Shown: in pieces, positions 1 through 64,000 of the stretch
Numbering within the stretch: position 1 is the first letter of the stretch
How the letters are laid out: each line of letters begins with the position of its first letter
NCBI RefSeq assembly: GCF_003130705.1
Contig: NZ_CP021354.1
Span: 1,364,001 to 1,428,000 of the forward strand
Direction of reading: 5' to 3'
DNA: 64,000 nt
Origin: Rhodococcus oxybenzonivorans
Lineage (GTDB): Bacteria; Actinomycetota; Actinomycetes; Mycobacteriales; Mycobacteriaceae
Program-made: the position numbers and the translations under genes
Notes under the pieces: generated by a model
The model's database searches: none
The model's input: the letters and a program-made list of their open reading frames with translations, nothing else
Told to the model about the DNA's origin: nothing

Positions 1-495
1 GGTGGCGCTGACGTTCGTCCCGAGATCCGGGTGCACGAGTTCGGCGCCGTCGGCGGCCGCGGCCGCGAGATCGAGCACGACCGGCAGTTCGTCGTACTCG
101 ACGTCGATCGCCTCGAGTGCGTCGTGAGCCTCGTACGCGCTGCGTGCCACCACAACCGCGACGGCCTCGCCGGCGAAGTTCACCCTGTCGACCGCGAGGG
201 ACGGGGCGGGCGGTGACTTCATGTCCGGTGTGATCGGCCATGCGCACGGCAGGCTGCCCTGCTCGGCGGCGAGGTCGGCGCCGGTCAGGACCGCGACGAC
301 ACCGGGCATCTCGTGGGCGGCGGTGGCGTCGACACCGGTGATGCGGGCGTGCGCGAACGGGCTGCGCAGAATCGCCAGGTGCTGCATACCCGGCAGCACG
401 AGGTTGTCGGTCCAGCGGGTGCGTCCGGTGACCAGATGCTCGTCTTCCTTGCGCTTGCGGGCCTTTCCGATTTCCGGTTCGGCGGTGGCGGTCAT
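1..495 (-). CDS. Molybdenum hydroxylase large subunit (CoxL-type), 5' part only
   Basis: N-terminal 165 residues of a xanthine dehydrogenase/CO dehydrogenase-type molybdopterin-cytosine-dinucleotide subunit; the rest lies beyond the window edge. The start reads [19 protein letters not shown] followed by the family's typical '[12 protein letters not shown]' entry and a 'SPFAHARI' stretch near residue 45, both usual in the N-terminal domain. The ATG overlaps the stop of the Fe-S subunit gene by 4 bp (ATGA), so translation is probably coupled. The active-site loop that separates true CO dehydrogenase from other hydroxylases is not in view, so the substrate is unknown. The nearby MoxR and VWA genes are typical CoxD/CoxE-like maturation partners. 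Confidence 0.9.
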
Positions 496-1025
496 CGCAC
501 ACCTCCCTGCGCGGTGTCGGTCGTCGGTGCATCCGCCGTCGTCGGTGTTTCGGTGGTGCTGCCGCCGCGCAACCGCTGCGCCGCATCCTGCACCGCGCTG
601 ACGATGTTCTGGTACCCGGTACAGCGGCACAGATTGCCTTCCAACCCCAGCCGCACCGTCCGCTCGTCCGGGTCGGGTTCCTCGGCGAGCAGGTCGAGGG
701 TCTGCATGATCATGCCGGGGGTGCAGTAGCCGCACTGCAGGGCGTGGTTGTCGCGGAACGCCTGCTGCACGGGGTGCAACGTCCCGTTCCGGGACAGGCC
801 CTCGACGGTGAGGACGTCGCCGCCGTCGGCCTGCACGGCGAGCACCGAGCAGGACTTGACGCTGTGACCGTTCAGGTGAACGGTGCACGCCCCGCAGTTT
901 CCGGTGTCGCAGCCGATGACGGTGCCGACCTTGCCGAGCCGGTCCCGAAGATAGTGGACGAGGAGCAGTCGCGGTTCCACCTCGTCCGTGTATGCCGTTC
1001 CGTCGACGGTGACAGTGATGCGCAT
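492..1025 (-). CDS. Molybdenum hydroxylase small subunit with two [2Fe-2S] clusters (CoxS-type)
   Basis: A 177-residue iron-sulfur subunit that would pass electrons from the molybdenum subunit to a flavin subunit. The plant-type cluster cysteines are C39, C44, C47 and C59 (CDTGNCGAC pattern); the second cluster uses C98, C101, C133 and C135 (CGYC...CRC). Family members are usually about 150-170 residues; here the C-terminus carries a Thr/Ala/Asp-rich tail after about residue 153 that is probably disordered. It is followed by the large subunit gene with a 4-bp overlap. No FAD (CoxM) subunit is visible on this side; it may lie beyond the edge. Confidence 0.93.
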
Positions 1026-1121
1026 TGCGCCTCCAAAGCCGGGAGCGTCAGGTGATACGTCCTACTTTGCGCCGACGGAGCGCGAACAACACCCGAAATC
1101 GTGGAACCGGTTCAGGATCGG

Positions 1122-2246
1122 TCACGTTCGACGTGCGACCTCGAGCAGTTCCTGCAGTGTCGCGAGACTGTGGCCGGCGAGCAGACGATCGACGAACGGC
1201 AGGGCGGCCGCGATCCCCGACTGCACCGGCTCGTAACCGTCCGCGCCTGCGTGCGGATTCACCCACAGCACGGTTCGGGCGAGTCGGCGCAACTGTGCCA
1301 TCTGCTCTGCGAGCAGCGTGGGGTCACCGCGCTCCCAGCCGTCGGAGAAAATCACTACGACGGCGCCGCGGGCAACGCCCCGCCTGCCCCAGCGGTCCAG
1401 GAACGCGCGCAGCGTCTCACCGAGACGGGTGCCGCCCGCCCAGTCGGGCACGGCCCGGCCTGCCGCGGCGAGCGCCACTTCCGGGTCGCGGACCCGCAGC
1501 GCCCGGGAGAGCCGCGTCAGGCGGGTGCCCAGAGAGAACACCTCGGTGCCGCCCGGGTTGCCGCGGGCGACGACGTGCGCAAAACGCAGAAGTGCGTCGG
1601 CGTACGGGCTCATCGATCCGGACACGTCGATGAGCAGCACCATCCGGCGTGGCCGGGTGGCCTTGCGGTGGAGGCTCGGCCGCACCGGTTCGCCGCCCGC
1701 CGCGAGCATGCCCCGTACGGTGCGCCGCGGGTCCACCGTCCCCCGGCGGGCCGGGCGCATCCGGATGGCCGGGCGGGCTGGGGGCCGCGGACGCAGGGCG
1801 GCGATCAACTCGGCGAGGTGCGCGCGTTCGGCCGCGGTGAGGTCGGCGATGTTGCGGTGGCGCAATACCTCGGTGTCGTCCGCGGCGACCCGCAGTTGCG
1901 GCGCGTCGCCACCGATGTCGCCGCCGTTCGTCGTGGTCATGGCGGCGGTTCGGGCCCGGCGAGGCAGTTCCCCGGACCGCGGCGTGCGCGCCGGGACGGT
2001 ACCGCCGAACCAGGCTGCGAACGCCGAGTCGTACCGGGGGATGTCGTCGGGACCGCGGCACAGTGTCGCGCGACCTGCCCAGTACACCTGTTCGGGATTG
2101 CCCACTTCCACCTCGCGGAGTGCCCGGGTGAAGGCGGCGACGGCGTCCGACGCGACCGGCAGTCCCGCGGCTGCGAGGGCGTGGGCGAACCCGGCCAACC
2201 CCACCAGAGGATCGCCGGCGCCCTGTGCTGCGGGCATGCTTCTCAC
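1122..2246 (-). CDS. VWA-domain protein, CoxE-like
   Basis: A 374-residue protein of the CoxE/VWA family that works with MoxR AAA+ ATPases in maturing metalloenzymes; in cox clusters this pair helps build the Cu/Mo centre. The C-terminal half is a von Willebrand A domain with a MIDAS motif DVSGSMS near residues 206-212 and a second conserved acidic stretch 'FSDGWERGD'. The N-terminal half is Arg/Pro-rich and less conserved. The GTG start overlaps the MoxR gene stop by 4 bp; an ATG three codons later is an alternative. The 96-bp gap to the Fe-S subunit gene is compatible with one transcript. Confidence 0.88.
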   Translation of the reverse strand: MRSMPAAQGAGDPLVGLAGFAHALAAAGLPVASDAVAAFTRALREVEVGNPEQVYWAGRATLCRGPDDIPRYDSAFAAWFGGTVPARTPRSGELPRRARTAAMTTTNGGDIGGDAPQLRVAADDTEVLRHRNIADLTAAERAHLAELIAALRPRPPARPAIRMRPARRGTVDPRRTVRGMLAAGGEPVRPSLHRKATRPRRMVLLIDVSGSMSPYADALLRFAHVVARGNPGGTEVFSLGTRLTRLSRALRVRDPEVALAAAGRAVPDWAGGTRLGETLRAFLDRWGRRGVARGAVVVIFSDGWERGDPTLLAEQMAQLRRLARTVLWVNPHAGADGYEPVQSGIAAALPFVDRLLAGHSLATLQELLEVARRT

Positions 2247-3136
2247 CCGGCCAGGAGCCGGTCCAGTCCGGCACGGGCGACCCGTTCGAGGTCCTCGCGG
2301 TACTTGAGGACGGCACCGAGCGTCGCGGCGGCTGTCTCCGCGTCCAGCACGTCCCGGTCGAGTTCGCGCAGTGCGCGTGCCCAGTCCAGCGCCTCGGCCA
2401 CCCCCGGCGGCTTGAGCAGTTCCATCTCCCGCAGGGAGTGGACGGCGTGGGCGACCTGCGCGGCGAGGTCGGGGCCGATGCCGGGGATGCGGCGTCGCAG
2501 GATCGCGACCTCCCGGGCCAGGTCGGGGTGCTCGAGCCAGTGGTACAGGCAGCGGCGTTTGAGTGCGTCGTGCACTTCGCGGGTGCGGTTGGAGGTGAGC
2601 ACCACCAGCGGCGGTGTCGCCGCCCGCACCTCGCCGAGTTCTGGGATGGTGACCGCGTTCTCGTCCAATACCTGCAGCAGGAACGCCTCGAATTCGTCGT
2701 CGGCGCGGTCGATCTCGTCGACGAGCAGCACGCAGGGGGCTTCGGTGAGCGCCCGCAGCAAGGGTCGGGCCAGAAGGAACCGCTCGGTGTACAGCGAGCG
2801 TTCGACGGTGTCGGCCTCGAGCAGGCCGGTGCTCGCCGCCTCGAGCGTCCGCAGGTGCAGCAGCTGCCGCGGGAAGTCCCAGTCGTAGAGCGCCTGCGCG
2901 GCGTCAATGCCCTCATGACACTGCAGGCGGATCAGCGGCAGGTCGAACGCCTCCGACAACGCGGTCGCGAGCGACGTCTTGCCGGTGCCGGGTTCACCCT
3001 CGCAGAACAGCGGCCGTCCCATACGTATGGCGAGGAACGCGGCCATCGCGACGCCGTCGTCGGCGAGGTAGCCCGTGGCGTCGAGCGCCCGCGCCAGTTC
3101 CGCAGGCGAACCGACCGTCGGTGTGGAATCCCTCAC
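2243..3136 (-). CDS. MoxR-family AAA+ ATPase (CoxD-like)
   Basis: A cytosolic AAA+ chaperone ATPase. Walker A is GEPGTGKTS, Walker B is LLVDEIDRAD, and sensor-1 sits in VVLTSNRTRE. MoxR proteins pair with VWA proteins, and the next gene overlaps by 4 bp. The start is uncertain. A GTG at 3172 would add 12 residues but has no Shine-Dalgarno. The GTG at 3136 lies a few bases after TAGGCT, which fits an actinobacterial -10 box of a leaderless transcript, and it gives the usual family N-terminus, so I prefer it. Confidence 0.88.
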   Translation of the reverse strand: MRDSTPTVGSPAELARALDATGYLADDGVAMAAFLAIRMGRPLFCEGEPGTGKTSLATALSEAFDLPLIRLQCHEGIDAAQALYDWDFPRQLLHLRTLEAASTGLLEADTVERSLYTERFLLARPLLRALTEAPCVLLVDEIDRADDEFEAFLLQVLDENAVTIPELGEVRAATPPLVVLTSNRTREVHDALKRRCLYHWLEHPDLAREVAILRRRIPGIGPDLAAQVAHAVHSLREMELLKPPGVAEALDWARALRELDRDVLDAETAAATLGAVLKYREDLERVARAGLDRLLAG

Positions 3137-3196
3137 CCACGCGAGCCTAGGTGAGTGCCCGCCCCCGGACACGCGACTCGGAGGAGCTTGCTGCCG

Positions 3197-4036
3197 TCAA
3201 GCGTCCGGCTCCACCCTGCCGCGGTCCTCGCTCAACCGCCGGAACATCGCGGTGGCGCCGAACCGCGCGGCCACCCGTTCGACCAGTCCCGGCGCGATCT
3301 GCCCCAGAGCGAGCAGCGGGCGGATCGGGGCTCCGCTCTCGACGATCTCGGGCCGGTCACGCCGGATTGCCCGGATCACGGCGGCGGCGACCTTGTCGGT
3401 GGTGGTCTCGCCCGTGATCCGGCCGGCCCTGATGCCGCGTTCCGTCATGCGCTGGTACATGCCGTCGCCGGCGATGAATCCGGGGCACACGACGGAAAAG
3501 CCGACGGGCGAGCCCGCGTACTCCGCCCGCAGCGACTGGGTGAGACCGATCAGGCCCGCCTTCGTCGTGGCGTACGGCGCGCAGTATGCCGGACCGATCT
3601 TCGCTGCCAGCGACGAGATGAACACCACGTGTCCCCAACCGCGGTCGAGCATCCCGGGAACCACTCGGCGTGTGAGAAGCAGTGGTGCGGTGAGATTGAC
3701 GTCGACCATTGCGGTGAGCTCGCCGGGGTCGAGTCGGGTGAAGGCCGAGACGTTCTCCACACCGGCGTTGTTCACGAGTAGGTCGAGGGGACCGACTGCC
3801 GCCTCGGTGCGTTCGATGAGCGAATCGAGCTGTTCCAGTCGGTTCAGGTCCCCGGGCACGGCCTCGGCGCGCACACCGAGAGCACGCAGTTCACCGACGA
3901 CTTCCGCGAGTCGATCCTCGCGTCGGCCGGACACCGCGACGGTGACGCCTTCACGCGCCAGCGCCCGTGCGATGACGCGGCCGAGGCCGCCGGAGGCACC
4001 CGTCACAAGAGCCGTGCGCCCGTGCAGTTGCTTCAT
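3197..4036 (-). CDS. Short-chain dehydrogenase/reductase
   Basis: A 279-residue classical SDR. The nucleotide-binding TGASGGLG is at residues 12-19, NNAG at 89-92, catalytic Ser at 141-142 and YATTK (Tyr155, Lys159). The ATG at 4036 was chosen because the Rossmann fold starts eight residues later; a longer upstream extension in frame has no family resemblance. It reads in the same direction as the MoxR/VWA/Cox genes and stops shortly before them, so it may be the first gene of that operon. It is divergent from the RNA methyltransferase. Substrate cannot be predicted. Confidence 0.88.
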   Translation of the reverse strand: MKQLHGRTALVTGASGGLGRVIARALAREGVTVAVSGRREDRLAEVVGELRALGVRAEAVPGDLNRLEQLDSLIERTEAAVGPLDLLVNNAGVENVSAFTRLDPGELTAMVDVNLTAPLLLTRRVVPGMLDRGWGHVVFISSLAAKIGPAYCAPYATTKAGLIGLTQSLRAEYAGSPVGFSVVCPGFIAGDGMYQRMTERGIRAGRITGETTTDKVAAAVIRAIRRDRPEIVESGAPIRPLLALGQIAPGLVERVAARFGATAMFRRLSEDRGRVEPDA

Positions 4037-4106
4037 CCCTTCGAGCTTTCGCGTTCGGTGGTGGGGAGTCAACGGGGTGACTCCGCACATACGGCACGAT
4101 GGACCG

Positions 4107-4913
4107 GTGGTTTCCGTCATCGACATAGCAGATCCGGCCGATTCGCGGCTGGACAACTTCCGCGATCTCAACTCCTCGGATCGCCGCCCGGATCTTCCCG
4201 AAGGTAAGGGCCTGGTGATTGCGGAAGGCGTGCTGGTGGCTCAGCGCCTGCTCGCCTCTCGTTTCGACCCGATCGCGCTGCTGGGCGTCGATCGCCGGCT
4301 CGGGGAACTCGCGGACGACCTGGCCCGGGTGGACGTCCCGTTCTACCGAACGACGGCGGATGTCATGGCCGAGGTCGTGGGATTCCACCTCAATCGCGGC
4401 GTACTGGCCGCGGCACGTCGGCCGGTGCCGCTCGACTTGCCGGAGGTGCTCGACAGCGCGCGAACGGTCGCTGTCCTCGAGGGAGTGAACGATCACGAGA
4501 ACCTCGGTTCCATGTTCCGCAACGCTGCCGGGCTGGGAGTGGACGCCGTCGTCTTCGGCAAGGGTTGTGCGGACCCGCTCTACCGCCGGGCGGTGCGAGT
4601 GTCCATGGGCCACGTTCTGCGCGTTCCGTTCGCACACGTGTCGGCCTGGCCCCGCGACCTCGACGTGTTGCGCGAGCGCGGGTTCCAATTGATCTCGCTG
4701 ACGCCGAACCCCGAAGCGATCACCTTGGCCGAGGCCATGACGGGGGAGAAGGTCGCCGTCCTGCTCGGCGCGGAAGGCCCAGGCCTCACCGAACATGCCA
4801 TGCGCGCCACGGACGTCCGTGCCCGCATCCCGATGGCCCCGGGGACGGATTCGCTGAATGTGGCCACCGCCGCCGCGATGGCGTTCTACGAACGCGTCCG
4901 GACGGGTCGGTGA
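4107..4913 (+). CDS. SpoU/TrmH-family RNA 2'-O-methyltransferase
   Basis: A 268-residue SPOUT methyltransferase that uses S-adenosylmethionine to methylate ribose in rRNA or tRNA. The SPOUT motifs are all present: motif 1 around NDHENLGSMFRNA, motif 2 LLGAEGPGL and motif 3 around IPMAPGTDSLNVATAAAM near the C-terminus, forming the knotted cofactor site. The N-terminal segment is the usual substrate-binding domain. The GTG at 4107 is the best start; the frame stays open much further upstream, but that part lies opposite the SDR gene and does not resemble this family. It corresponds in position to M. tuberculosis Rv0881. The next gene overlaps by 4 bp. Confidence 0.9.
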   Translation: MVSVIDIADPADSRLDNFRDLNSSDRRPDLPEGKGLVIAEGVLVAQRLLASRFDPIALLGVDRRLGELADDLARVDVPFYRTTADVMAEVVGFHLNRGVLAAARRPVPLDLPEVLDSARTVAVLEGVNDHENLGSMFRNAAGLGVDAVVFGKGCADPLYRRAVRVSMGHVLRVPFAHVSAWPRDLDVLRERGFQLISLTPNPEAITLAEAMTGEKVAVLLGAEGPGLTEHAMRATDVRARIPMAPGTDSLNVATAAAMAFYERVRTGR

Positions 4914-5203
4914 CGGTGCCGCCTGCACCACGACCGGTGTCCGGCGCCGGGGTCCCGTGGTTCACCGGGCTACTCGTCACCGGATTCACGGCGGTCGTCG
5001 TGGCGACCGCGGTCATCGCCTTCGGCACCCAATTGGCCCGCATCAACGCGGTGCTCGCGGTCTTCCTGGAGCTGGTGGTGGTGGCGGGTGTCGCGCCGAC
5101 TGCGTGGCGGTTCCGCCGGACACCGGTGTGGCGCTGGGTGGTATACGGAATGGGCGTGGGAGTTCTCGTGGGATGGATCGCGGCTATCGCGGGCGCCGGC
5201 TGA
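4910..5203 (+). CDS. Small membrane protein, DUF2537-like
   Basis: A 97-residue integral membrane protein with about three hydrophobic segments (roughly residues 15-40, 45-63 and 72-95) and a short Arg-rich loop between the last two. The GTG start overlaps the stop of the methyltransferase (GTGA), which points to translational coupling. Gene order matches M. tuberculosis Rv0882, a small conserved membrane protein. No function is known to me. Confidence 0.8.
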   Translation: MTVPPAPRPVSGAGVPWFTGLLVTGFTAVVVATAVIAFGTQLARINAVLAVFLELVVVAGVAPTAWRFRRTPVWRWVVYGMGVGVLVGWIAAIAGAG

Positions 5204-5207
5204 CCGT

Positions 5208-5999
5208 TCAGAAACCGAAATACCTGCGCAGGCGTCCGGGCCTGCGGGTGGCGGAGGGTGGTTCGACGGCAACCGGCACCGGTTCCAGTGCCGGTGCTGA
5301 TACCGGTTCAGGTTTCGGCGTTTCCGGCTCCTCCACGTCCGCGGCGGGCCCTTCGCCCGGGCGATGCACGGTGAAGGCGACTACCGGGAGGGACTTCGGG
5401 TCGAGCTCGGAGTCCTCGCGGGGTCCGGTGTAGCGGAATCCCAGCCAGTTCCGGTTGGCGCCTTCGGCGAACTGTTGTGGGTGGAACGGCAGCGACTGTG
5501 GATCGGGAAGAACCCCCGCCGGATAGCGCAGCGGGAACTCGCCCGCCCAGTAAGGTCTTTCCCACACCAGGGGCAGGCCGAGGTCTTCATGGATGTGCAC
5601 TGGTGTCGCACTGAAGGATCGGGCCATTTTGCCGTTCTCCCACGTCGCGAACGAACCCCACGCGAGGTCGGGCTTGGACGCCACATAATAGATTCGCTCG
5701 AATTCCGAGACCGGCAACCGGCTTTCGGGCAGTGTCGACGGGCGGGGAATCGCGAGATCGGCACTGCACACTACGGTGACACCGGGGTAGCAACCGATAT
5801 ACACGGTGCCGTCCTGGTCGACGGCGGACGCCTCGGACAGCGACGCCGAACCGGTCGGCGTGGCCACCAGATCGGGATAGAGCCGGCTGGCGAGTGCCTG
5901 GGCGGCATCAGGATCGGATTGTGGGTGTCCACGTAGGACGGTGACCGGATCGGGGGTGTCGACGTACCAGATCGTTGATACCTTCGCCCCCACGGTCAT
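5208..5999 (-). CDS. Conserved actinobacterial protein, DUF6928-like
   Basis: A 263-residue soluble protein that I recognise only loosely as an actinobacterial family (DUF6928-like) of unknown function. The N-terminus MTVGAKVSTIWYVDTPDP and a central aromatic-rich region are characteristic. The last 55 residues are Pro/Glu/Val-rich, end in a basic RRPGRLRRYFGF tail and are probably disordered. It is transcribed like sepH but about 70 bp downstream of it. No catalytic motif is visible. Confidence 0.7.
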   Translation of the reverse strand: MTVGAKVSTIWYVDTPDPVTVLRGHPQSDPDAAQALASRLYPDLVATPTGSASLSEASAVDQDGTVYIGCYPGVTVVCSADLAIPRPSTLPESRLPVSEFERIYYVASKPDLAWGSFATWENGKMARSFSATPVHIHEDLGLPLVWERPYWAGEFPLRYPAGVLPDPQSLPFHPQQFAEGANRNWLGFRYTGPREDSELDPKSLPVVAFTVHRPGEGPAADVEEPETPKPEPVSAPALEPVPVAVEPPSATRRPGRLRRYFGF

Positions 6000-6071
6000 C
6001 CCTCTCTTTCGGTGCTTACCTGAAAGAGTACGACCACGACCGTGTTCCCGGCCCGTTCACCGCGCCGGTAA

Positions 6072-6929
6072 TCAGCGTCCGCTGCTGCGAACGCCGAGCA
6101 AAACGTCGTCCCACGACGGAAGCGACGGCTTCCCGCGCTTGTCCCTGTTGGAGGTCTGGTGCGGAGCGACCTTCGGTGCGGAGGGCTCGGGCTCGGTGTC
6201 TTCGTCGACCGGCTCGGGCACGTCGGTTTCGGCTTCGACGATGCGCTCCGGCTCCGCCGCAGGCGATGGGGATTCCGCCGGGTAGTCGACGAATTCGAGT
6301 TGCTCGGGCTCGTCGGACGCCACGGGAGCCAATCCGCGCAGAGGACGGCCGAAGTCGGGATCTATCAGGTCGAACGCGGTGTCGTCGAGCGCGACGATGG
6401 TGCCGCCGTGGGCATCCGGCTGGTACCGCCAGTGCGCGGCGTTGGTGGTGCGGCCCGCCTGCCACTGCAGCTGGGCGACCCAGTGGTTGTCCTCGTCACG
6501 CCAGGCGTCCCACGTGGCGTCGTCGATGTTGTGTCCGCGCGCCCGGAAAGCCTGGGTGACGATCTCGGCCAGCGTCGGAACGGCAGGGCCGTTGTCGCGG
6601 ACCGGATGTCCACCCTGCGCCATCTCGGCGGCACGGGAGCGTTCGAGTAGAACCGGGTAGGCGAAGCGTTCCACCTTCGACAGCGGAATGCCGGCCTCGT
6701 CAGCCACCTGCTCTACGGAAGCGCCGGCGCGAATGCGGGCCTGGATCTCACGGGGTCTGAGCTGACTGTCCATTTCGATCTCAATCTGGCCGAGTCGAGC
6801 GATGTCCCCGCGGGATGCTGCGCGGAGCTTGTCATCGGCGGGAAGCCGGAATTTTTCGCCGGTAGCAGCATCAGCGCACACGACGTGCGAACCATCTGGC
6901 TCGAGACCGATCACTCGAAGCTCTCGCAC
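6072..6929 (-). CDS. sepH: Septation protein SepH (DUF3071)
   Basis: A 285-residue cell-division protein; the SepH family is known in actinobacteria to bind FtsZ and promote Z-ring assembly. The N-terminal conserved domain begins RELRVIGLEPDG and carries a helix-turn-helix-like segment (REIQARIRAGASVEQVADEA, about residues 61-80). The C-terminal half is acidic and Pro/Glu-rich, and ends with the conserved SLPSWDDVLLG motif. The start is set by AAGGAGG placed 5 bases before the GTG at 6929; a longer reading from 6974 has no ribosome-binding site. Position matches M. tuberculosis Rv0883c, next to serC. Confidence 0.92.
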   Translation of the reverse strand: MRELRVIGLEPDGSHVVCADAATGEKFRLPADDKLRAASRGDIARLGQIEIEMDSQLRPREIQARIRAGASVEQVADEAGIPLSKVERFAYPVLLERSRAAEMAQGGHPVRDNGPAVPTLAEIVTQAFRARGHNIDDATWDAWRDEDNHWVAQLQWQAGRTTNAAHWRYQPDAHGGTIVALDDTAFDLIDPDFGRPLRGLAPVASDEPEQLEFVDYPAESPSPAAEPERIVEAETDVPEPVDEDTEPEPSAPKVAPHQTSNRDKRGKPSLPSWDDVLLGVRSSGR

Positions 6930-7195
6930 GTTGACCTCCTTATCGCGCCGGCTCGCGACGATGTACCGCGCCAACTGTAATTCATTCGTGACAGCCGATG
7001 CGGGAGGACACGCGCGGCCGTGGTGGCGGCACAGAGGATCATGTCCGCGTTACGCTTCGACGTTTCGGAGTCGCGATTCATCCCGGACACCGTCCACCAT
7101 CCGTCGGGATCGGCTCCCTGGACGTGGTCGTGGCGCGCATACTGATCGGCAGAGCCCGGGAACCGGGAAGTCGGAACAGAAGTGGATCCCCGACG

Positions 7196-7681
7196 ATGAG
7201 CCATACCGATGTCGACGACACCGACCTCGCCCATCTGCGGCGCACAATCGAACTGGCCGACGAGACCGGAGACGCGGGCAACAGACCCTTCGGTGCGGTG
7301 GCCGTCGGCTCCGATGGACACGTCATCAGCGAGGGCGCCAATTCCGTCGCCACGTCCGGCGACGTCACCGAGCACGCCGAACTCGACGCGATCACCACGG
7401 CCTGCGCCGAGGGACGGACAGAGCAGCTCGTCGGCGCCACCATGTACGCCAGCGGTGAGCCTTGCCCGATGTGCAGCGCCGCGATGATATTGGCAGGGAT
7501 CAGACGGGTCGTCTTCGCCGCGTCGTCCGACGACTTCGGCCGAATCCTCCCGGACGGGCCGCGTTTCGGCCTGCGCTGCTCCGACATAGTGGACTCTGCC
7601 GACGTCGCGATCGAGGTCAGCGGCCCTCACCTCGGGGACGAGGCTCTGGCTCCGTTCCACCGTTTCCTCGCCACCGACTGA
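7196..7681 (+). CDS. Nucleoside deaminase (CMP/dCMP deaminase fold)
   Basis: A 161-residue zinc-dependent deaminase. The zinc site is HAE (His60, Glu62 as the proton shuttle) and PCPMC (Cys90, Cys93), the signature of the cytidine/guanine/tRNA-adenosine deaminase superfamily. The length and the region after the zinc site resemble free-base or nucleoside deaminases such as guanine deaminase rather than TadA, but the substrate is not settled. The ATG at 7196 begins the family-like N-terminus; the frame is open upstream without similarity. The stop codon lies inside a 14-bp tandem repeat and is followed by a strong hairpin. Confidence 0.87.
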   Translation: MSHTDVDDTDLAHLRRTIELADETGDAGNRPFGAVAVGSDGHVISEGANSVATSGDVTEHAELDAITTACAEGRTEQLVGATMYASGEPCPMCSAAMILAGIRRVVFAASSDDFGRILPDGPRFGLRCSDIVDSADVAIEVSGPHLGDEALAPFHRFLATD

Positions 7682-7713
7682 ACCGCACCGACTGAACGCC
7701 ACCGACTGAAAAC
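7672..7713. repeat. Three tandem copies of a 14-bp unit over the deaminase stop codon
   Basis: CACCGACTGAA recurs at 7672, 7686 and 7700 with an exact 14-bp period. The first copy supplies the last codons and TGA stop of the deaminase gene; the other two lie between the stop and the terminator hairpin. Confidence 0.85.
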
Positions 7714-7752
7714 GACGTCAGCCCCCGGCAGCACATGCCGGGGGCTACGTCG
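7713..7752. terminator. Bidirectional hairpin between deaminase and serC
   Basis: AGCCCCCGGCA and TGCCGGGGGCT form a perfect 11-bp stem around a 5-base loop, extended by CGACGT/ACGTCG with one bulged base. It sits between the convergent deaminase and serC genes and lacks a clear U-tract, as is common in actinobacteria. Confidence 0.85.
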
Positions 7753-7762
7753 ATTCAGTTCA

Positions 7763-10056
<2,294 letters not shown>

Positions 10057-10301
10057 AGCTCGTGGACTCTCCTCGTTCGAGTGCCCCCGGTCAGAGCGGC
10101 ACTGCCTCGGCGTTTCGACAACTGCGCTGATCGTGCGTGCGGGATGGGCAGGCACTCGTTCGTCCGCGCAATCGGCCTCCCACCCTCCTGGTGTCGCGCG
10201 GTGGAGGCGACGGTTCAGCAAAGGCGGGTTCGGTCCCCAAAACTTTAGCCGGTGTCACCGGAAGGGCAGTCAGTGCATACCCGGGAGTAGCGTTCTCCGC
10301 T

Positions 10302-11003
10302 GTGTCATCAGATGCAGAACAGCCGGGTCCGGCGAACCCCGACCTCGCGACGATGCGCGTCGGTTACGGACATCAGGGCATCGCCGGACCGTCCGAAGAG
10401 TCCGATCTGGACGCCGAGCAGCTGAAAGACGGCTGGCTGCCGTTGATGCGTCGCTGGCTCGAGGACGCCGTGGAGGCGGGAATTCCCGAGCCCAATGCGA
10501 TGACGCTGGGCACCGTCGACGAACACGGCCATCCCTGCACGCGCACCGTTCTCTGCAAGGGCCTGAGCCCGGCCGGAGTGCTGTTCTTCACCAACTACGA
10601 GTCGGACAAGGGGAGGCAGCTCGCCGCCGTTCCGTACGCGTCGGTGACCTTCACCTGGGTGCCGATCGCCAAGCAGATCACCGTTCGCGGTCCCGCCGAA
10701 CGGGTCAGCGCCGAGGTCACCGACGAGTACTGGCACAGCAGGCCGCGGGGGTCGCGGCTCGGTGCGTGGGCGTCGGAGCAGTCGCGGCCGATCCGCTCGC
10801 GGGCCGAACTCGATGCAGCGCTCTTGCACGTCGCCGAACGCTTCGGCGTCGACGTCGACATCCCGGTGCGGCCGAACTGGGGTGGGATCCTCATCCGCCC
10901 CGAGGTGGTCGAATTCTGGCAGGGCCGGGCCAACCGGATGCACAACCGAATCCGGACTTCGAGGCACGGGGACCGGTGGACCGTCGAACGGCTGCAGCCA
11001 TGA
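10302..11003 (+). CDS. pdxH: Pyridoxamine 5'-phosphate oxidase
   Basis: A 233-residue FMN flavoprotein that oxidises pyridoxamine or pyridoxine 5'-phosphate to PLP. Characteristic segments are MRVGYG at the N-terminus, the FMN-binding FFTNYESDKGRQL, the RGPAERV strand, SRLGAWASEQS, and the C-terminal RP...VEFWQGRANRMHNR with RWTVERLQP. The GTG at 10302 gives a normal family length; a longer reading adds 55 residues without similarity. Its stop overlaps the next start by 4 bp (ATGA), so the exporter behind it is probably translated from the same mRNA. Confidence 0.94.
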   Translation: MSSDAEQPGPANPDLATMRVGYGHQGIAGPSEESDLDAEQLKDGWLPLMRRWLEDAVEAGIPEPNAMTLGTVDEHGHPCTRTVLCKGLSPAGVLFFTNYESDKGRQLAAVPYASVTFTWVPIAKQITVRGPAERVSAEVTDEYWHSRPRGSRLGAWASEQSRPIRSRAELDAALLHVAERFGVDVDIPVRPNWGGILIRPEVVEFWQGRANRMHNRIRTSRHGDRWTVERLQP

Positions 11004-12288
11004 CCGGACAGGTGACCCGGGATCGTCGGCCCCGAAGGTTCCTCGCAGATACGACGCCACTCGAGAACAAGGACTACCGGCGCCTGTGGACTGCCGGAAT
11101 TGTCACCGTCATCGGGGGACAGCTCAGCGTGGTCGCGGTTCCCCAGCAGGTCTACGAGATCACGCGCAGCTCCGCGTACGTGGGCCTGACCGGAGCGTTC
11201 GCCCTGGTACCGCTGATCGTCTTCGGCTTGTGGGGCGGGCCCTCGCCGACGTCATGGATCGGCGCACCCTGCTGACGATCACCACGGTGGGACTCGGGGT
11301 GACCTCGGTCCTCTTCTGGGTACAGGCGGCGCTCGGCCTGAACAACGTGTGGCTGGTACTCGGACTCCTGGCTCTGCAACAGGCGTTCTTCGCGGTTAAT
11401 CAGCCCACCCGCAGCGCGATCATCCCGCGGCTGATACCGATGGGGCAGCTGGCGGCGGCCAACTCGCTGAACATGACGGTGATGCAGTTCGGCGCGATCG
11501 CCGGACCCCTGCTCGCCGGGGTCATGATTCCTGCCGTCGGCCTGTCGACGCTGTATCTCGTCGATTCGATCGCACTGCTAGCCACCCTGTGGGCGGTACT
11601 CCGGCTGCCCGCCATCCCGCCGGTGGGGGAGTCGCGGCGCGCGGGATTCCGGGAAGTGTTCGACGGCTTCGCCTACCTGGCCACCCAGAAGGTGCTGCTC
11701 GCGTCGTTCGTGGTCGACATCATTGCCATGGTCTTCGGGATGCCCAGGGCGCTGTTCCCGCAGATCGCCCACGACACCTTCGGTGACCCTGCAACCGGCG
11801 GTGTCGCCCTCGGTCTGCTGTTCGCGGCGATGTCCGTGGGGGCGGTCGCCGGTGGTGTGTTCTCCGGCTGGTTGCCGCGGGTGCGCCGACAGGGACTCGC
11901 CGTGATCGTGTGCATCGCGCTGTGGGGGCTGGCGATGCTGGGCTTCGGTCTCGTGGTGGGGGTTGCGTCCCCGGGCTCGAGTCCGGTCCTGTTGTGGGCG
12001 GCTCTCGCCTTCCTCGCGTTCGGTGGTGCCGTCGACATGGTGTCCGCGGCGTTCCGCAGCACGATGCTCCAGCAGGTGGCCACCGACGAGATGCGCGGAC
12101 GGTTGCAGGGTGTGTTCATCGTCGTCGTCGCCGGCGGACCCCGCATCGGTGACGTCCTGCACGGCGCTGCCGCCGCTGCAGTCGGAACGAGCGTCGCCGC
12201 GGCCGGTGGTGGCGTCCTCGTCGTCGTCGGTGTGGTAATCGCCGCAGTGGCATTCCCGGCGCTGGTGCGATACAAGGTCGCTCGTTAG
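11000..12288 (+). pseudogene. MFS exporter (EntS-like), frameshifted as sequenced
   Basis: Two reading frames together encode one 12-helix MFS_3/EntS-type exporter of about 430 residues. The first frame (11000-11275) starts MTGQVTRDRRPRRFLADTT, covers two helices and ends in a nonsense tail after VFGLWGG. The second frame continues in register from about 11239 with ALADVMDRRTLLTITT, the conserved loop after helix 2, to the normal C-terminus at 12288. Restoring one G in the GGGGCGGGC stretch (11232-11240) would give the intact protein. All later helices are well preserved, so this is a very recent mutation, a sequencing error, or slippage. The ATG overlaps the pdxH stop. Confidence 0.82.
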
Positions 12289-12329
12289 GTTCCTGTGCCC
12301 TGTCACAGATTTCGGGCACACTGTGGTGC

Positions 12330-13292
12330 ATGGGTGAACCGCAGTCGTCGGAATCGAAGAGGTCCACAGCGGGCGGAGTGGAGATCCGAGGAGGCGGCTA
12401 CCGGGCCGAGATCGCAGTCACGGGGGCTGGGCTGCGACGCCTCGAATGGCACGGCCCGGACGGTCCGCGGGCGCTGACCGAAACCTGGGAACTCGGGTCC
12501 AGACCGCCGTTGTCTGCGGGGTTGATCCTCGCCCCGTGGCCCAACCGGATCCGTGACGGTCATTTCGTCTTCGACGGTATCGAACATCAACTCGAGATTA
12601 CGGACACGGAGTTCGGCAACGCCAGTCACGGCTTCGTCCGTCGCCGGGACTGGCGTGTCGTCAGCCGCGCCGAGAACCGTGTGGAGATGTCGATCGATGT
12701 GGGACTTCACAAGGGCTGGCCGTATCCGCTGCGGGTGACCGTCGAATATGCTCTCGAGGCTTCGGGCCTGACGGTCACACACACCGCCACCAATACCGGG
12801 GCGATTCCGGCGCCGTTCGGCTTGGGAATGCACTCGTACGTCCGCGTCGGTGACGTTCCGCTCGACGACTGCACGCTCCGCCTGTCCGCAGGCACCCGGT
12901 TGCCGCTCGACGACCGCCGGTTGCCGAACGGTGGTTCGCAGGCTGTTGCGGGCAGCGACTACGACTTCACCAGTCCCCGGCCCCTCGCCGGGGTGTCGCT
13001 CGACACGCCGTTCAGCGCGCTGGACGTCGACCCGGACGGTAGGTCCCGGCACGAACTGCGTGCCCCGGACGGCACCGGAACCATGCTGTGGGCTAGCCGC
13101 GAGTTCGGTTGGCTGCAGGCCTTCATCGCCGATCCGGCGGACGGCAAGCCCTATCCGGGCCGCGGACGGGCGCTGGCTCTCGAACCGATGACCTGTCCAC
13201 CGGATTCGTTCAACTCCGGCATCGACCAATTGGTGCTCGCCCCCGGGCAGCGTTGGTCCGGCCGGTGGGGCATGACCGCAGTGGGTTCCTGA
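12330..13292 (+). CDS. Aldose 1-epimerase family protein
   Basis: A 320-residue galactose-mutarotase-like beta-sandwich protein. Family landmarks are APWPNRIRDG near residue 70, NASHGFVRR (conserved His), FGLGMHSYV (second His) and the C-terminal EPMTCPPDSFN carrying the catalytic Glu. It probably interconverts anomers of a free or phosphorylated sugar. It starts 41 bp after the exporter and may share its transcript. The substrate cannot be read from the sequence. Confidence 0.88.
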   Translation: MGEPQSSESKRSTAGGVEIRGGGYRAEIAVTGAGLRRLEWHGPDGPRALTETWELGSRPPLSAGLILAPWPNRIRDGHFVFDGIEHQLEITDTEFGNASHGFVRRRDWRVVSRAENRVEMSIDVGLHKGWPYPLRVTVEYALEASGLTVTHTATNTGAIPAPFGLGMHSYVRVGDVPLDDCTLRLSAGTRLPLDDRRLPNGGSQAVAGSDYDFTSPRPLAGVSLDTPFSALDVDPDGRSRHELRAPDGTGTMLWASREFGWLQAFIADPADGKPYPGRGRALALEPMTCPPDSFNSGIDQLVLAPGQRWSGRWGMTAVGS

Positions 13293-13730
13293 CGGTCCGG
13301 TCCGCGACGACAAGCGTCCACAGAGTGAGACGGTGTAACACCGGCAGCGCATCGCTCGATAAGTTCCGCGGGGGTTCTTCTGTTGCCGTGTCCGGGTCCG
13401 GTCGAGGGCCGTATTACTACGGCAGGTCTCCTCACCGCTTTCCCGGCATGATTGTGCGTTTGCTCATTGTCGACGCCATCGATGCAGGTAACGCAGCCTC
13501 TTCTTCCTCCGGCGGCCACCGGCCGTTCATCTCGGCAGCTCGCACCGCACGAAATGTCTCATCCTCGCGGCGGTACTCCGCTCGTCGCCACCATCGTCTC
13601 GCCGCATTCGGCGGCGGGGGCGGGTTGCGGCCTTTCCGTGGACCCTCCTGCAGCATGCGGGCTGGAGTGGGACTAGTTTCTACCTGAATGAAGTTGTTAC
13701 TCATTGGTTTGAGCTTGAGAGGGATGCTTC
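13293..13730. other. Non-coding leader region of gltA
   Basis: 438 bp without a credible gene. It contains a perfect 13-bp palindrome CGGTGTAACACCG at 13331-13343, which may be a regulator site or part of the epimerase terminator. No convincing -35/-10 pair was found; GAGAGG just upstream of 13731 serves as the gltA ribosome-binding site. Confidence 0.5.
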
Positions 13731-15026
13731 GTGCCTGACAATGACACAAAGCCCACGCTTACCTACCCTGGTGGTGAGCACACGATGTCCATTGCCAGGG
13801 CAACCGAGGGCAATGACGGTATCGAACTGGGCAAGCTGCTGGCCAGCACCGGGTACACCACCCTGGACCCGGGTTTCGTCAATACCGCCTCCACCAGCTC
13901 CGCGATCACCTACATCGACGGTGAGCACGGGATTCTCCGCTACCGCGGTTACCCGATCGAGCAGCTGGCCGGAAAGTCCACGTTCATCGAGGTCAGCTAC
14001 CTGCTGATCTACGGTGAGCTGCCGACCGCAACGCAGCTCGAGTCGTTCACCGACCGGATTCGCCGGCACACGTTGCTGCACGAAGACCTCAAGAGGTTCT
14101 TCGACGGGTTCCCCCGCAACGCGCACCCGATGCCTGTTCTCTCCAGTGCTGTGAACGCGCTCTCGGCCTACTACCAGGACTCCCTGGATCCGGCCGATCC
14201 CGAGCAGGTCGAACTGTCGACCATCCGCCTTCTGGCGAAGCTGCCCACCATCGCGGCATATGCGTACAAGAAGTCCGTCGGACAGCCGTTCCTGTACCCG
14301 GACAACTCGCTGAACCTTGTCGAGAACTTCCTTCGGATGACGTTCGGATTCCCCGCGGAGCCGTACGAGATCGACCCGGAGATCGCCAAGGCACTCGACA
14401 TGCTGCTGATCCTGCACGCCGACCACGAGCAAAACTGCTCGACGTCGACGGTGCGCCTCGTCGGATCGTCGGACGCGAACCTCTTCACCTCCATCTCCGG
14501 CGGCATCAACGCACTCTGGGGCCCGCTGCACGGCGGCGCAAACCAGGCGGTCCTCGAGATGCTCGACGAGATCAAGGCCAGCGGCAGCAACGCAGGCGAT
14601 TTCGTCCGCAAGGTCAAGAACAAGGAAGACGGCGTGAAGCTCATGGGCTTCGGGCACCGCGTCTACCGCAATTACGATCCGCGTGCGGCCATCGTGAAGC
14701 AGACCGCGCACACCATTCTCGACAAACTCGGTGGCGACGACGAACTGCTCGACATCGCGATGGCACTGGAAGAGGCGGCGCTCACCGACGACTACTTCGT
14801 CGAGCGCAAGCTGTACCCCAACGTCGACTTCTACACCGGCCTCATCTACCGCGCCATGGGCTTCCCCACGCGCATGTTCACCGTCTTGTTCGCCATGGGC
14901 CGGTTGCCCGGGTGGATTGCACACTGGCGGGAGATGCACGAGGATCCCGCTACGAAGATCGGCCGTCCGCGCCAGATCTACACCGGCTACACCGAGCGCG
15001 ACTACAAGGACGTCACAAGCCGCTGA
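13731..15026 (+). CDS. gltA: Citrate synthase (type II, GltA2)
   Basis: A 431-residue hexameric-type citrate synthase, the first step of the TCA cycle. Active-site landmarks are [42 protein letters not shown] and the Asp in YPNVDFYTGLIYRA. The N-terminal extension (first 60 residues, TLDPGFVNTASTSSAIT) is typical of type II enzymes. The GTG at 13731 has GAGAGG upstream. It corresponds to Rv0896 (gltA2). The FKBP gene follows after 44 bp. The window therefore codes for two citrate synthases of different subfamilies. Confidence 0.97.
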   Translation: MPDNDTKPTLTYPGGEHTMSIARATEGNDGIELGKLLASTGYTTLDPGFVNTASTSSAITYIDGEHGILRYRGYPIEQLAGKSTFIEVSYLLIYGELPTATQLESFTDRIRRHTLLHEDLKRFFDGFPRNAHPMPVLSSAVNALSAYYQDSLDPADPEQVELSTIRLLAKLPTIAAYAYKKSVGQPFLYPDNSLNLVENFLRMTFGFPAEPYEIDPEIAKALDMLLILHADHEQNCSTSTVRLVGSSDANLFTSISGGINALWGPLHGGANQAVLEMLDEIKASGSNAGDFVRKVKNKEDGVKLMGFGHRVYRNYDPRAAIVKQTAHTILDKLGGDDELLDIAMALEEAALTDDYFVERKLYPNVDFYTGLIYRAMGFPTRMFTVLFAMGRLPGWIAHWREMHEDPATKIGRPRQIYTGYTERDYKDVTSR

Positions 15027-15070
15027 TCTGCGACCTGTGCCGAACAGACAGCCCTCACCGAGGAGGACAC

Positions 15071-15433
15071 ATGACTAAGCCCGAGATCGAGTTCCAGGAG
15101 GGACCCGCCCCGACCGACCTGGTCATCAAGGATCTGGTGGTCGGCGAAGGCGCCGAGGCCGTTCCGGGGGGCACCGTCGACGTGCACTATGTCGGCGTCG
15201 AGTTCGAGTCCGGCGAGGAGTTCGACTCTTCGTGGAGTCGCGGGGAGTCCATCCAGTTCCCGCTGCGCGGTCTCATCAAAGGCTGGCAGGACGGCATCCC
15301 CGGCATGAAGGTCGGCGGACGTCGTCAGCTCACCATCCCGCCGGAGCTGGCCTACGGCCCGGCCGGCGCCGGACACCAGCTGTCCGGCAAGACCCTGGTG
15401 TTCGTGATCGATCTGCTGGACGCCAAGGAATAG
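15071..15433 (+). CDS. FKBP-type peptidyl-prolyl isomerase
   Basis: A 120-residue single-domain FKBP without a signal peptide, so a cytosolic proline isomerase or chaperone. It has the binding-pocket residues of the family: HYVG (Tyr), EEFDSSW (Phe-Asp), QFPLRGLIKGWQDGIPGM (Val/Ile-Trp) and IPPELAYG. A perfect AGGAGG stands 4 bases before the ATG at 15071. It lies 44 bp behind gltA and ends at a strong hairpin shared with the convergent prrB. Confidence 0.95.
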   Translation: MTKPEIEFQEGPAPTDLVIKDLVVGEGAEAVPGGTVDVHYVGVEFESGEEFDSSWSRGESIQFPLRGLIKGWQDGIPGMKVGGRRQLTIPPELAYGPAGAGHQLSGKTLVFVIDLLDAKE

Positions 15434-15449
15434 TTTTCCGCTTAACGGC

Positions 15450-15485
15450 ACAAGTCCCGCTTCACCTCGGTGAGGCGGGACTTGT
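15450..15485. terminator. Bidirectional terminator between FKBP gene and prrB
   Basis: 17-base arms (ACAAGTCCCGCTTCACC and its near-perfect complement, one G-T pair) around a 2-base loop. The prrB stop codon lies inside the stem, so the hairpin doubles as the end of that coding region. Confidence 0.85.
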
Positions 15486-16829
15486 CGCATTCTGCGCCGG
15501 AAGGTGCGGCATCGGATGTGCGTCGGCCGAGTGCAGCTCCACGACCAACCGGGCACCACCGAGCGGGCTGTCCTCGAAGTGCGCCCGCCCGCCGTGCAGC
15601 GCTGCCTGTTGAGCAACGAGCGCGAGGCCGAGTCCCGATCCGCTGCTGGTGGCATTGGTGCCGCGGTGGAACCGCTCGAACACCTGAGTCCGCTCCGCGT
15701 CCGGTACGCCGGAACCGTTGTCGTCGACCGTGATGACGGTGGCGTCGTCCACGGCTCTCAGTGTGATCCGGACCGCAGTCGCACCCCCGTGCCGGACGGC
15801 GTTGGTGATCGCATTGTCCAGTGTCAGCCGCAGTCCGCCGGGCATCCCGCGGACGGTCAGCGGAACTGCGTCGACGGTGACCTGCAGTCCGGGATGGTGT
15901 CGCATCGCATCGTCGGCCGCCAGATCGCAGATGTCGACGAGGTCGCAGTCCACGAAGTCCTGGTCGGTGGACAATTCTCCGCGGGCCAGCCGCTCCAGGT
16001 CCGACAGGGTCGATTCCACCCGGCCCTGGGCGCGAATCAGATCGCGAAAAATTTCGTGCTGCTGCGCGGCCGTCAGCTGATGCGTGGTGAGCACCTCGAG
16101 GTCGGTGCGCATCGCGGTGAGCGGCGTGCGCAGTTCGTGGGCGGATACGGCGGCGAAGTCACGCGCGGTGGCCAGGGCGGCGGTGGTGGCGTCCTGTGCC
16201 TCGGCGACATCGCGCAACATCGACTCCGCCGCGGAGGCCAGTTCGTCTGCCTCGCGCACCCCTGAGGACGCGGGCGTCAACTCGGGGTCGCGGCGAACGA
16301 TGCGGCCGGTGAGGTCGACCAGGGGACGAACCGCCCGGCCACCGAACAACCAGCCGAGGCCACTGGCTGCGGCCACGGCCAGGACACCGACGAGGGCCAC
16401 CTGGCGTTGCTGTTCGGTGGTGACGTCCTGGGCCTCCGAGTACGGGACGGCGAGTGAGATCCGGGTCCCCAGGAAGGGTGTCGTCGCCGTGAACGCCCGA
16501 TACTTCGTGCCGTTGACGTCGACGGACTCCCACCCCGGTTCGAGCGGTGGCAGCCGGGTGGGGGTGCTCACCAGAACGGTGTCGCCGCCCGCGGACCGGA
16601 TGGTGATCGCGAAGGCGCCCTTGTCGCCCAGCGCGCCGAGGAACAGTCCTGCTGTCGCCGCGTTGGGAACCAGCACGTCGGACGCCGTTTCGAGCCGTCG
16701 GTCGAGTTGGGACAAGTTGTTCCTGTTGATCGCGAGCGCCACCAGGATGCCCAACGCCACGACGATTATGGTCGCCCCGAGCGCCGTGGCCGCCGCGACA
16801 CGGGTCCGGAGCGAGAACGAGCGCTTCAC
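15462..16829 (-). CDS. prrB: Sensor histidine kinase PrrB
   Basis: A 455-residue inner-membrane sensor kinase. Two transmembrane helices (about residues 11-33 and 145-165) enclose an extracytoplasmic sensor region, followed by HAMP, the dimerisation domain with phospho-acceptor His in [14 protein letters not shown] (about residue 230), and the HATPase domain: N box [14 protein letters not shown]1 [10 protein letters not shown]2 GSGLGLALV. The GTG at 16829 overlaps the prrA stop (GTGA). It matches M. tuberculosis PrrB (Rv0902c) in neighbour and architecture. The last codons are folded into the terminator hairpin. Confidence 0.93.
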
Positions 16830-17542
16830 GACGGTTCCCGCAACACGAACCCGACGCCACGCACGGTGTGCAGGATGCGCGGTTGGCCCTCGGTTTCGAA
16901 CTTGCGCCGCAGATACCCGACGAAGACGTCCACGACATTGGTGTCGGCCACGAAGTCGTATCCCCACACCAGTTCCAGTAGTCGTTCGCGGCTCAGGACG
17001 ATGCCGACGTTGCGGGCGAGGACCTCGAGCAGTTCGAACTCCCGCTTGGTCAGGGTTATTTCGTGGCCCGCGAGGAAGACTCGGCGCGCCGAGACGAAGA
17101 TCTCGAGGGCACCGACGCGGATCGGCGGAGCCGCGGGGGTATCGGCTGCGGGGGGCGTGGTCGCACCGCGCCGCCGGAGCATTGCCCGGATCCGGGCGAT
17201 CAACTCCGCCAGGACGAACGGTTTGACCAGGTAGTCGTCCGCTCCCGACTCCAGCCCGGAGATGCGGTCGTCGACGGTGTCGCGGGCACTGAGTACACAG
17301 ATCGGGATGTCGTTGTTCATTGCGCGGAGCGCGGTCACGACACCGGTTCCGTCGATGACGGGCATGTTCATGTCGAGGACCATCGCGTCGGGGCGTCGCT
17401 CGCTGACCACTCGGAGGGCGTCGGCTCCGTCGACTGCGGTGAGAACGGTGAATCCGGACAGGCGCAGACCACGTTCGAGCGAAGTCCGCACGTCCTCGTC
17501 GTCGTCGACGACGAGAACACTGGCTGAGTCGGTGGCGGTCAC
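16826..17542 (-). CDS. prrA: Response regulator PrrA (OmpR family)
   Basis: A 238-residue DNA-binding response regulator. Receiver domain: acidic pocket VVDDDED, phospho-acceptor Asp57 in VLDMNMPV, and the conserved Lys in YLVKPF. The C-terminal winged helix contains [13 protein letters not shown] and [15 protein letters not shown], very close to the M. tuberculosis PrrA (Rv0903c) sequence as I remember it. GTG 17542 is the start that places the receiver at residue 8; upstream in-frame codons lack similarity. The two genes overlap and form the prrAB operon. Confidence 0.93.
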
Positions 17543-17613
17543 TCCTGCATTGTGCCGTGAGGAGGAGGTGGATGGCGGTGGTCCGGTCGTGTCCGTCCGT
17601 ACACTCGGGTGCG

Positions 17614-18531
17614 ATGTTTTCTTCGCTACTGGCATTCGAACTGACCGAAACCAACCGTGACTGGCTGATTCACCGCCCGGCCGAGATCGCGATCTACGTC
17701 GTTCTCGCGCTGGCCCTGCGGTTCACCCTGCACCGGCTCATCGACCGGATGACCCGGCAGCGGACTGCCACCGACAAACCGGCGATGCTTCGCCCTCTGC
17801 GTGAGCGAGCGCCGAGAGGCATCAAGGAAGTGATGGCGAACGAACGCCGAGCGCAGCGTGCCACGACGATCGGGTCGGTACTCAAATCCGCGGTGTCGAT
17901 CGTCGTTCTCATCTGGGGCGTGTTGCAGATCCTGGGCATTCTGGGGGTGAATGTCGCCCCGTTCATCGCGTCCGCCGGTGTGATCGGTCTCGCACTGGGA
18001 TTCGGTGCGCAGAACCTCGTCCGCGACTTTCTGTCGGGCATGTTCATGCTGCTCGAGGATCAGTACGGCGTGGGCGACGTGGTCGATCTCGGTGAGGCCG
18101 TGGGAACCGTGGAGACGGTGGGCTTGCGGGTCACCACGATCCGCGACGTCAACGGCACCCTGTGGTACTGCCGCAACGGTGAAATCGTCCGGGTCGGCAA
18201 CATGAGTCAGGGATACGCGGTGGCGGTGGTGGATCTGCCGATCGCGCATGCGGCCAACGTTCAGCGGGCATGTGAGGTGGCCCTCGACGCCATCCTGGAG
18301 GCGTCGCGAAGTGACGCGATCGAGGCGGACGTGCTGGAAACGCCCGAGATGCTGGGTGTCAATGCCGTGACCGCCGAATCGGTGACGCTCCGCATCACCG
18401 CCCGCACCAAGCCGGGACGGCAGTGGGCGGTGCAGCGCACGTTCGCGCGGGCGGCTCTCGCGGCGTTCGAGAAGTACGACATCGATGCGCCGTACCTGTC
18501 GATCGTGTCGGCGGCCCGCATGGACGCCTGA
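17614..18531 (+). CDS. Mechanosensitive ion channel, MscS family
   Basis: A 305-residue small-conductance mechanosensitive channel. After two N-terminal hydrophobic segments comes the pore helix [20 protein letters not shown], the signature of MscS TM3, followed by the beta domain ([19 protein letters not shown]) and a cytoplasmic alpha/beta vestibule. It would release solutes on hypo-osmotic shock. The ATG at 17614 is preferred because the first membrane region follows directly; an upstream start would add 19 unrelated residues. It is divergent from prrA and 29 bp before phr. Confidence 0.92.
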
Positions 18532-18560
18532 CGGCGTTGCGTTTCAGTACCGTGGCAGGC

Positions 18561-19901
18561 ATGGACACGGCACTGGTCTGGTTCCGGCGCGACCTCAGGC
18601 TCGGCGATCTTCCGACCTTGCACACCGTCGCCGAGGCGGGGGCTCGCGCGCTCGGCCTGTTCGTGCTCGACGAGAAGCTGCTCCACCCCGCGGGCGGCCC
18701 GCGCCGGGATTTTCTCTACCGCAGCCTGACTGCGCTCGACGACCAACTCGGGGGGCGGCTGCTGGTAGTGCACGGCGCTCCTGCCGACGTGGTCCCAGCG
18801 GTTGCCGAGGCGGTGTCGGCGGGTGAGGTTCACGTGAGCGCCGACTTCGGTCCCTACGGCCGCGAGCGTGATGCAGCGGTTGCCGAGCGCACCGAACTGG
18901 TGGCCACCGGATCGCCCTATGCCGTGGCACCGGGGAGGGTCAGCAAGGCCGACGGCGAACCGTATCGCGTGTTCACTCCGTACTTCAGGCAATGGCTCGA
19001 CCACGGGTGGCGTGCGCCGATCGACACCGGTGCCGCGACGGTCGACTGGATCGAACCGGACGACGTCCCCGTCCGACGGGCAGCAATTCCCCAGCCGGAG
19101 TCCGAGGGCGTGGCCGCGGGGGAGTCGGAGGCTTTGCGAAGGTGGGCAGAGTTCCTGGAGGACGAACTCGACTCCTACGACGATGCCCGCAACCGTCCCG
19201 ACCTCGACGCGACGAGCCGGATGTCGGTGTACCTGAAGTACGGCAACATCCATCCCCGCACCATGCTCCGCGATCTTTCACGCCGCCCCGGTAAGGGGGT
19301 CGAAGCGTACCGGCGTCAGTTGGCTTGGCGAGACTTCTACGCCGACATCCTTTTTCAACGCCCAGACAGTGCGCGCGGCAATTACGACCGCAAGTTCGAC
19401 GCGATCCGACTCGATTCCGGCCCCGACGCCGACGAGGCGTTCGCCGCGTGGTGCGAGGGAAGAACCGGGTTCCCGATCGTCGATGCGGGAATGCGTCAGC
19501 TCCGAGCCGAGGCGTGGATGCACAACCGGGTGCGCATGATCGTCGCGTCGTTCCTGGTGAAAGACCTGCACCTGCCGTGGTGGCGTGGAGCGCGCTACTT
19601 CATGGACCGCCTGGTCGACGGCGATCTGGCCAACAATCAGCACGGCTGGCAGTGGACGGCGGGAACAGGCACCGATCCCTCCCCGTACTTCCGGGTGTTC
19701 AACCCGATCACCCAGGGCGAGAAGTTCGATCCCGACGGCTCCTACGTGCGCAAGTGGGTGCCGGAGCTTCGCGGCATCCCGGGCCGCGCCGTCCATTCGC
19801 TGAAAGCCCTTCGGCCCGAGGGGTACCCGGAGCCCATCGTCGACCACGGCCTCGAGCGGCAGGAGTCCCTCGCCCGCTACGGCGAAATCAAGGCCCCGTG
19901 A
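18561..19901 (+). CDS. phr: Deoxyribodipyrimidine photolyase
   Basis: A 446-residue class I CPD photolyase or cryptochrome-family protein. It opens with TALVWFRRDLRLGD (antenna-binding Rossmann domain) and has the FAD domain from about residue 200 with VYLKYGNIHPRTML, QLAWRDFYADI, the electron-transfer Trp context EAWMHNRVRMIVASFLVKDL, and DGDLANNQHGWQWTAGTGTD. All are standard for light-driven repair of pyrimidine dimers. It ends 21 bp from a convergent MFS gene, with an inverted repeat between them. Confidence 0.95.
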   Translation: MDTALVWFRRDLRLGDLPTLHTVAEAGARALGLFVLDEKLLHPAGGPRRDFLYRSLTALDDQLGGRLLVVHGAPADVVPAVAEAVSAGEVHVSADFGPYGRERDAAVAERTELVATGSPYAVAPGRVSKADGEPYRVFTPYFRQWLDHGWRAPIDTGAATVDWIEPDDVPVRRAAIPQPESEGVAAGESEALRRWAEFLEDELDSYDDARNRPDLDATSRMSVYLKYGNIHPRTMLRDLSRRPGKGVEAYRRQLAWRDFYADILFQRPDSARGNYDRKFDAIRLDSGPDADEAFAAWCEGRTGFPIVDAGMRQLRAEAWMHNRVRMIVASFLVKDLHLPWWRGARYFMDRLVDGDLANNQHGWQWTAGTGTDPSPYFRVFNPITQGEKFDPDGSYVRKWVPELRGIPGRAVHSLKALRPEGYPEPIVDHGLERQESLARYGEIKAP

Positions 19902-19937
19902 GTACTTGTTAACAGCGGGCGGTTAAGAAGTACTCAC
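19898..19937. terminator. Inverted repeat spanning the phr and MFS stop codons
   Basis: GTGAGTACTTGTTAAC pairs with GTTAAGAAGTACTCAC (15 of 16 positions) around an 8-base loop. The arms reach into the last codons of both convergent genes, and the stem is A/T-rich for this genome. Confidence 0.75.
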
Positions 19938-21146
19938 AGGCGCTGGGCGCACAAGGAGGCCGAGGAAGGCGGCCCCGGCGAGCAGGATGACGAGTCCGCC
20001 GTAGAGGCGGGTGGTGTCGACCAATCCGACCTCGCCGACCAGGTAGCCGGCGAGGAGCGCCGGGACACTGTTGGCCAGGTAGGCGATCACGTAGATGGTC
20101 GAGAGCAGACCCGCCCGCTCGTGGGGCGCGGCCAGAGGCATCACGGTATGGATTGTGCCCTGGAAGCCGGCGCCGAAGCCGACTCCCGCGATGGCTGTTC
20201 CTGCCAGGACTATTGCTGCCGAGGATGTTTCGGCGCCGACGAGTGTGACGGCCACACCGGCGATCAGGGCAGAGGTGCCGACGAGCAGCACTCGCCGCGC
20301 CGCCACGTTGCGTAGTACGAAGACGGCGATCGCCCCGGTTCCCGTCAGGGTCGCCACCATGATGGCGCCGATCAACGAGGTGTGGACGTCCAAGGCGCTG
20401 CGGGCGAGTGAGGGGCCGAGCGACAGGTAGAAACCGCCGAGTGCCCATACGGCGATCAGGCACGGCCCGGTGAGCATGAGCATGCCGAGAGCGGGGGACG
20501 GTACCGCGAGCCTCGGGCGTATCGAGGCCAGCGCGCCCTGCTGCCGCACGGCCGTTTCCGGTGCTGCCCAGATACCCAGGAGCTCGAGGACGAAGAGCGC
20601 GAGGAAGACGAGGAACACGGTGCTGGTCGGACGCGGAAGGTGCTCGCTGATCAGACTCGATCCGATGGCGCCGACCGCGAGACCCACCGTGGGCGCGATG
20701 CTGTTGACGGTGGAACCGCGGCCGGGTCTGCGCTCGAGGTCGATGAGGGTCGATCCGAGCGCGCTGATCGCGGCGCCGGTCGCAAAACCCTGCACGACCC
20801 GGGCTGCCAGGAGAAGCCCGAGGCTCTCGGCTGAGGCGAACATGGCCATCGCGACCGCCTCGAAGGCCAGCGCGGTGACGAGGACGGGGCGTCGGCCGAT
20901 GTAGTCCGAGAGAGAACCGACGGTGAGCAGGGCCAAGAGCAGACTTACGGCATAGATCCCGAAGACCAGGGTGGATTGCAGGGACGAGAAGCCCCAGTGG
21001 CTCTGGTAGAGCTCGTAGAGGGGTGTCGGTGCCGCAGACGCTCCGAGCAGGGTGGCGATCACCACGGCGACGAGCGTGAACGCTGCGCCGCGGCCGAGTG
21101 TGGGTCGCGACTTCGGTGGAGCAACGGGTGCGGCAAGGGTCGTCAT
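19923..21146 (-). CDS. MFS drug-efflux-type transporter
   Basis: A 407-residue 12-helix major facilitator. The motif A loop after helix 2 is GSLSDYIGRRPVL, and helix 4-5 carries a motif C-like stretch (RVVQGFATGAAISALGSTLI). It is probably a proton-driven exporter. It is divergent from a TetR gene across 92 bp that holds two matching 13-bp sites, one near each start, the classic layout of a TetR-controlled pump. The exported compound is unknown. Confidence 0.9.
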   Translation of the reverse strand: MTTLAAPVAPPKSRPTLGRGAAFTLVAVVIATLLGASAAPTPLYELYQSHWGFSSLQSTLVFGIYAVSLLLALLTVGSLSDYIGRRPVLVTALAFEAVAMAMFASAESLGLLLAARVVQGFATGAAISALGSTLIDLERRPGRGSTVNSIAPTVGLAVGAIGSSLISEHLPRPTSTVFLVFLALFVLELLGIWAAPETAVRQQGALASIRPRLAVPSPALGMLMLTGPCLIAVWALGGFYLSLGPSLARSALDVHTSLIGAIMVATLTGTGAIAVFVLRNVAARRVLLVGTSALIAGVAVTLVGAETSSAAIVLAGTAIAGVGFGAGFQGTIHTVMPLAAPHERAGLLSTIYVIAYLANSVPALLAGYLVGEVGLVDTTRLYGGLVILLAGAAFLGLLVRPAPVSTS

Positions 21147-21166
21147 GCGGTACTCCCAGCTTTAAA

Positions 21167-21179
21167 GCAAAGCGTTTGC
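21167..21179. promoter_or_regulatory. Putative TetR operator, MFS-proximal
   Basis: GCAAAGCGTTTGC, half-sites GCAAA/TTTGC around a 3-base centre, 20 bp upstream of the MFS start. On the minus strand it reads ATGCAAACGCTTTGC, matching the second site at 21212. Confidence 0.6.
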
Positions 21180-21211
21180 ATTTATGAACGTACGCCGCCG
21201 TCATTCTTAAT

Positions 21212-21224
21212 GCAAAGATTTCGC
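21212..21224. promoter_or_regulatory. Putative TetR operator, regulator-proximal
   Basis: GCAAAGATTTCGC, 14 bp before the TetR start. It shares the ATGCAAA half-site, the 3-base spacing and the GC end with the site at 21167. Confidence 0.55.
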
Positions 21225-21238
21225 GTTAGTATGGATTC

Positions 21239-21823
21239 ATGAGCCCGGTCACAGGTCCACGCCCCGGTGGACGCAGCGCCCGCATCCAGCAAGCGGTGCA
21301 TGCGTCCACGCGCAAGCTGCTCGCCGAGCGCGAGCGAGCGGACATCACCGTCCCGATGATCGCGGCTGACGCCGGCGTCACCCCGTCCACCATCTACCGG
21401 CGCTGGGGCGACATCACCGAGGTATTCGCCGACGTGGCGATCGAGAGACTGCGGCCCGAGACGCCCCCGCGGGAGACCGGCAGTGTGCGCGGTGACCTCG
21501 TGGCGTGGGCTCAGGAGTATCTGGAGGAGATGTCCTCGCCGGTGTGCCGGGCCGCGCTGCGCGACATCGTGATGAGTGGTGACATGGGCCGCCCCGACAA
21601 CGGCACCAATCAGTACAAGTGCGCGGCGTTCTGCCGGAGTCAGATCAACACCATCCTGGAACGGGACGCACAGTTTTCAGGGGCGCCGGGTGCCGTCGAG
21701 GGCGTGATCGACCACGTCGTCGCGCCGATCGTCTATCGCATTCTGTTCGATCAGGATCCGCTCGCGGAGGACCGCATCGGGGCGCTGGTCGATTCCGCCC
21801 TCGATACGGTCGTTCACGCCTGA
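21239..21823 (+). CDS. TetR-family regulator of the adjacent MFS gene
   Basis: A 194-residue TetR-type repressor. The N-terminal HTH spans about residues 17-62, with ITVPMIAADAGVTPSTIYRRWGD as helices 2-3. The C-terminal ligand domain resembles the TetR_C family seen next to efflux pumps. It is divergent from the MFS gene, and two similar palindromic sites lie in the shared promoter, so it probably represses both. The ATG at 21239 starts immediately before a basic N-terminal arm (GPRPGGRSAR). Confidence 0.9.
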   Translation: MSPVTGPRPGGRSARIQQAVHASTRKLLAERERADITVPMIAADAGVTPSTIYRRWGDITEVFADVAIERLRPETPPRETGSVRGDLVAWAQEYLEEMSSPVCRAALRDIVMSGDMGRPDNGTNQYKCAAFCRSQINTILERDAQFSGAPGAVEGVIDHVVAPIVYRILFDQDPLAEDRIGALVDSALDTVVHA

Positions 21824-21844
21824 CGCGCGCCTTACCTGGAGACG

Positions 21845-23764
21845 TCAGTCCCGGAGCTGCTTCTCGAGCGCCTCGAGCACGGCGACATCCTCGATGGTGG
21901 AGGGCACGGTATACGGCTCGTGGTCGGCGATCTGACGCATCGTCTTACGCAGTATCTTGCCCGAGCGCGTCTTCGGCAGGGCTCCCACGACGGTGACGTC
22001 CCGGAACGTTGCGACCGCGCCGATCTGCTCGCGCACCATCGCAACCAATTCGGCGCGCAACGTTTCCGGGTCGATGTCGACACCGGCCTTGAGGACCACG
22101 TAGCCGCTGGGCCGCTGTCCCTTCAGCTCGTCGCGGATCCCGACCACCGCGCACTCGGCCACGGCCGGATGTCCCGCGACCACGGCTTCCATGCTGCCGG
22201 TCGAGAGCCGATGGCCGGCCACGTTGATGACGTCGTCGCTGCGGCCGAGGACGAACACGTACCCGTCCTCGTCGATGTACCCGGAGTCGCCGGTGAGGTA
22301 GTAGCCGTCGAAGGTGGCGAGGTAGGACTTCACGAACCGGTCCGGGTCGCGCCACAGTCCGGTCAAGGTTCCGGGCGGGAGGGGAAGCCCGATCACGATA
22401 TTGCCTTCGGTGCCTGCCGGAACGACGTGACCCTCACCGTCGACCACCTCGACGCGATAACCAGGCACGGGCACGGTGGGGGAGCCGGCTTTGACGGGCA
22501 TGGGTTCGAGCCCGCGCAGATTGGCGCAGATGGCCCAGCCCGTTTCCGTCTGCCACCAGTGGTCGACCACCGGGAGGCCGAGAACCCGGGTGGCCCACGC
22601 ATAGGTGTCGGGGTCGAGGCGCTCGCCGGCGGCGAACAGCGTCTTCAACGACGAGATATCGTATTTGGCAATCTCTTTCGCTTCGGGGTCGGCCTTGCGG
22701 ACTGCCCGGATCGCGGTCGGGGCGGTGAACAGTGCGGCTACCCCGTGGTCGGAGATCACCCGCCAGAACGCCCCGGCGTCGGGAGTGCCCACCGGTTTGC
22801 CCTCGTACAGCACTGAAGTGGCACCGGCCAGCAACGGGCCGTAGACGATGTACGAATGACCGACCACCCAGCCCACGTCGGAGGCGGTCCACCACACATC
22901 ACCCGGGCCGATGTCGTAGACGTTGGTCATCGACCAGGTCAGGGCCACCGCATGCCCGCCGTTGTCCCGGACCACGCCCTTCGGCTTACCCGTGGTTCCG
23001 GACGTATAGAGGATGTACAGCGGATCCGTGGCAGCGACGGGAACCGGCTGAACGGGCGAGGCATCGGCGGCGAGGGCGTCCCAGTCGAACCAGGAGGCTC
23101 CGTCGTTGCGGTAGTCGGCGGCCGATCCCGGTACCTGCTCGCGATTCTTGACGATCACCGTATGCGGTGGAGTGCTCGACAATTCGAGCGCCTTCGCCAC
23201 CATCGGCAGGTACTCGACGGTGCGCCCCGGCTCGAGCCCGCCCGATGCCGTGACCAGCACAACCGGTCCGGCGTCGTCGATCCGTGTCGCCAGCTCCTTC
23301 GCCGCGAAACCCCCGAACACCACCGAGTGGACGGCGCCGATGCGGGCGCAGGCGAGCATTGCGACGGCGGCCTCGGGAATCATCGGCATGTAGACGATCA
23401 CCCGGTCGCCGGCCACCACGCCCTGTGCGGCGAGGACGCCGGCGAACCGGGACACTTCGTCGAGCAGCTGTGCGTACGTGTATGTGCGGGAAGCCTCGGG
23501 TGCCATTGCCGAGTCGTAGATCAGGGCGTCCTGATCACCTCGCCCGTCCCGCACGTGCCGGTCGAGAGCGTTGAAGCAGGTGTTCAGCCGTGCGTCCGGG
23601 AACCAGCGATACATCGGGGCGGACGAATCGTCGAGGGCGCGCGTCGGTTGCTCGACCCACTCGACTGCCGTTGCGGCCGCCAGCCAGAACTCCTCGGGAC
23701 GTTCGACGCTCTCGCGGTAGACGTCTGCGTACGTACGTCCGGCGCTCGCTGTCGGGGAGCTCAT
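21845..23764 (-). CDS. prpE: Propionyl/acetyl-CoA synthetase (PrpE-like)
   Basis: A 639-residue AMP-forming acyl-CoA synthetase of the acetyl/propionyl-CoA synthetase branch. It activates a short-chain acid through an acyl-adenylate. P-loop YTSGTTGKPKGVV, A5 region HWWQTETGWAI, A7 TGDSGYIDEDGY, and the C-terminal hinge with the acylation-regulated Lys in PKTRSGKILRKTM. Length and the opening TYADVYRESVERPEEFW resemble PrpE more than Acs, so propionate is the likely substrate, though acetate cannot be excluded. It is convergent with the TetR gene. Confidence 0.87.
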   Translation of the reverse strand: MSSPTASAGRTYADVYRESVERPEEFWLAAATAVEWVEQPTRALDDSSAPMYRWFPDARLNTCFNALDRHVRDGRGDQDALIYDSAMAPEASRTYTYAQLLDEVSRFAGVLAAQGVVAGDRVIVYMPMIPEAAVAMLACARIGAVHSVVFGGFAAKELATRIDDAGPVVLVTASGGLEPGRTVEYLPMVAKALELSSTPPHTVIVKNREQVPGSAADYRNDGASWFDWDALAADASPVQPVPVAATDPLYILYTSGTTGKPKGVVRDNGGHAVALTWSMTNVYDIGPGDVWWTASDVGWVVGHSYIVYGPLLAGATSVLYEGKPVGTPDAGAFWRVISDHGVAALFTAPTAIRAVRKADPEAKEIAKYDISSLKTLFAAGERLDPDTYAWATRVLGLPVVDHWWQTETGWAICANLRGLEPMPVKAGSPTVPVPGYRVEVVDGEGHVVPAGTEGNIVIGLPLPPGTLTGLWRDPDRFVKSYLATFDGYYLTGDSGYIDEDGYVFVLGRSDDVINVAGHRLSTGSMEAVVAGHPAVAECAVVGIRDELKGQRPSGYVVLKAGVDIDPETLRAELVAMVREQIGAVATFRDVTVVGALPKTRSGKILRKTMRQIADHEPYTVPSTIEDVAVLEALEKQLRD

Positions 23765-23851
23765 CGATGTTCGTCCTCTCGCCGTTCACCTTGTGACCTG
23801 AAACACCCTATGCGATGGCGGGTGGACGTCGGTGGACGGCGCGGCGCGGGG

Positions 23852-24019
23852 TCAGTCCATACCGCGCCAACCCACGACATCGGGGTCGTCGTCGGCTGGA
23901 GGTTCGGGATCGCGCCATTCTTCCGCGCGCGTGGGTTTGTTGCCGCGGATCATTCCTTCTGTCTCGTGCTTCATTTCGTCGTCCTGCCGAGGTCCGTGTT
24001 TGGCGCTCGCGCGTTCCAT
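23852..24019 (-). CDS. Small conserved actinobacterial protein (55 aa)
   Basis: A 55-residue acidic, hydrophilic protein beginning MERASAKHGPRQDDEMKHE and ending DDPDVVGWRGMD. The KHGPRxDDExKHE start and the RAEEWRDPEPPADD centre resemble short conserved hypothetical proteins I have seen in several actinobacteria; function unknown. GGAAGGACGAG just before the ATG is a good ribosome-binding site. It lies on the same strand as, and between, the esterase and prpE genes. Confidence 0.72.
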   Translation of the reverse strand: MERASAKHGPRQDDEMKHETEGMIRGNKPTRAEEWRDPEPPADDDPDVVGWRGMD

Positions 24020-24097
24020 GTGCTCGTCCTTCCTCTCGGTCCGCGCCGGATACCCGACGGGGCGAGAGGCGAAACGGGAGTTCCGCCGGATCCGGCG

Positions 24098-25162
24098 CTA
24101 GATGCCGAGCGACGACGCGATCATCGGCCAGGAGTTGTGCAGGTCGTCCTGCCAGTAGCCCCACGAGTGGGTGCCGGTGGGATGGAAGTCGAACGTGGCG
24201 GGGATTCCCAGTGAGTTCAGCCGGTCGGCCAGCCGGTAGGTGCACTGGTTCGTCCCCGCTTCGATGATTCCGCCTACGATCACCTGGTTGGCCAGGACGC
24301 CTACGTCCCCGTTGACGTCCGGACCGTTCAGCGTGTCGTGGTGGCCGGGCAGGCCGGTACCGTTGCTGATGTAGAGGTCGATGCCCCGCAATTTTTCGGC
24401 GTTGACGACGGGGTCGTTGGCCACCCAGTCCGGATCGCCCGGGGGTCCCCACATGTTCTCGACGTCTCCGCCGCGGGCGCTGACCACGAAGGTGACGTAA
24501 TCTCGGCCGGGCTGGGTGCTCGTCTCGGCGCACCCGCTGTAGGAGCCGACCGCCCGATACAGCGAGGGGGCGGACTGGGCGAGACTCAGCACCGAAGTGC
24601 CCGACATCGACAGTCCCGCAATGGCATTCTCGCCGGTCGTTCCCAGTGTGGCGTCGACGATCGGGGGAAGTTCCTCGGTGAGGAAGGTGGTCCATTTGTT
24701 GAGGCCGAGAGTGGGATCGGGCTTCTGCCAGTCGGTGTAGTAACTGAACGCGCCGCCGACAGGGGTGACCACATTGACGTTCTTGTCGGCGAAGAAGCTG
24801 ACCACGTCAGTCTTGGCCTTCCAGGTTGCCGAGTCCTGCCCGCCACCGGCACCGTTGAGTAGGTACAAGGTAGGGCGAGGCACGCTGGCGTCTGCCGGAC
24901 GAATCACCTCGAGAAGAATCACTTTCTCCATCGCCGCCGAGTAGACGTACATGTTCAATTGACGGCCGTCGATCTCCTCGATGCGGTCGAGAACCGATCC
25001 GTCCGCCGAGGCCGGCGTGTCGGTGGGAAGAGTTCGCCACTCGTCGGCCGACGCTACGGCCACCTGACCGAACAGGCTCGACGAGGCGACGACAGCGACA
25101 ATCAGGAGCGCCCGACAGCGTCCGATGATCGGGTGCGCCCGACGGTGTCCGATCGCGCTCAT
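24098..25162 (-). CDS. Secreted esterase, Ag85/mycolyltransferase type
   Basis: A 354-residue exported alpha/beta hydrolase of the esterase-D/antigen 85 family. A signal peptide covers about residues 1-40 (hydrophobic core after HPIIGRCR, cleavage near VASADE). The nucleophile elbow is GLSMSGTS and the catalytic His lies in PTGTHSWGYWQDDL near the C-terminus. Corynebacteriales use such enzymes to move mycolates between trehalose esters and arabinogalactan, so that is the likely role. GAGGAGCGGCC before the ATG supports the start. The accD3 gene upstream, also in lipid metabolism, may be co-transcribed (125-bp gap). Confidence 0.88.
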   Translation of the reverse strand: MSAIGHRRAHPIIGRCRALLIVAVVASSSLFGQVAVASADEWRTLPTDTPASADGSVLDRIEEIDGRQLNMYVYSAAMEKVILLEVIRPADASVPRPTLYLLNGAGGGQDSATWKAKTDVVSFFADKNVNVVTPVGGAFSYYTDWQKPDPTLGLNKWTTFLTEELPPIVDATLGTTGENAIAGLSMSGTSVLSLAQSAPSLYRAVGSYSGCAETSTQPGRDYVTFVVSARGGDVENMWGPPGDPDWVANDPVVNAEKLRGIDLYISNGTGLPGHHDTLNGPDVNGDVGVLANQVIVGGIIEAGTNQCTYRLADRLNSLGIPATFDFHPTGTHSWGYWQDDLHNSWPMIASSLGI

Positions 25163-25287
25163 GGCCGCTCCTCGTGCTCGACTGCACTGCCCGACTACCG
25201 TTGGATCCTGATTCCCTCTCACGGTAACGGGGAAACATTCCTCTCGGCGGCTGAAACGGAAGACCCGATGTTCGCCGGCGACGAAAC

Positions 25288-26787
25288 CTAGCCGTTCGGC
25301 AGGCCGAGGTTCCGGTAGCGGGCCAGCCGCGCGGCGAATCGCTCGGCGTCGGGCGCAGCGATGAGCGTGCGCAGTTCGCGGGAAATGGCCTCGCCGACTC
25401 GCTTCGAGAAGTCGACGGGTTCGTCGGCGGCGTCGGGTCGCTCGGGAATGATCGCGTCGATGACGCCGTCGCGCAGCAGGTCGAGGGAACGGATGCCCTG
25501 TGCGGCCGCCATCTCCGGGGCGTGCGTGGTGTCGCGGTGGACGATGGCACTGGCACCTTCCGGCGGCAGCGGCGCCAGCCAGCCGTTCTGTGCGGCGAGG
25601 ACGCGGTCCGCGGGAAGGAAGGCCAGCGCCCCGCCGCCGGTGCCTTGTCCCAGCAGAACCGACACGGTCGGAGTCTTCAGCGTCACCAGATCGGAGATGC
25701 AGCGTGCGATTTCCGGGGCCAGTCCGCGTTCCTCCGCCTCCTTCGACAGCGCCGCGCCGAGGGTGTCGATGACGAGGACCAGTGGTATCTGCAACTCCTC
25801 CGCGAGACGCATGCCCCGACGGGCCTCGCGCAGGGCGGCCGGTCCCATGGTATTGAGCGCCGACTGTCCGGCGCGGTCCTGGCCCAGGAGAACACAGGGG
25901 GCACCGCGGAACCGCGCCAGCGACAACAACACGGTGCCCTCGGTTTCCCCCTGCCCCGTTCCGCTGAGCGGGACCTGCTCCGTGGCCGCGTGCCGGAGGA
26001 GGTGACGGATACCGGGACGGTCGGCGCGCCGCGAGAGCATCACCGATTGCCAGGCAGGGACGTCGGGAATTTCGACGTCCGGGATCTCGGCGGTGACCGT
26101 CGGTGTGGCAGGAGGGTCGATCAGCACGCGCAGGGCGCGATGCACTAGGAGCCGTAGCCGACTGGCAGGGACCACGCCGTCGATGACACCGTTGCGGTAC
26201 AGGTTTTCCGACGTCTGCACGCCGTCGGGGAACTTCTCGCCGTAGAGCGCCGCGTAGACGCGGGGACCGAGGAACCCGACCAGCGCACCGGGTTCGGCCA
26301 CGGTGATGTGCCCGAGTGAACCCCAGGACGCGAAAACTCCGCCGGTGGTGGGATTGCGCAAATACACCAGATACGGCAGGTGCGCCGCCTTGTGGGTCGC
26401 CACGGCCGCGGCGATCTTGACCATCTGCACGAAGGCGACGGTGCCCTCCTGCATCCGCGTGCCCCCGGACGTGGGGGAGGCGAGCAGGGGCAGCCCCTCG
26501 CGGGTTGCCCGCTCGATGGCGCTGACGATGCGTTCGGCCGCCGCCACCCCGATCGAACCCGCGAGGAACGCGAACTCGCAGGCGATCACAGCTACCCGGC
26601 GACCACGAACCGTGCCGACTCCGGTGAGCACCGATTCGTCGACGCCCGACTTCTCGGCGGCCTTCATCAGGTCCGTTCCGTACTTGTCGTCGGGCCGCAC
26701 GTCCACCGGGGTGGTGTCCCAGGAGACGTAACTGCCCTGATCCAACACCAATTCGAGGACGTCGTGGGCGGAGATCTTGGCGGCCAT
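25288..26787 (-). CDS. accD3: Acyl-CoA carboxylase carboxyltransferase, fused beta-alpha (AccD3)
   Basis: A 499-residue carboxyltransferase with both crotonase-like halves in one chain: the N-terminal (beta-like) half contains SPTSGGTRMQEGT, and the C-terminal (alpha-like) half contains LVIDTLGAALSKEAEERG and LLGQGTGGGALAFL. No N-terminal zinc finger is visible. M. tuberculosis AccD3 (Rv0904c) has similar size. The substrate and biotin-carrying partner (AccA3-type) cannot be read here. Start ATG 26787 places the first conserved residues immediately. It is divergent from the FAD subunit gene, where M. tuberculosis has echA6. Confidence 0.92.
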   Translation of the reverse strand: MAAKISAHDVLELVLDQGSYVSWDTTPVDVRPDDKYGTDLMKAAEKSGVDESVLTGVGTVRGRRVAVIACEFAFLAGSIGVAAAERIVSAIERATREGLPLLASPTSGGTRMQEGTVAFVQMVKIAAAVATHKAAHLPYLVYLRNPTTGGVFASWGSLGHITVAEPGALVGFLGPRVYAALYGEKFPDGVQTSENLYRNGVIDGVVPASRLRLLVHRALRVLIDPPATPTVTAEIPDVEIPDVPAWQSVMLSRRADRPGIRHLLRHAATEQVPLSGTGQGETEGTVLLSLARFRGAPCVLLGQDRAGQSALNTMGPAALREARRGMRLAEELQIPLVLVIDTLGAALSKEAEERGLAPEIARCISDLVTLKTPTVSVLLGQGTGGGALAFLPADRVLAAQNGWLAPLPPEGASAIVHRDTTHAPEMAAAQGIRSLDLLRDGVIDAIIPERPDAADEPVDFSKRVGEAISRELRTLIAAPDAERFAARLARYRNLGLPNG

Positions 26788-26964
26788 GGCCCTGAGAGTA
26801 GCGGTACGTCCGCAGGGAGCGATGCCTGCTACGGCGGGTGACGGCAGTCCATTCGGCGGGAACAGCGCAAACGGCGCCGACACACCGTCGCCGGTGTCTA
26901 GAGTCGAAGACGTCGATGCAGGTTGGGCATGAGAACGACACCTTCCCCCGAGGGGAGCAGTCCC

Positions 26965-27792
26965 ATGGATCTCCACACTGTCACGGACGTCGTTCGACGA
27001 CCATCCGACAGGCCGGGGGAGGCGTGGTGTGACGGCGACGCCTGGCTGGCCGGGGGCACGTGGTTGTTCTCCGTCCCGCAGCCCGACGTCCGCCGCCTCG
27101 TCGACATCACCACCCTCGGCTGGGATGCGCTGGTGGCCGGTGACGCCGGCCTGGAGATCGGTGCCACGTGCACGATCCGGGAGCTGTATGCGCTGGAGCC
27201 GCCGGGCGACTGGCTCGCCGGCCCGTTGCTGGCCACGAGTTGCGAGGCGTTTCTGGCGTCGTTCAAGGTATGGAATTCGGCGACAGTCGGCGGCAACATC
27301 TGCATGTCACTGCCTGCCGGCCCGATGATCACGCTGACCGTCGCGCTGGAGGCGACGTACACGCTCTGGAATGCCGACGGATCCGAACGCACCGTCGATG
27401 CCGTCGACTTCGTGACGGGAGATCACCGCAACATCCTCGCGCCGGGTGACATCCTGCGGCGCATCGACATTCCGGTGAGTGCCTTGCGTAAGCGTCACAC
27501 CCACCGTCGTTTCACGCTTACGCAGTTGGGTCGTTCCACGATCTTCCTGATCGCCACGCAGTCGCCCGGAACCGACGACTTTCTGCTCACCCTGACTGCG
27601 GGCACCACCCGTCCGGTGCGCCTGTCGTTCGACTCCATGCCCGATGCCGACGCGTTGCGCCACAGCATCGACGACCTACCCGCCGACGTGTGGTTCGACG
27701 ATCCGAACGGCACTCCCGACCACCGCCGTCACCTGGCGAAACACTTCGCCGAAGAGATTCGCAGTGAACTGGCACCGGGAGAACTGTCATGA
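26965..27792 (+). CDS. Molybdenum hydroxylase FAD-binding subunit (CoxM-like)
   Basis: A 275-residue FAD-binding PCMH-type subunit that accepts electrons from the Fe-S clusters. Visible are the pyrophosphate-binding LAGGTWLFSVPQPD segment, IGATCTIREL, and KVWNSATVGGNICMSLPAGP, the canonical ATVGGN FAD motif. AGGGGAGC precedes the ATG at 26965. The gene overlaps the next one by 4 bp (ATGA), so the flavin and Fe-S/Mo subunits are made together. Confidence 0.9.
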   Translation: MDLHTVTDVVRRPSDRPGEAWCDGDAWLAGGTWLFSVPQPDVRRLVDITTLGWDALVAGDAGLEIGATCTIRELYALEPPGDWLAGPLLATSCEAFLASFKVWNSATVGGNICMSLPAGPMITLTVALEATYTLWNADGSERTVDAVDFVTGDHRNILAPGDILRRIDIPVSALRKRHTHRRFTLTQLGRSTIFLIATQSPGTDDFLLTLTAGTTRPVRLSFDSMPDADALRHSIDDLPADVWFDDPNGTPDHRRHLAKHFAEEIRSELAPGELS

Positions 27793-30512
27793 CGTACACC
27801 GTGAACGGCAAGACGTTCGACGAACAACCCGAGCCGGGCCAGTGCCTGCGCACCTTCGTGCGCGCACTGGGCCATCACGGTGTGAAGAAGGGATGCGACG
27901 CGGGCGATTGCGGCGCGTGCACGGTGTGGCTCGACGGCGTCCCTGTGCACAGCTGCATCACCCCTGCTTTCCGGGCCGACGGCCACGAGGTGACGACCAT
28001 CGAGGGGCTGGGCTCACCCGAAAATCTGCACCCGGTGCAGCGCTGCTTCCGCGATGCGCCGGGCTTTCAGTGCGGTTTCTGCACTGCCGGCATGATCATG
28101 ACTTCGGCGACGTTCACGGACGCGCAGAAGGCGGATCTGCCTCGCGCGCTGAAGGGTAACTTGTGCCGTTGCACCGGGTACCGGGCGATCGAAGACGCGA
28201 TCAACGGTGTCACCGAGATCGAGGAAGCGCTGCCGGGCAAGGCCGTCGGCACCAGTGTGGGAGCGCCCGCAGCCACCGAAGTGGTCACGGGCCGCGCCGA
28301 GTTCACCATGGACACCGAGATCGAGGGCATGCTGCAGCTGAAGGTGCTGCACTCCCCGCACGCCCATGCGCGCATCGTCTCCATCGACAAGACCGCGGCG
28401 CTCGCCGTTCCCGGGGTGCTGCGGGTGTACACGTGGCAGGACGTGCCCCGCAAGAGGTTCACCACGGCAATCCACACCGATCACCTCGTCGACCCCGACG
28501 ACACCTACATCCTCGACGACACCGTGCGGTTCGCCGGGCAGCGGGTGGTCGCGGTACTCGCCGACACCGTCGCCGCCGCCGAGGAGGGATGCCGGAAGGT
28601 GGTGGTCGAATACGACATGCTGCCTGCGGTGTTCGACCCGGAGGAAGCGATGGCGGACGGGGCGCCTCGGCTGCACGGCTCGGACGACCCCTTCGTACGG
28701 GACCCCGACCACAACATCCTCCTCGAACTCCACGGGAACATCGGTGACCTCGAGGCGGGGCTGGCCGAGGCCGACGTGATCCACGAGGGCACCTACTTCT
28801 CCCCGCGCGTACAGCACGCGCATCTCGAGACGCACGGGTCGATCGCGTGGATGGAGGACGGCAGGCTGCACGTGCGCACCAGCTCGCAGTCGCCTTCCAT
28901 CGCCAAGGTCAAGCTGGCCCATCTCTTCGACCTGCGTCCCGATCAGCTGCGTGTGTTCTGCAAGCGTGTCGGTGGCGGTTTCGGTGGCAAGCAGGAGGTG
29001 ATCACCGAGGATCTGGTGGCGCTCGCCGCCCTCGACACCGGGCGTCCGGTCTGCTTCGAGTACACCCGGGAGGAGGAGTTCACGACGGCATCGCCGCGGC
29101 ACCCGATGACGTTGACGATCACCTTGGGAGCGCGGGCCGACGGCACGCTCACCGCGTTCGGGGTGCGCAACGTGTCGAACACGGGCGCCTACGGCAATCA
29201 CGGGGGCGAGACCCTGTTCGCGGCCGGAGCCGCCATCTCGATGTACCGGTGCCGCAACAAGAAGTTCGACGCGTACTCCGTCTACACGAACACGGTGCCG
29301 AGTGGTGCGCTGCGCGGGTACGGCATGACTCAGCCGGCGTTCGCGGTGGAGTCCGCGATGCACGAACTCGCGGTCGCCCTCGACATCGATCCGCTGGAAC
29401 TGCGCAGACGCAACATCGTGCGCCCCGGGGATTCCCTCGTGGCAATCGACGACCGGCCGGACGACGTCGCCTTCAACGAGGACGGCCTCGGCCAGTGCAT
29501 CGACCTCGTCGACGCTGCCCTCTCGCGCAGTGCGGACGGGAAGGCGCTCGGTGGCCACTGGCTGATCGGCACGGGTACCGCCAGTTCTGTGCACGAGACC
29601 GCCCCGCCCACGGAGCACATCTCGGAGGCGTGGCTGACACTCGGTGACGACTGTGTCTACGAATTAGCAGTCGGCACGGTCGAATTCGGGGAGGGAACGT
29701 CCACCGCGCATGTGCAGATCGCCGCCAACCAGCTCGGCACCACACCCGCGCGGGTGCGGCTCGTGCAGTCCGACACCGACCGGACCGGTTTCGACACAGG
29801 AGCGTTCGCGAGCGCGGGCCTGTTCGTCGCCGGCAACGCCGTGCTGCGGGCATCCGACGCCCTCCGCGACCGCATCCTGGCCTTCGCTGCCGCACACACC
29901 CGGTCCGATTTGTCCGACTGCTCGATGGACGACGACGGCGTTGTCTGTGGTGGCGTCCGCGTCTCGCTCGGCGAACTCCTCGATGCGGCACACCGACGCG
30001 GTATCCGGTTCACCGCGGCGCGCAAGGCGTACGGCTCGCCGCGCAGCGTGGTGTCGAATACCCACGGCTTCCGTATCGCCGTTCACCGGATCACGGGCGA
30101 GGTCCGCATCCTCTACAGCGTTCATGCCACCGACGCCGGCGTTGTCATCAACCCGGCTCAGGTGCGCGGCCAGATCGAGGGCGGCGTGGCCCAGGGCATC
30201 GGGTTCGCGCTGACCGAGAACTACCACGTCGACCACACCGGCACGATGATCAACCCGAGCCTGCGGAACTATTGTATCCCCACGTACGCCGACGTCCCGC
30301 GCACGGAGGTGTTGCTGGTCGACTCGTCGGATTCTGTCGGCCCGATGCGGTCCAAAGGCATGGCGGAGTGCTGTATCAACCCGGTGGCGCCGGCGTTGGC
30401 CAATGCCCTGCACGACGCGACCGGTGTGCGCTACCGGGAGTTGCCGCTGACACCCGAGCGCATCTACCGACGGCTCGGGGAGTCGACGAGCGTTGTGACG
30501 GCGCAGGCGTAG
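27789..30512 (+). CDS. Molybdenum hydroxylase, fused [2Fe-2S] and molybdopterin subunit
   Basis: A 907-residue protein that fuses what are separate CoxS and CoxL chains at the window's left end. Residues 1-155 are the Fe-S part: C36, C41, C44, C56 (CDAGDCGAC...C) and C95, C98, C126, C128. From about residue 165 the Mo part starts with TGRAEFTMD and SPHAHARI, then RVGGGFGGKQE and RGYGMTQPAFAVE. The catalytic Glu lies in SKGMAECCINPVAPA, replacing the more usual GVGEPP context. The nearby FAD subunit completes the electron path to NAD+ or another acceptor. The substrate (purine, aldehyde or N-heterocycle) is unknown. Confidence 0.92.
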   Translation: MTYTVNGKTFDEQPEPGQCLRTFVRALGHHGVKKGCDAGDCGACTVWLDGVPVHSCITPAFRADGHEVTTIEGLGSPENLHPVQRCFRDAPGFQCGFCTAGMIMTSATFTDAQKADLPRALKGNLCRCTGYRAIEDAINGVTEIEEALPGKAVGTSVGAPAATEVVTGRAEFTMDTEIEGMLQLKVLHSPHAHARIVSIDKTAALAVPGVLRVYTWQDVPRKRFTTAIHTDHLVDPDDTYILDDTVRFAGQRVVAVLADTVAAAEEGCRKVVVEYDMLPAVFDPEEAMADGAPRLHGSDDPFVRDPDHNILLELHGNIGDLEAGLAEADVIHEGTYFSPRVQHAHLETHGSIAWMEDGRLHVRTSSQSPSIAKVKLAHLFDLRPDQLRVFCKRVGGGFGGKQEVITEDLVALAALDTGRPVCFEYTREEEFTTASPRHPMTLTITLGARADGTLTAFGVRNVSNTGAYGNHGGETLFAAGAAISMYRCRNKKFDAYSVYTNTVPSGALRGYGMTQPAFAVESAMHELAVALDIDPLELRRRNIVRPGDSLVAIDDRPDDVAFNEDGLGQCIDLVDAALSRSADGKALGGHWLIGTGTASSVHETAPPTEHISEAWLTLGDDCVYELAVGTVEFGEGTSTAHVQIAANQLGTTPARVRLVQSDTDRTGFDTGAFASAGLFVAGNAVLRASDALRDRILAFAAAHTRSDLSDCSMDDDGVVCGGVRVSLGELLDAAHRRGIRFTAARKAYGSPRSVVSNTHGFRIAVHRITGEVRILYSVHATDAGVVINPAQVRGQIEGGVAQGIGFALTENYHVDHTGTMINPSLRNYCIPTYADVPRTEVLLVDSSDSVGPMRSKGMAECCINPVAPALANALHDATGVRYRELPLTPERIYRRLGESTSVVTAQA

Positions 30513-30522
30513 GGCGGCGGCG

Positions 30523-31494
30523 ATGCGCGCGGAACGGATCGACAGCGGCGCCGCGACGGTGATCATCGGCCAGAAGGTCCGCGCCGGTTGCGAGCAGGCC
30601 TTCGAGACGTGGCAAGAGGACATGAATGCCGCCGCCTCGGATTACGCCGGGTTCATGGGCGCGGAGATCACCGCACCGACCGACGTGCAGCCCGACTGGG
30701 TGGTGGTCTACCGCTTCGATTCCATCGCTCACGTGCAGGCCTGGATCAACAGCGCCACCCGGCAGGAGCACCTCGACGTGGGGCAGCGGTACGTCGACGG
30801 TCCCGCCACCCAGCAGGTCCTCGGCGGGGACACCCGACCCCACGACCCGCTCGTCACCGTCGTCGTGTCACATCGCGTCGCGTCCGGCAACGTCACCGCC
30901 TTCCTCGACTGGCAGGAGCGACTGCGCCTGGAAGAGAGCAGGTTCGAGGGGTTCCGGGGCAGTGAACTCTTCCGTCCCGTCGAGGGCGTGCAGGACGAGT
31001 GGACCGCGCTGTACCGCTACGACACCGCGGCGCACCTCGACACCTGGCTCACCTCGAAGAAGCGGCAGGAGCTGCTGGCGGAGGGTGAAGAGTTCTCCGA
31101 CTTCGAGTTACGCACCGTCGACAACTCCTTCGGCAGTTGGTTCGCGTTCGACGAGAACGGCAAGGAGGCCCCGCCGCCGTCGGAGACCAAAACCTCCATC
31201 GCTGTCTGGGTCGGCCTGTATCCCACCGTCGTGCTGCTCACACTTGCGCTGTCGCCGTTGCGGATGCCGCTGTGGCTCGGAATGCTCGTCGGCAATCTGC
31301 TGTCCAGCTTCACCATGAGTTTCCTGACGATGCCCCACTACGTGAACCCGCTCCTGGGGCGGTGGCTGCGGCCCCCAGCGGGTGCGTCGAAGGTGAAGTC
31401 CAACGTCAGAGGGATCGCGCTCGTCGCAGCCGCCAATGTGTTCTGGGTGCTCGTCTTCTTTCTGGTGACCACCCAGTTCTGGACGCTGCCCTGA
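30523..31494 (+). CDS. Membrane protein with two N-terminal ABM-like domains
   Basis: A 323-residue protein. Two tandem antibiotic-biosynthesis-monooxygenase (dimeric alpha/beta barrel) units occupy about residues 10-105 and 108-205; each has a VxxxVxxGxxxxFxxWQExxR/N pattern followed by a WxxxYRFDS/YRYDT strand. Three transmembrane segments follow (about 222-242, 248-270 and 298-320), with TSIAVWVGLYPTVVLL at the first. This layout occurs in uncharacterised actinobacterial and proteobacterial proteins. It starts 10 bp after the Mo subunit gene and reads the same way, so it is probably part of that operon. Confidence 0.85.
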   Translation: MRAERIDSGAATVIIGQKVRAGCEQAFETWQEDMNAAASDYAGFMGAEITAPTDVQPDWVVVYRFDSIAHVQAWINSATRQEHLDVGQRYVDGPATQQVLGGDTRPHDPLVTVVVSHRVASGNVTAFLDWQERLRLEESRFEGFRGSELFRPVEGVQDEWTALYRYDTAAHLDTWLTSKKRQELLAEGEEFSDFELRTVDNSFGSWFAFDENGKEAPPPSETKTSIAVWVGLYPTVVLLTLALSPLRMPLWLGMLVGNLLSSFTMSFLTMPHYVNPLLGRWLRPPAGASKVKSNVRGIALVAAANVFWVLVFFLVTTQFWTLP

Positions 31495-31529
31495 CAGCAG
31501 CGCCCCCGACACCGTCAACGGAAGGATCG

Positions 31530-32171
31530 ATGATGACCGCGAAAACCGTGCGAGGTACGAGCCTGACCGCCCTTGCCATGGCATCGGCACTGCTCCTGGG
31601 AGGTTGTGGCTCGGACAGCGCCGACGACTCCGGTTCGCAGACCAGTGCCACGGCAGCCGTCAACACGACGGATTCGGCAACCACGACGGATTCGACAACC
31701 ACGACTGGCGCCGGCACCTCGCCCAGTGGGACGGCGGCCTCGACGGCGGTGGGCAAGCAACAGGCCGAACAGATCGCTCTGGCGACGGTGCCCGGAGGCA
31801 CGGTCGTCTCGTCCGAAGAGGTGAAGCGGGACGGTAAGACCGTCTGGCACGTGCATATTCGCGACGGCAGGGGCTGGGACTACGACGTGAACGTCGACGC
31901 TGCCAACGGCACAGTCGTATCCGAGGACCAGGACCGGGACGACGACGAGGCTGCGACCACCCCCTCCGTGCCGGCCGCGTCGCAGGCGGTTACCCAGCAG
32001 CAGGCCGAGCAGACTGCCCTGGCGACGGTGCCCGGGGGCACGGTGGTCTCCTCGGAGGAACAGCAGCGGGACGGTAAAACGGTGTGGCACGTGCATATTC
32101 GCGACGGCAGGGGCTGGGACTACGACGTGAACGTCGATGCCGCCACCGGCGTGGTGGTACCCGACAACTGA
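31530..32171 (+). CDS. Lipoprotein with a duplicated PepSY-like unit
   Basis: A 213-residue exported lipoprotein. Signal sequence with lipobox LLGGC near residue 26, then a Ser/Thr/Asp-rich linker, then two PepSY-like units of about 60 residues starting GKQQAEQIALATVPGG and TQQQAEQTALATVPGG. Each unit ends WHVHIRDGRGWDYDVNVDA. The copies are exactly 240 bp apart and nearly identical at the DNA level in their second halves. The linker between them is acidic (DQDRDDDEA). PepSY domains are often inhibitory or sensor modules outside the cell. It starts 35 bp after the ABM protein gene. Confidence 0.85.
   Translation: MMTAKTVRGTSLTALAMASALLLGGCGSDSADDSGSQTSATAAVNTTDSATTTDSTTTTGAGTSPSGTAASTAVGKQQAEQIALATVPGGTVVSSEEVKRDGKTVWHVHIRDGRGWDYDVNVDAANGTVVSEDQDRDDDEAATTPSVPAASQAVTQQQAEQTALATVPGGTVVSSEEQQRDGKTVWHVHIRDGRGWDYDVNVDAATGVVVPDN
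31762..32165 (+). repeat. Two direct copies of the PepSY-coding segment, 240-bp period
   Basis: Copy 1 is about 31762-31925, copy 2 about 32002-32165. From 31845 to 31897 the sequence matches 32085-32137 base for base over about 50 bp, including silent positions, which suggests recent duplication or gene conversion. Confidence 0.85.
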
Positions 32172-32179
32172 CGGACGAT

Positions 32180-35100
32180 CTACCGCCCACCGAGCGGCAC
32201 CGGTCCGCTCGGTGCAGGCAGCGGGGGGAGAACGCCCAGCGGGGACGGCACCAGGGTGCCGGCCTGCGGGTCGGCCCTGCCGAGTTCGAACTTGCGGATC
32301 TCGGCGCCGCCCGGTCCGGCACCACTGACGAGTAGATCTGCGCCCGTGGTGGTGCTCGTCGTGGCCACCTGCACGCCACTGCCCGGGAACGGCACGAAGG
32401 CGGCGATCTGCGTGAAGGTGACGGGCCCTGAATGATGGTTGGGGCTCTCGAGATACATCGCCGGTTCGCCGTCGAGTCGTGAACCGCTCGACCAGACGCG
32501 AACCGTGCCGTCGCCGCCGAGCTGGCCGGCGACGATGCTCTGAGCGCCGCCCTCGGCGCCCGCGACCCACCCGGTCGACAGGGAGACGCCACCGGTATAG
32601 CTCTCGTCGAAGGCCAGGAAGTCCGTGGTGGTCACGGGCCCGGCAGCGTGGCCGGCATGCTCGTCCGTCGAACCGCTCGCCTCGGCCGCAGCGGTCTGGG
32701 TGTACAGGTCGTAGCGAAATGTCTTCACGCGGGGTGCTTCACCCGGACCGGGCGCGGTAACGATGCTGTCCCGGCCCGAGACGGCGTCGACCATGCCGGT
32801 GGCAACCGTGACACCCGACGTCGAACCTGGGTACGGCGTGAAGCTCCCGAACAACCCGGGGGCCGTGCCCTTCTTGCCGGGAAGACCGAAAATCTTCACT
32901 TCCGACTCGATTCCGGGACCGGAGCCGACGATGATGTTGTCGGCCAGGGCGTTGCCGTCGATGTCCGCGCCTGCGACAGTGACACCACCGCGGAATTCCG
33001 CGTCGAAGGGCGCGAAACGGGTGAGCTCGGAGAGGAACCCGTCTGCTCCGTCGTAGGCCACCACCTCGGGTGCCACCCCCGCACCCGTGCCGGCCACGAG
33101 GTCGAGCACCATGTCGCCGTCGACGTCGGCCATGGCGACGGTCGGCGTTCCCTCGAACGAGGGAAAGGGCGTGGCGGTCGAGACGAGCCTGTCACCGTTG
33201 CCGTCGTAGACCTGCACGGTCGCCGCCCCTCCCGGTGATCCAGGTACCGCGACCGCGTACGTCGACACCTCGGGGATCACGTTGACGGTGGCCATCAGCC
33301 CGTTGTCCTCGTGGTTGAGTCGATGGCAGTGGATGACGAAGGTGCCGATGTACTCGGTGAACTTCGTGCGCAGCGTCACCGAGGCCGGTACGAGCGGGTT
33401 CTCGTTCGCGTCGGTCACCGGCGCCGGCACGTTGACGTTGTCCTCACCCCACATCTGCACCCCTGTCCTCGTGCCGGCGACCGGGTCCACGATCTCGGTA
33501 ACCTGAAAGTCGTTGACGTGGATGTGCATCGGGTGTTCGTCATTGTTGAGATTGGTGATCAGCCACTCCTCGACGGAGTTCAGCCGCGGCTGGATCAAGG
33601 GAATATTGGGGAAGGTGTTGTCGTCGAACTCGTAGGTGAATGCCTTGGGGTCGCTGTTGCTGGCTTTCTCGTTGCCGAAACCGCCCGAGACGGTGAGGGT
33701 GCGTTTGACGTCGGGCGTCATCGCCGACGTGTCGACGAAAGACGTGTAGGCGTCGAGTTTCTGCCCGGGTTCGAACGGTGTGGTCCGTCCCTGCCCGTCG
33801 TCCGGGGTAGCGTGGACGAGTTTCTGCGTGGGAAAGGTGAAGAAGCCGTCGGCGTAGCTGATGACCGACGGGTCGACGGTGACGGTGCCCAGAACAGCGG
33901 GCGGGTTCTCGGTGCCGTCGTTCGTGTACAGCACACCGGGATTGCTGACCGGCTGCGCGTTGTCCAAGGGCGGCATGTCCAGCACCAGGTCGCCGGTCTG
34001 CGGCATCGTTACCGCAATCGCGTACCGCGACGCCGGCGGGATGACGAGCCGGGTCCCGTCACCGCCGACGGGCCTCTCGACCTGGGGGAAGGGATTTCCG
34101 TCCTGGCCGACTACCGCGAATTTCGGGTGGTTGCCCGTCGCCGTCTCGGTGAGGCGCAGCGGCATGTAGGCGAAGTCGCTGATGTTCGCGAGCACCCAGA
34201 TTTCGGTCTGTCCCGGCTTCAGCTTCAGTTCCGGCTGGAACTGGCCGTTCACCGTGTACTGCACATCGCGCTGATTGTCCGGCAGGGACGGATCCGCGGG
34301 GATGTTTGTCGTGTCGCTGCTGAAACTCTGCAGGTTGCCGGGCACGAACTGGTTCTGTCCCCGGTGGTTGGCGGGCGACAGCGGTCCGCTGTACCAGTTG
34401 GTGAAGTACTGGGCGCCCTCCGACGTTTCCGAGAAGTTCACCGGGGCCAGGCTCGGCGAGTACGTGCCGTCGGCGAGCTGGTCGCCTTCGGGGGGCGTCA
34501 GCGTGCTCACGTACTGCGGCCAGTTCGGGTCGTTCAGCTGATGCCCGCCGCCCTTGCGGTCGAACACGAAGTTGTACTGCAACGCCATGTCCCGGATCGG
34601 GATGTCGTGCTCGGTCACCAGCGGCAGGTTGCCGTCGGGACGCCCGATCTCGAGGAGTCCCGCGAGTCCGAGATACGTCTGCTGCGCCGTGACCGTGTGG
34701 CGGTGGCTGTGATACCAGTACAGGCCGTTCGGCATGTCCTTCGGCACCGCGTAGTCGTAGACGTTGCCTTTGCCCGCCGGGATGTCGAGTAGGACGTTGT
34801 CGGCGTTGCCGTCCGGACTGACATGCAGTCCGTGGGTGTGGAGATTGAGCGGTGACGACGTCAGAGGCGGCGGGTAGATCGGTACGTCCCCACCTGCGGG
34901 TGTGAAGGCGGGATCGTAGAAATCCTCGATCGTCAGGTTCTGCAGGTCGTTGTCGTAATGGATGATCAGACGCTCACCCGGATCGACCCGCAGCGTCGGG
35001 GCCGGGTAGACGCCGTCGGCCTCCGTCGAACCGTCGGAGGCCGTGCCTCGGAGAACCTCGTACCCGAAGAGCAGAAAATTCGATACCGGCGCCGAGGCGG

Positions 35101-35326
35101 TGTCGAGGTCGACGGTGCCCTGATGGGCCGAGAGCCGCACTTCGAGGACCCCGCCGTCGCTCGTCAGCTTCACCGGCTCCTGGTACGCGACGGGTGTGCC
35201 GTCCGGCCCGGAATTGCCACCACCCGCGGTGGTCGTGTCGGATGCGCAGCCGGCGAACATCAGAGTGAGCGACATGACCATCGTGACAGCGACCAGGACG
35301 ACCGGCCTTCTGCGACGGACGACCAT
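32180..35326 (-). CDS. Multicopper oxidase lipoprotein with C-terminal FG-GAP-like region
   Basis: A 1048-residue lipoprotein (lipobox MFAGC, about residue 27). Residues 40-690 are a multicopper oxidase with all four copper-ligand motifs: HTHG (about 163), WYHSH (about 206), HPMHIH (about 596) and HCHRLNHEDNGLM (about 663, type 1 Cys, His and axial Met). Residues 690-1040 hold FG-GAP/VCBS-like repeats (ADVDGDMVLDLVAGTG, ADIDGNALADNIIVGSG), a beta-propeller type usually made for binding. It is about twice the size of a plain bacterial laccase. The ATG at 35326 gives a proper lipoprotein signal. Its final codons contain the terminator of the opposing operon. Confidence 0.88.
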   Translation of the reverse strand: MVVRRRRPVVLVAVTMVMSLTLMFAGCASDTTTAGGGNSGPDGTPVAYQEPVKLTSDGGVLEVRLSAHQGTVDLDTASAPVSNFLLFGYEVLRGTASDGSTEADGVYPAPTLRVDPGERLIIHYDNDLQNLTIEDFYDPAFTPAGGDVPIYPPPLTSSPLNLHTHGLHVSPDGNADNVLLDIPAGKGNVYDYAVPKDMPNGLYWYHSHRHTVTAQQTYLGLAGLLEIGRPDGNLPLVTEHDIPIRDMALQYNFVFDRKGGGHQLNDPNWPQYVSTLTPPEGDQLADGTYSPSLAPVNFSETSEGAQYFTNWYSGPLSPANHRGQNQFVPGNLQSFSSDTTNIPADPSLPDNQRDVQYTVNGQFQPELKLKPGQTEIWVLANISDFAYMPLRLTETATGNHPKFAVVGQDGNPFPQVERPVGGDGTRLVIPPASRYAIAVTMPQTGDLVLDMPPLDNAQPVSNPGVLYTNDGTENPPAVLGTVTVDPSVISYADGFFTFPTQKLVHATPDDGQGRTTPFEPGQKLDAYTSFVDTSAMTPDVKRTLTVSGGFGNEKASNSDPKAFTYEFDDNTFPNIPLIQPRLNSVEEWLITNLNNDEHPMHIHVNDFQVTEIVDPVAGTRTGVQMWGEDNVNVPAPVTDANENPLVPASVTLRTKFTEYIGTFVIHCHRLNHEDNGLMATVNVIPEVSTYAVAVPGSPGGAATVQVYDGNGDRLVSTATPFPSFEGTPTVAMADVDGDMVLDLVAGTGAGVAPEVVAYDGADGFLSELTRFAPFDAEFRGGVTVAGADIDGNALADNIIVGSGPGIESEVKIFGLPGKKGTAPGLFGSFTPYPGSTSGVTVATGMVDAVSGRDSIVTAPGPGEAPRVKTFRYDLYTQTAAAEASGSTDEHAGHAAGPVTTTDFLAFDESYTGGVSLSTGWVAGAEGGAQSIVAGQLGGDGTVRVWSSGSRLDGEPAMYLESPNHHSGPVTFTQIAAFVPFPGSGVQVATTSTTTGADLLVSGAGPGGAEIRKFELGRADPQAGTLVPSPLGVLPPLPAPSGPVPLGGR
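32188..32214. terminator. Terminator of the Mo-hydroxylase operon, inside the MCO 3' end
   Basis: CACCGAGCGG and CCGCTCGGTG form a perfect 10-bp stem around CACCGGT, 16 bases after the lipoprotein stop codon. The same bases code for the last residues of the convergent multicopper oxidase. Confidence 0.75.
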
Positions 35327-35695
35327 GACGTTCCCCGTTCCACGACCGCACGTGAGCAGCGCCGATCGACATATCGAACGGTACACGGCACGCACGGCCG
35401 CAATCAGGGGATTCGCGCCTTCACCCACTCGCGGCCCAGCGCGGGGCGGTCGTCGAGCGCCCGACGTTCAAGGTAGAGATTCGGCGGGCCCTCGGAGACT
35501 TGCCCAGTTGCTCGACGCGACTGCCCACTGGAGTGTTCGAGCGGTCGACGAAACCAGCCGTGGACAAGTGGAGTTCGAGTACCGGCGCTTGTATATGGTC
35601 GTGGTGGTGTCGCACGTAGCCTGTTACCCGACGCGATACCGTAGCCGCACGCATAGCTCTTCGTAAGCGGACCGAACTAACGCGGGAGATCAACC
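35327..35695. other. Non-coding region between MCO and icd, divergent promoters
   Basis: 369 bp with no credible gene. It must hold promoters for both genes. CGGGAGATCAACC before 35696 supplies the icd ribosome-binding site. No strong inverted repeat or -35/-10 pair was identified. Confidence 0.5.
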
Positions 35696-37936
<2,241 letters not shown>

Positions 37937-38387
37937 GCCCGATCGTCGCGGCGGATCCGGACGGCGTGGTCGCGACGACCTCGCTGCCACCGGGGTGCGG
38001 GGTAGCCCGCCGCGACGGTGGTTATGCTCAATCCCCGCAACCCAGCGCGAGAGCGTGGCCGGCGCGCAGGCGCGGTTGCCGGCCTCGGTGTACGTGTCGA
38101 GGCGTCAATCAGGTACTCCGCCAACACCATCGGATGCCGGCAAGGTTCGCAATTTCGGGCGATAGCTGCAGAACTGTAGTCATCGCAGCCCGGTACTCAC
38201 AAACCATGAGTGACACGGTGCGGTACCGGGGAGAAGGGTCCGCGAGTCGTTCGTTTGTAGGTTCCGCGAACCTATGTCACTTCTTAATCTCGAGTCACTC
38301 GGGACAACGCTGGATGCGTCCACATAAAGGGGTTGTTCCGATCAGTCCCGACAAGGGTGCATGGAACTGCACTGCCGTCGGCGCAGA
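37937..38387. other. Non-coding region with inverted repeats behind icd
   Basis: 451 bp without a credible gene between convergent icd and the GAF-ANTAR gene. CCCGGTAC at 38189 pairs with GTACCGGG at 38223 and encloses ACTCA/TGAGT. A perfect 17-bp palindrome TAGGTTC-CGC-GAACCTA lies at 38258-38274. These could be terminator stems, operator sites or part of an unrecognised RNA. Confidence 0.5.
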
Positions 38388-39098
38388 TCAGTTGCCGCCG
38401 GGCTCCTCGGGGCGGAACCTGAGTCGGGCGGTGATGATGTCCTGGGCGATCACCGTGATCCTGCGGTGTTGCGCGAACGCCATCGCTCGTAGCCGGGCGA
38501 GGGCATCGGTAGGAGAGACCCGAAGCTGGACGGCCGCCATTCCGGCGGCCACGTGCACCTTGCCGCGCGGAGACAGGGTGGGGTCGATCACCGTCGGGTG
38601 GCGCGAGGGATCGAGTTCCTCGACCACGATCGGGCCGAGGGCAGCGGCGTAGTTGGCCGCGGCCCGATAGTGCTGGGCATCGAGCCGGCCGGGCTGGGTG
38701 TGGTAGAGCTCGAGGACACCGATGCGGGCGCCGTTGAACATACGGAGAGGGAAGGCGAAGACGGCGCGAACGCCGAGGTCGAGTATCTCGGGGGCGAACA
38801 TCGGCCACCGTGTCGTTGTGGCGGGGTCCGTGAGATCAGGGTGTAGTTCGCGCACCGATGAGCGATACGCGGCGAGGCCGGGGCCCTCGCCAAGGGTGAA
38901 TTCGAGTTCGTCGATCCGTTCGGCGGTGATGTCGGTTGCGTACACCAGGTCCCGACTGGTGTCGCTGGCGAACACCGCGACGGCCGCGCCGTCGACACCG
39001 ACGACGTCCGAGCATTGCCCGCACAGGGTACGAGTCCGGGTGAGCACGGACACCGTGTGATCGTCGTCGGGACGAGTTGGGTTTTGTTCGGCGCTCAT
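38388..39098 (-). CDS. GAF-ANTAR domain RNA-binding regulator
   Basis: A 236-residue protein. Residues 15-160 form a GAF-like sensor domain (GVDGAAVAVFAS, YATDITAERIDELEFTLGEGPG, and VFAFPLRMFNGARIGVLELY). Residues 175-230 form a C-terminal ANTAR domain, including AAGMAAVQLRVSPTDALARLR. ANTAR domains bind RNA hairpins and relieve transcription termination. ATG 39098 is preferred, with GGGGGA just before it; an upstream extension has little similarity. It is divergent from a second ANTAR protein 319 bp away. A truncated paralogue lies at 43.6-43.9 kb. Confidence 0.85.
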   Translation of the reverse strand: MSAEQNPTRPDDDHTVSVLTRTRTLCGQCSDVVGVDGAAVAVFASDTSRDLVYATDITAERIDELEFTLGEGPGLAAYRSSVRELHPDLTDPATTTRWPMFAPEILDLGVRAVFAFPLRMFNGARIGVLELYHTQPGRLDAQHYRAAANYAAALGPIVVEELDPSRHPTVIDPTLSPRGKVHVAAGMAAVQLRVSPTDALARLRAMAFAQHRRITVIAQDIITARLRFRPEEPGGN

Positions 39099-39417
39099 TT
39101 CCCCCACTTGCCCAAACTGGGCGACTGCAAACATCCCGCCGCTCACGCCACGAACCTCCGACGCGAGACTCCGGTCGCGTTCACGGTCCGTGCCCGATGC
39201 CAGGACCCCTGAGGTTCCATTCTTCAAGAGGATCGGTTGCGGGGGTCATCACGAACCCACGCGCCGCGCTTCGTGCCCAGTCCGCCGAGCGAGGAAGAAA
39301 ACCTGCACTTCGTGCAACGGTGGACGTAATTTCCGCGCACGCCGCTGTGTTCGGCATACTGTGGCGGTGGCATTCCGAGGTGAGGGTGGTTTGAACGCGG
39401 AGGGCAGTGGGGTAGCT
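39099..39417. other. Divergent promoter region of the two ANTAR genes
   Basis: 319 bp without a gene. TTCCGC at about 39333 and CATACT near 39355 (18-bp spacing) could serve the PAS-ANTAR gene. A small GCAC-TTC-GTGC hairpin is near 39308. The first 50 bp next to the GAF-ANTAR start are also found beside the pseudogene at 43.9 kb. Confidence 0.4.
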
Positions 39418-40086
39418 GTGGACAGTGACGAGCTCCTTGTCTCGAATGCACCCCCACAGGGCGGGAGTTTCCGGTTTTACCTCGACGGCGAACGCTGGGA
39501 ATGGTCCGACCCCGTCGCCCGGATGCACGGCTACCAGCCGGGCGAGATCACTCCCACCACCGAACTCCTGCTTTCCCACAAACATCCAGACGACAAAGCG
39601 CAGATCGCTGCGCTCTTCGACAAGATGATCCACGCCGGTGAGCCGTTCAGCAGCAAGCACCGCATCATCGACACCGACCGCCGAATCCACCACGTTATCG
39701 TGGTCGGCGATCGCCTGCTCGACGAGAACGACAAGGTCATCGGCACGTATGGGTATTACATCGACGTCACCGAATCGTTGGAGACCGACCCCCGCGAATT
39801 CAACGAGGCGCTCACCGAGGCAGTCGCCGAATTCGGGAAATCGCGGGCGGTGATCGAGCAGGCCAAGGGTGCACTCATGCTCGTGTACGGCATCTCTTCC
39901 GAACGCGCGTTCGGCATTCTTACCTGGCGCTCACAGCAGACCAACACCAAACTCCGCACCCTTGCCGAACGCTTTGTCGCCGCTCTCACCGAGACGGCTT
40001 TCCCCGAGTCATTTCGCGCCCGGTTCGACCACCTACTCCTGACTGCACACCAGCATCCCGATACCCAGCCGGGGGAACGGGGTTGA
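39418..40086 (+). CDS. PAS-ANTAR domain regulator
   Basis: A 222-residue protein with an N-terminal PAS domain (PAS-3-like: FYLDGERWEWSDPVARMHGY, then HPDDKAQIAALFDKM, and VIGTYGYYIDVTES) and a C-terminal ANTAR domain (AVIEQAKGALMLVYGISSERAFGILTWRSQ, about residues 142-190). It would sense a signal through PAS and act on nascent RNA through ANTAR. The start is not certain: GTG 39418 gives a compact protein, while TTG 39391 has the better placed GAGGTGAGG. It faces a TetR gene. Confidence 0.83.
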   Translation: MDSDELLVSNAPPQGGSFRFYLDGERWEWSDPVARMHGYQPGEITPTTELLLSHKHPDDKAQIAALFDKMIHAGEPFSSKHRIIDTDRRIHHVIVVGDRLLDENDKVIGTYGYYIDVTESLETDPREFNEALTEAVAEFGKSRAVIEQAKGALMLVYGISSERAFGILTWRSQQTNTKLRTLAERFVAALTETAFPESFRARFDHLLLTAHQHPDTQPGERG

Positions 40087-40242
40087 CCGGCACCCCGACG
40101 TGACGAGCCGAAGGCATCGGCGAAGTTCTCCCGCCCGCATGGTGAGGTCGCAGTGTTCATCTCGTACGAAGACCGCGCGGCATGCGGTCACCGACCGGCG
40201 CAGGAGCCAACGGGCGAGCGCCGAAGCCCTGCGTCGTTGCGA

Positions 40243-40984
40243 TCATTCACCGGTGGCGGCGGCCGTGTCGCGGAAGTGGGATTCGAGGCCGTCGATGATG
40301 ATGTCGAGTCCTGTGTCGAGACGGTGTGCACCGTCGTAGTCGGCGAGATCGGAAGCGAGGGACCGTAACCGGGGGGAACTTGCTGCGCGGCAGGCGATGC
40401 AGTCCGAGGCGGAGGACATCCTCCGACTCTTCGGGATCCTCGACCAGTTCCTGGAGTTCGTCGAGAATGTGCCCTTGCAGGAATCCGAAGAAGAGTCGGT
40501 AGGAGTGCAACGCATTCGGCGGGGAGAAGCCGGCCCGGACGAGGAGTTCGAGGAAGTCCTCGAGTGGGCGCAGTGTGCCCGGGGGCCGTAATCCTAGAGG
40601 TGTCGCGAGGGGGCGCGTCACCAGCAGCGGAACGACATGGGGGTGCTCGAGTGCGAGGTCTCGGTAGCGGTGGGCAAATAGTCGCAGTTCCTGTGTCCAG
40701 TCCTGCGCGCCGGGATCGAGGACGAGCTCGCGGAGCACCAGCTCGACGACACCGTCGAGGAGAGCCGCCTTGTTCTGTGCGTAGCGGTACAGGCTCATCG
40801 CGTCCCGGTCGAGAGCCTGCGCCAATCGACGCATCGAGAGGGCATCGACGCCCTCGTGGTCGACGATCTCGAGGGCGGCGGCCAGCACCTGCTCGGTGCT
40901 CAGCCGGGTCAGACGGGTCCGAACCCGGGAACGGCCCCGGGGAGTGGTCGACCCGGACTCGGCCGGGTCCGTGCGCGCAACCAT
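40243..40984 (-). pseudogene. TetR-family regulator, frameshifted in a C run
   Basis: The first frame codes for a normal TetR N-terminus (HTH with VDALSMRRLAQALDRDAMSLYRYAQNK) and most of the ligand domain up to RLGLHRLPRSKFP. It then runs into an unrelated Arg/His-rich tail. The family C-terminus continues in another frame (PRLRSLASDLADYDGAHRLDTGLDII) to a stop at 40243. The two meet at a run of six G (plus strand 40371-40376); five would restore the frame. The paralogue at 47308 is intact across the same point. This may be a real mutation or a homopolymer error. It is divergent from the small membrane protein at 41221. Confidence 0.82.
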
Positions 40985-41067
40985 CGCTGCCTCCTTGATC
41001 TGAGACGAGCAGAAGAACGCGTCCCCGACGGATCACGTCTTATCCAGCCCTTCCTTACACCGTACGC

Positions 41068-41095
41068 TTGCACTGTAGTTACTTGTGCGTATACT
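41068..41095 (+). promoter_or_regulatory. Putative promoter of the 41221 gene
   Basis: TTGCAC (41068) and TATACT (41090) with a 16-bp spacer. The ACTTGTG heptamer occurs twice, 12 bp apart, across the -10 box and could be a regulator site for the TetR protein encoded on the other strand. Confidence 0.5.
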
Positions 41096-41220
41096 TGTGG
41101 GGTATGGGTTCGCTCCAGCAGAGGGTCGCGCTCACCACCACGTCCACCTCAGTCGAGGAGACGTTCGCGGTGACCCGGATCTGCACTGCAATGCCGGGCA
41201 CCCCATTGAAGGAGTCATTC

Positions 41221-41538
41221 ATGACCTCCACTAATCCCGTCGCCCACACCAGTGCCGTAGCGGCCGGCCCGCGGACTCACCTCGAAGCGCGCCGCAGCAC
41301 CGAGACGAAGGCCGCGTACAAGACCACCGAGTTTTTCGTCTACATCGCCGCTGTCATCGGCGTCCTGCTCGCCTCGTATCTGGTGCAAACCACCGACGCC
41401 CACGAAGACTATTTCCGGGCGGACCGCGCATGGTTCTACGTCGTCATTCTGACGATCGCCTACATCGTCAGCCGGGGCATTGCCAAGTCCGGCAGCCGCG
41501 AGCACTACACGGACACCGATCGGCATTCCGGCGTCTGA
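41221..41538 (+). CDS. Small membrane protein (two helices)
   Basis: A 105-residue protein with two predicted transmembrane helices (about residues 38-58 and 71-90), a Thr/Ala-rich N-terminal tail and a charged C-terminus. GAAGGAG before ATG 41221 decides the start. I do not recognise a named family beyond short actinobacterial membrane proteins seen near stress genes. Divergent from the frameshifted TetR gene, so it is a natural target of it. Confidence 0.75.
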   Translation: MTSTNPVAHTSAVAAGPRTHLEARRSTETKAAYKTTEFFVYIAAVIGVLLASYLVQTTDAHEDYFRADRAWFYVVILTIAYIVSRGIAKSGSREHYTDTDRHSGV

Positions 41539-41903
41539 TTCGCTATCTTCGTAGCGGGGGTTCCGGCGGCTCGTCTCGCCGGGCCCCGCGCTCCGGGTGT
41601 TGTCGATCGTTCCCGTGACACCGCTTCCCGGTCTCAGGAAGATCGTTCCCCCAAGCCAATTGGTTCGAAGTATTGTCGGAAGTGTTTTCTCCCTTGATCT
41701 TTGACGGTGAAGCATCACCGCATCTCGATACCCCGCTCGCCGACCGCACGGTGCACCCGTCCCTGGTCGAACTGCAAGCGTCCGGTTGTTCCTCGAACCC
41801 GCGGCGACCTCGCTCTCTGTTGCGACCATCGCGCTACTCACCGTGATGAGTTCCCGGGTTACGCTGTGCCGCAACTTGACTGACCGATAAGAAAGGTCGA
41901 TTC
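41539..41903. other. Non-coding region, one small hairpin
   Basis: 365 bp with no credible gene. CCGGCG/CGCCGG at 41563-41582 is a short hairpin behind the preceding gene, plausibly its terminator. The rest must hold the promoter of the 41904 gene, which I could not define. Confidence 0.45.
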
Positions 41904-42146
41904 ATGTGGATTCTCGTCAGCCGTCTGCTACGCCGATGGAAGATGCTCGTTCTCGCTCTCCCCGTCGTGGCGGCCGTACTGTCCAGGCTCGGTAGCCACC
42001 TCGAACGCCGCGCCGGCAAGCCGACCACCGCATCACGCGGACTCCTCGGAATCTCGCGTTTCGCCCGGCGCCGGGCCGGTACCGAGGACACCGCCCACCG
42101 TCCTGCCCGCGCACACCGACCATCCGACTTCAGGAGCAACGTATGA
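41904..42146 (+). CDS. Small basic protein with one hydrophobic segment
   Basis: An 80-residue protein: MWILVSRLLRRWK then a hydrophobic stretch (LVLALPVVAAVLSRLG), followed by an Arg-rich tail. It may be a single-pass membrane protein. AAAGG lies upstream of the ATG. It overlaps the next gene by 4 bp (ATGA), so both are probably translated together. No known family recognised. Confidence 0.65.
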   Translation: MWILVSRLLRRWKMLVLALPVVAAVLSRLGSHLERRAGKPTTASRGLLGISRFARRRAGTEDTAHRPARAHRPSDFRSNV

Positions 42147-43102
42147 CCGACAACACCGCTACACTGATCACCCAGCTGCGCGTGGTCTTGGAACTGACGC
42201 ACACCGAAATTCAGGTCGCCGAGACCCGGATCGGGCAAGCGCGAACAGAAGCCGTCCGCCGGGAACTGTCACAGAACGCCGACAACGCCCGTGACCGCGC
42301 GGCCGCGATCGAGGAAGCGATCCGTGACCTCGGTGGACTTCCCGACGTCGTAGGCCCGCTGCTCGGCCGCGCGGTTGCGATGGTCAAGGCCATGGCCGAA
42401 CAAGCCCAGCCGTTCGACGAGGCCCTGCTCGGCGATCTGGTCCTCGAACATCAACTGCTCGACCGGGCTCGTTACCTGCGGGCATTGGCGACCACGTCGC
42501 GCCGCACCGGCATCGTTGCCCTGGCCGGACGCCTGATCGCCGCCCACACCGCCACGGTCGAATGGTTGACGACGGTGCTGGCCGAGGACGCACTCGGCGG
42601 CCCCGCGGCTTTGCGGCGCACCCCGATGCAGGCCGCGACCGGGACCGCGATCCGGTTGATCACTGTCCCGGCAACGTGGTCGGCGCGCGGACTCGACCGC
42701 GCCATCGACACCGTCCAGGCCACCCCGGACCGGATCGGTGCGCTCGTGCGCCGCGGCGCCTACGCCGGTGACGTGGCCACGAAGACGCTGGTCGCCAGCC
42801 GCGACGCGGCACTCGAATCGGCCGAAGCGGTGACCCGCCGAGAGGGCGCATCCGGCGTCGCCGATGCCATCCGCAACGCCCGAACCGCCAACGGTTCTCT
42901 CGATGACGAGGAACTCCCGATCTCCGACTACACCGAACTCAATGTCTCCGGCGCGGTTGCCGCGGTGAAAGAAATCACCGCACCCGCCGACCTTCGCACC
43001 ATCATCGCCCACGAAGAAGCGAATAAGAACCGCCACGGAGTGATATCGGCCGCGCAGACCCGCCTCGCCGCCCTCGCCCAAGAAGTCGTCGGCATCAACT
43101 AA
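42143..43102 (+). CDS. Ferritin-like-domain protein
   Basis: A 319-residue, mostly helical protein. Residues 1-150 look like a four-helix ferritin-like bundle similar to those annotated 'ferritin-like' in actinobacteria (LELTHTEIQVAETRIGQA, ARDRAAAIEEAIRDLGG, LEHQLLDRARYLRAL, AAHTATVEWLTTVLAE). The middle is a helical linker (ATPDRIGALVRRGAYAGD). The C-terminal part is conserved in such proteins (ELPISDYTELNVSGAVAAVK, with a C-terminal AHEEANKNRHGVISAAQ). Metal ligands cannot be assigned with confidence. It follows the 80-residue protein by overlap and ends before a strong terminator. Confidence 0.75.
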   Translation: MTDNTATLITQLRVVLELTHTEIQVAETRIGQARTEAVRRELSQNADNARDRAAAIEEAIRDLGGLPDVVGPLLGRAVAMVKAMAEQAQPFDEALLGDLVLEHQLLDRARYLRALATTSRRTGIVALAGRLIAAHTATVEWLTTVLAEDALGGPAALRRTPMQAATGTAIRLITVPATWSARGLDRAIDTVQATPDRIGALVRRGAYAGDVATKTLVASRDAALESAEAVTRREGASGVADAIRNARTANGSLDDEELPISDYTELNVSGAVAAVKEITAPADLRTIIAHEEANKNRHGVISAAQTRLAALAQEVVGIN

Positions 43103-43115
43103 TCGGAAGCGGTAC

Positions 43116-43135
43116 TTGTGACGCGAGTGTCACAA
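43116..43135. other. Inverted repeat TTGTGAC/GTCACAA
   Basis: Perfect 7-bp arms around GCGAGT, 14 bp after the ferritin-like gene. It may be the first of two terminator stems or a CRP-like site. Confidence 0.45.
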
Positions 43136-43161
43136 CCCTTCTCGCGGGGTATTCACTTGGC

Positions 43162-43200
43162 TGACGCGATGCCCCGGCCGTGAGGCCGGGGCATCCGTCA
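43162..43200. terminator. Strong bidirectional terminator
   Basis: GATGCCCCGGCC and GGCCGGGGCATC form a perfect 12-bp stem around GTGA, extended by TGACG/CGTCA with one bulged base. Confidence 0.85.
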
Positions 43201-43211
43201 CAGTCCCAATT

Positions 43212-43505
43212 TCAGGGGCGGCGTGTGGGGTCGGTGCCGACGTTGGTTCGCACGGTCGGGTCGTTTCGACGCTCGAGTCCGGCGAGACCCAGCAGGCCCG
43301 CGAGGCCCAGGAGCCCCCACAGCCCGGTCTTGTCGCTGCCTTCGCTGTCACTGTGCTCGTCCTGCGCTTGCTGCGCCACGTTCTCGCGTCGTGGACCTCG
43401 AGGACTCGGTTCGCCCTCGGGATCGAGTCCATGATTGATCGCACCTACCCTCAACGTGGATCGGTTCCTCCCGGGCAGTGCCGGACGCGCCCGCTGGGGT
43501 ATCAC
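43212..43505 (-). CDS. Short WGxxGxxG-type protein, possibly a fragment
   Basis: A 97-residue reading frame whose C-terminal part has a hydrophobic glycine pattern TGLWGLLGLAGLLGLAGLERR, like the WGxxGxxG C-terminal sorting-type tail found in small secreted actinobacterial proteins. It is preceded by a charged spacer (QAQDEHSDSEGSDK), again typical. The usual signal peptide is missing: the N-terminus (MIPQRARPALPGRNR) is basic and not hydrophobic. It may be a decayed gene whose start was lost; it lies next to another pseudogene. Confidence 0.45.
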   Translation of the reverse strand: MIPQRARPALPGRNRSTLRVGAINHGLDPEGEPSPRGPRRENVAQQAQDEHSDSEGSDKTGLWGLLGLAGLLGLAGLERRNDPTVRTNVGTDPTRRP

Positions 43506-43572
43506 GTTCTCAGGCGTGCCCGATATTCCGGAGTACCGGTCGTGTCCAGGCCAGGTCGGTTCAGGAAAGAGC

Positions 43573-43936
43573 GGAGACCCGAAGCTGGACGGCCGCCATT
43601 CCGGCGGCCACGTGCACTGTGCCGCGCGGAGACAGGGCGGGGTCGATCACTGTCGGGTGGCGCGAGGGATCGAGTGCCTCGACCACGATCGAGCCGAGGG
43701 CAGCGACGTAGCCGGCCGCGGCCCTCACCTAGGGTGAATTCGAGTTCGTCGATCCGTTTGGCGGTGATGTCGGTGGCGTACACCAGGTCCCGGCTGGTGT
43801 CGGAGGCGAATACCGCGATGGCCGCGCCGTCGACACCGACGTCGTTCGAGCATTGCCCGCACAGGGTACGAGTGCGGGTGAGCAGGGACACCGTCTGATC
43901 GTCGTCGGGACGAGCTGGGTTCAGTTCGTCACTCAT
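43573..43936 (-). pseudogene. Decayed copy of the GAF-ANTAR gene
   Basis: Strong DNA-level similarity to the gene at 38388-39098, including about 50 bp upstream of the start. The N-terminal half of GAF is kept (LTRTRTLCGQC, YATDITAKRIDELEFTLGEG). Then about 220 bp present in the intact copy are missing, at the junction near 43725-43735, which shifts the frame. The LDPSRHPTVID-to-AAVQLRVS part follows in another frame, and the rest of the ANTAR domain is lost. No intact product is possible. Confidence 0.85.
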
Positions 43937-44039
43937 TTCCTCCACTTTCCCCCGCGCTGGGACTACAAACATCCCGCCGCTCACGCCACGAACTTCGTTG
44001 CTCGGACGGAGCCGCTGGCGTACGGCTACGACCCGCCGA

Positions 44040-44903
44040 CTACATCTTGGCGTAGCGGGCCATGGCGAAGCTGTAGAGGCCGTAGGCGATGATGCCGGCA
44101 CCGGCGGCGATGAGGAGGGCTACTCCGTAGGGTTGGGCGCCGACGGTTTTGAAGGCGCCGTCGAGTCCTGAGGCCTTGTCGGGCTCGGATTGATTGACGG
44201 CGAGGATCACCAGCAACCCGATGGCGGCGATGGCCAGACCTTTCGCGATGTAGCCGACCATGCCCAGTCGCCGCACGAGTGGGCTGGTGGTTCCTTCGAG
44301 GTCGTCGAGGAATTTGCGACTGATCCCCTTGTAGACGTGGTATCCGCCGACCGCGATGATGACCAGCGCCGCGGCGATGAGGGCGATCGTGCCGGCGGTG
44401 GTCTGCATCAGGCGGGCGGTGATGCCCGCACTCTGGCCGCTGCTGGACTTTCCGCTGCCGCGGGCGAATCCGAATGCGGAGAAGGCGAAAGCGAAGTAGA
44501 CGACCGCCAGGGCGAAGGCCTTGAGCCGGTCGACGATTTCCGATTTCTTGCTGTCGGCGCCAGGTCGGGATGAACTGCCGAGTGCCGCTTCGGCGAGTCG
44601 CCACAGTCCCATGATGGCGAACGCGACCACGCCCACCCATAGTGCGGCGATGCCGCCCGGTTTGGCGGCCAGTTCCGTCATGGCACCGGATTGGTCAGCG
44701 GTGCCGGCTGCGCCGCCGAGGGCGAGCCGGATGGCGATGTAGCCGATGATCAGGTGCACGATCCCGCTCACCACGAACCCTGCGCGGGCAAAGTGTTCGA
44801 AGAAGCTGTTCTGCGCCACCCGTCCTGCGGTGGAGGACGAGTTGTCCTGCGACGCCGACGAAGAATTGGCGGAGGACGCCTGGGAACGGTTGGTGTCAGG
44901 CAT
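44040..44903 (-). CDS. DUF1206 integral membrane protein
   Basis: A 287-residue protein with a Ser-rich N-terminal tail (about 30 residues) and six transmembrane helices arranged as three repeats of a two-helix unit: ARAGFVVSGIVHLIIGYIAI, LKAFALAVVYFAFAFSAFG and RRLGMVGYIAKGLAIAAIG are the equivalent first helices. This is the DUF1206 architecture. No function is known. It overlaps the desaturase gene by 8 bp and is probably co-expressed with it. Confidence 0.88.
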   Translation of the reverse strand: MPDTNRSQASSANSSSASQDNSSSTAGRVAQNSFFEHFARAGFVVSGIVHLIIGYIAIRLALGGAAGTADQSGAMTELAAKPGGIAALWVGVVAFAIMGLWRLAEAALGSSSRPGADSKKSEIVDRLKAFALAVVYFAFAFSAFGFARGSGKSSSGQSAGITARLMQTTAGTIALIAAALVIIAVGGYHVYKGISRKFLDDLEGTTSPLVRRLGMVGYIAKGLAIAAIGLLVILAVNQSEPDKASGLDGAFKTVGAQPYGVALLIAAGAGIIAYGLYSFAMARYAKM

Positions 44904-46152
44904 GGTGATCGCCCCTTATCGGTGGTGAAGTCCTTCGCCGGCGGGTGCGAGGGTTGGCTCGAGCCGTCAGCGCCGTCCGGAGTCCTACTCGACGACCTGG
45001 GGCCGTCCCGCCAGACTGAGGCAACGGTGTGCGGAATTTCATCTCCGAGGCCGTTTCTGGGGCATCGTCGGCGGTCGCGCGCAGAAACCGGTCGGGGAGT
45101 GCGAGTTTGTGGATGGTGCGCAGCGTCAGCAGGTACTGCCGGGCGAGGGAGCCGGTGGTGTAGGGCAGGTCGTATTTCTCGCACAGTGCGTGCACCTTGG
45201 TGGCGATGTCCGCGTAGCGGTTGCTGGGGAGGTCGGGGAACAGGTGGTGCTCAATCTGGTAGCACAGGTTGCCGCTGAGGAACGCCATCACGGGGCCGGC
45301 CCGGAAGTTGGCTGCGCCGAGCATCTGCCGCAGATACCACTCCGGCTGTGTCTCGTTCTCGAGTTCGGTGAGGGTGAACTTCTCGGCGCCGTCCGGGAAG
45401 TGCCCGCAGAAGATCACCACGTACGCCCATACGTTCCGCAGCAGGTTCGCGGTCAGGTTCGCCGTCAGCGTTCGCCGCCAGCGGCGTCCGCTGAGGGCGG
45501 GAAAGAGCAGGTAGTCCTTGCCCGTCTGGCGGGCGATCTTCCCGATCAGTGCTCGGGTGTGGGCGGACTTCTCGGTGGCAGTGCGGGCCCGAACCTGCTC
45601 GGAGTACAGGTCGTGGAGGGCGATCCCCCATTCGAACATCGCCGCCAACAGCAGGTTTCGCAGTGGTTGCAGTAGATGTTCAGGCTTCCACGGCTGGTCG
45701 CGGGTAACCCGGAGAACACCGTAGCCGAGGTCCTCGTCCATCCCGACGACATTGCTGAACACGTGGTGGCGGTAGTTGTGGGAATACCGCCACTGCGATG
45801 ACAGGCCGGCCATGTCCCATTCCCAGTTGCTGGAATGGATTTCAGGGTCGTTCATCCAGTCCCATTGGCCATGGGAGACGTTGTGGCCGATCTCCATGTT
45901 TTCCACGCTTTTGGCCACCGCGAGCGCTGTCGTCCCGAGGGCCCAGCCCGCCGGTTTCCTGCTGTCGTAGATCACCAGTCGTGCAGCGGCATCGAGTAGC
46001 CGCTGGAGGCCGATGGTGCGGCGGATGTAGGCGGCGTCGGCCTCCCCGAGGGACTCGGTGACCTCCCGGCGAATGCTGGTGAGTTCGTCGCTGAGTGCCT
46101 CGACGTCCGCGTCGGTGAGGTGTGCGTATTCCTTGATATCGGAGATGGCCAT
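44896..46152 (-). CDS. Membrane fatty-acid desaturase (DesA3-like)
   Basis: A 418-residue integral-membrane di-iron desaturase. The three histidine boxes are GHNVSHGQWD (His90-His94), YSHNYRHH (His125-His130) and QIEHHLFPDLPSN (about residue 313). These fit the linoleoyl-CoA/DesA3 acyl-CoA or acyl-lipid desaturases of actinobacteria. Introducing a double bond would adjust membrane fluidity. It overlaps the DUF1206 gene, another membrane protein, and is followed upstream by small stress proteins. Confidence 0.9.
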   Translation of the reverse strand: MAISDIKEYAHLTDADVEALSDELTSIRREVTESLGEADAAYIRRTIGLQRLLDAAARLVIYDSRKPAGWALGTTALAVAKSVENMEIGHNVSHGQWDWMNDPEIHSSNWEWDMAGLSSQWRYSHNYRHHVFSNVVGMDEDLGYGVLRVTRDQPWKPEHLLQPLRNLLLAAMFEWGIALHDLYSEQVRARTATEKSAHTRALIGKIARQTGKDYLLFPALSGRRWRRTLTANLTANLLRNVWAYVVIFCGHFPDGAEKFTLTELENETQPEWYLRQMLGAANFRAGPVMAFLSGNLCYQIEHHLFPDLPSNRYADIATKVHALCEKYDLPYTTGSLARQYLLTLRTIHKLALPDRFLRATADDAPETASEMKFRTPLPQSGGTAPGRRVGLRTALTARANPRTRRRRTSPPIRGDHHA

Positions 46153-46227
46153 GGTGTGCTCCAGGTTCCGGACGAGCCCCCTCCGGAACCTGGGTGCTGC
46201 CCCGTCCGGTGCGGCCTCAGGGCCGGG

Positions 46228-46383
46228 TCAGTAGTAGTGGCGGCGCCCTGCCACCGCGTGGCCCATCGACCCCATGATCACCAGGACCACTCCAATGACG
46301 ATGAGCGCGACCCCCACGTACAACAGGATGGGCAGGCTGATGACCACGCCGAGGATGGCGAGGATGATTCCGAGAATGATCAT
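46228..46383 (-). CDS. DUF6131-like two-helix membrane protein
   Basis: A 51-residue protein beginning MIILGIILAILGVV and ending HAVAGRRHYY. Two hydrophobic helices separated by a short turn match the DUF6131-type small actinobacterial proteins I remember; function unknown. ATG 46383 is preceded by a weak AGGTCG. It lies 75 bp upstream of the desaturase start on the same strand. Confidence 0.78.
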   Translation of the reverse strand: MIILGIILAILGVVISLPILLYVGVALIVIGVVLVIMGSMGHAVAGRRHYY

Positions 46384-46441
46384 GAGAGCGACCTGATTTC
46401 GGGACAGAGAGTGGGATTGGGTATCGAACGGTGTGAGCGGG

Positions 46442-46636
46442 TCAGTGTTTGAAGGTGTGCTTGATCTTCTGCCCTGCCTGCTTGAGCTTGTCTCCGGTTT
46501 GCTTGGTGTTGCCCTTGGCCTGGCCTACACTCCCCTCCGCTTCCATACGTTCGTTTCCAAGGGCCTTGCCGACCGTCTTCTTGGTGGCGCCCTCCGCGGT
46601 TTCGGCCTTGTGTCGAAGCCTCTTCCCGATGCTCAT
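46442..46636 (-). CDS. CsbD-family stress protein
   Basis: A 64-residue hydrophilic CsbD/UPF0337 protein: KAETAEGATKKTVGKALGN and AEGSVGQAKGNTKQTGDKLK are the two typical repeats. CsbD-type proteins are induced by general stress; their role is unknown. It lies 58 bp upstream of the DUF6131-like gene and reads in the same direction. Confidence 0.9.
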   Translation of the reverse strand: MSIGKRLRHKAETAEGATKKTVGKALGNERMEAEGSVGQAKGNTKQTGDKLKQAGQKIKHTFKH

Positions 46637-46714
46637 GGCGGTACTTCTCTCTTTGGTGATCGGACGGCGTGGCTGCGGGCCCGATGTCGGTGGATTTCCT
46701 CAGCGCGGGTTTCC

Positions 46715-47179
46715 TCAGCGCGCGACGTCGTGGGTGGTGGCGGCCCTGGTTGTTCGGTGGCCGAACGGGTGCCGCCAGTCACGTCGCCCGTCTCGCTGGT
46801 CACGGGGAGTTGTCCCGTGCGCGGTCCTGTCGACGGTGTTCGGGTCCGCGGCGACCATGTCGCGCTGCCCGGCGAGGCGATCCCGGTCCTGGTACGCGTC
46901 CGCTGTCTGCTGGCGAGAATCCTTCAGGTCGTGGCGGGCAAGGCGGCCGCGACGGGAAGTCCGCCGGGCACCGGCCAGTAGCAGGCTCAGCCCGAGCAGG
47001 CCGACCGCGCCGACGACGATGCCGTACAGAAACAGCGTGCCGGTGGAGCCGGTGACGTGATAACCGAATACGGCGAAATCATCGGTGAGGGCGTGCCCGT
47101 CGCCGCTGTTGGTCAACACGCCCGCGAGCCCGATGATCACGGCGGCGAGCAGAATGACGAGTCCGAAGATGATGATCAT
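46715..47179 (-). CDS. Membrane protein with two helices and a charged tail
   Basis: A 154-residue protein. Two transmembrane helices (residues 1-22 and 48-70, the second YGIVVGAVGLLGLSLLLAG) are followed by about 80 residues rich in Arg, Asp and Gln (DLKDSRQQTADAYQDRDR). Homologous layouts occur next to CsbD genes in other actinobacteria. It is divergent from the TetR gene at 47308 across a region with several inverted repeats, so it is probably under its control. Confidence 0.75.
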   Translation of the reverse strand: MIIIFGLVILLAAVIIGLAGVLTNSGDGHALTDDFAVFGYHVTGSTGTLFLYGIVVGAVGLLGLSLLLAGARRTSRRGRLARHDLKDSRQQTADAYQDRDRLAGQRDMVAADPNTVDRTAHGTTPRDQRDGRRDWRHPFGHRTTRAATTHDVAR

Positions 47180-47240
47180 GGCGGCCTCCCGGGCCTACGT
47201 TGTAGTACCCAGTCAACGCCGCATTACACGGTGTGTCAAC

Positions 47241-47282
47241 ACTGTAGGTCTACTGTCGAGACCTACGGTAAAGGCCTACAGT
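47241..47282. promoter_or_regulatory. Nested inverted repeats, putative TetR operator
   Basis: ACTGTAGG (47241) pairs with CCTACAGT (47275), and within it GTAGGTCT (47244) pairs with AGACCTAC (47259). Four copies of a GTAGG/CCTAC half-site in about 40 bp, directly before the TetR gene and its divergent neighbour. Confidence 0.65.
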
Positions 47283-47307
47283 GGACGCATTGAAGGAAGT
47301 GTTTGTG

Positions 47308-48039
47308 ATGGTCAAGGTCCCCGCTGATCGCCCGATCCGCTCCGGTAACGGTTCCGTTCCGGACGGCGGCCCGATCACCCGAGAGCGAATCCTGACGGCA
47401 GCACTCGCGATCATCGACGGCGACGGAATCGACGCACTGTCCATGCGACGCCTCGGCAAGGCCCTGGGCCGCGACCCGATGACCCTCTATCGTCACGCTC
47501 CGAACAAGGCCGCGCTCCTCGACGCCGTCGCCGAGAGCGTCCTCGACCAACTCGAAGTCGACACCGACGACGGCGATTGGGCAACCCAACTCCGGGAGGT
47601 CGCCCGGGGCTTCCGCCGGTTGGCGCTCGATCATCCCCACGTGGTCCCGCTGCTGGTCACCCGGCCCCTGTCGACGCCCCTGGGGCTGCGACCCCTGGGA
47701 ACTCTGCGCCCGCTCGAGAAGATCCTGAGCTTGCTCACCCGGGCCGGCTTCACCGGGACTGATGCCCTGCACATCTACCGGGCATTGTTCGGCTTCCTCC
47801 ACGGTCACGTCCTCAACGAACTCCAGGAAATCGTCGAACGCCCCGACGAGCACGACGATCTGCTGCGCCTGGGACTGCACCGGTTACCGATCGGCGAATT
47901 CCCGCTGCTGCGCGGTCTCGCACCCGTGCTGGCGTCGTACGACGGCGCCGCCGAACTCGAACGCGGCCTCGACATCCTGATCACGGGACTCACCGCCACA
48001 CTGCCCCATCCCGACAGCCCAGCCCCTGCGGTGAGCTGA
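47308..48039 (+). CDS. TetR-family regulator, intact paralogue
   Basis: A 243-residue TetR/AcrR repressor. HTH with IDALSMRRLGKALGRDPMTLYRHAPNK (about residues 40-66). The ligand domain contains HPHVVPLLVTRPLSTPLGLR and RAGFTGTDALHIYRALFGFLHGHVLNELQE, shared nearly word for word with the frameshifted gene at 40243. AAGGA lies 10 bases before ATG 47308; a GTG at 47281 would run into the operator and is less likely. It probably controls itself and the divergent membrane protein, possibly the desaturase group behind it. Confidence 0.88.
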   Translation: MVKVPADRPIRSGNGSVPDGGPITRERILTAALAIIDGDGIDALSMRRLGKALGRDPMTLYRHAPNKAALLDAVAESVLDQLEVDTDDGDWATQLREVARGFRRLALDHPHVVPLLVTRPLSTPLGLRPLGTLRPLEKILSLLTRAGFTGTDALHIYRALFGFLHGHVLNELQEIVERPDEHDDLLRLGLHRLPIGEFPLLRGLAPVLASYDGAAELERGLDILITGLTATLPHPDSPAPAVS

Positions 48040-48100
48040 ATCCAACGGACGAACCGTCGTGCCGGCACTCTCCAACCTGCCAAACTGCAGCATCTACCGA

Positions 48101-48120
48101 CGCGGCGGACTTACGCCGCG
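48101..48120. terminator. Hairpin behind the TetR gene
   Basis: CGCGGCG and CGCCGCG around GACTTA, 62 bp after the TetR stop. The stem is short (7 bp), so only moderate support. Confidence 0.5.
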
Positions 48121-48310
48121 CCGGCTCCGGCCGCACGTGGCAAGATCAGGCAGGCGTCCGCGGACAGACGCGGGCGCCCCGACATCGTTTCTCCACTTCA
48201 CAGCCGAAGCCGGCAGTGGAGCCGGCCCATATTCCAGGTGCCCGAGTCCGACCCCGAGCGGTCGGCGGTCAGGGCGCTCTGCTGGTTGAACCACGAGACG
48301 GAAGGGCACA

Positions 48311-49177
48311 GTGTCGCCACGCAAGCTCGAATCCCTGGTCCTGCACAATGACGTCCTCAAGTTCGTCGACGTCGGCGAGGGACCGCCGGTGGTGCTTGTG
48401 CACGGGCTGCTCGGCTCGCACCAGTCCTGGGCGCCGCAGCTCAGAAGACTGGCAAAAAAGCATCGAGTGGTGGCACCCGACCTCTTCGGGCACGGGCAGT
48501 CCGACAAACCCTCCGGTGACTACTCCTTGAGTGCCCATGCCGCCACCCTCCGCGACCTGATGGACAATCTCGGGATTTCCTCCGCCGCGTTCGTGGGGCA
48601 TTCCCTCGGCGGCGGCATCGTCATGCAGCTGTCGTACCTCTTTCCTGAGCGAGTCGACCGTCTGTGCCTGGTGAGCAGCGGCGGCCTCGGGCCCGAGGTG
48701 AGCCTGTTCCTCAAGGCCGCCACCCTGCCTGGCAGCGAACTGGTCCTGCCCGTTCTGGCCTCCGACCGGCTTCGGCGCACTACCGAGAACATCCTCAAAC
48801 AACTGGGCCGGCTCGGGCTGCCCGTGCAGCCCAGCCGCAGCGCCGCGGAAACCTGGCGATCCCTCGAGACCGTGTCCGACCGCTCCTCGCGAGCCGCGTT
48901 CCTCGCCTCCACCCGTGCCGTCGTGGGACTGCGTGGACAGACCGTCAGCGCCAAGCAACACTTCTCGAAGTTCGAATCGCTTCCGTCGCTGCTGGTGTGG
49001 GGTGGCAGAGACAGAATGATTCCCGCCTCACACGCCGAGAACCTGCGCCGCGTCGTCCCCCACAGTCGCGTCGAGATTTTTCCCCGCGCAGGCCACTTCC
49101 CTCAACTCGACGAACCGGAATTGTTCTTCCGCGTGCTCGACCAGTTCCTCGACCCGGCTTCAGGATCCGATCGGTAA
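48311..49177 (+). CDS. Alpha/beta hydrolase
   Basis: A 288-residue cytosolic alpha/beta hydrolase. Oxyanion-hole segment HGLLGSHQSW, nucleophile elbow GHSLGGG (Ser), acidic residue in WGGRDRMIP and catalytic His in AGHFPQLDEPE. The family includes haloperoxidase-, epoxide-hydrolase- and lactonase-like enzymes; the reaction cannot be named. The GTG start is preceded by GGAAGGGC. It stands alone. Confidence 0.88.
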   Translation: MSPRKLESLVLHNDVLKFVDVGEGPPVVLVHGLLGSHQSWAPQLRRLAKKHRVVAPDLFGHGQSDKPSGDYSLSAHAATLRDLMDNLGISSAAFVGHSLGGGIVMQLSYLFPERVDRLCLVSSGGLGPEVSLFLKAATLPGSELVLPVLASDRLRRTTENILKQLGRLGLPVQPSRSAAETWRSLETVSDRSSRAAFLASTRAVVGLRGQTVSAKQHFSKFESLPSLLVWGGRDRMIPASHAENLRRVVPHSRVEIFPRAGHFPQLDEPELFFRVLDQFLDPASGSDR

Positions 49178-49514
49178 CAATGCGGCTCCGGGCCCGCACC
49201 AACAGACAGCGCGCACAGCTTCGCCATGGCCCACTACATCGAGGATGTGGGTGCGGCCGTTGAGAGCGGACCCGGGCCACTCGGTACAGGTCCTGACCAA
49301 GGCGTGCGACAGGGAATTTCTCGACCCCTGAGGTTGCCCGTCATGGATTGTGTTGGTGGGTCGGTCGGAGGATTCGCCGCGTGCTACCGACCGGCTGAGA
49401 TCGTGCGTGCCGGGCCGGAGGAAACCGGCGGTTTGCCTGTCGACCTGAATTTCACATCACCGGCACACTGAACCGAGGTGGGCGCTGGTCGTAGTGTGGA
49501 TCCGGTGCCGGGAT
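49178..49514. other. Non-coding region
   Basis: 337 bp between the hydrolase and a convergent membrane protein gene. A small GCCGG/CCGGC hairpin lies at 49414-49429. No reading frame there looks like a gene. Confidence 0.5.
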
Positions 49515-50231
49515 TCAGACCCGTTGTCCGCCTTCGGGGTGGTGACGGGTCCGCTCCCACGGCCACGTCATCATCGCCCATACGATGAGGATCAGTGTGG
49601 TCGCGGTCAGCAGATACAGCGGCCACGGGCCCAGCACGTCCAGCAGGGTCGCGGTGGTGGGTTTTCGGTTGAGGAACCCGTAGTTGGTGCCGGCGATGGT
49701 GTTGAAGGTGACGGTGGCCGCCGCCCACAGCGCCGTGACCAGGACTGCGATCCGGTAGCTGCGCCACCGCGGCCGCATCTGCCGGCCCCAGGTGAGGTAG
49801 ATCGCCGCCCAGACGACGAGCAGGTGGATTCCCCAGAACGCGAGGAACTCGTGATGGGGAAAGTCCGGGCTGGCCAGCACCGGTGAGATCAACGCCTGTG
49901 TGCTCAGCACCAGACCCCAGTAGTAGGTGAGCGCGAACGCCCAATGTGCCTGCGACCACAGCGCGTAGGCCGCCGCCACCGTCGCGAGATCGGTCAGGCG
50001 CAGCGGCACCGACCCGCCGATGCTGGGCGGGAACAGCGAATAGATCAGCGCCGCACCGTAGATCACGGCGGTCAGCACCGCCAGAGCGCGGCCGAGGCGT
50101 CGCGCCTGCGCTTCGCTCTGCCGGCGTCCGAGCCAGACCAGCAGGACGGCGACCGTGGCGAATACCGCGATCACGACCCAGTACGACGGGCCGTAGGCCG
50201 CGAACTCTCGTTGTGCGGTGAACAAGTCCAT
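49515..50231 (-). CDS. TIGR02206-like integral membrane protein
   Basis: A 238-residue protein with about seven hydrophobic helices. FTAQREFAAYGPSYWV at the N-terminus, LPLRLTDLATVAAAYAL-like central motif (here VPLRLTDLATVAAAYALW) and AGTNYGFLNRKPTTATLLDV are hallmarks of the TIGR02206/YwaF-like family, function unknown. GGAG is 4 bases before ATG 50231. Confidence 0.83.
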   Translation of the reverse strand: MDLFTAQREFAAYGPSYWVVIAVFATVAVLLVWLGRRQSEAQARRLGRALAVLTAVIYGAALIYSLFPPSIGGSVPLRLTDLATVAAAYALWSQAHWAFALTYYWGLVLSTQALISPVLASPDFPHHEFLAFWGIHLLVVWAAIYLTWGRQMRPRWRSYRIAVLVTALWAAATVTFNTIAGTNYGFLNRKPTTATLLDVLGPWPLYLLTATTLILIVWAMMTWPWERTRHHPEGGQRV

Positions 50232-50526
50232 CAACTCCGCAGTGTCATCTCCCGTGGCGGTCTGGTGCGTCGCGGCCGGCCCCTGCTCACACAGCGGTGC
50301 GCTTTCTCCATCCTGTCCCACAGCGCAGGTCCACTGCTGACAATTCGCCGGCACGGCTTTCGGGGTGCCGGGTCGACGGCGGACCCGGACCTCGGCGCCG
50401 TCCATCCGAACCTGAGCTCGAACGCCTGACCGGGACAGGGGGCCCGCACACGACGGGCGCAATCTGACACTGACACCGGTCCGGTGTTCGTCGAAGCCGA
50501 GGCCGGCAGCGGAGTGCAGGGCTGGG

Positions 50527-51720
50527 CTAACGGCCCAGTGCCTCCTTCCACGACACGACCTTGCCGATACGCAGGATCGAGCGCTGGTAGATCTTGGCGG
50601 CCAGCACACTCAGCGCTGCCGTCACGGCGAGCATCAGTGCCACGGTTCCCACGACCTGCGTGGGTGATGCCACGCCGGCCGCGATCCGCAACGGCATCAG
50701 GATCGCGGAGAAGGGCGGGATCCAGCTGAGTACGTTGCTCACCGTGCCGTCGGGGTCGCTCACCGAGGAGAACGCGCTGAAGAACATGATGACGATCAAG
50801 ACCATCAGCGGTGACGCCGTGGCGTTGACGTCCTCCTGCCGAGACACCATCGAGCCTGCGGCGGCGTAGAGCACGGCGAAGAACGCGAAACCGAGGACGA
50901 ACCAGCCGAGTGTGCCCACCAGGACCCCGAGTGCGGTACCGGTCACGGTGAGGGTGCCGGTGGCGAGGCCTGCGCCCACGCCGGCCACCCCGTACGCGGC
51001 CAGTTGCAGCAGACCGACGGCGCCGATACCGATGACCTTGCCCCACAACAACTGCAGTGGCCGCAGCGTCGACAGCAGCAGTTCCACGACGCGGCTCGAC
51101 TTCTCCTCGACGACGCCCATCGCGACGTACATCCCGAACATCATGATTTGCATGTAGAGCAGCACCACCACGGCAACCGACAATGCCACCCGCTGACCCT
51201 TCTCCGGGTCGGGCGGATCCAGGGCGTCGACCGTCACCACGGCCTTGCCGGCTTCCTCTGCGAGTCGTGCGGGATCGACACCTTGCGCCGTCAGTGCTTC
51301 GGTCTGTGCTCGTTGCATCACGGCGCCGTCGATCACGGCACGTAGGCCGGAGCCGATCTCCGATTCGGTGACCGCGGTGGCAGAGCCGTCGGCGCCCGGG
51401 ATGAGGACCACGTCCAGATCACCGTTCTCGACGCGTTCGCGGCCGGCCTGTTCGCTGTCGATCGCCGTCACCTCCACCGGGGTGCCCACGGCGTCCCCGG
51501 CCGCGACGAGAACCGGTGCGAGCGCCTGGTCGCCGACGACGCCGATCTTCGCCCGGTCGTCGCCGCCGCCCGAAAACAGCGAGTAGGCGACGATACCGCC
51601 GACGATCGCGAGGAGAATGATCACGTTGCTGATGACGAAACTCTTCTTGCCGACCTGTGTCAGGAACTCGCGGCGGGCTACCAAGCCGATGGCACGGACA
51701 GGACTCAGTGGGGCGCTCAT
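50527..51720 (-). CDS. ABC-2 type exporter permease
   Basis: A 397-residue membrane protein of the NatB-like ABC-2 type. One N-terminal helix (about 25-45) anchors a large extracytoplasmic domain (about 50-175), followed by five or six helices (residues 180-385) with the signature GVVEEKSSRVVELLLSTLRPLQLLWGK. It pairs with the overlapping ATPase (4 bp). Such NatAB-like exporters move ions, lipids or peptides; the substrate is unknown. Confidence 0.9.
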   Translation of the reverse strand: MSAPLSPVRAIGLVARREFLTQVGKKSFVISNVIILLAIVGGIVAYSLFSGGGDDRAKIGVVGDQALAPVLVAAGDAVGTPVEVTAIDSEQAGRERVENGDLDVVLIPGADGSATAVTESEIGSGLRAVIDGAVMQRAQTEALTAQGVDPARLAEEAGKAVVTVDALDPPDPEKGQRVALSVAVVVLLYMQIMMFGMYVAMGVVEEKSSRVVELLLSTLRPLQLLWGKVIGIGAVGLLQLAAYGVAGVGAGLATGTLTVTGTALGVLVGTLGWFVLGFAFFAVLYAAAGSMVSRQEDVNATASPLMVLIVIMFFSAFSSVSDPDGTVSNVLSWIPPFSAILMPLRIAAGVASPTQVVGTVALMLAVTAALSVLAAKIYQRSILRIGKVVSWKEALGR

Positions 51721-52613
51721 GCCGTCACGACCTCTCGGAACATTTCGGTGAGGGACGGCCGGTGTAACGAGAATTCGTGCACCGGGCCGGTTTTCAACGC
51801 GGTGTGGAGTATCAGCTGATCGTCCACATGTGGTTCGAGCGACAGCAGCGTCCGGCCGTCGACGTGGCTGATCGTGGTCACACCGTCGAGGTGATGTGCC
51901 CACCCGACGGGAGCTTCCGGTGCAGAGACGTCGAGTTGGACGTTGCCGGTGCCGCGTAACTCCTCGACGGTCCCGACCGCACGCATTTTCCCGGACGCGA
52001 TGATGCCCACCCGGTGGCACAGGCGCTGAACCAGTTCGAGCTGATGGCTCGAGAAGATTACCGGCACACCGGTTCTCGCCTTCTCCAACAACACCTCGCT
52101 CATGACGTCCACGGCGACGGGATCGAGCCCGGAGAACGGTTCGTCGAGCACCAGGACCGCCGGATCGTGGACCAGCGCTGCCGCGAGCTGGACCCGTTGC
52201 TGATTACCCAGCGAGAGTGCATCCACGGTGTCACCGGTGCGGTCCGAGATGCCGAGGCGTTCGGTCCACCGGCCTACCGACTCGCGGGCAGCCGCGCGGG
52301 TGAGACCGTGCAGCTCCGCGAGATACGCGAGTTGCGCGCCCACTTTCATCTTCGGGTACAGCCCGCGCTCCTCGGGCATGTAGCCGATGGTCCGTCGCAC
52401 CTCGAGGTCCACGGGCTTGTTCCCGAGCCGCACCTCACCCGAGTCGGCGGACAGAACGCCGAGGGCGATACGCATCGTGGTGGTCTTTCCGGCGCCGTTG
52501 CTGCCGACGAACCCGAAGATCTCGCCGGGCCGCACGTCGAACGAGAGGTCGTCGAGTGCGACGACGTCGCCGTACCGTTTGGAGATGCCGTCGATCGTGA
52601 GGGTGTGAGACAT
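51717..52613 (-). CDS. ABC transporter ATPase (NatA-like)
   Basis: A 298-residue ATPase. Walker A GSNGAGKTT, signature LSLGNQQR (with N-Q in place of the usual G-Q), Walker B VLVLDEPFSGLDP, and H-loop SSHQ. The C-terminal 70 residues form the accessory domain common in this subfamily. AAGGA just before ATG 52613. It overlaps the permease gene and follows the membrane protein gene after 32 bp, one operon. Confidence 0.93.
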   Translation of the reverse strand: MSHTLTIDGISKRYGDVVALDDLSFDVRPGEIFGFVGSNGAGKTTTMRIALGVLSADSGEVRLGNKPVDLEVRRTIGYMPEERGLYPKMKVGAQLAYLAELHGLTRAAARESVGRWTERLGISDRTGDTVDALSLGNQQRVQLAAALVHDPAVLVLDEPFSGLDPVAVDVMSEVLLEKARTGVPVIFSSHQLELVQRLCHRVGIIASGKMRAVGTVEELRGTGNVQLDVSAPEAPVGWAHHLDGVTTISHVDGRTLLSLEPHVDDQLILHTALKTGPVHEFSLHRPSLTEMFREVVTA

Positions 52614-52645
52614 GGGTCCTTCCCATTTCGGAGGGCGAGAAGTTG

Positions 52646-53200
52646 TCATGGCGTCAGGTCTTCCGGTTCCGGATCGGGTTGTGTCCAGCCCAGAATCATG
52701 GCCGGGGTGCATCCGCCGACCATCAGCGCGGTGACCACGAGGAGGCCGGCGGCGTACGGCACGTTGCTGTGATCGCCGTCCTGCGCGCCGACGAAGATCA
52801 AATACAACCCGGGAACGAGCGTCAGCAGTTGCGTCACCGTGAGTCCGATCGACCGGGCGCTGTTCCGCTGCTGGATCTCCCACTCGTCGAGTGCATCACG
52901 GGGTGCGTCACCCCGCCGTCCGGAGACTATCTGCAACGTCGTCCACAGTGGGAAGAAGAAGAGGCAGGCGGGAAGCCACAGCAGTGGTCCCACCACCATG
53001 TCGAAGTGGCACACGACCCCCACGGCGACCATGAACACGAATGTGAGCGCAAGGAGCACGACGAGTAGCCGCCGGCGGCGCTGTGTCCGCCACCCCGGCA
53101 GCCACGTCCGATAACGGGCTTCGTTCTGCAGAAATCTTCGGGTGCGGAAACCCTGGTACCGCTCCAGCAGAGTCGTGTCAGGCAGAGTCGTGTCAGGCAT
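52646..53200 (-). CDS. Membrane protein, partner of the XRE regulator
   Basis: A 184-residue protein with four hydrophobic helices (about residues 44-62, 68-88, 118-136 and 148-168). The N-terminus is a repeat, MPDTTLPDTTLLERY, coded by a 15-bp tandem duplication. Its start overlaps the XRE stop by 8 bp. XRE and small membrane protein pairs often occur in actinobacteria, the latter possibly tuning the former, but no function is known here. Confidence 0.8.
   Translation of the reverse strand: MPDTTLPDTTLLERYQGFRTRRFLQNEARYRTWLPGWRTQRRRRLLVVLLALTFVFMVAVGVVCHFDMVVGPLLWLPACLFFFPLWTTLQIVSGRRGDAPRDALDEWEIQQRNSARSIGLTVTQLLTLVPGLYLIFVGAQDGDHSNVPYAAGLLVVTALMVGGCTPAMILGWTQPDPEPEDLTP
53167..53196. repeat. 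15-bp tandem repeat at a gene start
   Basis: GCAGAGTCGTGTCAG occurs at 53167-53181 and 53182-53196, coding for the doubled PDTTL residues 2-11. A slippage-prone element right at the translation start. Confidence 0.8.
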
Positions 53201-53498
53201 CGGAACTCCTCTCGCTTCCTGTTTCGCGCGCCGGACGGGTGTTGCGGTAGAGCTCGGTGGACAGTGGACCGAATTCGGTCCGGGAGAAGATCGCCTCCAC
53301 GGGTAGCTCGAACACCCACGCGATGCGGAAGGCGAGGTCCAGGCTGGGGTAGTGGTCGCCCCGTTCCAGCGCGCCGACGGTTTGCGGATTGACGTCGATG
53401 AGGCCCGCCAGCTGTGCCCGGCTCATCCCTCGCTCGGCGCGAAGCACCCCGATGCGGTTGTAGATGGGAAGAGACTCCCCCCGGCGAACTGGACTCAC
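53193..53498 (-). CDS. XRE-family regulator, leaderless
   Basis: A 101-residue HTH protein. YNRIGVLRAERGMSRAQLAGLIDVNPQTVGALERGDHYPSLDLAFRIAWVFELPVEAIFS is a full Cro/cI-type domain (about residues 13-70) plus a short tail, close to the small YozG/plasmid-type regulators. No Shine-Dalgarno precedes the GTG at 53498. A consensus-like promoter places the transcription start on that GTG itself, so the mRNA is probably leaderless. First gene of the operon with the membrane protein and ABC exporter. Confidence 0.85.
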   Translation of the reverse strand: MSPVRRGESLPIYNRIGVLRAERGMSRAQLAGLIDVNPQTVGALERGDHYPSLDLAFRIAWVFELPVEAIFSRTEFGPLSTELYRNTRPARETGSERSSDA

Positions 53499-53505
53499 GC
53501 AAAGA

Positions 53506-53534
53506 AGTGTTGTGAAAACCCAACGATTTGTCAA
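53506..53534 (-). promoter_or_regulatory. Promoter of the XRE operon (leaderless)
   Basis: On the minus strand TTGACA (53534-53529), 17 bases, then AACACT (53511-53506), and 7 bases to the GTG at 53498. A CAACGAT heptamer occurs at 53521 (in the spacer) and 53542, 21 bp apart, and may be the regulator's own site. Confidence 0.7.
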
Positions 53535-53555
53535 TTGGGGGCAACGATCCGCGCG

Positions 53556-53571
53556 CCGAAGTCGACTTCGG
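53556..53571. promoter_or_regulatory. Perfect 16-bp palindrome upstream of fdxA
   Basis: CCGAAGTCGACTTCGG, immediately followed by TTGACC, a possible -35 of fdxA. Probably an operator; its protein is unknown. Confidence 0.5.
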
Positions 53572-53644
53572 TTGACCACGGGCAATTGAGTGGCAGAGTG
53601 GAGGCGATTCGCGCCGGACGGCAGGAAAGGCCAGGATTAGTGAC

Positions 53645-53971
53645 GTGACGTATACCATCGCCGAGCCCTGTGTCGACGTTCTGGACAAGGCATGCATCGA
53701 AGAGTGCCCGGTCGACTGCATCTACGAGGGTGGTCGGATGCTCTACATCCACCCCGACGAATGCGTCGACTGCGGAGCCTGTGAGCCCGTGTGCCCCGTC
53801 GAAGCCATCTTCTACGAGGACGATGTCCCCGATCAGTGGGTGGAATACACGAAGGCGAACGCCGACTTCTTCGACGACCTGGGGTCGCCGGGAGGTGCGG
53901 CGAAACTCGGCAAGGTCGACTACGACCCGCCGTTCGTCAAAGCCCTGCCGCCCATGGCCGAAGGCGACTGA
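53645..53971 (+). CDS. fdxA: 7Fe ferredoxin FdxA
   Basis: A 108-residue ferredoxin with one [3Fe-4S] and one [4Fe-4S] cluster. Cysteines C9, C17, C21, C25, C40, C43, C46 and C50 follow the 7Fe pattern ([17 protein letters not shown] and [12 protein letters not shown]). The C-terminus is the usual acidic FdxA tail. It supplies electrons to oxygenases or reductases. Start GTG 53645 overlaps another in-frame-less GTG; the N-terminus MTYTIAEPC is canonical. Convergent with the ABC-F gene, 1 bp between stops. Confidence 0.94.
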
Positions 53972-53972
53972 C

Positions 53973-55610
<1,638 letters not shown>

Positions 55611-55621
55611 CTGGGCATTAT

Positions 55622-55671
55622 CCCCTGTGCGCACTTGTGCACCGCGGGCGGTGGACAAGTGCGCACAGGGG
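55622..55671. terminator. Long hairpin terminator of the methyltransferase gene
   Basis: Two 23-base arms (CCCCTGTGCGCACTTGT...) with a single mismatch around a 4-base loop, 11 bp upstream of the ABC-F start. It must largely separate the two minus-strand genes. Confidence 0.85.
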
Positions 55672-56265
55672 TCAGCGCTTGACGAGGCGGAACCAGCGGG
55701 GGTCGGCCTTCTTCAGGGGCCCGGGCATGCCCGTGGTGTCGGCGTCCACGTCGGAAGTCAGCTTCCACGCCTCGAAGGTGCGCTCGACGTTGGAACGGGA
55801 GGCACCGCGGGGGAGGGGTCCCCGGTGACCCGGGCCGAACGCGAACATCAGGAGAGTGGCTCCCGGCTCGGTGACGGTGGTGACGTTTTCTGCGTACGCG
55901 ATGCGGTCGGCGTCGCTCATGCCGTGGTAGCACCCGACGTCGAGGACGAGGTGGTAGCCGCGGCCGACGGTGTGCTCGAGATCGGTGGCGTCCGCACGGA
56001 GAAATCGCGCGTCGACGCCCGCCTTCCGTGCTTTGGAGCGTGCCTTGTCCAGCGCCAGCTGGACGGTGTCGATTCCGGTCACGTCCCAGCCTCGTCTGGC
56101 CATTTCGATGGCATGGTCGCCCGTCCCGCAGCCGACGTCGAGGACTTTGCCCGGTGGGGTGTCGCACGGATCGAGCAGTCCTTCGATCTGATCGCCGAAG
56201 ATTCGGCCCGCTTTTACCCAGGGCGTGATCTTGAACCGATAGGCCAGTTCGTACCCGAGGCCCAT
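55672..56265 (-). CDS. SAM-dependent methyltransferase
   Basis: A 197-residue class I methyltransferase: motif I VLDVGCGTGDHA, motif II region TGIDTVQLALDKA, and YHLVLDVGCYHGMSD for the substrate-binding strand. It is similar in length to small-molecule methyltransferases. GGAAGGGGC precedes ATG 56265; 26 extra upstream codons are not supported. Substrate unknown. Divergent from the aldo/keto reductase. Confidence 0.87.
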   Translation of the reverse strand: MGLGYELAYRFKITPWVKAGRIFGDQIEGLLDPCDTPPGKVLDVGCGTGDHAIEMARRGWDVTGIDTVQLALDKARSKARKAGVDARFLRADATDLEHTVGRGYHLVLDVGCYHGMSDADRIAYAENVTTVTEPGATLLMFAFGPGHRGPLPRGASRSNVERTFEAWKLTSDVDADTTGMPGPLKKADPRWFRLVKR

Positions 56266-56403
56266 GCTCGCCCCTTCCGATGGGTGCGTCCCCACCTGAA
56301 CACACCACTTGCGACCGATTACCCGCTCGCCACCGGACGACACGCAACGTCCACATCCTGAGACTGAGGAACATCCTCGTCGGGTGTCCGGTTGGATTCA
56401 CCT

Positions 56404-57258
56404 ATGGGTTTCAACACTGCACAGAGTCCTGTACCTGTACCTACGGTCACGCTGAGCGACGGGAACAGCATTCCTGCGCTGGGCTTCGGTGTCTGGCAGG
56501 TGCCCGACGACGAGAGCTACGGCGCGGTCACCGAGGCGCTGAAGGCGGGATACCGCAGCATCGACACGGCGCGCATCTACGAGAATGAGGCCGGGGTGGG
56601 CCGTGCGCTGGCCGACTCGGGCATTGCTCGGGACGAACTGTTCGTCACCACCAAGCTGTGGAACGACGATCAGGGCTACGACTCCACGCTCCGCGCTTTC
56701 GACGCGAGCCTCGGCCGGCTGGGCCTCGACTATGTGGACCTCTACCTCATCCACTGGCCGGTGCCGTCGGCGGATCGATACGTCGAGACCTTCAAGGCTT
56801 TCCAGAAGATCAAGGCCGAAGGGCGCGCCCGTTCGATCGGCGTCTCCAACTTCACCCCGGCCACCCTCGAGCGCCTGATCGCCGAAACCGGTGAGGTGCC
56901 GGTTCTCAACCAGGTGGAACTTCACCCTCGATTCAACCAAGCCGAGTTGCGGGCTTTCCACACCGGGAAGGGAATCGCGACCGAAGCGTGGAGCCCTCTC
57001 GGACAGGGAACGATCCTCGAGGACGAGTCGATCACCACAATCGCGGCGGCACACGGTAAGTCGACAGCGCAGGTGATTCTCCGCTGGCATATTCAGATCG
57101 GGAACGTAGTGATCCCGAAGTCGGTGACCCCTGAGCGCATCGCCGCCAACATCGACGTTTTCGACTTCGAATTGACCCCCGACGAGATCAACACGATCGG
57201 CTCCCTCAGCCGCCCGGACGGCCGTCTCGGCGGCGACCCGGACACGTTCGCCGGCTAG
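56404..57258 (+). CDS. Aldo/keto reductase
   Basis: A 284-residue NADPH-dependent AKR5-type reductase. Catalytic tetrad: Asp and Tyr in DTARIYENE, Lys in TTKLW, His in LIHWPVP. NADP-binding end segment IPKSVTPERIAANIDVFDFELT. The family reduces 2,5-diketogluconate, methylglyoxal or other aldehydes. Start ATG 56404. Stop overlaps the convergent cupin gene by 4 bp. Confidence 0.93.
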   Translation: MGFNTAQSPVPVPTVTLSDGNSIPALGFGVWQVPDDESYGAVTEALKAGYRSIDTARIYENEAGVGRALADSGIARDELFVTTKLWNDDQGYDSTLRAFDASLGRLGLDYVDLYLIHWPVPSADRYVETFKAFQKIKAEGRARSIGVSNFTPATLERLIAETGEVPVLNQVELHPRFNQAELRAFHTGKGIATEAWSPLGQGTILEDESITTIAAAHGKSTAQVILRWHIQIGNVVIPKSVTPERIAANIDVFDFELTPDEINTIGSLSRPDGRLGGDPDTFAG

Positions 57259-57698
57259 ACCAGCCGAAAATCCTCGAAGTCGAAACCCGGCGCGACGACG
57301 CAGCTGACGAGAGTCGGTTCGTCGCCCGCCGGAGTGGCGCGCTGCCAGTGTCGGGGCGGGACCAGTAGCTGTGGCTGCTGGCCCGCCGCGACGTCGGGTC
57401 CGAGGATGTGCGGTTGCGGAGCATCGGGTTCGCCGCCGTCACCACCGAGGTCGAGGCGCAGTGGGCTGCCCCGGTGGTGGAACCAGATCTCGGCACTGCG
57501 CACCGTGTGCCACGCCGACTGCTGACCGGGCAGGAGGAGGAACAGGATCGCGGTGCCCGCCGACCGCGGTCCCGGATAGTCGGCGGGCAGACTTTCGGCG
57601 GGGACGGTGATGTCGCTGCGCCACGTCTCGCGATACCACCCGCCCTCCGGATGAGGAGTGAGATCGAGCGTGCGCGCCCAGTCCGGAAGATCTGTCAT
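57255..57698 (-). CDS. DUF985 cupin protein
   Basis: A 147-residue single-cupin protein of the DUF985 type: LDLTPHPEGGWYRETW, STAILFLLLPGQ-like strand (here AGTAILFLLLPGQQS), WHTVRSAEIWFHHRG, and VSCVVAPGFDFEDFRL at the end. Metal-binding His residues are in WHTV and WFHHRG. Enzyme function unknown. Overlaps the upstream gene by 4 bp and the convergent AKR by 4 bp. Confidence 0.88.
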   Translation of the reverse strand: MTDLPDWARTLDLTPHPEGGWYRETWRSDITVPAESLPADYPGPRSAGTAILFLLLPGQQSAWHTVRSAEIWFHHRGSPLRLDLGGDGGEPDAPQPHILGPDVAAGQQPQLLVPPRHWQRATPAGDEPTLVSCVVAPGFDFEDFRLV

Positions 57699-58417
57699 GA
57701 ACCCATTGTGTTCTGCCGATGGCGCTCGGGATCGTACGGCTCGAAGAACGACTCGCCGACCACGAACATGCCGCGCTGTGGCAACCAGAAGTCTCCCAGT
57801 CTCGCTTGATGATCGAGCGGTCCAGGCGGACCGATGTCGACGCCGTCGACCATGGCCCGGCTGTCGTCGACGGTCCACAGCATCCGTGGATTGGCGCGGA
57901 ACCATTGGCCGTTCGACACCGTCCCGGTAAGGCCGACCTTTCCGGCGCGCAGCACTGGTCCCGCCACCTTCGACATCGCGGACAGCACCTTGTCGCTCCG
58001 CCACCAGGCCGCAGGCATGAGGCGGCCGATCCCGGTCATCGCCGCGGTGGCAACCGAGCGACCGAGTTCGAGTTCCCACACGATCTTGTGCCGTATCTCC
58101 ACGGTGAAAGCGCGCGGACCGGTCCACTGGACTGAAATGTTCTCCACCCGTGCGTCTTCGAGTTCCGAGCCGAAGTAGCGCGCGCAACTCGAGCTGGGTG
58201 GGACGCTGCTGTAGATCACCCAGTTCCCGGCCGGGTCGCGATGCCACACCGAGTCGTAACCTTCCCCGACCGAGCTCGCCGGGAAGTGCCGGAACGCGAG
58301 GTAGTGCCCGCTGGCGAACGGCAGGCCCATCACCCCGTACCCCGCGAAACGCTCCTCGTTCAGACCGGCGGGAAGCGGCGTGTCGCGTTGGGCGATCGAT
58401 CGCGGGCTGTCCGTCAT
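57695..58417 (-). CDS. Conserved hypothetical protein, 240 aa
   Basis: A 240-residue soluble protein without a family I can name. It has the look of a lipocalin-like or DUF2804-type beta-barrel: YDSVWHRDPAGNWVIYSSVPP, VQWTGPRAFTVEIRHKIVWEL and GNGQWFRANP-like strands. GAGGAGG precedes ATG 58417 and decides the start against ATGs at 58450-58513. It overlaps the cupin gene by 4 bp. Confidence 0.72.
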   Translation of the reverse strand: MTDSPRSIAQRDTPLPAGLNEERFAGYGVMGLPFASGHYLAFRHFPASSVGEGYDSVWHRDPAGNWVIYSSVPPSSSCARYFGSELEDARVENISVQWTGPRAFTVEIRHKIVWELELGRSVATAAMTGIGRLMPAAWWRSDKVLSAMSKVAGPVLRAGKVGLTGTVSNGQWFRANPRMLWTVDDSRAMVDGVDIGPPGPLDHQARLGDFWLPQRGMFVVGESFFEPYDPERHRQNTMGS

Positions 58418-58538
58418 CACGGCCTCCTCGGCTGTGCCCTGTCCGTTCATCATATGTTCGGAAACCGGGAACTCGATCCCGGTACTCAGCAACGACATCA
58501 GGAGACGCGTCACTCGGTTGCGGGGCGCAGCCTGTAGC

Positions 58539-60035
58539 TCACGACTGTAGCGATCCGGCCGCTTTCCTGCGTCGGACCAGTCTGCGCCGGAACCGGGTCC
58601 AGTTGGTCCTCTCCCAGATGCTCGGCGGTGTCCGTTCCGGGTCCATCAATTCGCTCTCGGCCAGCGGGCTGTCCTCACCCTCGACGGTGTCCGGTTCGAA
58701 CGGCATCAGCGTCCGGCCGTCGCCGCGCAGTGCCTCGACGGTGGCCAACAAAGAACCCTTCTCGGTGAGAAGGTCGTCGAAGGTGTCCGACGCGACGTCG
58801 AGGTGCTCGCACAACAGCTGACGCCGTATTCCGACGATGGTGTCGCGGAGTCGGTCGCCGTTCGCTGTGTCTGCCCTCACCTCGACCGCCAGGTCGCACT
58901 CCGAGTCGAAACCCATCGACCGGTTGTTGAGGTTCGACGAGCCGACCCGCAGAAGGCGGTCGTCCATCACCAGAATCTTGGCGTGCACGTAAATGGGGTT
59001 TCCGCCTGCGGTGACCGGGTAGTACACCCCGAGCTTGCCGCCGGCGTCGGCGTCCCACAACAGGTGCAGCAGTCGTCGGCGGGCCCCGTCCATGGCCAGG
59101 CGCTCGAGCCACCCGTCGGCGTTGCGGGGCAGCACCAGCATGATCTCCGGGCCGTCCGGTTCACGCAGTCGCGTGGCGATCGCCTCCGCGATGGTGCGGG
59201 ACGCCAGGTACTGACTTTCGATGTACAGCGACCGTGCCGCGCCCGCGATCGCCGCCAGGTAGAGAGCCTCGATTTCGCGAACCTCCCCCCGATCGGCGAG
59301 TTCGGGCAGAGTACGGGCGATGCCGACGTCGACGGAATGCATCGTCGGCTCCAGCCCGTCCGGCCAGGGTGTCGTGTGCGCGGTGTCGTCGAGCGCCGGA
59401 AGTTCCTTACCGGTGGCGGTCTTCCATCGGGCGCGGGCCTGTTCGCTGACAGCTTTGGCGGCGTCACCGTCCACCGCGGTGGTCGCGTCGTGCCACGGTC
59501 CGTAGCGGTTGCCGTTCGGCTGCGTGCGGTAGTGGTTGTCGTCCCGGTGATCGGAGGTGTCCCAGCGGTCGACGGTCATGTCGATACCGCCGCAGAACGC
59601 GAGCGTGTCGTCGATCACGACAATCTTCTGGTGATGAGCGGACCCGACCGGGTGAGCTCCGTCGATCTCGAAATGCAACCGGCGATCCGTCACACAGTTC
59701 ACCATGAACACCGGGGTCATACCGCGCCCGATCGCCGCAAAGGCCCCGATGTTCCACTTCAGCAGATAAATCTCCAGATCGGGACGCTTCCGGGTCAGCC
59801 AGACGAGGAATCGTCCCAGCCGATTCGGGCCCTCGAGCGTCTTCTCATCCGGCTCGAATTTGATCCGCGTGTCGAAGTCCCAGCCGATCAGGATGATGCG
59901 GTGCCGGGCCTGGAGCATTGCAGATTTCGCGTGGCGGAAGTAGTCGGCGGCGTCGACGATGCACGCCAGCCGATCGGCGTGCGTGACCTGCCAGCACGTG
60001 TCGCCCGGTGCGAGTATCGGGCTCTCGTCGCTCAT
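58539..60035 (-). CDS. Phospholipase D-family enzyme (cardiolipin-synthase-like)
   Basis: A 498-residue PLD enzyme with two HKD motifs: HHQKIVVIDDTLAFCGG (His135, Lys137, Asp142) and VHAKILVMDDRLLRVGSSNLN (about residue 349). No transmembrane anchor is evident, unlike typical Cls, so a soluble or peripheral phospholipase or transphosphatidylase is more likely. It is divergent from the lipase gene across 91 bp. Confidence 0.9.
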   Translation of the reverse strand: MSDESPILAPGDTCWQVTHADRLACIVDAADYFRHAKSAMLQARHRIILIGWDFDTRIKFEPDEKTLEGPNRLGRFLVWLTRKRPDLEIYLLKWNIGAFAAIGRGMTPVFMVNCVTDRRLHFEIDGAHPVGSAHHQKIVVIDDTLAFCGGIDMTVDRWDTSDHRDDNHYRTQPNGNRYGPWHDATTAVDGDAAKAVSEQARARWKTATGKELPALDDTAHTTPWPDGLEPTMHSVDVGIARTLPELADRGEVREIEALYLAAIAGAARSLYIESQYLASRTIAEAIATRLREPDGPEIMLVLPRNADGWLERLAMDGARRRLLHLLWDADAGGKLGVYYPVTAGGNPIYVHAKILVMDDRLLRVGSSNLNNRSMGFDSECDLAVEVRADTANGDRLRDTIVGIRRQLLCEHLDVASDTFDDLLTEKGSLLATVEALRGDGRTLMPFEPDTVEGEDSPLAESELMDPERTPPSIWERTNWTRFRRRLVRRRKAAGSLQS

Positions 60036-60126
60036 GTTTCCGCTCTCCCCGTCCGGTGGGACCGCCCTACCCCCGAAGGCGGACGATTCACACTACTGCC
60101 ATCCCTGCGCGGACTACCGTGGAGAG

Positions 60127-61269
60127 GTGCGGCGTTCGTGGCGCATCGTGGCGTTACTCGCACTGGTCAGCGTGCTCTGGGCACCCACTGTCGGTGCGGT
60201 ACCCGTGCGCTCCGACGAGCGTCCCGGAACGGTCATCGCATCCTCCGAACTCCCGGCGGAGCTCCGACTTCCGGGTGCTGGCGCTGCGTACCGGATGACC
60301 TACCGCACCACCGACCGGCACGGCGTCACGCCCTGTACCGGAATGCTGTTCGTGCCGGCGGGCCCACCGCCCGACGGGGGCTGGCCGGTGATCGCCTGGG
60401 CGCACGGCACGGTGGGGAACTCCGATTACGACGCTCCGTCGGTGACCGGCGTCGACACGGAGTCGCGAGACTATGTCAGCAGCTGGCTGCAGAGGGGCTA
60501 CGCCGTCGCGGCGACGGACTACGTGGGGCTGGGCACTCCGGGGGTGCCGCCCTACCTCGACGGCAAGGTCGCCGGACGCAGTGTCGTCGATTCGGTCCGG
60601 GCTTCGAGGGAGGTCGACGACACCCTGAGCTCGTCCTGGGTCACGGTCGGACTGTCACAGGGTGGGCAGGCTTCCGTGTTCGCCGCCCACAATGCCACCG
60701 CCTACGCGCCGGAGCTCGACTACCGCGGCGCCGTCGCGGGCGGTGTGCCCTCGAACATCGAGCTGGTGGCGCCGTGGAGTGGTCCCTGGTTTCCGCCGCA
60801 GGGGCTCGCAGGCCTGACGGTGTACATGTCCTATCTGATCGCCGGGTTCCGCGACGCGTATCCGGAACTCGACCTCGACAGTTACCTCACCGAGGTGGGC
60901 AGGCGATTGGTCGATGCGGCGCCGGAGTTGCCGTTCCGCGAGTTCGCGAGGCTGACGCGCAACGTCTCGGTGGCGCAGATGCTGTCGCGCGGACTGGACG
61001 CGCCAGACCTGCAGTCGGCGCTGCGCGAGTATCTGGAAGTACCCGTCACCGGCTACGACCGCCCGCTACTGATCGTTCAAGGTGTCACGGACCCGTCGGT
61101 GCCGTTCCCCCTGACGGACAAACTTGCCGCCGACATGCGCCGAGCGGGAACCCCGCTCGACTACCGCATGTACTCGGGCGGCCACTTCGGCAGCATGTAC
61201 CAGTCCGCGCCGGAGCAGGCCGTGTTTGTGGCGGCACTGTTCAGGCAGTCGACGCGAGGTACCGGGTGA
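60127..61269 (+). CDS. Secreted lipase, LIP family
   Basis: A 380-residue exported alpha/beta hydrolase. Signal peptide to about residue 25 (RRSWRIVALLALVSVLWAP...VGAVP). Oxyanion WAHGTVG, nucleophile GLSQGGQ (Ser), Asp in GVTDPSVPF and His in YSGGHFGSM. The family contains triacylglycerol and long-chain lipases of actinobacteria. GTG 60127 is the start that puts the signal peptide at the N-terminus. Its last 29 bp overlap the convergent monooxygenase gene. Confidence 0.87.
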   Translation: MRRSWRIVALLALVSVLWAPTVGAVPVRSDERPGTVIASSELPAELRLPGAGAAYRMTYRTTDRHGVTPCTGMLFVPAGPPPDGGWPVIAWAHGTVGNSDYDAPSVTGVDTESRDYVSSWLQRGYAVAATDYVGLGTPGVPPYLDGKVAGRSVVDSVRASREVDDTLSSSWVTVGLSQGGQASVFAAHNATAYAPELDYRGAVAGGVPSNIELVAPWSGPWFPPQGLAGLTVYMSYLIAGFRDAYPELDLDSYLTEVGRRLVDAAPELPFREFARLTRNVSVAQMLSRGLDAPDLQSALREYLEVPVTGYDRPLLIVQGVTDPSVPFPLTDKLAADMRRAGTPLDYRMYSGGHFGSMYQSAPEQAVFVAALFRQSTRGTG

Positions 61270-62332
61270 GTTCGCGTGCGGCGGCTTGCCCCGCACGGTT
61301 GGCGCCGATGGTCGACGACGACGGCCCGTAACCGACCAGATGGATCCGCGGATCGGCAGCTACCTGGGTGGCCAGCCGCCCGGTCATCTCGATGCCGCCG
61401 CCCGGGCCGCGGAGTCGCAGCGGCGCCAGGTGGTCGAGCGAACTGCGAAAGCCCGTGCACCACAGAATCACATCGACGTTCTGCTCACGCCCGTCAGCCC
61501 AACGGACACCGGTCGCCGTGATCTCGCTGAACATGGGCAACCGGTCCAGCACCCCGCGCTCGCGGGCGGCGCGAATAGCGGGAGTGACAGGGAGGCCGGT
61601 CACCGACACCACCGAACCCGGCGGGAGCCCGCGCCGGACCCGATCCTCGACGAGAGCGACCGCGGCCCGCCCGATCTCGGGGGTGAAAGGCTCGTCCCGG
61701 AACTCGGGCGGACGCCGGGTAACCCACGTGGTGGTGGTGACCCGGGAGATCTCGTCGAGCAGTTGCACCGCCGAGATACCACCGCCGACCACCAGCACGT
61801 GGCGTCCCGCGAACTGATCCGCCGACGAATAATCCTTGGTGTGCAGCTGCTGTCCGGTGAACAACTCCGCGCCCGGATATCGGGGGATGAACGGGCGCTC
61901 CCAGGTGCCGGTGGCATTGATCAGTCCGCGAGCGGTGAAGGTGCCCGCGTCGGTCTCGATCCGCAGCCGCTGCTCGCGGGCACACACCACGCGCGTGTGG
62001 ACGGGCCGGTGCACGGGAAGTTCGAACTGTTTCTCGTACGTCGCGAAATACTGAGGGACGGCGGTCGACGCCTGCACCCGGGCCGCCGCCACGTCATCGA
62101 CGTCGACGCCGACCGCATCGGCGAAGGACAGGCCGGGAAGATCGTGCACCCCGTTGACAGTGCTCAGGGTCAGTGACGGCCAGCGGAACTGCCAGGCGCC
62201 CCCGGGCCCGGCCGCATGGTCGAGAACCACGAACTCCGTCTCCGGCTCCACCCCCAACCTGCGCAGGAAGTAGGCGGCGGACAACCCCGCCTGACCGGCC
62301 CCGATCACCACCACGTTCACATTCCGACTCAT
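61241..62332 (-). CDS. Flavin-dependent monooxygenase/oxidoreductase
   Basis: A 363-residue FAD/NAD(P)-binding protein. FAD Rossmann motif VIGAGQAGLSAAYFL (residues 9-23), NAD(P) motif VVGGGISAVQLL (about 180-191), and an Ala/Thr-Gly loop at ATGTW. It resembles the group B flavoprotein monooxygenases, but the FxGxxxHxxxW/Y Baeyer-Villiger signature is not visible. Substrate unknown. Overlaps the convergent lipase gene by 29 bp. Confidence 0.86.
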   Translation of the reverse strand: MSRNVNVVVIGAGQAGLSAAYFLRRLGVEPETEFVVLDHAAGPGGAWQFRWPSLTLSTVNGVHDLPGLSFADAVGVDVDDVAAARVQASTAVPQYFATYEKQFELPVHRPVHTRVVCAREQRLRIETDAGTFTARGLINATGTWERPFIPRYPGAELFTGQQLHTKDYSSADQFAGRHVLVVGGGISAVQLLDEISRVTTTTWVTRRPPEFRDEPFTPEIGRAAVALVEDRVRRGLPPGSVVSVTGLPVTPAIRAARERGVLDRLPMFSEITATGVRWADGREQNVDVILWCTGFRSSLDHLAPLRLRGPGGGIEMTGRLATQVAADPRIHLVGYGPSSSTIGANRAGQAAARELTRYLASTA

Positions 62333-62475
62333 GTTCGTCCTTACCTCCCCCTAGACAACTATCCGACCGGCTCCCGTGTTCCGGCCGTTCCGGCGTGTGG
62401 TTGGCTGGCAGCGGTCCAGTCGGGTGGGCACGTCAGCAACGCAACGGACAGCAAACACGGAGAAAGCGAGTGGAC

Positions 62476-63207
62476 ATGATCGGGACGAGTCGTGACGGCG
62501 ACGTCATCACCCTCGAATTACAACGCCCCGACCGCCGGAACGCCCTGAACACCGAACTCTGCGAGCGCCTGCGCGAGGAGATGGAGACGTCCGTCACCGA
62601 CGGCGGACGAGTGATCGTGCTCACCGGACAGGGTACCGCCTTCTGCGCGGGAGCCGATCTGTCGGGCGACGTGTACGCGGACGGGTTCACCGACACCCTG
62701 CTCGAGATGCTGCACACCATCGACTCGGTTCCCGTCCCGGTGATCGCCGCGATCAACGGTCCCGCCATCGGCGCAGGAAGCCAACTGGCCCTCGCCGCGG
62801 ACCTGCGGGTGGTCGCCCCCGAGGCGCGTTTCGCCATCCCCGCTGCCAAGCTCGGTATCTCCGTCGACAGGTGGACCGTGCACCGGCTGGCGTCGCTGAT
62901 CGGCGGCGGACCGGCCCGCACCATCCTTCTCGGAGCCGAGGAGGTCGGTGCCGACGAGGCCCTCGCCCACGGTCTCGCCAACAAGCGTGGCGACCTCGCA
63001 GTCGCACAGCGCTGGGCGCACTCCATCGCCCGGCTCGCCCCGCTGTCGTTGCAGCACCTGAAGATGGTTCTCAACGACGACGGAACCCAGAGCCCGCCGC
63101 CGCCCGAGCAGCTCGCCGCACTCCATGCCGCGTGGAAGAGTTACGACGCCCACGAAGCGCGGGTGGCACGCGCGGAGAAGCGGCCCCCGGTGTTCCGGGG
63201 CCGCTAG
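62476..63207 (+). CDS. echA6: Enoyl-CoA hydratase-like protein EchA6
   Basis: A 243-residue crotonase-fold protein that matches M. tuberculosis EchA6 (Rv0905) in length, in the start MIGxxxxxxVxTLELQRPxRRNALN, in LTGQGTAFCAGADLSGD, in NGPAIGAGSQLA, and in EKRPPxFxG at the end. The M. tuberculosis protein binds acyl-CoA and feeds mycolic-acid synthesis and is thought to lack hydratase activity. ATG 62476 was chosen by this match; GTG 62470 is possible. In M. tuberculosis its divergent neighbour is accD3, here 35.7 kb away. Confidence 0.92.
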   Translation: MIGTSRDGDVITLELQRPDRRNALNTELCERLREEMETSVTDGGRVIVLTGQGTAFCAGADLSGDVYADGFTDTLLEMLHTIDSVPVPVIAAINGPAIGAGSQLALAADLRVVAPEARFAIPAAKLGISVDRWTVHRLASLIGGGPARTILLGAEEVGADEALAHGLANKRGDLAVAQRWAHSIARLAPLSLQHLKMVLNDDGTQSPPPPEQLAALHAAWKSYDAHEARVARAEKRPPVFRGR

Positions 63208-63251
63208 CCGGCCGCGCCACGTACGGCGCACTCGTGGTTACAGTTGTCGGG

Positions 63252-64000
63252 ATGAACGCGAAACGCGCTGTGACCACAGTCCTGGCAACTGCCACACTCG
63301 GGTGGCTGACGAGGGCTGCGTGGGGACTGCCCGCGCAGATCGGTGCGTCCCGCGCGCAGGTGCGTCCCTACGCCGCGGCGTCGCCGAGATACCGCAACCA
63401 GCAGTTCCACAACTCCGACCCCGGCAGCACGATGTTGCCGGGATCGGAAACCGGAATCCTGAAGGCGCTCGTCACCCGGGGTACCGCGGGACGACCGCGC
63501 AGGCCGATTCCCCTGGCCACGCCCCTCGCACCGGTCGAGGCAGCCGACGTCGCGGTCACCTGGTACGGCCATTCGAGTGTGCTCGTCGAGGTCGAGGGGT
63601 ACCGGGTCCTGGCCGATCCGGTGTGGAGTCGCCGGGTGTCTCCGTCGACGTTCCTCGGTCCGTCCCGCATGCATCCCACACCGGTGCCACTCTCGGACCT
63701 GCCTGCCGTCGACGCCATCGTCATCTCCCACGATCACTACGACCACCTCGACATGGCGACGGTGCGGCAACTCGTCTCCAGCCAGAAGGCGCCGTTCGTC
63801 GTCCCGGTCGGGCTCGGCGCGCACCTGCGCCGGTGGCGGGTGCCGGAGGAGCGGATCGTGGAACTCGACTGGGACGAGTCGACCACCGTCGGTGCGCTCA
63901 CGCTGACCTGCACGGAGGCGCGGCACTTCTCCGGTCGCGGGTTCGTCCGCAACACCACGCAGTGGGCGTCGTGGGTTCTCGCCGGCCCCGAACGCACCGT
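63252..64000 (+). CDS. Metallo-beta-lactamase-fold hydrolase, Rv0906-like (5' part)
   Basis: First 249 residues; the gene runs past the window end. The first 25 residues are hydrophobic (signal or anchor). WYGHSSVLVEVEGYRVLADPVW and ISHDHYDHLD (zinc site HxHxDH) place it with NAPE-PLD/L-ascorbate-lactonase-type phosphodiesterases. It follows echA6 by 44 bp, as Rv0906 follows Rv0905. Confidence 0.9.
   Translation, partial: MNAKRAVTTVLATATLGWLTRAAWGLPAQIGASRAQVRPYAAASPRYRNQQFHNSDPGSTMLPGSETGILKALVTRGTAGRPRRPIPLATPLAPVEAADVAVTWYGHSSVLVEVEGYRVLADPVWSRRVSPSTFLGPSRMHPTPVPLSDLPAVDAIVISHDHYDHLDMATVRQLVSSQKAPFVVPVGLGAHLRRWRVPEERIVELDWDESTTVGALTLTCTEARHFSGRGFVRNTTQWASWVLAGPERT

Follow-up and report, generated by a model that had tools for sequence, protein, structure and literature searches.

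Several described systems resemble parts of the locus analysed here. The aldehyde oxidoreductase (AOR) of D. gigas (PDB 1sij/1vlb) is, like the molybdenum (Mo) subunit encoded at this locus, a 907-residue fused Fe–S/Mo protein, and the alignment of the two spans residues 25–895; D. gigas AOR is not known to have an FAD subunit or a membrane partner. The cofactor-independent oxygenases SnoaB and YgiN, together with Rv0793 and WhiE-ORFI, have in common with a second protein of the locus the ferredoxin-like ABM fold, in single or tandem form, and those with a single domain are soluble. A further point of comparison is PuuD, an integral-membrane urate oxidase that has a cytochrome c domain and whose membrane part is of another kind. 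The locus itself lies within a 64,000-nucleotide stretch of the 8.0 Mb Rhodococcus oxybenzonivorans genome, referred to below as the window.

Each of the protein families encoded at the locus is known; the combination is undescribed in the literature searchable as open access. The earlier note on this DNA had stated that it knew of no described pathway with this gene set, and for the hydroxylase and ABM genes this holds good: among the matches listed, text searches of open-access papers (and thus not of subscription papers) gave no description of a hydroxylase–ABM set. In passages of PMC3668242 and PMC9927464, the terms ‘xanthine dehydrogenase’ and ‘antibiotic biosynthesis monooxygenase’ occur once each, in unrelated gene or protein tables, and the passages of PMC10662689 contain nothing that concerns this locus. 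Open-access publications that mention xanthine dehydrogenase, multicopper oxidase and Mycobacterium do not, judged by title, deal with this gene set, and no publication combining ABM with guanine deaminase was found in the open-access literature.

Gene organisation and conservation

The features of the locus, together with others referred to below, are listed in Table 1. The four co-directional genes to which the earlier note had drawn attention are confirmed by their ORF coordinates and Pfam domains: the FAD and Mo genes overlap by 4 bases, the Mo and ABM genes are separated by 10 bases and the ABM and PepSY genes by 35. A promoter and terminator scan returned a single weak promoter-like site, at the 5′ end of the ABM coding sequence, and no terminators; with shuffle means of 0.5 and 2.2, the scan is uninformative for this GC-rich genome. 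The Mo-hydroxylase at the beginning of the window is of the split type, in contrast to the fused type of the locus.

Table 1 Coordinates of the features discussed in the text
Feature	Sequence	Position	Strand	Domains or basis
Part of another Mo-hydroxylase: N-terminal part of large subunit and separate small Fe–S subunit	Window	1–1025	-	By eye
FAD-binding subunit of xanthine-oxidase-family hydroxylase, 275 aa	Window	26965–27792	+	Pfam FAD_binding_5
Fused [2Fe–2S]x2/molybdopterin catalytic (Mo) subunit, 907 aa	Window	27789–30512	+	Pfam Fer2, Fer2_2, Ald_Xan_dh_C, MoCoBD_1, MoCoBD_2
Tandem-ABM membrane protein with three membrane helices at its C-terminus, 323 aa	Window	30523–31494	+	Pfam ABM
Weak promoter-like site	Window	30539–30566		Promoter scan
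PepSY lipoprotein, 213 aa, two PepSY repeats	Window	31530–32171	+	Pfam PepSY x2
The two PepSY repeats	Window	31749–32168
Multicopper oxidase (MCO), 1048 aa with ATG start, convergent	Window	32180–35326	-	Pfam Cu-oxidase_2/_3
Second tandem-ABM membrane protein of the same genome	L080	8426–9520	-
HpxO-like flavoprotein gene (presumed), Mycolicibacterium komossense	L142	5882–7012	+

The FAD subunit, the Mo subunit and the tandem-ABM protein form a real conserved unit. Across 28 genomes of the genus, a close ABM protein (at least 71% identity) and a close Mo subunit (at least 84%) are found in the same 20, with the genes adjacent in all 20, and neither is found in the remaining eight, two of which are 74–75% complete. 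In a sample of 201 genomes from the family, the ABM gene is adjacent to all 19 Mo orthologues (at least 81%); ABM proteins at 57% identity or above occur in 25 places, with the hydroxylase alongside in 19 and absent in six (G037, G066, G128, G162, G210 and G149). The class sample (374 genomes) yielded a Mo orthologue (at least 82%) in five genomes, with ABM adjacent in four; in G564 (L122, Streptomyces-type) the hydroxylase lacks an adjoining ABM gene, and the one ABM gene listed for this genome lies elsewhere, beside a deaminase (L126).

A scan of named species' genomes carrying an ABM protein, in which the nearest named relatives came from Rhodococcus, gave 37 loci, one of which (L078) is cut by a contig end, leaving 36 that are informative. 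The Mo gene lies directly upstream of the ABM gene in 32 of these, drawn from Rhodococcus, Nocardia, Mycobacterium and Streptomyces, and is absent from L064, L066, L069 and L074. Rhodococcus jostii has an orthologous locus (L071). Wherever the contig is long enough the Mo gene is in turn preceded by the FAD gene (30 of 30 Mo-bearing loci; L060 and L063 are cut inside the Mo gene). The earlier note's view that the hydroxylase and ABM genes belong together is thus borne out, both by the named loci and by the 19 of 25 family loci in which they are adjacent. With 32 loci set against four, the two are tied strongly, though not absolutely, and the loci that lack the hydroxylase (4 of 36 and 6 of 25) imply a partly independent existence for the ABM protein.

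The PepSY lipoprotein is a different matter. It is found in the window species and in R. tibetensis (L042) only, corresponding to one of the 37 named loci, and is therefore judged to be a local addition rather than a component of the conserved module; its candidacy as a component was rejected on the same count. The earlier note had counted it a member of the system and had proposed co-occurrence of the four families as a check: this succeeds for the FAD, Mo and ABM genes and fails for PepSY. The note had also reasoned that its grouping would fall if the ABM and PepSY genes were regularly found apart from the hydroxylase and had their own promoter. The first of these mostly does not apply to ABM; it does apply to PepSY, insofar as the module occurs in its absence. 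The idea that all four genes make up one four-protein system, for which the co-directional placement of the PepSY gene and the short gap before it can be cited, is already refuted as regards a conserved system and is in our view very improbable indeed. The two PepSY repeats are very alike, which suggests a recent internal duplication, and the protein gives a weak NCBIfam match (20.4 of 325 bits) to the electron-transfer flavoprotein PplA.

A better conserved neighbour than PepSY is the MCO encoded just beyond it, outside the region covered by the earlier note, which is a conserved partner of the module. Its Cu-oxidase_2/_3 matches lie above the Pfam cut-off and the four copper-ligand histidine motifs (HTH, HSH, HIH and HCH) are intact, identifying the protein as a multicopper oxidase; it also carries a lipobox, as judged by eye, and its solved relatives include, among others, laccases, phenoxazinone synthase and bilirubin oxidase. 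When up to 8 kb downstream was read (less where contigs are shorter) and matches below 100 bits were excluded (as at L046 and L078), an MCO gene, always convergent, was present at 25 of the 32 named loci with a Mo gene and at none of the four lacking one. At L138 and L139 (one genus) and L140 (another genus), FAD, Mo, ABM and MCO genes follow one another on one strand as a tight operon; according to a simple gene caller, 4-base overlaps join the FAD, Mo and ABM genes of L139 and L140, and the MCO gene comes 16 and 30 bases later, respectively. At L137, an MCO–FAD–Mo series is co-directional without ABM. Taken together, these arrangements indicate that the MCO tracks the hydroxylase.

The hydroxylase and the tandem-ABM protein

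Matches above the Pfam cut-offs (Fer2, Fer2_2, Ald_Xan_dh_C, MoCoBD_1/2 and FAD_binding_5) and the presence of all eight cluster cysteines of the Mo subunit (36, 41, 44 and 56; 95, 98, 126 and 128) place the hydroxylase in the xanthine oxidase family. Glu860 aligns with the glutamate of the GVGE motif of D. gigas AOR and is conserved across the groups compared; we take it to be the catalytic glutamate at the molybdenum. The best solved relatives of the Mo subunit are D. gigas AOR (5.4e-91) and 4-hydroxybenzoyl-CoA reductase (8.2e-90). Against the NCBIfam XdhA equivalog NF043082 it scores 525.4 bits, short of the cut-off of 780, and against the aldehyde oxidoreductase equivalog 418.7 of 1100.

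The host genome (G000) encodes a paralogue at L079, 52% identical in the Mo subunit, in a cluster with uricase, OHCU decarboxylase and guanine deaminase. In a census of the 17 genomes reached via the named loci, 15 of which carry the FAD–Mo–ABM triad, a second Mo gene (51–56% identical) was found in 11 of the 15 triad genomes; the Mo gene of the module stands alone in G220, G222, G225 and G227 and the other kind alone in G223 and G228. For the trees, 132 ABM and 110 Mo places above 45 bits were reduced to 84 and 63 by removing brief matches, duplicate sequences and frames interrupted by a stop. The Mo tree, built by a quick method and subject to a long-branch warning, places the window type, the L137–L140 type and the uricase-linked type in separate groups (with modest support, 82 and 85, for the deep nodes) and groups the Mo gene that adjoins ABM at L091 with the uricase-linked type. 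Position 478, in the pocket region, is alanine in the window and L137–L140 types and histidine in the uricase-linked type and L091, and a comparison of the window type (n = 40) with the uricase-linked type (n = 14) yields 78 group-specific columns, position 478 included, each conserved within its group. The separate tree group and the differing pocket-region residues set the hydroxylase outside the canonical uricase-linked actinobacterial XDH; the paralogy, the tree and the 78 columns together make it a second, diverged XDH-like enzyme. As far as its sequence allows us to judge, its substrate is probably related to xanthine, though not certainly xanthine itself: the differing pocket region and the second Mo gene in most triad genomes suggest that the substrate may be another.

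The membrane protein scores 43 bits against Pfam ABM (cut-off 23.1) and has a predicted ferredoxin-like fold, which place it in the ABM superfamily; where the sources name such membrane proteins, it is mostly as ‘antibiotic biosynthesis monooxygenase’, and the family PF27539 is given for them. Searched by sequence against solved structures it gave no match at E values up to 1, and only fold comparison, covering mainly residues 6–109 of the model, revealed relatives: SnoaB (3kg0), YgiN (1r6y), Rv0793 (1y0h) and the tandem-ABM WhiE-ORFI (9lmn), at 5–18% sequence identity. The AlphaFold2 model (mean pLDDT 83.1, pTM 0.44) comprises two ferredoxin-like domains followed by long C-terminal helices at 221–246, 250–282 and 290–319. 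Most of the positive charges fall in the loop joining helix 2 to helix 3, a distribution that makes a cytoplasmic orientation of the ABM domains probable. Within these domains Trp30, Trp74, Trp175 and Arg181 are invariant in 60 aligned sequences and His117 nearly so; the membrane part is also strongly conserved in the alignment (Tyr233–Pro234, Met270–Pro271, Trp281, Leu282 and Pro284).

Purine-gene neighbours of the ABM family

Nine mycobacterial loci among the 37 named ones carry, divergently upstream, a gene for guanine deaminase (L055, L056, L065, L070, L072 and L074) and/or for a second, distant ABM membrane protein (L055, L056, L058, L061, L065, L067, L070 and L074). Eight of the nine hold the whole module; L074 has ABM without the hydroxylase. 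These deaminases are 82–87% identical to the host genome's own guanine deaminase, which is of the amidohydrolase type (NF006679, 352.8 bits against a cut-off of 351; TIGR02967, 315.7 of 375.4). Elsewhere, a guanine deaminase gene directly follows the ABM gene (L130) or lies between two ABM genes on one strand (L090), whilst at L091 the order is ABM–FAD–Mo, with a canonical-type XDH.

A guanine deaminase of a second, CDA type accompanies more distant members of the family. It adjoins all seven class-level ABM genes at 39–41% identity (L123–L129), and all four g10 loci read, from nine g10 genomes with a match, show the same pairing. A reverse search starting from this deaminase found ten genes in 374 genomes, but seven of these are the L123–L129 loci again and so do not constitute independent evidence; of the three new loci, L166 has a full-length ABM gene, L168 a truncated one and L167 none; at L167 and L168 the deaminase, too, lacks part of its N-terminus. 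The CDA-type enzyme of L085 has B. subtilis guanine deaminase as its best structural match (1tiy/1wkq, 2.9e-29), ahead of guanosine deaminase (2.6e-18). In NCBIfam it matches no guanine deaminase model at E 0.01, its sole match being NF008113, tRNA adenosine deaminase (38.7 of 150 bits).

Viewed across the ABM tree (84 rows), a link to guanine deaminase or to an XDH-type hydroxylase is seen in five of six main groups, the exception being a group of Rhodococcus paralogues. Neither XDH nor either kind of guanine deaminase occurs in the stretch read for this group (18 kb at L080, about 1.5 kb of flanks elsewhere), for the Williamsia-type loci L066 and L069 or for L083, L084 and L087. The host's own member of the paralogue group is 29% identical to the window protein; the purine genes sought are absent from the 18 kb read around it, and a nearby gene is, we presume, glutamine-synthetase-like. 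No purine permease was found among 19 flanking proteins scanned besides XdhC, and no transporter or regulator is common to nine proteins beside the triad at five Streptomyces-type loci or to ten beside ABM at six or seven loci. An XdhC maturation gene adjoins the FAD gene at L139. An FAD-linked oxidase gene is a repeated neighbour of ABM genes, seen at four loci (L090, L091, L123 and L126) that belong to three branches of the tree, and is of the berberine-bridge type at L126. The 1.4 Mb contig NZ_JNYV01000002.1, filed as Kitasatospora arboriphila and the source of L064 and L089, has the gene neighbourhood of Williamsia muralis (L066, L069) and is for this reason probably mislabelled or contaminated.

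Proposed function of the module and comparison with known systems

We lean, with limited assurance, towards the view that the locus encodes a conserved actinobacterial, membrane-associated purine-oxidation module, built around a second XDH-like Mo hydroxylase and including the ABM protein and the MCO. The hydroxylase would be a cytoplasmic enzyme with a purine base, or one resembling it, as substrate, with oxygen taken from water and electrons passing from Mo via the Fe–S clusters to FAD, and would be associated with the membrane through the ABM protein or be assisted by it. The ABM domains may bind this base or the product of its oxidation; they would then serve as a cofactor-free oxygenase or, alternatively, as a membrane anchor that gathers purine enzymes. 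The MCO could work extracellularly on a product or redox mediator leaving the cell; PepSY would be a recent local neighbour. The earlier note had suggested that the ABM protein could be a partner on the electron acceptor side or could handle a reactive product at the membrane; what the analysis adds is the company that the ABM family keeps with guanine- and xanthine-type enzymes. In favour of the purine module are the conservation of the FAD–Mo–ABM unit and of its MCO, the uricase-linked cluster that holds the host's paralogue, the XdhC gene at L139 and the position of ABM relatives next to two unrelated families of guanine deaminase as well as a canonical-type XDH. Counted against it are the change in the pocket region, the second Mo gene of most triad genomes, the sub-cut-off XDH score, the ABM loci without purine genes, G564 with its hydroxylase lacking an adjoining ABM gene, the lack of a purine permease among the flanking proteins scanned and the failure of the CDA-type deaminase to match an NCBIfam guanine deaminase model.

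Some of these points would equally suit a hydroxylase that is no longer a purine enzyme and oxidises an aldehyde or another N-heterocycle, the mycobacterial guanine deaminase neighbours being remnants from a time when the locus encoded an XDH. The identity of its best solved relatives, the alanine in place of the histidine of the uricase-linked type at position 478, the frequency of a second Mo gene and of uricase (12 of 15 triad genomes) and the nature of the MCO's relatives all fit this alternative, but loci that lack this hydroxylase also show ABM relatives next to canonical-type XDH and next to guanine deaminases of two unrelated folds, a pattern for which ancestry at a single locus cannot account, and we regard the alternative as rather unlikely. 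A further minority possibility, one that overlaps with the purine module, casts the ABM protein as an anchor or scaffold without catalytic activity that recruits guanine deaminase and XDH-type enzymes. That the protein goes with purine-type enzymes of three kinds would suit such a role, as would the strong conservation of the membrane part; on the opposing side, the invariant tryptophans and arginine and the near-invariant histidine of the ABM domains would suit a putative ligand pocket.

A catalytic role of a particular kind, that of a cofactor-free membrane urate oxidase completing a route from guanine via xanthine and urate to hydroxyisourate without uricase, appears improbable. The ABM fold includes cofactor-independent oxygenases, with SnoaB among the structural neighbours, and uricase (PF01014) was not found in the triad genomes G216, G222, G227, G048, G089 and G105, the last two being outside the 86 of 201 family genomes with a uricase match. 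Uricase is, however, present in 13 of the 17 census genomes (the 12 triad genomes and one with ABM alone), and the uricase-less M. komossense, which has ABM, carries between its HIUase and XDH genes what we take to be an HpxO-like flavoprotein gene. Moreover, whilst all 32 genomes checked have an OHCU-decarboxylase match, in uricase-less loci (L143–L151, L157) this gene lies away from XDH and HIUase, so that a ureide pathway short only of its oxidase is not seen; G149 (L152) is an exception, with FAD, HIUase and Mo matches near its OHCU-decarboxylase gene. On these grounds, the ABM protein is disfavoured as a missing urate oxidase.

Two observations on these clusters may be added. The HpxO-like gene of L142 occupies the position of uricase in the related cluster L154. 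An OHCU-decarboxylase-like gene of ~173 aa adjoins a putative pyrophosphatase gene, presumably for an inorganic pyrophosphatase, at L143, L144, L151, L153 and L157 and also at L145–L150 (within about 5 kb at L145–L147), including in uricase-less genomes, and probably has a function other than ureide breakdown.

A bolder proposal, which we consider doubtful, is that the tandem-ABM membrane family constitutes a new class of purine-handling enzyme, either a cofactor-free oxygenase bound to the membrane or a redox protein that reacts with quinones, with guanine, xanthine or oxidised forms of these as substrates. Its partner would be guanine deaminase in some lineages and an XDH-type enzyme in others; in the lineage of the window it would form a purine-oxidation complex at the membrane with a dedicated second hydroxylase and an extracellular MCO. 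The repeated pairing of ABM genes with two folds of guanine deaminase and with XDH-type enzymes offers a concrete lead to the role of the ABM protein. It points to a membrane step in the oxidation of purines or purine-like compounds in Rhodococcus, Mycobacterium and Streptomyces, and hints at an unrecognised step of this kind in purine handling by soil actinobacteria; we know of no pathway map that includes one. The favoured purine-oxidation module would also explain why many of these genomes encode two similar ‘xanthine dehydrogenases’.

Set beside known systems, the window locus is most readily compared with the actinobacterial XDH cluster of the same genome (L079), with which it shares a two-gene hydroxylase layout and the same FAD subunit family in addition to the related Mo subunit. 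It differs in having no adjoining uricase or ureide genes, with ABM and MCO genes instead, and in having alanine rather than histidine at position 478. The ABM protein is set apart from SnoaB, YgiN and Rv0793 by its two domains and three predicted membrane helices. PuuD is likewise a membrane protein placed in purine breakdown, a likeness that requires no urate oxidase role for the protein described here.
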